Source: an uncultured Erysipelotrichaceae bacterium (GTDB lineage: Bacteria; Bacillota_I; Bacilli_A; RF39; UBA660). Taken from it: 37,916 nucleotides of DNA. A model generated the notes under the pieces. It did not search any database and was not told the DNA's origin. It saw nothing but the letters and a program-made list of their open reading frames with translations. Below are positions 1-37,916 of the stretch, in pieces; the first letter of the stretch is position 1, and the number at the start of each line of letters is the position of its first letter. Position numbers and translations under genes: made by a program. The stretch spans positions 1 through 37,916 of the forward strand of contig CACYFN010000009.1 of NCBI GenBank assembly GCA_902773675.1, read 5' to 3'.

Positions 1-1047
1 AGTAATGGAGTAACAACTACAACATGTAACTCAAGTGGCGATGATTATGACAATGCTACTTACACATTAACACTTACTATTGAGACTGTTCAATATAATA
101 AATATGCAAGTGCTTGGAATACAGGTAATACAGTAAATATACTAGAAGAAAGACCAAGACCAGTACCAGCAAGTCAGTATTTAGCTACAAATGCAACAAA
201 TCCAGCAAACTCTGAATATAATGCAACAACAAAAGGAAATATGTTTGTATTTACTCATGGAGAAGCACCAAATCAAGTAACAGAAACAAGATATATAGGA
301 GATGCTCCAAAGAACTATGTAAAATTCAATTGTGATAATGATGGAACAAATTGTGATGTAGATGATGGTACTGGTAACGTAGAACAAAGAATGAAATTAG
401 TAAGAGGTAGTGATTTTGCAACTAATATGGTATTCAATTCAAGTTATAACAATGACTGGACAGTATCTCCACTAAATACATTCTTAAATGGAGATTATTA
501 TAATCGTACAGGAGATGCAGCAACATATGGATTAAAAGCATCTGCTAAAAGTATGATAGGTGATGCAGTATATTATTTAGGAGCAGTATCATATAACTCA
601 GGATTTGGTACAACTGAAAAAATTTATGTAGAAGAAAGAGGAACTACAGTATGTGGAGCATGTAACTCAGATACAACTAAGTTAACATGGACAGGAAAAG
701 TAGGATTAATGTATCCAAGTGATGAATATATGGTATATGGAAATGGAGTAAATGCTACATGTTATGATAATCCAAATGGATGTAGTGGAACTAATGCTCA
801 AACAGGATGGGTATATAAAAGTAATGTTTTAGAAGGACAATCTAGCCTATCTTATACATGGTTGTTGTCTTCCTATGCTGGTCGCTCGTATAATGTGCTT
901 CGCGCGCATAGCGACGGCTTCTTGGGCAGCAGCGACTCGATTCTCAGCAGTGGGGTTCGCCCCGTCGTATATCTAAAATCTAATATCAAAATCGCTGACG
1001 GAACTGGAGAGGTAGGAAGCCCATACACGCTAGAAGAAATCCAGTAA
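1..1047 (+). CDS. Surface protein with C-type-lectin-like (DUF6273-like) C-terminus, putative DGR target; 5' truncated
   Basis: The gene is open from the first base in frame 1 and ends at TAA 1045-1047, giving 348 visible residues with no start in the window. The first 40 residues resemble the end of a TasA/SipW-type bead domain (a YTLTLTIETVQYNKYASAW-like stretch). A linker rich in Pro, Asn and Thr follows, then a domain with landmarks seen in DUF6273-type proteins: NYVKF, DDGTGN..E.RMKLVR, FLNGDYYN, SMIGDAVYYLG, LMYPSDEY, YTWLLSS and GVRPVVYLKSN. Six or more cysteines suggest disulfides outside the cell. From about residue 290 the DNA turns GC-rich and adenine-poor, as in variable regions of diversity-generating retroelements. 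That fold supports ligand-binding diversity in known DGR targets. The ligand is unknown. The family call rests on recalled motif order, not on a search. Confidence 0.8.
   Translation, partial: SNGVTTTTCNSSGDDYDNATYTLTLTIETVQYNKYASAWNTGNTVNILEERPRPVPASQYLATNATNPANSEYNATTKGNMFVFTHGEAPNQVTETRYIGDAPKNYVKFNCDNDGTNCDVDDGTGNVEQRMKLVRGSDFATNMVFNSSYNNDWTVSPLNTFLNGDYYNRTGDAATYGLKASAKSMIGDAVYYLGAVSYNSGFGTTEKIYVEERGTTVCGACNSDTTKLTWTGKVGLMYPSDEYMVYGNGVNATCYDNPNGCSGTNAQTGWVYKSNVLEGQSSLSYTWLLSSYAGRSYNVLRAHSDGFLGSSDSILSSGVRPVVYLKSNIKIADGTGEVGSPYTLEEIQ
862..990 (+). other. Putative DGR variable region (VR) in the 3' end of the surface-protein gene
   Basis: Bases 901-960 contain 39 G+C of 60 and only 9 A, in a gene and genome that are otherwise strongly AT-rich. 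Many codons here read as if AAC or AAT had been mutated at the first two positions with the third base kept: TAT, GCT, GGT, CGC (874-885) and TTC, GGC, AGC, AGC, GAC (919-936). They sit between invariant-looking anchors: TGG at 859, AGC-GAC-GGC at 910-918 and the GVRPVVYLKS codons from 952. This is the expected footprint of adenine-directed mutagenic retrohoming. The boundaries are approximate because no template repeat is present in the window to align with. Confidence 0.75.
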
Positions 1048-1060
1048 CACAGGCGAAGCC

Positions 1061-1091
1061 GTCGTGTGCAGGTAATGGTATCTGCCACGAC
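1061..1091 (+). promoter_or_regulatory. GC-rich hairpin 1 just downstream of the VR
   Basis: GTCGTG (1061-1066) and GCAG (1068-1071) pair exactly with CTGC (1082-1085) and CACGAC (1086-1091), with one bulged T at 1067 and a 10-nt loop. It starts 14 bp after the stop codon. DGR targets often carry an inverted repeat just 3' of the VR that helps target recognition during retrohoming. There is no T-run, so it does not look like an intrinsic terminator. Confidence 0.7.
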
Positions 1092-1101
1092 ACGCAAAGA
1101 A

Positions 1102-1130
1102 GTTGCTTGGAGGCTGTGTCTCCGAGCAAC
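1102..1130 (+). promoter_or_regulatory. GC-rich hairpin 2 downstream of the VR
   Basis: GTTGCTTGGAG (1102-1112) pairs with CTCCGAGCAAC (1120-1130) over 11 positions with a single T-G wobble and a 7-nt loop. The GC-rich tract ends right after it, where AT-rich DNA resumes at about 1132. No T-run follows. It may be part of the same retrohoming signal as hairpin 1, or an mRNA-stabilising 3' structure. Confidence 0.65.
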
Positions 1131-1194
1131 CAGAATTTCATGTATTTATACAAGTTTAATTATTTGAATAAGGTTTTAAATTAATTAATTATAG

Positions 1195-1219
1195 TAGATC
1201 ATATTGATCTATTTTTTTT
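1195..1219 (+). terminator. Intrinsic terminator of the surface-protein gene
   Basis: TAGATCA (1195-1201) and TGATCTA (1205-1211) form a 7-bp stem with a 3-nt loop, followed by eight T (1212-1219). Confidence 0.75.
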
Positions 1220-1227
1220 AATTTTTA

Positions 1228-1257
1228 TTGACATATTAAAGAATTTTATAGTAAAAT
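1228..1257 (+). promoter_or_regulatory. SigA-type promoter for the M15B peptidase gene
   Basis: A perfect -35 TTGACA (1228-1233), an 18-bp spacer and -10 TAAAAT (1252-1257) sit 25 bp before the start codon. Confidence 0.7.
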
Positions 1258-1281
1258 TAAATCATAATAGAGGTGATGAAA

Positions 1282-2220
1282 ATGGATAAATATTTAATAT
1301 TAATAAATAAATATAATTTATTAGATGAAGATACAATAAATAAAATTTATGATGGAGTAATTGAAGCTAATGAAGGTGGTATTGAATATGATGGATCATT
1401 ACATAGATCTGAAAAACTTAATGGTGAAGTATTAAGTAACTTTAATCAATTACGTGATGAACTATCTAAAAAAGGATATAATTTTTTTGCTGAAAGTGGT
1501 TTTAGAGGTTATAATGATCAAATTAATTTATGGTTTTCTAGAATGATTATTGCTTCTATAGATGAATATGGTCATCCACTTATAAAGCCAGCTAAATATC
1601 TTGTAGAAAGATTAATTGCTCATTTATGTATAGATGATTATCCTAATTGGTATAAAGGAAATCCAATAAAAAAACTCGAAGGTATTCTATCTGTAATAGG
1701 TAGAACAACTGAATATGACTTAGAAAATGTTAGAAAAAAAGTTGAAATTGAAGCAGCCCCTCCAGGAGCAAGTGAACACCATTTAGGAATGACTTTTGAT
1801 ATAGGATTAATAGATGAAAATGGAAAAAATTGTGATTTAACAAAACCACAATATTTAAAAGCTGCTCATGACTTTATTAATCTAGCTCCTGATTATGGAT
1901 TTATTCTAAGATATCCAAATGGAAAAAATGTTTTTACTGGATGTAAAGAAGAAATATGGCATTATAGATACGTAGGAAATCCTGAAATAGCTCATGATAT
2001 AATGGATAATGGATTAACTCTAGAAGAATATCATATTGCTCATACTATAATGAATAATCAAGAATTATTTGAACAATTAGAAAATGGTAATTTAAATTAT
2101 GATATTCTGATACCAATTATAGGTGAAGATGCAACTAAAATGATAAAGCAAAATCCAGACTTATTAAATGATGTTAGAAATTATATAAAGTTAAAATATG
2201 AAAATTCAAAAACAAGATAG
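1282..2220 (+). CDS. M15B (VanY/LdcB-type) D,D- or L,D-carboxypeptidase-like protein
   Basis: This is a 312-residue putative zinc peptidase of the VanY/LdcB family, which trims the C-terminal D-Ala of peptidoglycan stem peptides. The zinc site is visible: S164-x-H166-x-x-G169-x-x-x-D173 (SEHHLGMTFD), and H227 in the later E-x-W-H motif (EIWHYRYVG). No signal peptide or membrane anchor is seen, which is unusual for this family, so it may act inside the cell or leave by another route. About 75 residues after the catalytic domain match nothing I know. GTG 1273 and ATG 1276 are in frame, but GAGGTG at 1270-1275 is an ideal Shine-Dalgarno for ATG 1282. The gene stands alone between its own promoter and terminator. 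Confidence 0.88.
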   Translation: MDKYLILINKYNLLDEDTINKIYDGVIEANEGGIEYDGSLHRSEKLNGEVLSNFNQLRDELSKKGYNFFAESGFRGYNDQINLWFSRMIIASIDEYGHPLIKPAKYLVERLIAHLCIDDYPNWYKGNPIKKLEGILSVIGRTTEYDLENVRKKVEIEAAPPGASEHHLGMTFDIGLIDENGKNCDLTKPQYLKAAHDFINLAPDYGFILRYPNGKNVFTGCKEEIWHYRYVGNPEIAHDIMDNGLTLEEYHIAHTIMNNQELFEQLENGNLNYDILIPIIGEDATKMIKQNPDLLNDVRNYIKLKYENSKTR

Positions 2221-2235
2221 ACTTTCTATCTTTTT
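2214..2235 (+). terminator. Intrinsic terminator overlapping the stop of the M15B peptidase gene
   Basis: AAGATAGA (2214-2221) and TCTATCTT (2225-2232) form an 8-bp stem with loop CTT, followed by a short T-run to 2235. Confidence 0.65.
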
Positions 2236-2238
2236 CTA

Positions 2239-2267
2239 TTGTTATTAATAATTTATAATGCTATAAT
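2239..2267 (+). promoter_or_regulatory. Promoter for pyrH
   Basis: TTGTTA (2239-2244), a 17-bp spacer and TATAAT (2262-2267). A second TATAAT lies at 2254-2259. Confidence 0.65.
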
Positions 2268-2293
2268 TAAAGAGATGTTTAGGAGGTATATTT

Positions 2294-3001
2294 ATGAAAT
2301 TAAAATACAAAAGAGTATTATTAAAACTAAGTGGAGAAGCACTAGCTGGTAATAAAGGAATGGGTATTGATTTTGATAAAGTATTAGATATCTGTTCGGA
2401 AATAAAAGATGTAGCTACTAAGACTAATGTAGAAATTGCTATTGTAGTAGGTGGAGGTAATTTCTGGAGAGGAAGATCTAATCAACACATGGATAGATGT
2501 ACTTCAGATCATATTGGTATGTTAGGAACTACTATGAATGCTTTAGCTATCAATGATGCATTTAAACAATTAGGATATGAATCACGTGTTCAAACAGGTA
2601 TAGAAATGCGTCAAATAGCTGAATTCTATATTAAGAATAGAGCAGATAGACATATGCAAAAAGGAAGAATTGTAATATTTGGATGTGGTACAGGAAATCC
2701 ATTTTTCTCAACTGATACAGCTGCTGCTTTAAGAGCCGCTGAAATAAATGCTGAAATAGTACTTAAAGCTACTAATGTTGATGGAATATATACAGCAGAT
2801 CCAAAGAAAGATAAAAATGCTACTAAAATAGATGAAATTACATATATAGATGTACTTAATAAAAAACTAAATGTAATGGATTCAACAGCTACAACTTTAT
2901 GTATGGATAATAATATTCCAATATTAGTATATAATATGAATGTAAAAGGCAATTTACTTAAAGTAGTAACAGGAGAAGAAATTGGTACAATAGTTAAATA
3001 G
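2294..3001 (+). CDS. pyrH: UMP kinase
   Basis: This 235-residue protein phosphorylates UMP to UDP in the cytoplasm, a step in making UTP and CTP. It belongs to the amino-acid kinase fold. The opening LKLSGEAL, the glycine-rich [11 protein letters not shown], the IRQIAE-like stretch, [17 protein letters not shown] and the [15 protein letters not shown] segment are all typical, and the length is normal. An AGGAGG Shine-Dalgarno sits just before ATG 2294. In many Firmicutes pyrH lies between tsf and frr. Here it is followed 11 bp later by an M32 carboxypeptidase and two unknown genes, probably as one transcript. Confidence 0.96.
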
Positions 3002-3012
3002 AAAGGATATTT

Positions 3013-4482
3013 ATGAATAAACTTGATGAATTTAAAGAAGTACTTGATAAAATAGGTGGATTAAGATATACAGTATCTATCTTAAGATGGGAAATGGATA
3101 CAATTGCTCCAAAAACTTCTTTTGATTATTTAATAGATGTTAGTTCTAAATATGAAGCAGAAGCATTTAAAATATCTACAAGTGATGACTATATAAACAA
3201 ACTAAGAAATGTAATTAATAGTGATGAATTTAATTATTTAAGTGAATTAGAACAAAAATATCTTTTAGATTTAGAAGATGATTATGAAAAATTTAAAAGA
3301 ATACCAGAAGACTTTTATTTAGAACATACTAAATTATGTAGTAATTCACTTAATGCTTGGGTAGAAGCTAAAGAAAAAAATAACTATGAAATATTTAAAC
3401 CATATTTATTAAAAATAATCGAAAGTACTAAAAAACTATATAATTACATGTATCCAAATAGTAGTAATATTTATGATTGTATGTTAAATGATTTTGAATT
3501 AGGTATTACAAGTGATTTTATTGATAAACTATTTAATGAATTAAAAGAAGGTATAATACCTATAATTAAGAATTTAAAAGATAATAATCAAGAAAAATTA
3601 ACAAAAAAATATGATGATTCTAAATTAATAGAATTAGCTAAATATTTATTAGATTATATTGGCTTTGATAACACAATGGGTGCACTTTCAATATATACCC
3701 ATGGATATACCATGAAATTAAATAATTATGATACTCGTATTACTTTTTCTAATACATCTAATATAACAGATGTGGTATCAACAGTAGTCCATGAAGGAGG
3801 ACATGGTATATTTGAACAAAATGTATCTCCAATATTAACTCAGTATAAAACATATGATGTAAATAAATGTGGTCTACATGAAAGTCAATCTAGATTTTAT
3901 GAAAATATCTTAGGTAGAAATAAAAACTTTTTTATTCCAATATATGATGATTTAAAAAATATACTTAATATAGATATGAGTTTAGATGATTTTATTAGTA
4001 ATTTTAATATTGCTAAAAGGTCTAAAATAAGAACCGAAGCAGATGAACTTACATATTGTATGCATATTATTATTAGGTATGAAATAGAAAGAGATATCTT
4101 TTCAGGTAAATTAGATTTAAATGAATTACCTAGTATTTGGAATCAAAAATATAAAGAATATCTAGATATGGATATTACAAATGATAGGGAAGGAATACTT
4201 CAAGATATGCATTGGTCAGAAGGAGCATTTGGGTACTTTCCTTTCTATCTAATGGGTACAATATTTGATGGCATGCTACTAGATCATATTAATGAAAAAC
4301 TAGGTAATGTTGATGATCTATTAAAAAATGGTAATATAAAAGAAATAACTAAATATTTAAATAAGAATATTCATACATATGGAGGAATATATAATATTAA
4401 TGAAGTGTCTAATAGATTATTTAAATCTGATTTAAAAGTAGAACCAATAATTAGATACTTCAAAAATAAATATAACAAATAG
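3013..4482 (+). CDS. M32 family (Taq-type) metallocarboxypeptidase
   Basis: At 489 residues this is a full-length M32 carboxypeptidase, a cytoplasmic zinc or cobalt enzyme that removes C-terminal amino acids from peptides. The HExxH metal site is H260-E-G-G-H264, and the family-specific HESQSRFYEN begins at H289, with E290 the expected third metal ligand. The downstream IRTEADELTY and GYFPFYLMGTIFDG stretches are also characteristic. An AAAGGA Shine-Dalgarno precedes ATG 3013. It probably shares a transcript with pyrH upstream and the gene at 4501 downstream. The link to pyrimidine metabolism is positional only. Confidence 0.94.
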   Translation: MNKLDEFKEVLDKIGGLRYTVSILRWEMDTIAPKTSFDYLIDVSSKYEAEAFKISTSDDYINKLRNVINSDEFNYLSELEQKYLLDLEDDYEKFKRIPEDFYLEHTKLCSNSLNAWVEAKEKNNYEIFKPYLLKIIESTKKLYNYMYPNSSNIYDCMLNDFELGITSDFIDKLFNELKEGIIPIIKNLKDNNQEKLTKKYDDSKLIELAKYLLDYIGFDNTMGALSIYTHGYTMKLNNYDTRITFSNTSNITDVVSTVVHEGGHGIFEQNVSPILTQYKTYDVNKCGLHESQSRFYENILGRNKNFFIPIYDDLKNILNIDMSLDDFISNFNIAKRSKIRTEADELTYCMHIIIRYEIERDIFSGKLDLNELPSIWNQKYKEYLDMDITNDREGILQDMHWSEGAFGYFPFYLMGTIFDGMLLDHINEKLGNVDDLLKNGNIKEITKYLNKNIHTYGGIYNINEVSNRLFKSDLKVEPIIRYFKNKYNK

Positions 4483-4500
4483 AAGAAGGTAAATAACATA

Positions 4501-5262
4501 ATGATTAAACAATTAGAATTAACACCAGTAGAAGCAACAGCTTACTTTTGGGTAAATACAATTAAAGATAAAATAAGAGAAATGTCGATAAATACAAATG
4601 ATATTTCAGAAAAAGAATTAGAATTTTTCAATGATTTTAGTAAATTTACTGATGTAGAATGGCGAAAATTATATATAGAACTATGTAAATTTATTGATAT
4701 TAAAGTAAAAAAATATTCGCATCATGGATTATATGGAATAGATGATTATCATCAAGATACAGCTAAATATTATCACAAAGATATTAATGAAATATTATCA
4801 TATGTCTCTAAAAAAGAAGTTCCAGATATTAGATTAGCTGGAAAAAATAAAGAAGATTTAATAATTGCAACTAATCCATATGGAGCAAATAAATTCTTTG
4901 AATCATATGGTATGATACCACTTGATAAAATATATGATTATAATTACATATTATCCGGTGATAAAAAAGAATTAGAATTATATAATTTAGTTATGTCAGT
5001 AATAGTTGTAATGAATCAAAATGGCAATCATTCAATTGACTATCTAAGAAAAGTTTTCTGTAACCTATATTTAGAAATGCATGATAATATTAATATAAAA
5101 GAATTAGAAGAAGATTTTAATAGAATATTTAATCAAATCCATGATAAAGGACTACTAGAAGGAGTATCTTTAGATAAAGAATATAATTGTAAATTTGAAA
5201 ATATAGATCTTATAGGAATAGAGCCATATATGAAAAAAAGTAAAAGATTAATTAAGAATTAG
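4501..5262 (+). CDS. Unknown protein, 253 residues
   Basis: I do not recognise this family. It is a soluble, mostly alpha-helical protein with no signal peptide, membrane segment or clear catalytic motif. A Tyr/His/Asp-rich central stretch (YSHHGLYGIDDYHQD, about residues 73-87) and an ITNPYGANKF-like stretch (about residues 121-132) could be conserved cores. GAAGAAGG upstream is a plausible ribosome site. It lies 18 bp after the M32 carboxypeptidase and 8 bp before the next small gene, so the three are likely cotranscribed. Confidence 0.8.
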   Translation: MIKQLELTPVEATAYFWVNTIKDKIREMSINTNDISEKELEFFNDFSKFTDVEWRKLYIELCKFIDIKVKKYSHHGLYGIDDYHQDTAKYYHKDINEILSYVSKKEVPDIRLAGKNKEDLIIATNPYGANKFFESYGMIPLDKIYDYNYILSGDKKELELYNLVMSVIVVMNQNGNHSIDYLRKVFCNLYLEMHDNINIKELEEDFNRIFNQIHDKGLLEGVSLDKEYNCKFENIDLIGIEPYMKKSKRLIKN

Positions 5263-5270
5263 GAGAAAAT

Positions 5271-5570
5271 ATGCAAGTAACTGATAAGGAAATAATAGAA
5301 TTAATAGATGAATTAATTGGAACAAACACAGAATTAAAAAGAAAATTATTAAAATTAGATGCTGATGCAATTAGAAGCCTTGTAGAAAATAATTATCCTA
5401 TATCTGATAGAGAGAGAAAAAAATATATATCAGAAGGTAAACAAGAAGAATTAAAAAAACAAGAAGAAAAATATTTAAAAACACAAAAATTATATTTTTT
5501 ACTACTTGATGAATATTACAATAATGAAGTAAAAAAAATACAAGAAACACAAAAAATAAGTACAAAATAA
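5271..5570 (+). CDS. Small unknown helical protein, 99 residues
   Basis: This 99-residue, highly charged protein has no recognisable domain. Predicted structure is helical, with a Lys/Glu-rich stretch from residue 50 that could form a coiled coil. AGGAG sits 6 bp before ATG 5271. It closes the pyrH-led unit, and its stop codon lies in the loop of the terminator hairpin. Its function is unknown. Confidence 0.75.
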   Translation: MQVTDKEIIELIDELIGTNTELKRKLLKLDADAIRSLVENNYPISDRERKKYISEGKQEELKKQEEKYLKTQKLYFLLLDEYYNNEVKKIQETQKISTK

Positions 5571-5585
5571 GTACTTATTTTTCTT
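5552..5585 (+). terminator. Strong intrinsic terminator of the pyrH-led unit
   Basis: A perfect 12-bp stem (5552-5563 with 5571-5582) and a 7-nt loop, followed by T-rich sequence. Confidence 0.8.
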
Positions 5586-5611
5586 TATCTATATAAAAAT
5601 AATACTAAACA

Positions 5612-5620
5612 TGTTATAAT
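5612..5620 (+). promoter_or_regulatory. Extended -10 promoter for rel
   Basis: TGTTATAAT (TGnTATAAT) with no good -35. The start codon is 19 bp downstream. Confidence 0.6.
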
Positions 5621-5638
5621 ATATATGGTGAAGAAATT

Positions 5639-7792
5639 ATGAATAAAGACAATCCTAAAATAATTTTTGATGATTTAATAAATAATTTAAATTACATAAC
5701 AAGTAAAAAAGAATTAAAAATAATAAATGATGCATATCTTTTTGCTGAAGAAGTACATAAAGGTGATAAAAGATTAACCGGTGTTGATTATATAAAGCAT
5801 CCTCTAAATGTAGCTTATATATTATCAGAAATAAAAGCCGATAGTGATACCATAGCAGCAGCTCTTCTTCATGATACAATCGATGTTGGAAAAGCTGATA
5901 AAGTTACAATCAAAAAACAATTTGGAGATAACATATATACTCTTGTAGAAGGAGTAACCAAAATTAATAGATTAAAATTTAATGGGGACAATGAATCAAC
6001 AATTGCTAATTACCGTAAAATATTTGTTGGACTTACTAAAGATGTAAGAGTAATAATTATAAAACTAGCAGATAGACTACACAATATGCGTACTATGAGT
6101 GTCTTATCAAAACATAAACAAAAAGAAACTAGTAATGAAACACTAGCTATCCTAACTCCAATAGCTCATCGTTTAGGTATGAATAAAATAAAAGGAGAAT
6201 TAGAAGATTTATCCCTTCGATATTCTAAACCAGATGCCTATTTTTCAATTGTAGAAAGATTAAATAAAACTAAAACAGAACGAAATCAATATGTTGAAGA
6301 GATGATTGAAAATGTATCAGATTTATTAAATAAAAATGGAATAAAACATGAAATAAAAGGAAGAGCAAAAAGTATATATAGTATCTATAAAAAATTAGAT
6401 AAAGGTAAAAAATTTAGTGATATATATGACTTATTTGCCCTAAGAGTATTTGTAGATAAAGTAGATGAATGCTACCAAGCAATGGGTTTAATACATTCTG
6501 CATATAAACCAGTACCTAAAAGATACAAAGATTATATTGCTATGCCTAAAAATAATGGTTATCAATCACTTCATACAACCGTATTTGGTAAAGATGGTAA
6601 TTTCTTTGAAATACAAATTAGAACCTATGATATGGACATAGTAGCTGAACATGGTGTAGCTTCTCACTGGTCATATAAAGAACAAGGAAAATCATTAATG
6701 CAATCAGCCATGGAAGAAAAATTACAATTCTTTAGATCAATTATGGAACTAAATAAAAATACTAATGATGAAGAATTTTTAAGTAGAATAAAAGAAGAAG
6801 TACTAAGTACCATGGTATATGTCTATACCCCAAATGGAGATGTAATAGAATTACCAATAGGATCTACTCCAATAGATTTTGCCTATCGTGTACACACCGA
6901 AGTAGGTAATAAAATGGTTGGAGCTATTGTTAATGGAAATATAGTAACACTAGATTATAAATTAAATGATAATGATATAGTTAAAATTAAAACAAAAAAA
7001 GATTCAACACCAAATCGTGATTGGATAAACATGTGTTTTACAAATCAAGCCAAAAATAAAATAAAAGCTTTCTTTAATAAAGTAGATAAAACCGAATACA
7101 TTAAATTAGGAGAAGAATCATTAATAAAAGAATTAAGAAGAAAAAAAATAAGTATTAATGATTTTCTAACTAATGATAACTTATCAAAAATCTATAATGA
7201 ATTAAAAATAGATAATACCAATGATTTATACTTAAATATAGGAAATAATAAATATACTGCTAATCAAGTAATAAATATTATAACTAATGAAATAAAAAGT
7301 AAAGAAGAAAAAATACTTGAAAAAGTAATTGATCAAGAAATAAAAGAAGTAGTATCTAAAAATGATATCATTGTAGAAGGAATAGATAATATAAAAATAA
7401 ACATAGCAGGCTGCTGCAAGCCTATTCCAGGTGATGAAATAATAGGATATATATCTCGTGGTAATGGAATAAATATTCATAGATGTAATTGTCCTAATAT
7501 AAGTGATATTAATGAAAGATTAATTAGCGTTAATTGGAATAATACTATAAATAAAAAATATGATACTAATATCATAGTAGAAGCTAATGATTCAAAAGAT
7601 ATATTATTAAATATAATAGCTAAAACATCTAATATAGATATAAGCATTCAAAGTGTAAATACAATTCATAATACAGATACATATATATTTGAAATAAATG
7701 TATTAACCACTAATATAGATTTACTAAATAAATTTATGAATGATATAAAAAATATTAAAAACGTTTTAAACGTAGAAAGAGTAATCAAATGA
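5639..7792 (+). CDS. rel: (p)ppGpp synthetase/hydrolase of the Rel family with altered hydrolase motif
   Basis: At 717 residues this is a full-length long RSH protein that controls the stringent-response alarmone (p)ppGpp. Domains in order: HD hydrolase (residues about 30-190), synthetase (about 230-350, with KGRAKSIYSIYKKL, the bifunctional-type RYKD motif and NGYQSLHTTVFG), TGS (about 395-455, VYVYTPNGDVIELP), a Cys-rich zinc-finger-like segment (AGCCKPIPGDEI...HRCNCPNI) and a C-terminal ACT. Metal ligands H54, H78 and D79 and the later ADRLHN motif are present, but the usual HDxxED reads H78-D-T-I-D82-V83. Loss of the catalytic Glu-Asp pair suggests weak or absent hydrolysis. It is followed by dtd with an ATGA overlap, the standard Firmicutes order. 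Confidence 0.95.
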   Translation: MNKDNPKIIFDDLINNLNYITSKKELKIINDAYLFAEEVHKGDKRLTGVDYIKHPLNVAYILSEIKADSDTIAAALLHDTIDVGKADKVTIKKQFGDNIYTLVEGVTKINRLKFNGDNESTIANYRKIFVGLTKDVRVIIIKLADRLHNMRTMSVLSKHKQKETSNETLAILTPIAHRLGMNKIKGELEDLSLRYSKPDAYFSIVERLNKTKTERNQYVEEMIENVSDLLNKNGIKHEIKGRAKSIYSIYKKLDKGKKFSDIYDLFALRVFVDKVDECYQAMGLIHSAYKPVPKRYKDYIAMPKNNGYQSLHTTVFGKDGNFFEIQIRTYDMDIVAEHGVASHWSYKEQGKSLMQSAMEEKLQFFRSIMELNKNTNDEEFLSRIKEEVLSTMVYVYTPNGDVIELPIGSTPIDFAYRVHTEVGNKMVGAIVNGNIVTLDYKLNDNDIVKIKTKKDSTPNRDWINMCFTNQAKNKIKAFFNKVDKTEYIKLGEESLIKELRRKKISINDFLTNDNLSKIYNELKIDNTNDLYLNIGNNKYTANQVINIITNEIKSKEEKILEKVIDQEIKEVVSKNDIIVEGIDNIKINIAGCCKPIPGDEIIGYISRGNGINIHRCNCPNISDINERLISVNWNNTINKKYDTNIIVEANDSKDILLNIIAKTSNIDISIQSVNTIHNTDTYIFEINVLTTNIDLLNKFMNDIKNIKNVLNVERVIK

Positions 7793-8232
7793 AAATAGTA
7801 ATCCAAAGAAGTTTAGAATCAAATGTTTTAATAAATAATAAAATAGTTGGTAGTATTAATAAAGGAATGGTTATCTTAGTAGGATTTACTGATGGCGATA
7901 ATGAATTAATAATTGATAAAATGATAAATAAAATATTAAAATTAAGAATCTTTGATGATGAACAGGGTATTATGAATAAATCAATTCAAGATATAGAAGG
8001 AAGTATACTATCAGTTTCTCAATTTACACTATATGCAGATACAAAAAAAGGTAATCGTCCAAGTTATAGTAAAGCATTAAATAGTAATGAAGCTTCCATA
8101 CTATATAATTTATTTAATAAAAAATTAAGTAGTTATATCCATGTAGAAACAGGAATATTTGGTAGTGATATGAAAGTAAATATTACTAATGATGGACCAG
8201 TAACCATAATAATAGAAAGTGAGGATTTATGA
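7789..8232 (+). CDS. dtd: D-aminoacyl-tRNA deacylase
   Basis: This 147-residue protein hydrolyses D-amino acids (and glycine mischarged on tRNA-Ala) from tRNA, a cytoplasmic proofreading task. The signature SVSQFTLYADTKKGNRPSY and the C-terminal NDGPVT cross-subunit Gly-cis-Pro motif are both present, and the length matches the family. ATG 7789 overlaps the rel stop (ATGA), and its own stop overlaps the next start the same way. Translational coupling of rel, dtd and the permease is therefore likely. Confidence 0.96.
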   Translation: MKIVIQRSLESNVLINNKIVGSINKGMVILVGFTDGDNELIIDKMINKILKLRIFDDEQGIMNKSIQDIEGSILSVSQFTLYADTKKGNRPSYSKALNSNEASILYNLFNKKLSSYIHVETGIFGSDMKVNITNDGPVTIIIESEDL

Positions 8233-9290
8233 GTAAATTAAATTATAAATTAATCAATCTAGCTTTAATTGCAATCACGATATATTTTGTATACAAAACA
8301 GGTAACCTTTGGACAGGAGTAGCAACTAAAATAGTAAAAATATTCTTACCATTCTTATTTGCTTTTGCTCTAGCTTATGCTCTTCATCCATTTTTACAAA
8401 AAATGATCAAAAAGAAAATTCCTAAATGGTTAGGAGTAATAATTATAGTTGCTCTTATACTTGCCCTTATCTCATTTGTCGTATATATAGTATCAACCGT
8501 ATTTGTTGGTCAATTAACAAGTTTATTTGATAGTTTAATAAGCTTTATCAAAAGATTATCCGAAATGAATTTTGATCTAAATTTAGCTGGCTTAGAAAAT
8601 GATTTATCAGGTATCTTTAAAAACATCTTATCAAGTGTTGGAACTTATGTTTCGAATGGAGCTATTAATATAATAGGAACATCATTAAATATATTATCCA
8701 AATTTTTGATAGCTGCTGCAGCATTCGTTTACTTCTTAGTAGATATGGATAAAATAAGAAATGGAATTAGAAACTTCTTTTCAAAAAGAAGTCAAAAAAC
8801 ATTTAATTATGTAAAAGACTTAGATACTCAAATGCGTAAATATTTATCAGGCCTATTAATAGTAATGTTAATATCAATAGTAGAATATACCCTAGCCTAT
8901 TCAATAATAGGACACCCAAATGCGTTATTACTAGGTTTTCTTGCTGGAGTAGCCAACTTAATTCCATATTTTGGAGGAATGGCAAATAATACATTAGCAG
9001 CCATAACAGCATTTGCCATAAGCCCATCATTATTTATAAAAACAATAATAACATTTATGATACTTTCCATGGTAGATAGCTACGTAATAAATGCCAATGT
9101 ATATGGAAAAACAAATTCCATTCACCCATTAATAGTAATAATGTCCGTATTTGCAGGAAGTAGTTTACTTGGTATTATGGGAATAGTTTTATCATTCCCA
9201 CTTGCAATAATAATAGTAACAACCTATAAGCATTATAAAGATGATTTAATAAATATTAAAAATAAAAGAAAATTAGTTAAAGAACAATAA
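8229..9290 (+). CDS. AI-2E family transporter (membrane permease)
   Basis: At 353 residues with about seven or eight hydrophobic segments, this fits the AI-2E/YdiK/YtvI permease family. Supporting features are the N-terminal hydrophobic pairs, the VDMDKIRNGIRNFF segment, the LIPYFGGMANNT stretch and a C-terminal ILGIMGIVLSFPLA-like segment. Family members export small molecules or ions; the true substrate cannot be told from sequence. The start overlaps the dtd stop (ATGA). It occupies the place between dtd and hisS where Bacillus species carry other genes. Confidence 0.88.
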   Translation: MSKLNYKLINLALIAITIYFVYKTGNLWTGVATKIVKIFLPFLFAFALAYALHPFLQKMIKKKIPKWLGVIIIVALILALISFVVYIVSTVFVGQLTSLFDSLISFIKRLSEMNFDLNLAGLENDLSGIFKNILSSVGTYVSNGAINIIGTSLNILSKFLIAAAAFVYFLVDMDKIRNGIRNFFSKRSQKTFNYVKDLDTQMRKYLSGLLIVMLISIVEYTLAYSIIGHPNALLLGFLAGVANLIPYFGGMANNTLAAITAFAISPSLFIKTIITFMILSMVDSYVINANVYGKTNSIHPLIVIMSVFAGSSLLGIMGIVLSFPLAIIIVTTYKHYKDDLINIKNKRKLVKEQ

Positions 9291-9295
9291 AAACA

Positions 9296-9324
9296 TTGTA
9301 AAAAATGTAATGTCGTTGTATAAT
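9296..9324 (+). promoter_or_regulatory. Promoter for hisS
   Basis: TTGTAA (9296-9301), a 17-bp spacer and TATAAT (9319-9324). Only 80 bp separate the permease from hisS, too little for a T-box leader, so hisS lacks that common Firmicutes control. Confidence 0.7.
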
Positions 9325-9370
9325 ATATACGTTTTTTAAATACTTAATATTATATTTAAGGAGGAATTTT

Positions 9371-10651
9371 ATGATACAAAAACCTAAAGGAACATATGAT
9401 GTTTATGGAGAATATGGTAAAAAAATAAAATATGTAGAAGAACTATTAGAAGTATTAATGGAAAAGTACAATTATGAATACTTTAGAACTCCAATCTTTG
9501 AATCAAGTAATCTATATCATCGTGGAGTTGGAGAAACAACTGATATAGTAACTAAAGAAACATATGATTTTAAAGATCGTGGCGATAGAAATATGACCCT
9601 TCGTCCAGAAGGAACTGCTGGAATAGTTAGAAGTTATATAGAAAATAAATTGTATGGAAATACTTCCTTAGTAAAAGCCTGGTATTATGGACCAAATTAT
9701 AGATATGAACGTCCTCAATCAGGAAGATTTAGAGAGTTCTATCAATTTGGCTGTGAAGTATTTGGAAGTGATGATGCAACAGTAGATGCAGAAGTAATTA
9801 GTATACCAGTAATGCTATTTAAATTACTAGGACTTAAAGGTATAAAAGTAAATATTAACTCCTTAGGAGATAAAGAATCAAGAGATAATTACCATAACGC
9901 TTTAATAGAGTATTTTAAACCACATATAAATGAATTATGTGATGATTGTAAAGAACGTTTTTTAAAAAATCCTCTAAGAATTTTAGATTGTAAAGTAGAT
10001 AGAGAAAGTGAAATACTTAAAAATGCTCCTAAAATTACTGATTATCTAAATGAAGAAAGTAAAAAGAAATTTGAAAACCTTCAAAAATATTTAAAAGCAC
10101 TTAATATTGACTATGTAGTTGATCCTAATTTAGTAAGAGGATTAGATTACTATACACATACAGTATTTGAAGTAGAAGCTAATGTAGAAGGATTTGGTAG
10201 TCAAAATGTATTATGTGGTGGTGGAAGATATGATAATCTAGTAGAGCATCTAGGAGGTCCTAGTACATGTGGTGTAGGATTTGCTCTTGGAATGGAAAGA
10301 TTACTTACAGCATTAGAATATGAAAAAGTACCTATGCCAATACATAATCATATAGATTGTTATGTCATACCAATGGATGAAAGTGTTAAAGATTATGCTT
10401 TCAATCTATGTATGAATTTAAGATTAAATGGTTACACAGTAGAATTTGATTATAATAATCGAAATTTAAAGAATAATTTTAAACAAGCCGATAAACTAAA
10501 TGCCAACTTTGTAATCATTATCGGAACTGAAGAAAAAGAAACAGATATAATTTCCATCAAAAATAATCATACAAAAGAATCATACAAAATAAATAAAGAA
10601 GAACTAATTGATTTCTTAGATGAAAACTTAGAAGAATGTGATTGTGATTAA
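9371..10651 (+). CDS. hisS: Histidyl-tRNA synthetase
   Basis: This 426-residue class II synthetase charges tRNA-His. Motif 2 reads YGPNYRYERPQSGRFREFYQFG, preceded by TLRPEGTAGIVR. The histidine-specific loop LVRGLDYYTHTVFEV and motif 3 GVGFALGMERLL are intact, and an anticodon-binding domain follows from about residue 330. AAGGAGG precedes ATG 9371. It ends in an acidic Cys-containing tail (EECDCD). The next gene starts 1 bp after its stop. Confidence 0.97.
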   Translation: MIQKPKGTYDVYGEYGKKIKYVEELLEVLMEKYNYEYFRTPIFESSNLYHRGVGETTDIVTKETYDFKDRGDRNMTLRPEGTAGIVRSYIENKLYGNTSLVKAWYYGPNYRYERPQSGRFREFYQFGCEVFGSDDATVDAEVISIPVMLFKLLGLKGIKVNINSLGDKESRDNYHNALIEYFKPHINELCDDCKERFLKNPLRILDCKVDRESEILKNAPKITDYLNEESKKKFENLQKYLKALNIDYVVDPNLVRGLDYYTHTVFEVEANVEGFGSQNVLCGGGRYDNLVEHLGGPSTCGVGFALGMERLLTALEYEKVPMPIHNHIDCYVIPMDESVKDYAFNLCMNLRLNGYTVEFDYNNRNLKNNFKQADKLNANFVIIIGTEEKETDIISIKNNHTKESYKINKEELIDFLDENLEECDCD

Positions 10652-10652
10652 C

Positions 10653-11114
10653 ATGGATTTTAATTCATATGAAATAGATGTATCAGAATATTTTGATGGA
10701 TTTATAGATCCCCAGGGAAAATACTATAAAGTTAAAGAAAAAGGTACAAAAGAAGATCTATTTAATATTTGGGCAAAACAATTTATTGAGTTAATAACAA
10801 ATGTATACTATACGGAATTAAAATTTAATTATAAAAACATCTTAAATGTTAAAAAGATAGAATCATTCACTGATTTATTGATAAATCTTTTTGGCTATGT
10901 TTATTATAATCATGATTCAAAATATAATAAGCCAATTATTAAATTACCAGATCCAAATCTATGTAATATATCCGCAACCAGTGATCAAATAGAAGCACTC
11001 TATCATATTATGACACTAAATAATGAAAACCCAATGGATAAAGAATTTCTAATAGATGCAACAATTAACTATTATAATGGATCAGAAGAACAAATAGAAG
11101 GGAAAAAAAGATGA
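10653..11114 (+). CDS. Unknown protein, 153 residues, between hisS and aspS
   Basis: I do not recognise this family. It is an acidic soluble protein that begins with a short motif of the type EYFDGFIDPQGKYYKVK and continues as mixed helix, without membrane segments. A GTG at 10638 is in frame but lies inside hisS without a ribosome site; ATG 10653 follows the hisS stop by 1 bp, so re-initiation by the same ribosome is plausible. Its stop overlaps the aspS start (ATGA), placing it firmly in the synthetase operon. Confidence 0.75.
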   Translation: MDFNSYEIDVSEYFDGFIDPQGKYYKVKEKGTKEDLFNIWAKQFIELITNVYYTELKFNYKNILNVKKIESFTDLLINLFGYVYYNHDSKYNKPIIKLPDPNLCNISATSDQIEALYHIMTLNNENPMDKEFLIDATINYYNGSEEQIEGKKR

Positions 11115-12427
11115 AAAATATCCAAATTAAAGAATTAAAAGAATATCTAAATAAAGAAATAGAAATACAAGGATTTGTAGATAATATACGTAATTTACAA
11201 TATGTTCAATTTATAATATTAAGAGATGGAACAGGAAAAGTCCAAATAACTATTGAAAAAAGTGAAGAATCTAACAAAGAACTTGTAGAAATAGTAGATA
11301 ATCTTACTCTAGAAAGTACAGTAAAAATCAAAGGTAAATTACTAGATAGCCCAAAAGTAAAACTAAATGGAATGGAAATAATTCCAACTAGTATTGAAGT
11401 AACAAGCAAATCAGATGGAGAACTTCCAATTGATATTAAGAAAAAAGATAATTCATTAAGAGAAACAAGATTAGATTGGAGATTCTTAGATTTAAGAAGA
11501 GAAGACAATAAATTATTATTTGAATGTCAAACATATATAGAACATTTAATGCGTGAATATTGGTATTCTAATGATTATATGGAAATACACACTCCAAAAA
11601 TAAGTGCATCAAGTGCTGAATCAGGAGCAGAAATGTTTAAATTAGATTACTTTGGTCAAAAAGCCTGTCTATCACAGAGCCCACAATTTTATAAACAAAT
11701 GGCAATGTCTGCAGGATTTAATAAAGTATTTGAAATAGGTCCAGTGTTTAGAGCTGAAAATTCCCATACAAGTTATCATGCCACTGAAATAGAAATGGTT
11801 GACTGTGAAATATCATGGATAAATAGTTATGAAGATGTAATTGATGAAGAAGAAGCTTGGATTAAATATGTATTTAATGGTTTAAAAGAAAAATATGGTG
11901 AAAAAATAAAAGAATTATTCAATGTTGAAGTAAGTGATACTACAAATAAATTTCCAAGAATAACATTTGAAGAAGTAAAAAAAATAATGAAAGAAAAATA
12001 TAAATATGATGGTGAAAAAGAAGATGACTTGGATCGCCATGAAGAAGAATTAATTTGTAAATATGCCAAAAAAGAATATAAAAGTGATTTTGTATTTGTA
12101 ACAAACTTTCCATATAGTGCACGTAGTTTTTATGTAATGAAGGATGATAATGGTATTACTCAAACATATGACTTGTTATTTAAAGGAATAGAAATAACAA
12201 GTGGTGCTCAACGTGAACATCGATATGATGTCTTAGAAAAACAAATAAAAGAAAAAGGAATTGATCCTAAAGAGTTACAATTTTATTTAGATTTCTTTAA
12301 ATATGGTTGTCCTCCACATGGTGGTTTTGGAGTAGGATTAGCTAGAATATTGATGCGTATCTTTGAAATAGATAACATAAGAGAAGCAACATTCATCTAT
12401 CGTGGACCAACTAGATTAAACCCATAA
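11111..12427 (+). CDS. aspS: Archaeal/eukaryotic-type aspartyl-tRNA synthetase, probably non-discriminating
   Basis: This class II synthetase has 438 residues, against roughly 590 for bacterial AspRS, because it lacks the GAD insertion. An N-terminal OB-fold anticodon domain (about 1-100) is followed by a catalytic core with SPQFYKQ, GPVFRAENSHTSYHATE and motif 3 GVGLARILMRI. These match the archaeal/eukaryotic AspRS branch. Bacterial copies of that branch often charge both tRNA-Asp and tRNA-Asn, the latter corrected by GatCAB. It sits where Bacilli normally have a bacterial aspS after hisS. AsnRS is an alternative, but the residues around motif 2 look more like AspRS. Confidence 0.88.
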   Translation: MKNIQIKELKEYLNKEIEIQGFVDNIRNLQYVQFIILRDGTGKVQITIEKSEESNKELVEIVDNLTLESTVKIKGKLLDSPKVKLNGMEIIPTSIEVTSKSDGELPIDIKKKDNSLRETRLDWRFLDLRREDNKLLFECQTYIEHLMREYWYSNDYMEIHTPKISASSAESGAEMFKLDYFGQKACLSQSPQFYKQMAMSAGFNKVFEIGPVFRAENSHTSYHATEIEMVDCEISWINSYEDVIDEEEAWIKYVFNGLKEKYGEKIKELFNVEVSDTTNKFPRITFEEVKKIMKEKYKYDGEKEDDLDRHEEELICKYAKKEYKSDFVFVTNFPYSARSFYVMKDDNGITQTYDLLFKGIEITSGAQREHRYDVLEKQIKEKGIDPKELQFYLDFFKYGCPPHGGFGVGLARILMRIFEIDNIREATFIYRGPTRLNP

Positions 12428-12429
12428 AT

Positions 12430-12452
12430 ATAGTAAATAATTACTATTTTTT
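12430..12452 (+). terminator. Intrinsic terminator of the hisS-aspS operon
   Basis: ATAGTAA (12430-12436) pairs with TTACTAT (12441-12447) around a 4-nt loop, with a T-run to 12452. Confidence 0.7.
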
Positions 12453-12459
12453 GTTAAAT

Positions 12460-12488
12460 TTTACAATTTGTAATAATTATGTTATCAT
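12460..12488 (+). promoter_or_regulatory. Promoter for truB
   Basis: TTTACA (12460-12465), a 17-bp spacer and TATCAT (12483-12488). Transcription would start near 12495, which rules out the in-frame ATG at 12479 as the translation start. Confidence 0.7.
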
Positions 12489-12508
12489 ATTTGCATGGAG
12501 GAAAACTT

Positions 12509-13369
12509 ATGAATGGAATAATACTCATAAACAAGCCTGAAGGTATAACCAGTAGAGATGTAGTAAACACAGCTATAAAAAAATTAAGTACCAAAAAAAT
12601 AGGCCATACCGGTACCCTCGACCCTATAGCTACTGGAGTAATGACTATCTGTATTGGTAAAGCTACTAAGCTAGTTAATTTATTAACTAGTGAGAATAAA
12701 GAATATATTGCTGAAGTGACTTTAGGAATAAAAACAGATACACTAGATATAACAGGTAATATCTTAGAAAAAAAAGAAACTAATATAGAAAAAGAAAAAC
12801 TAGAAAAAGTAATTAATTCTTTTAAAGGAAAATATAATCAAGAAGTTCCAATCTATTCAGCAGTTAAAATAAAAGGTAAAAAATTATATGAGTATGCCAG
12901 AAATAATGAAGAAGTAATTCTTCCTAAAAGAGAAGTAGAAATATTTAGTATAGAACTACTAAATTATAAAGATAATAAATTTACTTTCAAATGTACAGTT
13001 AGCAAAGGAACATATATAAGAAGCTTAATAAAAGATATATGTACTAAATTAGAAACAATTGGAACTATGTCTAAATTAACAAGAATAAAACAAGGTAAAT
13101 TTAAATTAGAAGATTGTATAGAAATAGAAGAAATATCTAAAGATAAAATAATAGATATAAAAAGTATACTAGATATTAAGCAAATACAATTAGATGATAC
13201 TTTAAAATTTAAAATATTAAATGGTCAAATCATTGAAAACATTTATAATGAAGATAAAGTACTATTTAAAGATAAAAATAATGAAGTATTAGCTATCTAT
13301 CAAAAATATGAAAAAGATAAAACAAAGATAAAACCATATATAATTCTATATGAAAAGAAGGAGAGATAA
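12509..13369 (+). CDS. truB: tRNA pseudouridine(55) synthase
   Basis: This 286-residue enzyme makes pseudouridine at position 55 in the T-loop of tRNAs. The catalytic motif GHTGTLDPIATGV carries the nucleophile D38. The KGTYIRSLI motif is also present, and length is normal. GGAGGA immediately before ATG 12509 fixes the start. The stop is 4 bp before the next start. Unlike many bacteria it is not next to rbfA, infB or ribF. Confidence 0.96.
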   Translation: MNGIILINKPEGITSRDVVNTAIKKLSTKKIGHTGTLDPIATGVMTICIGKATKLVNLLTSENKEYIAEVTLGIKTDTLDITGNILEKKETNIEKEKLEKVINSFKGKYNQEVPIYSAVKIKGKKLYEYARNNEEVILPKREVEIFSIELLNYKDNKFTFKCTVSKGTYIRSLIKDICTKLETIGTMSKLTRIKQGKFKLEDCIEIEEISKDKIIDIKSILDIKQIQLDDTLKFKILNGQIIENIYNEDKVLFKDKNNEVLAIYQKYEKDKTKIKPYIILYEKKER

Positions 13370-13373
13370 AATT

Positions 13374-14258
13374 ATGACATTATTAATAATGGCTGCCGGA
13401 ATGGGTAGCAGATTCGGAGGATTAAAACAAATAGAACCAGTAGGACCAAATGGAGAATTTATAATAGATTATTCTATTTATGATGCAATTAAAGCAGGAT
13501 TTACAAAAGTAGTATTTATAATTAAAGAAGAAAATTATAATGATTTCGTAGAAACAATAGGAAAACGTATTGAAGGTAAAATAGAAGTAGAATACGTATT
13601 TCAAAAAATGGAAGATGTACCAAATGGTGTTGAAATACCAAAAGACAGAATTAAACCTTGGGGAACAGCACAAGCATTATATGCTGCTAAAAATGTAATA
13701 GATGGACCATTTGCTGTAATATCTGCTGATGACTTTTATGGAAGAGAACCATATACACTATTAATAGATTCATTAAATAAAGGAGAGTTTAGTGCTATTG
13801 GATATAAAATAGGAAATACCTTAACAAATGTTGGATCAGTAAAAAGAGGAGTATGCTTCAGCAAAGATGATTACCTAACTAATATTATTGAAAGTAAAGT
13901 TAAATTTGAAAATGGTAAAATAATAGGTGAACCATTAAGTGGTGGAGAACTATATGAAATGGATAGTAGTCAAAGCGTATCAATGCTAATGTTTGGGCTT
14001 CAACCATCATTATTTGAATATATCAAAGAAGATATGCCTAAATACTTTGAAAAACATGCAGATAATTTAACTACATGTGAATATTTACTTCCAGAAGTTC
14101 TAGGAGATATGTTAAGCAAAAATTTAATTAAAATTAAGCTAATTCCTACTCATGCAGTATGGAAAGGTGTAACATATAGAGAAGACTTAGAAGAATTAAA
14201 AAAATATATCAATGAAGAAATAGAAAATGGAGTATATCCAGAAAAATTATATAGTTAG
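13374..14258 (+). CDS. Sugar-phosphate nucleotidyltransferase-like protein, copy 1
   Basis: This 294-residue protein has the NTP_transferase fold, which joins a sugar-1-phosphate to an NTP. The nucleotide-binding start is AAGMGSRFGGLKQ (residues 7-19), a base-recognition loop reads KPWGTAQAL (94-102), and VISADDFYG holds a metal-binding Asp pair. AAGGAG at 13358-13363 favours ATG 13374 over the ATG at 13350, which lies inside truB. It is followed after 9 bp by a paralogue. UTP-glucose-1-phosphate-type activity is possible, but neither sugar nor nucleotide can be assigned. Confidence 0.88.
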   Translation: MTLLIMAAGMGSRFGGLKQIEPVGPNGEFIIDYSIYDAIKAGFTKVVFIIKEENYNDFVETIGKRIEGKIEVEYVFQKMEDVPNGVEIPKDRIKPWGTAQALYAAKNVIDGPFAVISADDFYGREPYTLLIDSLNKGEFSAIGYKIGNTLTNVGSVKRGVCFSKDDYLTNIIESKVKFENGKIIGEPLSGGELYEMDSSQSVSMLMFGLQPSLFEYIKEDMPKYFEKHADNLTTCEYLLPEVLGDMLSKNLIKIKLIPTHAVWKGVTYREDLEELKKYINEEIENGVYPEKLYS

Positions 14259-14267
14259 GAGAATATT

Positions 14268-15149
14268 ATGACATTAGCAATCATGGCTGCCGGAATGGGT
14301 AGCAGATTCGGGGGATTAAAACAAATAGAACCAGTAGGTCCAAATGGAGAATTTATAATAGATTATTCCATTTACGATGCTATTAAAGCTGGATTTAACA
14401 AAGTTGTTTTCATAATAAAAGAAGAAAATTATAACGACTTTGTTGAAACAATAGGAAAACGTATAGAAGGTAAAATAGAAGTAGAATATGTATTCCAAAA
14501 AATGGAAGATGTACCAGAAGAAATTGAAATACCAAAGGATAGAGTTAAGCCTTTAGGAACTGGTCATGTATTATATACTTTAAGAAATACTATTAAAGAA
14601 CCATTTGCTGTAATATCAGCAGATGATTTCTATGGTAGAGAACCATTTAAGTTACTAGTAGATTCACTTAATAAAGGTGAATATAGTACTATTGGATATA
14701 AAATAGGTAATACTCTTACTAATGTAGGTTCAGTAAAAAGAGGTGTATTCTTTTCAAAAAATGGATATGTTACGCATATTGTTGAAAGTAAAGTAGAAAA
14801 ACTAAATAATAAAATAGTTTGTACACCATTAAATGGTGGTGATGACTATATTATCAATGATGATCAAACAGTATCAATGTTAATGTTTGGACTTCAACCA
14901 TCTATATTTAAGTTTATTGATAAAGATATATTAAATTATTTTAATTCTCATAAAGATAAATTAGATACTTGTGAATACTTCCTACCAGATATATTAACTA
15001 ATATGATAAAAGAAAACTATGCCCAAATAAAACTAATTCCTACTCATGCAGTATGGAAAGGTGTAACATATAGAGAAGACTTAGAAGATTTAAAAAATTA
15101 TATCAATGAAGAGATAAAAAATGGAGTATATCCAGAAAAACTATATTAA
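14268..15149 (+). CDS. Sugar-phosphate nucleotidyltransferase-like protein, copy 2
   Basis: This 293-residue tandem paralogue of the preceding gene has the same fold and nucleotide-binding start. Residues 1-83 differ from copy 1 at only two positions (L4A, T44N), although many codons differ silently. The base-recognition loop has changed from KPWGTAQAL to KPLGTGHVL at residues 94-102, and residues 165-255 diverge widely. The last 30 residues are again nearly identical. This points to a duplication followed by change of substrate pocket. GGAG upstream of ATG 14268 is the ribosome site. Both genes share the terminator at 15150-15178. Confidence 0.87.
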   Translation: MTLAIMAAGMGSRFGGLKQIEPVGPNGEFIIDYSIYDAIKAGFNKVVFIIKEENYNDFVETIGKRIEGKIEVEYVFQKMEDVPEEIEIPKDRVKPLGTGHVLYTLRNTIKEPFAVISADDFYGREPFKLLVDSLNKGEYSTIGYKIGNTLTNVGSVKRGVFFSKNGYVTHIVESKVEKLNNKIVCTPLNGGDDYIINDDQTVSMLMFGLQPSIFKFIDKDILNYFNSHKDKLDTCEYFLPDILTNMIKENYAQIKLIPTHAVWKGVTYREDLEDLKNYINEEIKNGVYPEKLY

Positions 15150-15178
15150 AAAAATGTGATATTTTTTATCACATTTTT
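15150..15178. terminator. Bidirectional terminator between converging genes
   Basis: A 12-bp stem (15150-15161 with 15167-15178) with a five-T loop and A/T flanks works on both strands. It serves the nucleotidyltransferase pair and the minus-strand nuclease gene. Confidence 0.8.
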
Positions 15179-15968
15179 ATATGTCTTTCTTTTTAAAAGT
15201 AATATTAGTATCGTAATTATAATAATAAACTTTATTGAATAATAAATCAATATTTTCTTTTTTGATTTTAAATTCTAAATTTTTATTTCGATATCTTCCA
15301 TAACTATCACTACTTTTACTAATTCTTCCAACTAAGCTAACAGTTATTACTTGAGTTTCTAATAATTCAATAAATTTATCAAAACTAATAATATTATAGA
15401 TTGATAATTCATAATATCTAAAATACTTTATATTATTATCAATCTTTTTACTAGCTTTAATAACAGCTAGTTGATGCAGTTTAGTCATTACATGATTATA
15501 AAGAGTATCAAAATAAAGAAATGATTCTTTTTCAATCAAATTATTATTTAAATCATAAATTGCAAGAAAAATCTTTTTTTCATATCTATCAATTTCAAGT
15601 TTAAATATCCAATTATTATTAACAATATGAGTAGATTTTGTATTGATATCTTCAAATAATACTTTTTTATCAGTAAACACCTTATCATAATAACCATATT
15701 TATCAATTAAACGATTAATTTCCGGATATGTCGGTCCATCAAAAGAACAACTTAATAAAAAAATTGGAAAATCACTAAATCTTGTAGAACATTTTATTTC
15801 AATGCCTTCAAAATCAGGGAAATACATATTATCAGGAATTTTATTTAATTCTTGTTCAAAAGTAAGACCAACATTTCCAATTTTGTTATTTTCAAACGAA
15901 CTTTTTATCCATCTCTTTTTCGCAATCTTATGAAATGATTTAATTAAATCTGTTATATTTTTTTCCAC
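15177..15968 (-). CDS. Orphan MvaI/BcnI-type restriction endonuclease-like protein
   Basis: This 263-residue protein has the layout of MvaI/BcnI restriction enzymes, which cut DNA with a PD-(D/E)xK core. RWIKS (19-23) is followed by GLTFEQEL (34-41, E38) and then FPDFEGIEIK, with D52, E57 and K59 in the expected D-x4-E-x-K spacing. No cognate methyltransferase is seen within the window. The reading frame is open from TTG 15983, but GGAGG at 15976-15980 best serves GTG 15968. It stands alone, opposite in direction to its neighbours, which fits acquisition by transfer. The family call is by motif pattern. Confidence 0.68.
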   Translation of the reverse strand: MEKNITDLIKSFHKIAKKRWIKSSFENNKIGNVGLTFEQELNKIPDNMYFPDFEGIEIKCSTRFSDFPIFLLSCSFDGPTYPEINRLIDKYGYYDKVFTDKKVLFEDINTKSTHIVNNNWIFKLEIDRYEKKIFLAIYDLNNNLIEKESFLYFDTLYNHVMTKLHQLAVIKASKKIDNNIKYFRYYELSIYNIISFDKFIELLETQVITVSLVGRISKSSDSYGRYRNKNLEFKIKKENIDLLFNKVYYYNYDTNITFKKKDI

Positions 15969-15987
15969 TTTCTCACCTCCCAAATAG

Positions 15988-16016
15988 AGGATAATATTTT
16001 ACTTAAAATAAGTCAA
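15988..16016 (-). promoter_or_regulatory. Candidate promoter of the nuclease gene
   Basis: On the minus strand TTGACT (16016-16011), a 17-bp spacer and TATCCT (15993-15988). Confidence 0.5.
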
Positions 16017-16060
16017 ATGTCGCTTTTTAAAAAATCTTTATATTAAAATGTTCAAAAATA

Positions 16061-16095
16061 AAAAACTGATAGTATAAAAAATACTAAAACTATCA
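16061..16095 (-). terminator. Hairpin with minus-strand T-run upstream of the nuclease gene
   Basis: TGATAGT (16067-16073) pairs with ACTATCA (16089-16095), and an inner AGTAT/ATACT pairing is also possible. On the minus strand the stem is followed by a run of T. It could stop read-through from the gene at 16257 into the nuclease gene. The remainder of 15984-16222 is AT-rich with no further gene that I can see. Confidence 0.5.
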
Positions 16096-16222
16096 ATTTT
16101 CTAGAAAAATGTAAATTCAAAATTAAAAAATGTACAAATAAAAAAATTTTTATAAATTTATAAAAGAAATAGCATCTATATTTAAATTTAGAATGATATA
16201 GCGAAATAAATTATATATATTT

Positions 16223-16245
16223 AAAAAAGTAGCAATATTGCTACT
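16223..16245 (-). terminator. Intrinsic terminator of the 16257-17018 gene
   Basis: The palindrome AGTAGCAA/TTGCTACT (16228-16245) is followed on the minus strand by six T (16228-16223). Confidence 0.7.
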
Positions 16246-16256
16246 CAATAAAATTA

Positions 16257-17018
16257 TTATCTATATTTTAAAACTTTTGGAGAGCCTGTTAAGTGTTCAA
16301 GTTTAAATGCAGAATAATCATTTAAAGAATCATTATTATTTAGTAAGTATTTAACTTGTTCTTCAGTTAATAAATCAGATCCATTAATTTTTTCTAGAGG
16401 TTTACAATATCTTGGTAAATATCCTGTAATTCCATCTACACTACATTCAGCAAACCCCTGATATTTCAAACTAAATGCAACAGCATGCTCTAAAACAGCT
16501 GGTATAAGTTGTTTTCCATAATTTAAACTTCTTGGATCTAATTCAATATATGTTAACTTTCCGTTACTATAAGCAGTTAAAGAATCATCATTATTTTCAC
16601 AAATTCTATCATAAACAATAGGTACGATCATCTTTTCAGCAAATGGAATAACTTCACCTTTATCATTTCTTTTAAGTCTAATAACACCATATTTAAAATT
16701 AATCTTTGGTCCAAATTTAGGCCCAAGTGCTTCTAATTCACTTTTTAATGTATATTGATTTAATCCATCTAGATAACAGTTAGAAACACTAAGGTCACAA
16801 ACAGCATAATGATCATTCCATAATTCAACAATATCCCAATAATCTTTAGTTAATTGAATATTATTTTTTTCTAAATGTACTTTGTGATTTTGAACAAAAA
16901 CATTACCATCTGTACCCATTTCTTGTACTGAAGTTTCTCCTATTTCAAATTCATATTCCAAATCAGTATTAAAATAATTTATTCCATTTTTCTCTTTTCC
17001 TTTTAAATATCCTTGCAT
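16257..17018 (-). CDS. Unknown protein with a WG-repeat-like region, 253 residues
   Basis: I cannot assign a function. The protein is soluble, without a signal peptide. A central stretch (YGVIRLKRNDKGEV... then MIVPIVYDRIC, about residues 113-145) has the rhythm of WG/KWG beta-repeats (G.I..G..iiP..YD.I), as found in some bacterial surface or immunity proteins. AAGGTGAG precedes ATG 17018, and the gene has its own promoter and terminator. It lies in a minus-strand accessory block with the orphan nuclease. Confidence 0.75.
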   Translation of the reverse strand: MQGYLKGKEKNGINYFNTDLEYEFEIGETSVQEMGTDGNVFVQNHKVHLEKNNIQLTKDYWDIVELWNDHYAVCDLSVSNCYLDGLNQYTLKSELEALGPKFGPKINFKYGVIRLKRNDKGEVIPFAEKMIVPIVYDRICENNDDSLTAYSNGKLTYIELDPRSLNYGKQLIPAVLEHAVAFSLKYQGFAECSVDGITGYLPRYCKPLEKINGSDLLTEEQVKYLLNNNDSLNDYSAFKLEHLTGSPKVLKYR

Positions 17019-17039
17019 TATATCTCACCTTTCATCGTC

Positions 17040-17069
17040 ATTATATCATATCTATTTATACTAAGTCAA
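17040..17069 (-). promoter_or_regulatory. Promoter of the WG-like gene
   Basis: On the minus strand TTGACT (17069-17064), an 18-bp spacer and TATAAT (17045-17040). Confidence 0.7.
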
Positions 17070-17121
17070 TTAATATTATAATATTATTTAATAAGAATTA
17101 TACTATTTGTATCAAGTTTAG

Positions 17122-17161
17122 GGTGGGAATAAGTCGAGTCCAATAATTAACGGATGGGGGC
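17122..17161. other. Unexplained GC-richer intergenic tract
   Basis: A stretch starting GGGTGGGAATAAGTCGAGTCC and ending GGATGGGGGC stands out from AT-rich flanks between the WG-like gene and the tRNA terminator. No ORF, tRNA or clear hairpin explains it. Confidence 0.35.
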
Positions 17162-17170
17162 AAATGATAT

Positions 17171-17198
17171 AAAAAAAAAGCAATAAAAAATTATCACT
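17171..17198 (-). terminator. Terminator of the tRNA pair
   Basis: On the minus strand AGTGATAA (17198-17191) pairs with TTATTGCT (17186-17179) including two G-T wobbles, loop TTTT, followed by at least eight T (17179-17171). Confidence 0.65.
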
Positions 17199-17212
17199 TT
17201 AAATATCAAGAT

Positions 17213-17297
17213 TGGTGCGAGTGAAGGGACTTGAACCCCCATACCGTTAAGTGCTAGATCCTAAGTCTAGTGCGTCTGCCAATTTCGCCACACTCGC
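17213..17297 (-). tRNA. tRNA-Leu (anticodon TAG)
   Basis: The 85-nt minus-strand gene includes an encoded CCA. The acceptor GCGAGTG pairs with CACTCGC, the anticodon stem CTAGA/TCTAG carries the loop CTTAGGA (anticodon TAG), and there is a long variable arm as in class II tRNA-Leu. It reads CTA and other CTN codons. It is 10 bp downstream of the next tRNA, so both are likely cut from one transcript. Confidence 0.93.
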
Positions 17298-17307
17298 TAA
17301 TTTAAAA

Positions 17308-17384
17308 TGGTGGATCTTATAGGACTCGAACCTATGACCGCCCGGTTATGAGCCGGATGCTCTAACCAACTGAGCTAAAGATCC
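17308..17384 (-). tRNA. tRNA with anticodon CAT, probably tRNA-Ile2 (lysidine-modified)
   Basis: The 77-nt minus-strand gene has an encoded CCA. The acceptor is GGATCTT/AAGATCC, the anticodon loop CTCATAA is on a CCGG/CCGG stem, and the T-arm GTTCGAGTC is standard. The acceptor and anticodon arm resemble Firmicutes tRNA-Ile(CAT), in which TilS converts C34 to lysidine to read ATA. Elongator tRNA-Met cannot be excluded. It lacks the CCC/GGG anticodon stem of the initiator. Confidence 0.88.
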
Positions 17385-17400
17385 ATCACCTGACTTCAAT

Positions 17401-17429
17401 AATATATCATGTTTTAAAAATTTATGCAA
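17401..17429 (-). promoter_or_regulatory. Promoter of the tRNA pair
   Basis: On the minus strand TTGCAT (17429-17424), a 17-bp spacer and TATATT (17406-17401). A 22-bp A/T palindrome (17429-17450) lies next to it and may end the upstream membrane-protein transcript. Confidence 0.6.
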
Positions 17430-17506
17430 GATATTTTTTTAAAAATATCTAAATAAATTTAAATAATTTAAAATTAAGTACCATTTATTGGTTAGACCCG
17501 GCCCCA

Positions 17507-17884
17507 TTAAGTAATCGGATTCTCAATATCAGAAACATCTCCCTTATTAGATAGAGTAACAACATAGAATGTAACAAATGCAGCTGCAATAGTAAGAATG
17601 GATGCAAAAATCTGTAGAATATAAGGTTTTAAATCTTCACCTTCCTTCTTAGAAATTTCATATAACTTATAATTAACATATAAAAAAACAATACCAATAA
17701 TTAAAAATAAAATTCTATTACCTTTTGCTATTTTAAAAGTCGTTTTAGAATCAAATAAAGTATCCCTATCTTGTAACTCTAATTTTTGATTATAAGTTAA
17801 AAGAAGAGAAATAATAATACCAACTAAAGAAAATATAAGTGCATAAATTTGAATATTAATATAATTTTCTTCCTTATTATTCAA
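17507..17884 (-). CDS. Small membrane protein, about 125 residues
   Basis: I do not recognise this protein. Three hydrophobic segments (residues about 10-30, 55-75 and 87-107) are separated by charged loops, with no signal peptidase or lipobox site. The open frame reaches GTG 17893, but that codon lies in the AGGTGAT ribosome site, so TTG 17884 is the likely start. It is divergent from lepA. Its function is unknown. Confidence 0.7.
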   Translation of the reverse strand: MNNKEENYINIQIYALIFSLVGIIISLLLTYNQKLELQDRDTLFDSKTTFKIAKGNRILFLIIGIVFLYVNYKLYEISKKEGEDLKPYILQIFASILTIAAAFVTFYVVTLSNKGDVSDIENPIT

Positions 17885-17948
17885 AAATATCACCTATAAA
17901 AATATATGAAGAAAATCGAGTTTATTTCTTTCAATTATAAAAAAAAGA

Positions 17949-17957
17949 TGTTATAAT
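17949..17957 (+). promoter_or_regulatory. Extended -10 promoter for lepA
   Basis: TGTTATAAT, the same extended -10 form as before rel, 15 bp before the start codon, without a good -35. Confidence 0.55.
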
Positions 17958-17972
17958 AGCGATGGTGTTGTT

Positions 17973-19772
17973 ATGAAACAGGAAAATATTCGAAATTTTT
18001 CAATAATTGCTCACATTGACCATGGTAAAAGCACCCTAGCAGATAGAATACTTGAAGAAACAGGAGCAATTACCGATAGAGAAAAACAAGAACAATTATT
18101 AGACAATATGGAATTAGAAAGAGAACGAGGAATAACTATTAAGTTAAATGCAGTCGAACTTAACTACACATTAAATGGAGAAGATTATCAACTTCATTTA
18201 ATAGATACTCCAGGGCATGTCGATTTTACATACGAAGTATCAAGATCCCTTGCGGCATGTGAAGGAGCACTCCTTGTAGTAGATGCTGCTCAAGGAATAG
18301 AAGCGCAAACACTAGCTAATCTTTATCAAGCACTTGATAATAATTTAGTAATAATTCCCGTAATAAATAAAATAGATTTACCAAATGCCGATATTCCAAA
18401 AGTAAAACAAGAACTTATAAATACAATTGGATTTGACGAAAGTGAAATACTTCTAGTAAGCGCTAAAACAGGAGCAGGAATTAAAGAATTATTAGAAGCA
18501 ATAATAACTCGTATCCCATCTCCAAAAGGTGATAAATCTAAACCAGTACAAGCATTAATATTTGATAGCGTATTTGATTCATACAAAGGAATAGTAACAT
18601 CTCTAAGAGTAGTAAATGGAGAAATTAGTGTTGGCGATAAAATAAAAATGATGGCAACAAACGCTATCTATGATGTAGTAGAATTAGGAGTACATACTCC
18701 AAAAGAAAAAAAATTAGACAAATTAAAAACTGGTGAGGTAGGATACCTATGTGCCAGTATAAAAAGCATAAATGATGTAAAAGTAGGAGATACCATAACA
18801 ATTATAGGTAAAGAAGCAGAAAAACCATTAGATGGATATAAACCAATGAAACCAATGGTCTTCTGTGGATTATATCCAATTGAATCAAGTCGCTTTCCCG
18901 AATTAAGAGAAGCACTTGAAAAATTAAAACTAAATGATGCATCACTAGAATTTGAACCAGAAACATCTCAAGCATTAGGATTTGGATTCCGTTGTGGATT
19001 TCTAGGACTACTTCATATGGAAATAATCGAAGAAAGAATCGAAAGAGAATTCAATATTGAATTAATTGCAACAAGTCCATCAGTAGTATATGAAGTAGAA
19101 CTAACAGATAGAAGTATAATTACAATTGATAGTCCATCAAAAATGCCAGAAAGACAAAAAATTGCAACTATAAAAGAACCATATATTAGAACTAATATAT
19201 TTGTACCAACCGATTATATAGGTCCAATAATGGAACTATGTCAAAACAAAAGAGGTAATTATATATCAATGGACTATATAGATCCAACAAGAGTAAATAT
19301 TCATTATGAAATACCACTTTCTGAAATAGTATATGATTTCTTTGATAAACTAAAATCATATACCAAAGGATATGCATCATTTGATTATGAATTTATAGGA
19401 TATAAACCAAGTAATTTAGTTAAAATGGATATTCTATTAAATGGTGAAGCAGTAGATGCATTAAGTTTAATTGTACATAAAGATTTTGCTTATAATCGTG
19501 GAAAAGCAATAGTAGAAAATTTAAGAAAATTAATACCACGTCAACAATTTGAAATACCAATTCAAGCAGTAATAGGAACTAAAGCAATAGCTAGAACAGA
19601 TATAAAAGCAGTAAGAAAAAATGTCCTAGCTAAATGTTATGGTGGAGATATAACCAGAAAAAGAAAATTACTAGAAAAACAAAAAGAAGGTAAAAAAAGA
19701 ATGAAAATGGTTGGAAGTGTCGAAATACCACAAGAAGCATTCTTGTCAGTATTAAGTATGGGGGAAGAGTAA
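17973..19772 (+). CDS. lepA: Elongation factor 4 (LepA), ribosome-associated GTPase
   Basis: At 599 residues this is a complete LepA. It has the translation-factor G domain ([31 protein letters not shown]), domain 2, and the two EF-G-like domains, including [14 protein letters not shown]. The LepA-specific C-terminal domain ends with [26 protein letters not shown]. It promotes ribosome maturation or back-translocation. In many Firmicutes lepA is followed by hemW; here one unknown gene with HTH character intervenes with a 2-bp gap. Confidence 0.97.
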
Positions 19773-19774
19773 AA

Positions 19775-20377
19775 ATGAAAGAGTTAAATATAGAAAAATT
19801 AAAATTTATAAAAAAATTAGCTTTAGAATATCGTTTATCAACAAAAAATATTTGTAAATTACTAGGTCTTGAACCTACAGAAGAAAATCAACAATATATA
19901 TATAATTTATTTATGACAAATGATGAAATATTGAGATATGAAGAAAAAAAAGAATTTATATATTTAAATTATGAGACAACAGGTGAAGAAAAACAAAGTG
20001 ATAAAATATCATATACAACAGCCCAATTAGCAGTATTAAAAATGCAAAAAGCTTTATTAACAGGTGATAAAGATCTAGTTAAACAAATAAATGATAAAAT
20101 GAAAAAAATTGATAAAGAATTTGCTGATCTAAGAAGAAGACCAAAATGGATTGATGTCACACCAGAAGAAATATTAACTATTTCTAAATATCGTGTTAAA
20201 CATGCATTATCAAAAAATGAAATTAATCGTCTAATTGGAATTGGTGATGGAACTCTAACCAAATATGAGCGTTTAATTGAAAGTGAATTTTGGAAAACGA
20301 AAATAAAAAAATTAAATGAATATAATTTTAGCTTATGCCATGTTTCAGTAAATGAAAGAAAAAAGAAAAGAATATGA
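19775..20377 (+). CDS. Unknown basic helical protein with C-terminal helix-turn-helix-like segment, 200 residues
   Basis: The protein is helical and basic throughout. YRLSTKNICKLLGL near residue 20 and LSKNEINRLIGIGDGTLTKYERL near residues 145-167 both look like helix-turn-helix units, so DNA or RNA binding is possible. I do not recognise the family. It lies 2 bp after lepA and overlaps hemW by ATGA, so the three are translationally coupled. Confidence 0.75.
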   Translation: MKELNIEKLKFIKKLALEYRLSTKNICKLLGLEPTEENQQYIYNLFMTNDEILRYEEKKEFIYLNYETTGEEKQSDKISYTTAQLAVLKMQKALLTGDKDLVKQINDKMKKIDKEFADLRRRPKWIDVTPEEILTISKYRVKHALSKNEINRLIGIGDGTLTKYERLIESEFWKTKIKKLNEYNFSLCHVSVNERKKKRI

Positions 20378-21456
20378 TAAAATCAGTATATATTCATATT
20401 CCTTTTTGCAATACTATATGTTCTTATTGTGATTTCTGTAAAATATTTTATAATTCAAATTTAGTAGATAAATATTTAGACACTTTAGAACAAGAAATTA
20501 AAACTAAATATAAAAATGAAATAATAAATACTATTTATATAGGTGGAGGAACACCTTCATCATTACCACTAAAAGAGTTAAAAAAATTATTTCAAATTAC
20601 TAAATTATTTAAAACTGATTTAAAAGAATTTACCATCGAATGTAACATAGAAACAATTACTGAAGAAAAATTAAAACTATTTAAAGAAAATGGTGTTAAT
20701 AGAATCAGTATTGGTATTCAAACATTAAATGATAAGTATATAAAATTTTTAAATAGAAATCATAATAAAAAATTAGTAGATAAAAAAATAAAATTAGTAA
20801 AAAAATACTTTAATAACATAAATATAGATTTAATATATGCAATACCAGATGAAACATTAGAAGAATTAAATGAAGATTTAGATTATATCGTAAATTTAGA
20901 TATACCACACATTTCAACATATTCATTAATAATTGAAGAACATACTAAATTATACATTGATAAAACAAAAAATATTGATGAAGAATTAGATTATAAAATG
21001 TATAACAATATAATAGCAAAATTAGAAAAAAATAATTATATTCACTATGAAACAAGTAATTTTGCTAAACCAGATTATGAATCAAAACATAATTTAACCT
21101 ATTGGAATAATGAAGAGTACTATGGATTTGGCTTAGGAGCAAGTGGTTATATCAAAAATATTAGATATACAAACACTAGAAGTATAAATAAATATTTAGA
21201 AAATAGCTATATAAAAGAATTACATAAATTAAATAAAAAAGAAACAATCGAAAATGAATTTATATTTGGATTAAGAAAAATACAAGGTATTAATAAAGAA
21301 ACATTCTATAAAAAATATAAAATAGATATATGTACCTTAAATAGTGTAAACAAAATGTTAAAAGAAGAGAAATTAATAGATGACGGAAATTATATTTATC
21401 TAAATAAAAAATACCTTTATACTGCCAATGATATCCTGATAGAATTTATAAACTAA
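20374..21456 (+). CDS. hemW: HemW-type radical SAM heme chaperone
   Basis: This 360-residue protein has the radical SAM motif C12-x3-C16-x2-C19 followed by Asp-Phe, and an extra Cys in DFC, as in the HemN/HemW family. YIGGGTPSSL and the C-terminal GLGASGY support HemW, which carries heme, rather than coproporphyrinogen oxidase HemN, which is longer. The start overlaps the upstream stop (ATGA), and the gene ends in an intrinsic terminator. Confidence 0.92.
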   Translation: MIKSVYIHIPFCNTICSYCDFCKIFYNSNLVDKYLDTLEQEIKTKYKNEIINTIYIGGGTPSSLPLKELKKLFQITKLFKTDLKEFTIECNIETITEEKLKLFKENGVNRISIGIQTLNDKYIKFLNRNHNKKLVDKKIKLVKKYFNNINIDLIYAIPDETLEELNEDLDYIVNLDIPHISTYSLIIEEHTKLYIDKTKNIDEELDYKMYNNIIAKLEKNNYIHYETSNFAKPDYESKHNLTYWNNEEYYGFGLGASGYIKNIRYTNTRSINKYLENSYIKELHKLNKKETIENEFIFGLRKIQGINKETFYKKYKIDICTLNSVNKMLKEEKLIDDGNYIYLNKKYLYTANDILIEFIN

Positions 21457-21476
21457 ATATTAGTTTCTTTTTTTTA
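21450..21476 (+). terminator. Terminator of the lepA-hemW unit
   Basis: AAACTA (21450-21455) and TAGTTT (21461-21466) with a 5-nt loop, followed by a T-run to 21476. Confidence 0.65.
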
Positions 21477-21522
21477 TTGAATAATTTTAAAAAAAATTGT
21501 ATACTTTATATGATAATAGAAT

Positions 21523-21551
21523 TTGTATAAAAAATAAAGAAGTGATATAAT
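21523..21551 (+). promoter_or_regulatory. Promoter for lipoteichoic acid synthase
   Basis: TTGTAT (21523-21528), a 17-bp spacer and TATAAT (21546-21551). Confidence 0.7.
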
Positions 21552-21570
21552 TACGTTGCTGAGGTGAATT

Positions 21571-23631
21571 ATGAAAAAAGAAATGTCACATTATATAAAA
21601 TCAATAAAAGATAAATTTATATCATATAGTAAGACCAATGTTTTATTAATGGTATTTGTCATAACTAACTTAATAAATGCCATTATTTTAAGAACACTTA
21701 CCGTAAAAAATGTATTTGCTATAAAACCTATTTTAGCAGATACCGTAGTACTATTATTTATATCAGCATTCTCATATTGTTTTAAACCAAAAAAACAATT
21801 TAGATATTATATAGTATGGTCAGTAATATTTACAGCTGTATGTATTATAAATTGTGTATATTATTCAAACTATATATCATTTGCTTCATTCTCACTTTTA
21901 ACAACATCCCTAGAATTAGGAGGATACGCTGGAGCCATTGGCAGTGTCTTAGAAGCTAAACAATTTATATTCTTATGGCAACCATTTGCTCTTATCTTAT
22001 TTCATTTAAGTTTAAGAAGAAGAGGATATTATGATAAAGTAGCACTTGTAGAAAAAGGTAAAATTAGATTTTTAAATACCATAGTAGTTGCTTTCATAAT
22101 ATTAGGATTCTTTGTTTCTATGTTATCAAGTAAAGACTTAAATAGATTAGATAAACAATGGTATAGACCATATATAGTTATGGAATTTGGTATATATACA
22201 TATCAATTTAATGATTTATATTCATGCGTTAAAACTAAAGTAAATACTATGTTTGGATATGATGATGCAGCTAAAACATTTAGAGAATACTATGAAGAAC
22301 ATAATGAACAATCCCAAGAAAATAAATATACAAATTTATTCAAAGGGAAAAATATTATAGTTATACATGGAGAAAGTCTTCAAGGATTTACAATGAATGT
22401 AGCTATAAACAATCGAGAATTAACACCTAATATAAATAAATTAGCAAGTGAAGGAATTTATTTTTCTAATTTTTATTCACAAGAAAGTGTAGGAAATAGT
22501 AGTGATAGTGAATTTACCCTTCTTACATCTTTAATGCCATCAAGTAGTGGAACAGTATTTATTAACTACTTTGATAGAGAATATCAAACATTACCAAAAC
22601 TACTTAAACAAGAAGGATATTATACATTTAGTATGCATGGTAATAGTGGTAGTTCATGGAATAGAAACGTAATCCATCCAAAATTAGGATTTGATGATTT
22701 CTATTACTATACCAAAGATTATGAAATAGATGAAAAAATCGGACTTGGTTTAAGTGATAAATCATTCTTTAGACAATCAGTAGATATTATTAATAATTTT
22801 GATGATACTAAAAAACCATTCTATGGAACACTTATAATGCTTACAAATCATACACCATTTAATGATATTGGTGAATATAGTGATTATATAGTAGATATTA
22901 TTCCTGAAGGACAAGAAAATAATGAAAAACAAGTAAATACTAATGCAGAAAATAATGAACAAACAGAAGTAGAAAATGAAAATCAGGAACCAGAATTAAT
23001 ACCATTCCTAGGAGGTACAAAACTAGGTAACTACTTTAGATCAGTACATTATGCCGATGAAGCAATAGGTGAACTAATGCAAGAATTAGATGAAAAAGGT
23101 TTACTTGAAAATACTATAGTAGTAATATATGGAGATCATGATGCTAAATTAAAACAAGCAGAATATAAAAGATTCTATGAAAGTGAATATATTGATGAAT
23201 CTTTAATTGATCCAACTAAAAAAATAGAAGAAGTAAATGATTATACATATGAAATAAATAGAAAAGTACCATTTATAATATGGTCAAAAGATATTATAAA
23301 TACTGATTATGCTGGAACATTCGATGAAGTAATGGGTATGATAGATGTAATGCCAACTTTAGGAAATATGTTAGGCGTTCATAATGAATATGCTCTTGGA
23401 CATGATATATTTAGTCGTGAAGAAAACGTAGTAGTATTTCCTAGTGGAAACTGGATTACTAATAAAATTTATTATAATACATCAAAAAATGATTTCTATC
23501 CATTAATGATGAATACTCCAATTGGACAAGATTATATAGATAATTATAATAAATATGCAGAAGATATTATTAAAGTATCTAATGGTATAATTGTTTATGA
23601 TTTAATAAAAAATTCTAATGAAGAATACTAA
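21571..23631 (+). CDS. ltaS: Lipoteichoic acid synthase family membrane sulfatase-fold enzyme
   Basis: The 686-residue protein has five hydrophobic segments (residues about 25-185) followed by a large extracellular sulfatase-fold domain. It polymerises glycerol phosphate from phosphatidylglycerol onto a lipid anchor. Landmarks are NIIVIHGESLQGF, GNSSDSEFTLLTSL, FSMHGN, LTNHTPF and VVIYGDHDAKL. The position of the catalytic Thr of Staphylococcus aureus LtaS is Ser310 here. A Glu/Asn-rich insert of about 30 residues (near 445-475) is unusual. GAGGTG precedes ATG 21571. The gene is monocistronic. Confidence 0.92.
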   Translation: MKKEMSHYIKSIKDKFISYSKTNVLLMVFVITNLINAIILRTLTVKNVFAIKPILADTVVLLFISAFSYCFKPKKQFRYYIVWSVIFTAVCIINCVYYSNYISFASFSLLTTSLELGGYAGAIGSVLEAKQFIFLWQPFALILFHLSLRRRGYYDKVALVEKGKIRFLNTIVVAFIILGFFVSMLSSKDLNRLDKQWYRPYIVMEFGIYTYQFNDLYSCVKTKVNTMFGYDDAAKTFREYYEEHNEQSQENKYTNLFKGKNIIVIHGESLQGFTMNVAINNRELTPNINKLASEGIYFSNFYSQESVGNSSDSEFTLLTSLMPSSSGTVFINYFDREYQTLPKLLKQEGYYTFSMHGNSGSSWNRNVIHPKLGFDDFYYYTKDYEIDEKIGLGLSDKSFFRQSVDIINNFDDTKKPFYGTLIMLTNHTPFNDIGEYSDYIVDIIPEGQENNEKQVNTNAENNEQTEVENENQEPELIPFLGGTKLGNYFRSVHYADEAIGELMQELDEKGLLENTIVVIYGDHDAKLKQAEYKRFYESEYIDESLIDPTKKIEEVNDYTYEINRKVPFIIWSKDIINTDYAGTFDEVMGMIDVMPTLGNMLGVHNEYALGHDIFSREENVVVFPSGNWITNKIYYNTSKNDFYPLMMNTPIGQDYIDNYNKYAEDIIKVSNGIIVYDLIKNSNEEY

Positions 23632-23635
23632 AAAG

Positions 23636-23662
23636 CTATTAAGACAAACTTAATAGTTTTTA
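23636..23662 (+). terminator. Terminator of ltaS
   Basis: CTATTAAG (23636-23643) and CTTAATAG (23649-23656) with a 5-nt loop, followed by TTTTTATTT. It also abuts the end of the minus-strand XRE pseudogene. Confidence 0.7.
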
Positions 23663-23868
23663 TTTGAATAAATCTAAAATATTAATATCTAAACTAATAC
23701 AAATCTTACTTAATATTTCCAAAGTAATATTATCAGATATACCATCTTCTTCAATATTTTCTAAATACTTAATAACTAACCCAGTCATCATTGCTAAATT
23801 ACTTATCTCATACTTCTTCTCTAATCTTATTTTTTTAATATTATTTCCTATTTTTTATTTATATCCAT
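23660..23868 (-). pseudogene. XRE-family helix-turn-helix regulator, frameshifted in a poly-A tract
   Basis: From ATG 23868 (preceded by GGTGAT) the minus strand reads MDINKK and then hits TAG. One added A in the run of six (23856-23851) restores an open frame of about 70 codons: IGNNIKKIRLEKKYEIS, then NLAMMTGLVIKYLENIE, then LEILSKICISLDINILDLF, ending at TAA 23660. That is a classic small XRE repressor with its HTH near residues 20-40. The length (209 bp, one short of 70 codons) fits a single-base loss. It may be a real phase-variable or dead gene, or an assembly error in a homopolymer. The plus-strand frame here is a shadow. Confidence 0.75.
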
Positions 23869-23945
23869 CTAATCACCAATAATATAATTACCAAATTAAG
23901 AATAAATATACTATTATAAACATAATCTTAATTGAGGCGATGTTT

Positions 23946-24752
23946 ATGAAAAAAATAATACCATTTAAAAAAGAAATAATATTCAAAAATAATATAAGTG
24001 AAATAACTAGTATTTCTTTGGAGCACCATCTTACAATTGATAATTTAGAAATAAAAGGAGAATTTATAGTAAGTGGTGATTATAAAATAACCGATAATAG
24101 TGAATCCACAGAAAACTTTAATATTAATATACCATTTGAAATAATCCTTGATGAAAAATATGATACATCTAAATCTAATGTCGATATTGATGATTTTTAT
24201 TATGAAATAATTGATGAAAAAATATTATCAGTTTCAATTGATGTCCTAGTAGATAAATTATCAGAAATATTAATACAAGAAGAAATACCAGTGATAGAAG
24301 AAAAAAAAGATATCATCGAAGAATTATATGAAGAACAAAATAGATTAGATATAGAAAAAGAAGAAATAAAAAAAGAGGTACCAATTATAAAAGAAGAAAC
24401 AGAAGAAAAAAATGTAAATAGATGTATCGAAGAAGATGATATTTTACCAGGAGAAGAGGAGAGTATTAAAATGGATGAAAAACAAGTTATTAATGAAAAA
24501 CAAATTGATAAAGAAGAAAAAAATAATGATAAAAAAGAAATAGAAAAAGAAGAAATAAATGATAAAATAAATTCCTTATTTAGTAATACAGGGGAAGGAA
24601 ATATTTATGTATCATATAATGTATACATAATAAGAGAAGGCGATACAATAGAAACAATTCTAAATAAATATAATATCACAGAAGAAGAACTAAAAAAATA
24701 TAATGATTTATCAAACTTAAAATTGGGTGATAAAATAATAATTCCATCATAA
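23946..24752 (+). CDS. SpoVID/SipL-like spore morphogenetic protein with LysM domain
   Basis: This 268-residue protein has an N-terminal beta domain (FKKEIIFKNNISEITSISLEHH, ELKGEFIVSGDYK-like) typical of SpoVID/SipL, where it helps the coat encase the forespore. A long acidic Glu/Lys-rich linker (about 110-220) leads to a C-terminal LysM (YIIREGDTIETILNKYNI...LKLGDKIIIP). The downstream CotS/YsxE-like gene repeats the spoVID-ysxE pairing of Bacillus. ATG 23940 is also possible, but GAGG spacing favours ATG 23946. Expression in the mother cell is expected; I could not fix a promoter. Confidence 0.82.
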   Translation: MKKIIPFKKEIIFKNNISEITSISLEHHLTIDNLEIKGEFIVSGDYKITDNSESTENFNINIPFEIILDEKYDTSKSNVDIDDFYYEIIDEKILSVSIDVLVDKLSEILIQEEIPVIEEKKDIIEELYEEQNRLDIEKEEIKKEVPIIKEETEEKNVNRCIEEDDILPGEEESIKMDEKQVINEKQIDKEEKNNDKKEIEKEEINDKINSLFSNTGEGNIYVSYNVYIIREGDTIETILNKYNITEEELKKYNDLSNLKLGDKIIIPS

Positions 24753-25633
24753 TGAAAGAATTAAAAGAAATATTAAAAAAAAATTCCCTAAGAGTTAATA
24801 GTTATGAAAAATTAGGAAAAGTAACAACTATATCAACTAATAATGGTAAATATATAGTAAAAAAAACTAAAGATAACAAAGATATATTTAATTATTTAAT
24901 AACCCGTAATTTTAATTATTATCCAGATATAATAGATAATTTCGATAATTATCAAATAACTAAATATATCAATAATATAAAAATACCAGATGAACAAAAA
25001 ATAAATGATTTAATTAAATTAGTAGCTATTCTTCATTCCAAAACTTCTTATTATAAAGAATTAAATAATTCCGAGTATAAACAACTATATGAAGATTTAC
25101 TTAATAATATTGAATACTTAAATGAATACTATAATGATTTAATAAATATAATTGATACTAAAGTATATATGAGTCCACCAGAATATCTACTTGCTAGAAA
25201 TATATCAATTATATTTTCATCATTAATCTTCTGTAAGAATAAATTAGAAAAGTGGTATAAACTAGTAAATAAACAAGACAAATATCGAGTAGCAGTAATT
25301 CATAACAATTTAAAATTATCTCACTTTATAAAAAATAACAATGATTATCTAATTAGTTGGGATAAAGCTAAAATAGACTTACCAATCTTTGATTTATATA
25401 AACTATATAATAACCATGCCCTAGACTTTGACTTTTATGATATATTAAAAAAATATGAAGAAATATATCCCTTAAAAGAAGAAGAATTAGATTTATTTAT
25501 TATATTAATAAGTATGCCAAATAAAATAGAATTCACTGATAATAACTATGAAGACTGTAAAAATATAGGTGATGAATTAGATAAAATATATAAGACAGAA
25601 AAATTTGTTAGTGAATATAAAAAAATCAAATAA
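24752..25633 (+). CDS. CotS/YsxE-like spore coat protein (kinase-fold)
   Basis: This 293-residue protein has aminoglycoside-phosphotransferase/CotS fold features. An N-terminal nucleotide-binding-like lobe (TISTNNGKYIVKK) is followed by LVAILHSKT, a degenerate catalytic loop (IHNNLKLSHF in place of HGDLHxxN) and ISWDKAKIDLPIFDL, which matches the DWxxxxxG-DLA region. The catalytic Asp is replaced by Asn, so it may be structural and not enzymatic. It starts on the last base of the SpoVID-like stop (TAATG), so the two are translated together, as spoVID-ysxE are in Bacillus. Confidence 0.78.
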   Translation: MKELKEILKKNSLRVNSYEKLGKVTTISTNNGKYIVKKTKDNKDIFNYLITRNFNYYPDIIDNFDNYQITKYINNIKIPDEQKINDLIKLVAILHSKTSYYKELNNSEYKQLYEDLLNNIEYLNEYYNDLINIIDTKVYMSPPEYLLARNISIIFSSLIFCKNKLEKWYKLVNKQDKYRVAVIHNNLKLSHFIKNNNDYLISWDKAKIDLPIFDLYKLYNNHALDFDFYDILKKYEEIYPLKEEELDLFIILISMPNKIEFTDNNYEDCKNIGDELDKIYKTEKFVSEYKKIK

Positions 25634-25645
25634 ATTGATTTTTTT
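25621..25645. terminator. Bidirectional terminator between the coat genes and the 57-residue ORF
   Basis: AAAAATCAA (25621-25629) and TTGATTTTT (25635-25643) form a 9-bp stem with a 5-nt loop and A/T flanks on both sides. Confidence 0.7.
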
Positions 25646-25817
25646 ACCATAATATCCTAAAAAATGAGAAAAAACACATAATTAAAAATATAAAGATTAA
25701 TAAAATATTAAATCTAGTAACAATAAATAAAGTAAGAATAATTTGATAGAATAAAAGAATTCCAAATACTAGAATTAATATCCACCATAAACCTCTACCA
25801 CACCACCAATTACGCAT
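25644..25817 (-). CDS. Small Trp-rich membrane protein, 57 residues
   Basis: This gene was found by reading the gap between the coat genes and yabG. ATG 25817 is preceded by an AGGTGG ribosome site, and the frame runs 57 codons to TAA. The product starts MRNWWCGRGLWW and continues as two hydrophobic segments (residues about 11-32 and 37-52), ending FRILW. The aromatic, cysteine-bearing start next to a clean Shine-Dalgarno argues for a real gene. It lies divergent from yabG and convergent with the coat pair, so a forespore or mother-cell membrane role is possible. No known family is recognised. Confidence 0.7.
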   Translation of the reverse strand: MRNWWCGRGLWWILILVFGILLFYQIILTLFIVTRFNILLIFIFLIMCFFSFFRILW

Positions 25818-25923
25818 CAAACCACCTATAATATAGTATTATAAAAATAAAATTTTAAATAATTAAATATCCTAAATGAGAATAAATTTAGATTATAAGC
25901 ATATTATTGATTAGGTGATATCT

Positions 25924-26709
25924 ATGGAATTTCAAATAGGGGATTATGTAACAAGAAATTCATATAACAATGATATTATATTTAAAATAACCGATATAGA
26001 AGGAACTACTTGTGAACTTATCGGATTTAGTGTTCGTTTAGTAGCTGATAGTGATATATCTGATTTAGTTAAATGTGATATAAAAAGGGATATAGAAGAA
26101 GAAAATGAATTTATGGAAAGAGTCAAAGAAAAAAAAATAGATGATCGTAGTGATTATTTTTACCTACCAGGTAAAATCCTACATATTGATGGAGATAAAG
26201 AATACCTAAATAAATGTATGAAATATTATAAAAGTATTAATTTAATGGCAATGGGAATAAATGAAATAGAAGAAAATATTCCCTATAAAATAAAAGAATA
26301 TCTAAATGAATATAACCCTAGTATTATAGTAATAACAGGACATGATGCCTATTATAAAAAAAGAGGAAATACAAATGATATAAATGCCTATAAAAATAGT
26401 AAAAACTTTGTTCAGGCAGTAATAGAAGCAAGAAAATATGAAAAAAGTCATGAAAAATTAATAATTATTGCAGGAGCATGTCAATCTGATTATGAAGAAC
26501 TAATAAAAGCTGGAGCTAATTTTGCAAGCAGTCCCAAAAGAATTAATATTCATGCTCTTGATCCAGCAATCATCGCATCCAGTATGAGTTTATCAGATAT
26601 AAATCAAGATATCGATTTAAAAGAAATAATTAATAAAACCAAATATGGTAAAGAAGGAATAGGTGGAATTATTACTAAAGGAACAATGTATAGGGGGTAT
26701 CCAAGATGA
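25924..26709 (+). CDS. yabG: Sporulation-specific protease YabG
   Basis: This 261-residue protein matches YabG, a mother-cell protease that processes coat proteins (in clostridia also cortex-lytic precursors). An N-terminal SH3-like stretch (MEFQIGDYVTRNSY) precedes the signature C-terminal half: VITGHDAYYKKRG, IIAGACQSDYEELIKAGANFASSPKRINIHALDP and IGGIITKGTMYRGYPR. GTG 25915 is in frame but lies in the AGGTGATA ribosome site, so ATG 25924 is the start. Its stop overlaps veg by ATGA. In Bacillus subtilis yabG is also followed by veg. Confidence 0.93.
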   Translation: MEFQIGDYVTRNSYNNDIIFKITDIEGTTCELIGFSVRLVADSDISDLVKCDIKRDIEEENEFMERVKEKKIDDRSDYFYLPGKILHIDGDKEYLNKCMKYYKSINLMAMGINEIEENIPYKIKEYLNEYNPSIIVITGHDAYYKKRGNTNDINAYKNSKNFVQAVIEARKYEKSHEKLIIIAGACQSDYEELIKAGANFASSPKRINIHALDPAIIASSMSLSDINQDIDLKEIINKTKYGKEGIGGIITKGTMYRGYPR

Positions 26710-26915
26710 CATTATATGAAATAAAAAAGAATTTAAGTGAATACTTAGGAAAAGAAGTATCAATAAAATATAATCTAGGTAGAAATAAATATGAAAATTA
26801 TAAAGTGAAAATCAAAGAATTATATGATAATATTTTTTTAGTAGAAAACAACATGGGTATAAAATCATTTAGTTATAATGATGTAGTTACTAAAATAATA
26901 AAGATTGACTATTAG
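26706..26915 (+). CDS. veg: Veg protein
   Basis: This 69-residue protein starts MTLYEIKKNLSEYLGKEVSIKYNLGRNK and matches Veg, a small SH3/SHOCT-like Firmicutes protein linked in Bacillus to biofilm matrix control and spore germination. The ATGA overlap with yabG and the gene order support the call. The stop codon falls within the ssrA promoter, so the two units abut. Confidence 0.9.
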   Translation: MTLYEIKKNLSEYLGKEVSIKYNLGRNKYENYKVKIKELYDNIFLVENNMGIKSFSYNDVVTKIIKIDY

Positions 26916-26933
26916 TGCTTATTGTGTTATAAT
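26905..26933 (+). promoter_or_regulatory. Strong ssrA promoter
   Basis: TTGACT (26905-26910), a 17-bp spacer and TATAAT (26928-26933) with an upstream TG (TGTTATAAT). It predicts a start about 10 bp later, right at the 5' end of tmRNA. It overlaps the veg stop codon. Confidence 0.85.
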
Positions 26934-26942
26934 CTGATTACC

Positions 26943-27324
26943 GGGGTCGTCTAGATTCGACGGAAGTTTGAAAGACTTAAGTGGCAAGTCGAAGGTACGC
27001 GTTAAGTACACAAAAAAAATAATTGGAAACAAAATTAAAAACGCATTTGCTTCACTTTTCAGAAGAAACAGTGTAGCTTTCGCCTAATCAATTAATAAGG
27101 CATGCACTTTCTTTTACGTTTTTCCTATGAATGTTTAAGAAGGTTCGATTTAGTAGGATATATTACTATGAAGCTTATAAGTAGTAATGAAATTTTATAA
27201 GCTTACTAAAAAGTCAGTTGTTAGTTACTTTATTTTTTAGGACACTTTCTAACTAAATAAACTTGTAGATGCTTAAAATTCTTTAACTTTTCGGACAGGA
27301 GTGCAATTCTCCTCGACTCCACCA
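26943..27324 (+). ncRNA. ssrA: tmRNA (transfer-messenger RNA)
   Basis: This 382-nt RNA rescues stalled ribosomes and tags the incomplete protein. The tRNA-like ends pair (GGGGTCG at 26943 with CGACTCC at 27314-27320, then ACCA), and the T-arm (GGAGTGCAATTCTCC) is present. The tag frame is ...GTA-GCT-TTC-GCC-TAA, stop at 27085. It runs open back to GGA 27025, preceded by AATAATT. This parallels AATAGTC-GCA of Escherichia coli, so GGA is the likely resume codon. The encoded tag would be 20 residues, starting GNKIKN and ending NSVAFA, longer than the 10-15 residues usual in Bacilli. Mature ends follow RNase P and the encoded CCA. Confidence 0.95.
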
Positions 27325-27336
27325 TGTGAAATTAAT

Positions 27337-27358
27337 CCCTTGTTTTTCAAGGGTTTTT
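27337..27358 (+). terminator. ssrA terminator
   Basis: CCCTTG (27337-27342) and CAAGGG (27348-27353) around five T, followed by TTTTT. Confidence 0.85.
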
Positions 27359-27438
27359 ATATATAAAATTAATTTTGGTCTTGTTTTTGGCCTTGCTTTA
27401 TGAATTTTTTCTATAATTATATGATATAATTATTTATA

Positions 27439-28131
27439 GTGAAAGGAATGATACTTATTATTAAAGAAAAAAAATATATATATGAAATGAAATCATTACC
27501 ATTAAATATTATATCAATTATTATATTTATAATTTTAGTTGTAATTACATATCTGTTATATATAATATTAAATTATAAGTTTAATATAAATTCTTTAGAT
27601 TATCAAATAACATTTATATTACTAATGCCATATTTTATATTTCATGAAATATTACATAGTATTGGATATGTAATAAATGGAGCTAATTTTAAAAACATAA
27701 CATATGGAATGCATCTAGAAAAAGGAATACTTTGTTGTTCATGTAAACAATCAATAAAAAAAAGAACCATTCTTTGGTCTTTAATTTATCCATTGCTATT
27801 TATAGGAATAATAACTTACATAATAGGAATAATTCTTAATAATAAAATACTTATATTTCTATCAATAGCTAATATTACAGGATGTAGTGGAGACATAATA
27901 ATGTTTTATCATTTCTTAAAAATAAAAAAATTACAATTTTTTGAATATGATAATCCAATGGCATTTGGAATAATGACCAAAGATAATCTGGATAATAAAG
28001 AACTATTTGGTTTAAAACAAATAAAAAATGAAAAGATAGTACAAACAATTAATAAAAAAATTACAATAAGTAAAAAAAGTATTATATATTTAATAATCTA
28101 TTTTATACTATGTTTATTAATCTTTATTTAA
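27439..28131 (+). CDS. DUF3267-type putative membrane zinc metallopeptidase
   Basis: This 230-residue membrane protein has about six hydrophobic segments. HEILH (residues 69-73) fits the HExxH zinc site in a membrane segment, and CSGD near residue 155 fits the second-site region of DUF3267 putative zincins. The substrate is unknown. The start is uncertain: GTG 27439 lacks a clear ribosome site, and ATG 27448 is only 1 bp after AAAGGA. An extended -10 (TGATATAAT, 27422-27430) is just upstream. The first half of the gap back to the tmRNA holds only the ssrA terminator. Confidence 0.75.
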   Translation: MKGMILIIKEKKYIYEMKSLPLNIISIIIFIILVVITYLLYIILNYKFNINSLDYQITFILLMPYFIFHEILHSIGYVINGANFKNITYGMHLEKGILCCSCKQSIKKRTILWSLIYPLLFIGIITYIIGIILNNKILIFLSIANITGCSGDIIMFYHFLKIKKLQFFEYDNPMAFGIMTKDNLDNKELFGLKQIKNEKIVQTINKKITISKKSIIYLIIYFILCLLIFI

Positions 28132-28192
28132 TGTTAATTATCTCTATTAATTTTTTAGTACTAAAATTTGGTACATAATTTTTAGAAAATAC

Positions 28193-28221
28193 AATACCTA
28201 TATATTTACTAGGTATTTTTT
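28193..28221 (+). terminator. Terminator of the DUF3267-like gene
   Basis: AATACCTA (28193-28200) pairs with TAGGTATT (28210-28217) around a 9-nt loop, followed by T to 28221. Confidence 0.65.
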
Positions 28222-28243
28222 CTTAATAAATACATATAATAAA

Positions 28244-28272
28244 TTGACAAATGATATTATTTATAATATTAT
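28244..28272 (+). promoter_or_regulatory. Consensus promoter for an orphan small RNA
   Basis: Perfect TTGACA (28244-28249), a 17-bp spacer and TATTAT (28267-28272). No ORF of useful length follows, but four hairpins do. Confidence 0.75.
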
Positions 28273-28277
28273 TTGTG

Positions 28278-28392
28278 CATAAAGCGATTTTGCTTTAAAA
28301 ATGTGCTCTTTGTAGCGTATCGGTTTTTTAACCGAAAGACTTTGACCTTTTTGGTCGTATGACTATTATTTTATAATAGTCATTTTATTTTG
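28278..28392 (+). ncRNA. Putative structured small RNA, about 110 nt
   Basis: Starting about 6 bp after the promoter above, the transcript would fold into four hairpins. They are TAAAGC/GCTTTA (28280-28297, outer GCATA/TGTGC pairing possible), TCGGTT/AACCGA (28320-28335), GACC/GGTC (28344-28356, five-U loop) and a 9-bp terminator TGACTATTA/TAATAGTCA (28360-28382) followed by TTTTATTTTGTT. No reading frame above a few codons exists. It is none of SRP RNA, 6S, RNase P or a riboswitch that I know, and no coding gene lies downstream on this strand. It converges with the PemK/MazF-type gene and overlaps its 3' end by about 8 nt. Confidence 0.6.
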
Positions 28393-28828
28393 TTAGAAAA
28401 TCAATTATTTCTTTATTTAATTTTTTTAAAATAGTTTTATCACAATAACATTTGATATTATCCTTAAATATTTTTGTTTTACTAATTGTAGTTATTTGTG
28501 TAATTAAGGCATAAGTATCTTTATTATATTTTTGCTTTCCAAAAGGTTTAAAAATATCTCCTAAATAAAATCTTTTATAACCAGGTTTAGAAGTTAATGG
28601 AATTACAGTTAAATTATCTACATTATTATTATCATCATTATTTAAAACAATAGCAAAATGGGTATTTGATAATTCAGATCCTAAATTAATGCCAAAATCT
28701 ACTTTAATAATCTCGCCTCTTTTAAAATTTGGTTTATTTGATACTTTCCCATCAGATTCCTTTTTAAATAAAATTGATTCTTTTTCTAACCAATTTACAA
28801 GTTTAAAAAATTTAATATGATTTGACAT
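28385..28828 (-). CDS. PemK/MazF-family toxin-like protein, solitary
   Basis: The 147-residue protein has a helical N-terminal extension (about 1-35) and a MazF/PemK-type beta-barrel. RGEIIKVDFGINLGSELSNTHFAIVLNNDD and LTVIPLTSKPG (about 37-82) fit the family, whose members are ribosome-independent mRNA interferases. No antitoxin gene lies next to it; the extension may act as its own partner or the antitoxin may be elsewhere. No clear Shine-Dalgarno precedes ATG 28828. The start abuts the truncated end of a PHP-domain gene, so the cassette appears to have been inserted there. Confidence 0.8.
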   Translation of the reverse strand: MSNHIKFFKLVNWLEKESILFKKESDGKVSNKPNFKRGEIIKVDFGINLGSELSNTHFAIVLNNDDNNNVDNLTVIPLTSKPGYKRFYLGDIFKPFGKQKYNKDTYALITQITTISKTKIFKDNIKCYCDKTILKKLNKEIIDFLTK

Positions 28829-28986
28829 ATGAGCATACTTGTAATTTGTACAACCATAAATATAACTTATTAGTTAGTGGTGGATCTGATTATCATGGCA
28901 AATCAGTTAAACCTAATATTGAATTAGGAACTGGTAAAAATAATAATTTAAAAATAAAAAAATTATCTATACTTGATAAATTATAA
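28828..28986 (+). pseudogene. 3' remnant of a PHP-domain phosphoesterase gene
   Basis: From 28828 an in-frame plus-strand stretch reads YEHTCNLYNHKYNLLVSGGS, then DYHGKSVKPNIELGTGKNNN, and ends at TAA 28984-28986. That matches the C-terminal end of PHP-domain proteins (YciV/TrpH-like), where SGGSDYHG holds metal ligands. There is no start codon or ribosome site, and the rest of the gene (about 200 residues) is missing. The break point coincides with the first codon of the toxin gene on the other strand. Confidence 0.75.
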
Positions 28987-28994
28987 TAAATGTA

Positions 28995-29023
28995 TTTATA
29001 TAATTATTAGAAAATGATATAAT
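28995..29023 (+). promoter_or_regulatory. Promoter of the winged-helix/thioredoxin genes
   Basis: TTTATA (28995-29000), a 17-bp spacer and TATAAT (29018-29023) with TGA in front (extended -10). Confidence 0.65.
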
Positions 29024-29061
29024 ATATAATGTAATATAATTACAAATTAAGGAGGAAAAAT

Positions 29062-29244
29062 ATGAAAGAAAAAGAAATAGTATTAGAAGCAATGAAGAAA
29101 GCAAATGAACCAATAAATGCAGGTAAAGTAGTAGAACTTACTGGTCTAGATAGAAAAGTAGTAGATAAAGTATTTCAAGAATTAAAAAAAGAAAACTTAA
29201 TAGTATCACCAGTTAGATGTAAATGGGAACCAGTTAATAAGTAA
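29062..29244 (+). CDS. Small winged-helix (HTH) protein, 60 residues
   Basis: The 60-residue product is one winged-helix unit: KEKEIVLEAMKK, then INAGKVVELTGLDRKVVDKVFQELKKENLI as the helix-turn-helix, then a short wing. A DNA-binding regulator or an accessory domain is likely. AAGGAGGA precedes ATG 29062. It is 36 bp upstream of trxA and probably shares its promoter. Confidence 0.82.
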   Translation: MKEKEIVLEAMKKANEPINAGKVVELTGLDRKVVDKVFQELKKENLIVSPVRCKWEPVNK

Positions 29245-29280
29245 TTAATACTTACAAAAAATATAGAAAGTAATAATTAA

Positions 29281-29586
29281 ATGAATATAATAAATGTAAA
29301 TAAAGATAATTTTGATACTGAAGTATTAAAAAGTGAAACTAAAGTATTAGTAGATTTTAATGCTAATTGGTGTGGACCTTGTAGAATGCTAAGACCAATA
29401 TTAGAAAGTATTGAAAATGATAAAGTAAAAATAGTCTCAATAAATGTTGATAATGAAGAAGAATTAGCTTATAAATATCAAGTATCATCAATACCATGTT
29501 TAGTATTATTTGAGAAAGGTAAAGAAATAAAAAGAAGTATTGGTTTAATATCAAAAGATGAAATAGAAAAAATGATTGGAGAATAA
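29281..29586 (+). CDS. trxA: Thioredoxin
   Basis: This 101-residue thioredoxin has the intact W30-C31-G-P-C34 site, the cis-Pro in SIPCLVLF and the usual length. It reduces protein disulfides and is recycled by the reductase encoded 2 bp downstream. The ribosome site is weak. The presence of Cys next to the cis-Pro (IPC) is slightly unusual, since most thioredoxins have Thr there. Confidence 0.95.
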   Translation: MNIINVNKDNFDTEVLKSETKVLVDFNANWCGPCRMLRPILESIENDKVKIVSINVDNEEELAYKYQVSSIPCLVLFEKGKEIKRSIGLISKDEIEKMIGE

Positions 29587-29588
29587 CT

Positions 29589-30491
29589 ATGTATGATATT
29601 ATAATAGTTGGAGCAGGAACTGCTGGACTAACTTCAGCACTCTATGCATCTCGTGCTTCTAAAAAAGTATTAGTATTAGAAGCTAAAAACTATGGTGGAC
29701 AAATAATAAATACATTAGATATTGAAAACTATCCAGTAGAAGAACATATATCAGGATTTGATTTTGCTACAAAATTATATAATCAAGCTAAGAATTTAGG
29801 TGCAGATATCAAATATGAAAAAGTAATTGATATAAAGAATAGTGATATCAAAGAAGTTATAACTAGTAAAAACACCTATAAAGCTAAAGCAATTATCTTA
29901 GCTACAGGATCAGTTAATAGAAAACTAAATCTTTCTAATGAAGATAAATTAATAGGAAAAGGTATTTCATATTGTGCTACATGTGATGGAGGCTTTTATA
30001 AAAATAAAATAGTTGCAGTAGTAGGAGGTGGTAATACTGCCCTAGAAGATGCCCTATATCTATCTGATATAGCTAAGAAAGTTTATTTAATCCATCGTAG
30101 AGATGAATTTAGAGGAGATTCCGTAACTTTATCTAAACTAAAAGAAAAAGATAATATTATATTCATTTATAATAGTAATATAACTAAATTAAATGGTAAA
30201 GAGCATTTAGATAGTATTGAAATTACCAATAAAGAAGGTAATGTAGATACTATTAAATTAGATGGATTATTTGTAGCTATAGGTAGAATTCCTGAAAATA
30301 AAATCTTTTCTAAAATAATAAATTTAGATAATAATGGATATATTATAGCTAGTGAGAATTGTCATACCAATATTGATGGTATATTTGTAGCTGGTGATAA
30401 CAGAACTAAAGAATTAAGACAATTAGTTACCGCAACAAGTGATGGAGCTAATTCTGCAACAGAAGCAGTAAAATATATTAATAATTTATAA
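29589..30491 (+). CDS. trxB: Thioredoxin reductase
   Basis: This 300-residue FAD enzyme passes electrons from NADPH to thioredoxin. It has the FAD-binding GAGTAGLTSALYASRA, the redox C129-A-T-C132-D, GGGNTALEDALYL, an NADPH-type HRRDEFR and GIFVAGD near the end. The usual GDVR.K.LRQ reads GDNRTKELRQ. It pairs with trxA 2 bp upstream. Confidence 0.96.
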   Translation: MYDIIIVGAGTAGLTSALYASRASKKVLVLEAKNYGGQIINTLDIENYPVEEHISGFDFATKLYNQAKNLGADIKYEKVIDIKNSDIKEVITSKNTYKAKAIILATGSVNRKLNLSNEDKLIGKGISYCATCDGGFYKNKIVAVVGGGNTALEDALYLSDIAKKVYLIHRRDEFRGDSVTLSKLKEKDNIIFIYNSNITKLNGKEHLDSIEITNKEGNVDTIKLDGLFVAIGRIPENKIFSKIINLDNNGYIIASENCHTNIDGIFVAGDNRTKELRQLVTATSDGANSATEAVKYINNL

Positions 30492-30508
30492 AAATAATTA
30501 TCAATAAA

Positions 30509-30534
30509 AAAGATTATCATTTTTGATAATCTTT
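30509..30534. terminator. Bidirectional terminator between trxB and the minus-strand surface gene
   Basis: An 11-bp stem (30509-30519 with 30524-30534) with a loop of T. A/T flanks allow it to act on both strands. Confidence 0.8.
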
Positions 30535-31276
30535 ATTTATTAATAACACTTCCTAAATCATAGAAAGATCCATCTTTAGTAGCTCCAATTACAGTTCTAT
30601 ACCCTGAAGCATTTTGACTAGATGCATCTACATTATATAACTTAACAACATCCTTAACACCGCTAACTAAGCCGTTAGATGTAAATGTTCCTGTACTTCC
30701 ATCAGAATTAACACTAGCAGTTAAAACATATTGAATACTTCCATCAGTATTACCAGTTTCATATTGTTTAAACATTTTAGTATATTCAACTGTACCATCT
30801 TCCATGATAAAGAATAATGTAATTCCATTATAAGATTGTCCTAAATCACCAATAAAAGTACTTCTAACATTCTTACTAAATCCAGTAATACTATAATCTT
30901 TTACTTCACCACTAGAACCAGTAGTAGAAACTTTTCCAAAAATAGCCCAATCAATAGTTAAAGTAACACTCTTTTTATCATTATTAACTTTCATTGATAA
31001 ACCATAATTACCTTCAGTATCACTAGAATTTTTATAAGTGATATCACTAGTATTTAATGATTTAGTTAAATCTAATTCTTTAACTTCTGTAGTTTGATTA
31101 TTAGTATCACTAGAAGTATTATCAGAATTAGTGTTAGTTGTTTCAGTAGAATTAGTAGAATCATCCTTAGAAAATATTATACCTTTATCATAAAGAATAT
31201 AGAAAACTAATCCTAAAATAACAAGTACTAATAAAACAATTACAATAGCTAAGCTATTATTTTTTTTACTTTCCAT
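30533..31276 (-). CDS. Membrane-anchored extracellular protein, 247 residues
   Basis: It has a single N-terminal hydrophobic segment (about residues 9-30) with positive residues before it and no lipobox Cys, so it is a type II membrane anchor. A Ser/Thr/Asn/Asp-rich spacer (about 40-65) leads to a beta-rich outer domain that I do not recognise. AAGGAGG with 6-bp spacing fixes ATG 31276 rather than GTG 31279. It is divergent from the P-type ATPase. Its function is unknown. Confidence 0.8.
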   Translation of the reverse strand: MESKKNNSLAIVIVLLVLVILGLVFYILYDKGIIFSKDDSTNSTETTNTNSDNTSSDTNNQTTEVKELDLTKSLNTSDITYKNSSDTEGNYGLSMKVNNDKKSVTLTIDWAIFGKVSTTGSSGEVKDYSITGFSKNVRSTFIGDLGQSYNGITLFFIMEDGTVEYTKMFKQYETGNTDGSIQYVLTASVNSDGSTGTFTSNGLVSGVKDVVKLYNVDASSQNASGYRTVIGATKDGSFYDLGSVINK

Positions 31277-31298
31277 CACAATCCTCCTTTCTATTATA

Positions 31299-31307
31299 AT
31301 TATAACA
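31299..31307 (-). promoter_or_regulatory. Extended -10 promoter of the anchored surface protein
   Basis: On the minus strand TGTTATAAT, about 15 bp before the ribosome site. Confidence 0.5.
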
Positions 31308-31323
31308 CAATAATAATAAGATA

Positions 31324-31332
31324 TGATATAAT
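31324..31332 (+). promoter_or_regulatory. Extended -10 promoter of the P-type ATPase
   Basis: TGATATAAT (TGnTATAAT), 21 bp before ATG 31354, without a good -35. Confidence 0.5.
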
Positions 31333-31353
31333 TATTCTAGTAAAGGGGATAAT

Positions 31354-33654
31354 ATGAAAAGATATAATCCAGATATACATAATGGTTTAAATGACAAAGA
31401 AATAAATGAAAGAATAAAAAATAATTTAATAAATTATAATACAGATATCAAAACAAAAAGTATAAAAGCAATAATACTTAGTAATGTATTTACCATTTTT
31501 AATTTATTAAATTTTTCTATAGCTTTAGCTATATTTATGGTAGGATCATATAAAAATCTATTATTTATGGGAGTAGTATTCTGTAATACAATAATAAGTA
31601 TAATTCAAGAGGCAAATTCTAAAAGAGTAATAGATAAACTATCAGTAATAGCTAGTACCAAAGTATTAGCTATAAGAAATGGTCAAGAAAAGACTATTAA
31701 CTTAGATGAAATAGTATTAGATGATATAATAAAATTAAAAATAGGTAATCAAGTTATAACCGATTCAATTATTAAAGAAGGAACAGTTTATGTTGATGAA
31801 TCATTTATAACAGGAGAATCTGATTTAGTAGAGAAAAAAGAAGGAGATATGTTACTATCTGGAAGCTTTATTGTAAGTGGAGAATGTATATCAAAAGTAG
31901 AACATATAGGAATTGATAATTATACAAGTAAAATATCTAAAGAAGCAAAATATATAAAAAAAATAAATTCTGTAATTATGTCATCCTTAAATAAAATAAT
32001 AAAATTTGTATCAATAGTAATAGTACCTTTAGGACTTATATTATTTTTAAGACAATATAATTTAGATAAAAATATAACTGATGCTGTAGTTAATACTTCT
32101 GCAGCCATTATTTCTATGATACCAGAAGGATTAGTTCTATTAACCAGTACAGTACTAGCTGTAAGCGTTATTAAACTAGGAAGAAAAAGAGTACTAGTAC
32201 AAGACTTATATTGTATAGAAACATTAGCTAGAGTAGATACAATTTGTCTAGATAAAACAGGAACCCTAACAGAAGCATCCCTAGAAGTAGAAAAAGTAAT
32301 ACCTCTAAACAATAATCATGATATAAATAAAATATTATCAGCTATGGGTAATATTTTAAATGATAATATAACAATAAAAGCAATACATGATAAATTTAGT
32401 AAAAATATAAAACTAGATTATATAGAAAAAATACCATTTTCATCTAAAAAAAAATATTCTGGAGTAATATTTAAAGATGAAGGAACATATATATTAGGAG
32501 CTCCTGATTTTTTAACCAAAGATAAATACTTATTAAATAAAATAAATGAATATAATGAATATCGTACCATATTATTAATGCATACTAAGTTTTTTGATAG
32601 TTTAGATAATTTAGAACCAGTAGCTATCATATTAATAAAAGATAAAATAAGAAAAAATGCTAGTAACACATTAAGTTACTTTAAAATGCAAGGAGTAGAT
32701 ATTAAAATAATATCCGGTGATTCCATTAGTACAGTATCTAATGTAGCTAGAAATGTATGCCTAGAAAACATTAAATGTATTGATATAACTAAAGTAAAAA
32801 AAGAAGATAACTTAAGAAAAATAGTCGAAGAATATAATGTATTTTGTAGAGTATCTCCAAATGATAAAAAAAGTATTATTAAAGCCTTAAAAAAGAATAA
32901 ACATACTATAGCCATGACAGGTGATGGAGTAAATGATGTTTTAGCCTTAAAAGAAGCAGACTTAAGTATAGCTATGGCTAGTGGTAGTGATGCAGCTCGT
33001 AATGTATCTCAAATAGTACTATTAGATTCTAACTTTGATGCCGTAATAGATATACTCCTAGAAGGTAGAAGAACAATCAATAATATAGAAAGATCATCAA
33101 CACTATTTCTAACTAAAACAATATATGCAACCTTACTTGCTATTATATTTTTATTTGTATCACTTGATTATCCATTCCAACCAATTCAATTAAGCTTAAT
33201 AAGTTCAATAACTATTGGAATACCATCATTTGTATTAGCTCTACAACCTAATAAAGACTTAGTAAAAGGTAATTTCTTCTTAAATGTTATAAGTAAATCT
33301 ATTCCAAGTGCCTTAACAGTAGTAATAAATGTAATATTTACAATGATAGTAGGATATATATTTAAACTAACAAATCAAGAAATATCAACCATGGCAATAT
33401 CCTTAGTAGCATTTACCGGTTTTATTCTATTATTTAAACTATGTTATCCATTTAATAAATTAAGATTAATTCTATATATAGGACTAATAATTCTCTTTAT
33501 TATTAACATAATTGGCTTTAATAGGATATATGATTTAGTAATGTTAAATACAAATATCTTCATACTTATTGCTATTTTGTATATTTTTGATATAATATTA
33601 TATAGACAATTAACATATTTATGCAGCGCGAAAATATTTAGGAGGTATGTATGA
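31354..33654 (+). CDS. P-type cation ATPase with PEGL motif (CtpE-like, probably Ca2+)
   Basis: The 766-residue P-type ATPase has TGES (153-156), membrane motif IPEGL (256-260), phosphorylated D300 in DKTGTLT and TGDGVND from T522, and six C-terminal membrane helices. PEGL in the fourth helix, the lack of heavy-metal N-terminal domains and the size place it with CtpE-like pumps linked to calcium. AAGGGG precedes ATG 31354. The next gene overlaps by ATGA and encodes a ZIP-like protein with a His-rich loop, which hints at a divalent metal. The cation is not proven. Confidence 0.9.
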   Translation: MKRYNPDIHNGLNDKEINERIKNNLINYNTDIKTKSIKAIILSNVFTIFNLLNFSIALAIFMVGSYKNLLFMGVVFCNTIISIIQEANSKRVIDKLSVIASTKVLAIRNGQEKTINLDEIVLDDIIKLKIGNQVITDSIIKEGTVYVDESFITGESDLVEKKEGDMLLSGSFIVSGECISKVEHIGIDNYTSKISKEAKYIKKINSVIMSSLNKIIKFVSIVIVPLGLILFLRQYNLDKNITDAVVNTSAAIISMIPEGLVLLTSTVLAVSVIKLGRKRVLVQDLYCIETLARVDTICLDKTGTLTEASLEVEKVIPLNNNHDINKILSAMGNILNDNITIKAIHDKFSKNIKLDYIEKIPFSSKKKYSGVIFKDEGTYILGAPDFLTKDKYLLNKINEYNEYRTILLMHTKFFDSLDNLEPVAIILIKDKIRKNASNTLSYFKMQGVDIKIISGDSISTVSNVARNVCLENIKCIDITKVKKEDNLRKIVEEYNVFCRVSPNDKKSIIKALKKNKHTIAMTGDGVNDVLALKEADLSIAMASGSDAARNVSQIVLLDSNFDAVIDILLEGRRTINNIERSSTLFLTKTIYATLLAIIFLFVSLDYPFQPIQLSLISSITIGIPSFVLALQPNKDLVKGNFFLNVISKSIPSALTVVINVIFTMIVGYIFKLTNQEISTMAISLVAFTGFILLFKLCYPFNKLRLILYIGLIILFIINIIGFNRIYDLVMLNTNIFILIAILYIFDIILYRQLTYLCSAKIFRRYV

Positions 33655-34415
33655 ATATTTTAGCACTTATATTTGTATTATTAGTATCCCTATCATTAGT
33701 TGGTGGATCACTATTAGGTATTTATTTACACAAAAATAAAAAAATCAATATAGAATTAATTATTAATTACTTATTTGGTTCAATGGTAACACTAATAGCA
33801 GTTAAACTAGTACCAAATATAATTATCATATCAGAAGAATTTTTAGGAAGATGGAAAGGATTAGTAATATGTTCTGTCTTAGCTTTTCTAGGATTTATAA
33901 TAATAAAACAAATAGATTTATTTATACCACATCACGAAGAATATGATAATAAACATGAACATAGCTGTTATCACCATCATCTAAAACATGTAGCTTATAT
34001 ATTAATAACATCAATTGTTATTTATAACGTTATACAAGGAATAGAAATTTTTAATAATATAAATGAAGATTTTGGAAGAGGATTATTAGTATGTCTATCT
34101 TATATCATTTGGAATATTCCTATTGGTATAATAATTACATATAAACTAATAAATTTATTAAAACAAAGAAATACAATTATGATAAGTAGTATATTATCAT
34201 TTCTTATATTATTAGGAGGTTTAATTGCCCTAATATTTAATTTTAATAATCAAATAATATTAACCCTTCTATTATCAGTAACATTAGGAATGATGATATT
34301 TATGGTATTCTGTGAATTATTAGATCAATTAATTAAAATAGAAGATAAAAAAAATATAACTATAGGAATAATATCAGGTATTGTATTATCAATTATAAGT
34401 ATTATTTTAGGATAA
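33651..34415 (+). CDS. ZIP-family-like membrane protein with degenerate metal sites
   Basis: This 254-residue protein has about eight hydrophobic segments and a His-rich cytoplasmic loop (HHEEYDNKHEHSCYHHHLKH, about residues 100-122), the layout of ZIP metal carriers. The two membrane motifs are altered: where carriers have H-N-x-x-E/D-G it reads YNVIQG, and where they have H-x-x-P-E/H it reads WNIPIG. It may be a metal sensor or partner of the ATPase rather than a carrier, or a divergent carrier. Its start overlaps the ATPase stop, so the two are made together. An AGGAGG-like site lies before it. Confidence 0.72.
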   Translation: MNILALIFVLLVSLSLVGGSLLGIYLHKNKKINIELIINYLFGSMVTLIAVKLVPNIIIISEEFLGRWKGLVICSVLAFLGFIIIKQIDLFIPHHEEYDNKHEHSCYHHHLKHVAYILITSIVIYNVIQGIEIFNNINEDFGRGLLVCLSYIIWNIPIGIIITYKLINLLKQRNTIMISSILSFLILLGGLIALIFNFNNQIILTLLLSVTLGMMIFMVFCELLDQLIKIEDKKNITIGIISGIVLSIISIILG

Positions 34416-34441
34416 ATTAGAAATATATTTCTAATTTTTTT
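34414..34441 (+). terminator. Terminator of the ATPase-ZIP unit
   Basis: AAATTAGAAA (34414-34423) and TTTCTAATTT (34428-34437) around a 4-nt loop, followed by T to 34441. Confidence 0.75.
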
Positions 34442-34444
34442 CTA

Positions 34445-34473
34445 TTGTAAAATAAATAGAAAAGTGCTAAAAT
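34445..34473 (+). promoter_or_regulatory. Promoter of the sigma-like trio
   Basis: TTGTAA (34445-34450), a 17-bp spacer and TAAAAT (34468-34473) with TGC before it (extended -10). Confidence 0.65.
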
Positions 34474-34495
34474 ATGTGTACTTTGGGGGTTATTT

Positions 34496-35464
34496 ATGCA
34501 ATTAAGAGAAGGAAATATATTAAATCTTATTAATTTATATAAAAATGGTGATATAAATGCCAGAAATAAATTAATAGAAACGAATTATAAAATGATTAAA
34601 GAAAAAGCAGAAACATCATATAAATTATTAACCATTAAAATAAAAGAATATTATAATATAAAAGATAAGAACTACATTCTACCAGATAATGTTATTAATA
34701 TAGATGATGTTATACAAGATTTTTATGAAAAAACAATATATGTTCTTGAAAAATATATTAATGAAAAAAAAGATGAATACTTTAGTACTTATTTAAATCA
34801 AACATTAACAACTTATATAAATATATATGCAGAAAAAATGTTTAATAAGATTATCAATAAAGAAAATAATGAATTCAATATAGAAATAAAAAATAATTAT
34901 AAAGAAAGTAAAGATAATAAAATTGAAGAAATAAAATTCTTATTTAAAAATGATTCAGTACTAAAAAAACATGAAGAATTTATTGATATGATTTTAGATG
35001 GATATACTATGAAAGAACTAAAAAAAGAAACTGGTCTTGATGGCCGTAGATTAGGAATGAAAATTAAATACTTAGCTTGTGAATATAATAAAAAAAGAGA
35101 AGTATTAAGCATGTTATATAATACTGTAGATGACAATATTTATATATTACTTAAAGAAAGAAAAATATATCAAATACCTTATTATAAAAAAATCATTGAT
35201 GATGCAATACTTTTTACTATAAATAAAATAGTAAATACAGAGATTGCTGATTATTATCATTATTCAGATATCTTTAATTATTATATTGATATATCAAATA
35301 GTATAATAAAAAATTATTTTAAAAATAATAAATATGATTTACTAAAATTTAATGAATTTTTTCTTAAAAGATTAAATAGATGTAAATATATAACAACTAT
35401 AAATAGATTATTTAACTATAAGGAGAATAGAAGATTAAATGAAAAGAAATATAGAAAAAAATAG
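34496..35464 (+). CDS. Sigma-70-like protein 1 of a tandem trio
   Basis: The 322-residue protein resembles sigma-70 factors. LINLYKNGDINARNKLIETNYKMIKEKA (about 10-37) fits regions 1.2/2.1, INIDDVIQDFYEKTIYVLEKY (about 69-89) fits region 2.2, and YFSTYLNQTLTTYINIYAEK (about 97-116) fits 2.3/2.4. A later ILDGYTMKELKKETGLDGRRLG (about 163-184) is a possible region-4 HTH. About 120 C-terminal residues of a non-sigma type follow, with a KIYQIPYYKK motif shared with the third paralogue. It may guide RNA polymerase to special promoters; that is inferred. GGGGG upstream is a weak ribosome site. Confidence 0.65.
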   Translation: MQLREGNILNLINLYKNGDINARNKLIETNYKMIKEKAETSYKLLTIKIKEYYNIKDKNYILPDNVINIDDVIQDFYEKTIYVLEKYINEKKDEYFSTYLNQTLTTYINIYAEKMFNKIINKENNEFNIEIKNNYKESKDNKIEEIKFLFKNDSVLKKHEEFIDMILDGYTMKELKKETGLDGRRLGMKIKYLACEYNKKREVLSMLYNTVDDNIYILLKERKIYQIPYYKKIIDDAILFTINKIVNTEIADYYHYSDIFNYYIDISNSIIKNYFKNNKYDLLKFNEFFLKRLNRCKYITTINRLFNYKENRRLNEKKYRKK

Positions 35465-36683
35465 TGAAAAAAAATTTAATTATTATATTGATGTAATAAA
35501 AGAATTTGCTGGTGATACATATCAAAAATTTTTTAATAGATATATTGAACTAAATAATATTAATGATAAGAATTATGTACTTCCTAATTCTGTATTAGAT
35601 ATTGATGATGTATTGCAAGACTATTATATTAAGGCTTATGAATTATTACATGATTATTACGCTAATGATTGTCATACAAGGGTAAGAGAATATTTAAATA
35701 TAAATTTGTCATTATATCAAATAGAATATTTAGATAATAAATTTAGTCAGTATTCATTAGATCAAAAAAAAGATATAATATTAGATGATGAATATTATGT
35801 TAAAGATATGATAAAACAAATGAAGCAAGAAAAAATCAGAAAACAAACATTAAAACATCTTAATCAAAATGAAAAACTACAAAAATATCATACACTTATT
35901 CAAAAAATATTATCTGGTTGTGACTATGATGATATATATTTATCATGTGGATTAACTGCTATAGAAGTAAATATAGCTATAGAAGAAATAGGAAACATCT
36001 ATAATGGTAGATTAGAAGGAATGATAATTAGTCCCAAAAAATACAAACTATCAGATATAAATAAATATAATAGCAAAACAGATTATTATATAAATTATTT
36101 AAACAATAAAGTATATGATTTTTATAATGTTATTTATCCTTATTTTTTAGTAGATTATCATAAACTATTAACATATTTTTCAGATAATATTCTACAAAAA
36201 AATTTTAAATTAAATAAATTTTTAGAAGAACCAGATAATTATTTATATATTTTAAATCAAATAATAAGTGATTTAAAAACAAACTATTTAAAACAATATT
36301 TCAACTTAAATATTGATAGTATTATTTTTAATAGTAATCAATTCAATTATACATATTTAGATGAAGTAATAATAAAAAAAATAAAAAAAGGAGATATTTT
36401 TGAAATACCATTTTATCATAAATATATATTAGAATCAGTAAAAGATACATATAGAAATATAAAAAAATATAACGAAAATGCAGAACAAGAAGATGAATTA
36501 TATATCGAAATATATAATTATTTCAGATCAATTATATGTGAGATTGCACAGAATTATCTTAGTCAAAATAAAAATCTAGATAAATTTAATCTGTGTTTAC
36601 AAAAATCATTAGAAGTAAGAAAAGATAATTTTATCTATCAGCACTTATCAAATAGTAAAATAAAACAAAAATGGAAGGATTAA
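35439..36683 (+). CDS. Sigma-70-like protein 2 of a tandem trio
   Basis: This 414-residue paralogue of the previous gene keeps the LPNSVLDIDDVLQDYYIKAYELL segment (about 50-72), an HTH-like LSGCDYDDIYLSCGLTAIEVN stretch (about 160-182) and the C-terminal DIFEIPFYHKYIL motif. It is longer than its neighbours because of an inserted middle part (about 200-310), and its HTH is the most diverged. It overlaps the upstream gene by 26 bp. AGGAG lies 12 bp before ATG 35439, farther than usual, so translation may depend on the upstream gene. Confidence 0.62.
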   Translation: MKRNIEKNSEKKFNYYIDVIKEFAGDTYQKFFNRYIELNNINDKNYVLPNSVLDIDDVLQDYYIKAYELLHDYYANDCHTRVREYLNINLSLYQIEYLDNKFSQYSLDQKKDIILDDEYYVKDMIKQMKQEKIRKQTLKHLNQNEKLQKYHTLIQKILSGCDYDDIYLSCGLTAIEVNIAIEEIGNIYNGRLEGMIISPKKYKLSDINKYNSKTDYYINYLNNKVYDFYNVIYPYFLVDYHKLLTYFSDNILQKNFKLNKFLEEPDNYLYILNQIISDLKTNYLKQYFNLNIDSIIFNSNQFNYTYLDEVIIKKIKKGDIFEIPFYHKYILESVKDTYRNIKKYNENAEQEDELYIEIYNYFRSIICEIAQNYLSQNKNLDKFNLCLQKSLEVRKDNFIYQHLSNSKIKQKWKD

Positions 36684-36685
36684 AG

Positions 36686-37621
36686 ATGAATAGAACAAAA
36701 CATTTAGTTATATTAACAGAACAAGCTAAAGAAGGAAATACAGAAGCAATTAATAGATTAATTGAAAAAAATAGTAAAATGATAACTAAGTTTGCCCAAT
36801 TAGCTTATGAAGAATTAAAACTAAAATATAATTTACATTATAATTTAGATGAAGATAATCTTCTTCCAAATAATATAATTGACCTAGATGATATAATACA
36901 AGAATTCTATATTAAATCTTTAAAATACTTAAAAACATATCTAAAAACTGATTATAACAATACTTATTATTTTAGTTCTTTTTTAGGAAATTACTTATCT
37001 AAATTTAAACCATTGTATGTAAAAAAAGTATTAAAAAAAATAATAAAACAAAACGATAATGAAATAATAGAAACATTAGATTTAAGATTTTATAATTATA
37101 CTGAACAAAAACAAAAGCAAGATATAGTAAATTATATAATGAGTATTATAGAAATAGATAAAGTATTAATATATTATAAAGATTTTATAAAAGATATCTT
37201 AGATGGACTAAGTTATAAAGAACTTCAAAATATACATAAACTTCCAACTAATCGATTAAATATGAAACTAAAAAAATTCTGTGAAATATATAAAAAACAT
37301 GAAGAAATTAATTTATTATTACTTGAAAGTATGAATAAAGATTATGTACTAGATAAAATATTAAATAATAAAATATTAGAAGTACCATATTATAAATTTA
37401 GATTTGATCAAGTAATAGAAAAACTTCAAAATACATATCAAGAACTACCTCCTGAATATATAGAAGATTATATATATAGAACAATGTTTAAATGGTTAAA
37501 TAAATATCTAACAAAAAATGAATTTAACATACAAATATTTAATAAAGAATTTAATGATAAATTAAATAGACAAGTACTATTCTATAAAGGACAACCACCT
37601 AAGAAAAAGATAAAAAAATAA
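36686..37621 (+). CDS. Sigma-70-like protein 3 of a tandem trio
   Basis: The 311-residue third paralogue has the clearest sigma-like start (LTEQAKEGNTEAINRLIEKNSK, about 8-29), IDLDDIIQEFYIKSLKYLK (about 61-79), an HTH-like ILDGLSYKELQNIHKLPTNRLN (about 172-193) and the shared KILEVPYYKFRFD motif. An open frame extends to ATG 36671, but AAGGA at 36675-36679 favours ATG 36686, 2 bp after the upstream stop. The C-terminus is basic. A very long hairpin terminator follows, then the gene for a secreted surface protein. Confidence 0.65.
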   Translation: MNRTKHLVILTEQAKEGNTEAINRLIEKNSKMITKFAQLAYEELKLKYNLHYNLDEDNLLPNNIIDLDDIIQEFYIKSLKYLKTYLKTDYNNTYYFSSFLGNYLSKFKPLYVKKVLKKIIKQNDNEIIETLDLRFYNYTEQKQKQDIVNYIMSIIEIDKVLIYYKDFIKDILDGLSYKELQNIHKLPTNRLNMKLKKFCEIYKKHEEINLLLLESMNKDYVLDKILNNKILEVPYYKFRFDQVIEKLQNTYQELPPEYIEDYIYRTMFKWLNKYLTKNEFNIQIFNKEFNDKLNRQVLFYKGQPPKKKIKK

Positions 37622-37646
37622 TTATTGTTAATGAATTGTAAAAAAA

Positions 37647-37703
37647 AATAATTATATAAAAAAATTGGTATTTACTAAATATCAATTTTTTTATATAATT
37701 ATT
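37647..37703 (+). terminator. Very long A/T hairpin, likely terminator of the sigma-like trio
   Basis: Bases 37647-37674 pair with 37676-37703 over more than 20 bp with a G-T wobble, and a T-run is embedded in the 3' arm. It is much longer than the other terminators in the window. Confidence 0.65.
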
Positions 37704-37731
37704 TTAGATAGAAAAATAATAATCTATCTAA
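37704..37731 (+). promoter_or_regulatory. Inverted repeat upstream of the SipW-type gene
   Basis: TTAGATAG (37704-37711) and CTATCTAA (37724-37731) are exact inverted copies with a 12-bp spacer, followed by TAGTTTTTATTATTT. It could be an operator for a dimeric regulator, or a second terminator stem. No convincing -35/-10 pair is visible for the next gene. Confidence 0.45.
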
Positions 37732-37766
37732 TAGTTTTTATTATTTAAAATAGGAGTAGGAAAGAT

Positions 37767-37916
37767 ATGAATAATAAAAAATCAGTAATAGCACTTTTAT
37801 TAATAGCTGTTATAGGCATAGTAGGTCTAACTATAGCTTATTTTGCAAATTCAACAGACGTCGAAAATACATTTACAACTAAAGAATATGGAACTACTTA
37901 TACAGAAAGTTTTGTA
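37767..37916 (+). CDS. SipW/TasA-type secreted surface protein; 3' truncated by window end
   Basis: Only 50 residues are visible. They begin MNNKKSVIALLLIAVIGIVG and continue LTIAYFANSTDVENTFTTKEYGTTYTESF, the SipW-dependent signal peptide and mature start of camelysin/TasA-like matrix fibre proteins. The hydrophobic core ends at about residue 24 with Ala-Tyr-Phe, where SipW cleaves in relatives. AGGAG and AGGAAAG precede ATG 37767. Its family matches the bead-like N-terminal part of the surface protein at the left end of the window. Confidence 0.85.
   Translation, partial: MNNKKSVIALLLIAVIGIVGLTIAYFANSTDVENTFTTKEYGTTYTESFV

Follow-up and report, generated by a model that had tools for sequence, protein, structure and literature searches.

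A probable remote target of a chromosomal diversity-generating retroelement in a putative BsaA/SipW-type matrix protein gene of an uncultured Bacilli bacterium

The window analysed here, a stretch of 37,916 nucleotides, is contig C9 of the 1.46-Mb, 94-contig draft genome (92% complete) of an uncultured Bacilli bacterium. Its G+C content is 24.3% overall, and it opens within a gene whose features are collected in Table 1. Towards the 3' end of this gene lies a GC-rich patch, 901-960, with 39 G+C and 9 A in 60 bases; our recount agrees with that of an earlier note on this DNA, and away from this patch the 60-mers of the window have at most 32 G+C. The codons on which that note built its argument, TAT (874), CGC (883), TTC (919), GGC (925), AGC (928), AGC (931) and GAC (934), are present, as are its two anchors, TGG at 859 and the reading GVRPVVYLKS from 952, but the run it quoted at 919-936 is interrupted by an unchanged TTG (922) between TTC and GGC. 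The neighbours of the gene on the contig are ordinary chromosomal genes (VanY-like, AA_kinase-family, RelA/SpoT and LepA), and no reverse transcriptase (RT) was found anywhere on its 37.9 kb. Elsewhere the window carries a tmRNA gene (RF00023, 26943-27324), two tRNAs on the minus strand (17216-17384) and a pair of 300-nt direct copies, 88% identical, at the starts of adjoining genes of ~300 aa (13365-13664 and 14259-14558).

Table 1. Features of the target gene and its 3' flank (window positions)
Feature	Position	Strand	Evidence or remark
DGR target gene	1..1047	+	ORF open at the 5' contig edge, N-terminus cut off
DUF6273-like C-terminal domain with the VR, after the end of the BsaA/SipW-type matrix domain	within 1..1047	+	PF19789, 22.0 bits (cut-off 23.5)
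In-frame loss of EVWRILGVF in the window paralogue	352..363	+	Alignment: segment conserved in nearly all paralogues
VR, copy of TR-A	860..962	+	19/32 template adenines changed, 2/71 other bases
3' end of the TR/VR match: window GGGGTTCGCCC, template GGTGTCCGCCC	952..962	+	Likely priming (IMH) side; role inferred from BPP-1
Constant C-terminal tail VVYLKSNIKIADGTGEVGSPYTLEEIQ	963..1047	+	Alignment: nothing equivalent behind the template
GC-rich inverted repeat just past the stop codon, candidate target hairpin/cruciform	1061..1091	+	-11.6 kcal/mol as DNA, z -2.5
Second hairpin, 12-bp stem, 5-nt loop	1102..1130	+	-10.1 kcal/mol, z -4.6

The earlier note had taken the patch for part of the variable repeat (VR) of a diversity-generating retroelement (DGR) and had named a whole-genome search for the template repeat (TR) beforehand as the test. 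Searching the genome with window 841-1140 as the query gave matches on contigs C31, C21, C10, C65 and C5. C10 yielded an additional, shorter match that lies in no target gene; this is the template TR-A (C10:26961-27063, minus strand; GGTTATTGTCTTCCAATGCTGGTAACTCGAATAATGTGCTTAACGCGAATAGCGACGGCAACTTGAACAACAACAACTCGAATAACAGCAATGGTGTCCGCCC). The window itself contains no TR. A plain blastn search for the TR gave no match, and the repeats were compared by an adenine-tolerant alignment, in which the mismatches fall almost exclusively at template adenines. The bias in the window VR (Fisher p 2.2e-10) is repeated in the VRs of C31 (21 of 32 adenines and 0 of 71 other bases differ), C21 (17 of 32 and 0 of 71) and C10 (18 of 32 and 1 of 71), with p from 3e-14 to 2e-10 over the four. 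All three kinds of replacement base occur at template adenines, and each of the seven quoted codons is, as the earlier note had read them, a template AAT or AAC altered at the first and/or second base with the third kept. The variable region is thus real, although not over the whole of 862-1047 as first drawn: it ends 85 bases before the ORF does, placing the VR at the 3' end of a coding target gene, and what follows is a constant tail.

At least four genes, each on a contig of its own, carry a VR of TR-A. Adenine changes cannot turn any codon of this template into a stop, and the 18 codons open to change, of which 14 are AAY (15 amino acids each) and four less variable, allow ~4e18 protein variants. 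The C31 and C21 genes differ at 7 of 95 bases upstream of the VR and at 0 of 71 non-adenine positions within it, as expected if VRs are recopied after gene duplication. A second template, TR-B (C65:1291-1393), has VRs on C65 and C5 that fit less cleanly, with insertions relative to it. The GC-rich ends of genes on C63 and C62 were also tried as copies of TR-A or TR-B; with 10-17 non-adenine mismatches, neither template fits. These VR-like ends have no downstream hairpin and look like targets that left the DGR system.

The genome contains two cassettes, on C10 and C65, each in the order VR gene, TR, spacer (about 190-240 nt), MSL, Avd, RT and a 93-aa ORF. The MutS-like protein MSL matches MutS_I (PF01624, 23.6 bits, cut-off 20.6), and the RT matches RVT_1 (55.3 bits, cut-off 29.6). 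Avd matches bAvd (PF22296, 46.5 bits, cut-off 40), its score against the NCBIfam Avd equivalog being 50.9 bits, below the cut-off of 80. A DGR RT and an Avd gene, for which the earlier note had proposed a genome search, were thereby both found, and beside the templates, in accord with its designation of the gene as a DGR target. The C65 enzyme, RT-B, is intact and carries IGNMTSQ and YMDD, corresponding to the DGR RT signature (I/V/L)GxxxSQ and YxDD (PMC3521204). In RT-A, the C10 enzyme beside TR-A, a small deletion exactly at the SQ motif shifts the frame, and the sequence there reads IGNMTRE. MSL and Avd are intact in both cassettes. The two RTs are 83-85% identical in the two parts, and their dN/dS of 0.24 before the lesion and 0.29 after it indicates that both were under selection until recently; the loss of RT-A would accordingly seem recent, or else a fault of assembly. 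By its MutS domain I, MSL may bind mismatched TR/VR duplexes. The 93-aa ORF (L025 3430-3711), of no known family, adjoins DGR genes in many relatives and is a possible extra accessory gene. Three other candidates were rejected: the RT of contig C56, group II intron-like by its sequence; a third cassette at the start of C1, where RT and TR are both absent; and the RT of contig C59 (G000; L030, L101), which is retron-like (St85 model, 103 bits, below cut-off) and has a small ORF upstream.

Both non-adenine differences of the window VR fall in 952-962, where it reads GGG GTT CGC against GGT GTC CGC in the template; the C31, C21 and C10 VRs are identical to the template across this segment. Information transfer that begins 5' of these two bases would leave them as they were, in agreement with what the window VR shows at its 3' end. 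The TR/VR match terminates in a GC-rich CGCCC, and an inverted repeat with the loop ATGG begins ~98 bp past the VR. The same inverted repeat stands behind the C31 and C10 VRs, and behind that of C65 it differs by one loop base. Published phage target hairpins lie 4-34 bp from the VR and have the loop GRNA (PMC3240598); the repeat at 1061-1091 is a candidate for a target hairpin of the BPP-1 type, though farther off and with another loop. In the second hairpin, the stem sequence varies behind other VR genes with pairing largely kept. The spacer between TR and MSL contains, at 8 of 18 loci, a further hairpin capped by A-TACG-T, with stems unrelated in sequence; shuffling predicts 0.2, and the excess suggests that an RNA structure is conserved there. 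This TACG-loop hairpin, with its covarying stem, lies at ~1564-1575 of L025 and in the same place in L026, and is found also in L108, L111, L112, L115, L116 and L118. An Rfam scan of the genome's own DGR loci gave no match to a DGR RNA, nor any for the copies of the TACG hairpin.

Without its N-terminus, the window copy reaches 19.9 bits against TIGR04090 (cut-off 60). Its paralogue on C31, full length and 85% identical to it, has a SipW-type signal and matches TIGR04090 (BsaA, SipW-dependent biofilm matrix) with 105 bits; seven paralogues, full-length or 3'-cut (C31 and six more), reach 105-125 bits. A SipW-type peptidase (TIGR02228, 104 bits, C51:9216-9632) is encoded directly upstream of the BsaA paralogue on C51. 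The C-terminal half of the targets resembles DUF6273, short of its cut-off, and the AT-rich paralogues C51, C2, C10b, C10c and C27 end in a comparable C-terminal part that has no GC-rich segment. Such genes are cut by the ends of contigs C5, C9, C10, C21, C31, C34 and C65, a pattern to be expected where sequence is repeated and variable. The targets thus appear, from the family membership of the paralogues, to be secreted, SipW-dependent, TasA/BsaA-like matrix proteins with a varying C-terminal tip. TasA was listed weakly for the N-terminal structure model (5of1, E 0.03). The variable-domain model (pLDDT 57, best PDB match E 0.7) was too poor to sustain the C-type-lectin-like C-terminus proposed earlier, and the description of the host as a spore-former was not established either: Spo0A was found with a frame that looks broken, and SpoIIE was not found in the 92%-complete assembly.

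Related genomes carry similar systems. At E <= 1e-10, 88 of 193 family genomes have a match to the RT, weaker matches possibly including other kinds of RT, and those matches that carry a name come from uncultured Bacilli and Candidatus Ventrenecus. Clean TR/VR pairs (8-28 adenine and 0-3 other differences) occur at about 20 loci of related Bacilli genomes; MSL is present in about three quarters of 45 loci inspected, and the order MSL-Avd-RT is retained in most. The VRs of relatives sit on varied N-termini, among them BsaA in G008 (L162, 104 bits), type IV prepilins (L149, L104) and others without a named family. A viral origin was considered and rejected: IMG/VR held no relative, and phage RTs were at most 35% identical among the matches listed.

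We hold with high confidence, every feature open to a decisive test agreeing, that a DGR on the chromosome has its VR at window 860-962. On the BPP-1 model, a complex of RT and Avd, perhaps with MSL, would reverse-transcribe the TR transcript with errors at adenines, and the resulting cDNA would replace the VR, from its 3' end, in any gene with a matching 3' end and perhaps also a hairpin such as 1061-1091. With no RT on its contig, the window gene would be a remote target, probably served in trans; with RT-A frameshifted and RT-B intact, its rewriting would now probably depend on the C65 enzyme. The likely effect would be a change in the binding specificity of surface or matrix fibres. Our tentative reading of the whole is that one live RT serves the templates of both cassettes in trans and keeps varying the tips of TasA/BsaA-like matrix fibres whose genes form a dispersed family in a Gram-positive gut lineage, comparable tips on SipW/BsaA or prepilin scaffolds in related genera forming a changing adhesive coat.

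Alternatively, the VR was written by a DGR whose diversification from TR-A has since ended, its own RT being dead and the C65 RT not serving TR-A. The frameshift at the SQ motif, the in-frame loss in the window gene and the truncation of the C10 VR gene shortly past its VR all fit such a relic, and the VR-like ends on C63 and C62, matching no template found and without a downstream hairpin, suggest that targets are indeed retired. Against it, two of the four TR-A VRs have no difference at the 71 non-adenine positions, RT-B is intact and closely similar to RT-A, and Avd and MSL are undamaged in both cassettes; we consider this course of events unlikely, if well worth keeping in view. The window copy itself may be defective, given the lost segment, and with RT-A broken may no longer be diversifying or functional; the deletion could also be a fault of the draft assembly. 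A further alternative accepts the DGR and takes the targets for antiphage or recognition proteins that bind phage particles instead of adhesive matrix fibres. A part in immunity has been suggested for DGR systems (PMC10053308), and a variable tip on a surface protein suits either role, but the scaffold belongs to a biofilm-matrix family, related genomes carry comparable VRs on type IV prepilins, and the scanned targets showed no defence or signalling domain; we consider an antiphage role rather improbable. That no DGR is involved, the patch being a foreign GC-rich segment or the product of diversifying selection together with ordinary gene conversion between paralogues, would suit the large paralogous family and the abrupt change in GC content but is refuted by the template match, the differences being restricted to the adenines of a template outside any target gene that RT, Avd and MSL adjoin, and we give it virtually no weight.

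The system preferred here, a DGR acting on dispersed matrix proteins, shares with that of Bordetella phage BPP-1 (mtd/avd/TR/brt) the adenine-only TR/VR change, Avd, an RT with the SQ motif, the VR at the C-terminal end of the target and an inverted repeat downstream of it. It differs in being chromosomal rather than phage-borne, in its additional MutS-like gene, in its remote targets and in having the TR upstream of the accessory genes. MSL is a known DGR accessory (PMC10053308; MSL DGRs attributed to Wu et al. 2018). With those DGRs, as they are described there, the present cassettes share a PF01624-type MSL, which here stands together with Avd and RT. Bacteroides DGRs, according to the citation of Macadangdang et al. 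2024 in PMC12632263, vary the tip pilins of type V pili. Common to that case, as so cited, and ours are a gut bacterium and a surface-fibre protein varied by a DGR; ours concerns Gram-positive Bacilli and a SipW/BsaA scaffold, with prepilins in some relatives. As in TasA/BsaA matrix proteins, the N-terminal half of the full-length paralogues exceeds the TIGR04090 cut-off and a SipW-type peptidase is present in the genome; a C-terminal variable domain rewritten by a DGR is added here. The kind of DGR is already known, and the interest lies in the target class and the remote layout. A large metagenome survey states that DGR targets remote from the RT were beyond its reach (PMC8144416); the present genome offers a clear case of several, found starting from the VR side. 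Among the open-access papers searched, none combined a DGR with BsaA/SipW matrix proteins, and within that set both this target class and the worked example of remote targets seem new. In uncultured gut Bacilli, the system links targeted hypermutation with fibres of the biofilm-matrix type and suggests a way for such bacteria to vary what they stick to.

Two further observations concern the repeats around these loci. In L104 (7091-9090) and L110 (2256-4088), several template-like copies stand in a row behind the RT, without long reading frames, and some relatives may hold template arrays. In the genome studied here, a 126-nt element with long inverted repeats occurs in five copies, only behind VR genes and RT cassettes (L025, on C65, 1035-1160 and 3702-3824; C31:1984-2105; C21:43073-43194; C10:24561-24680). 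On C65, two direct copies flank the TR-MSL-Avd-RT cassette, and the element could be a trace of the route by which cassettes and targets are copied or relocated.
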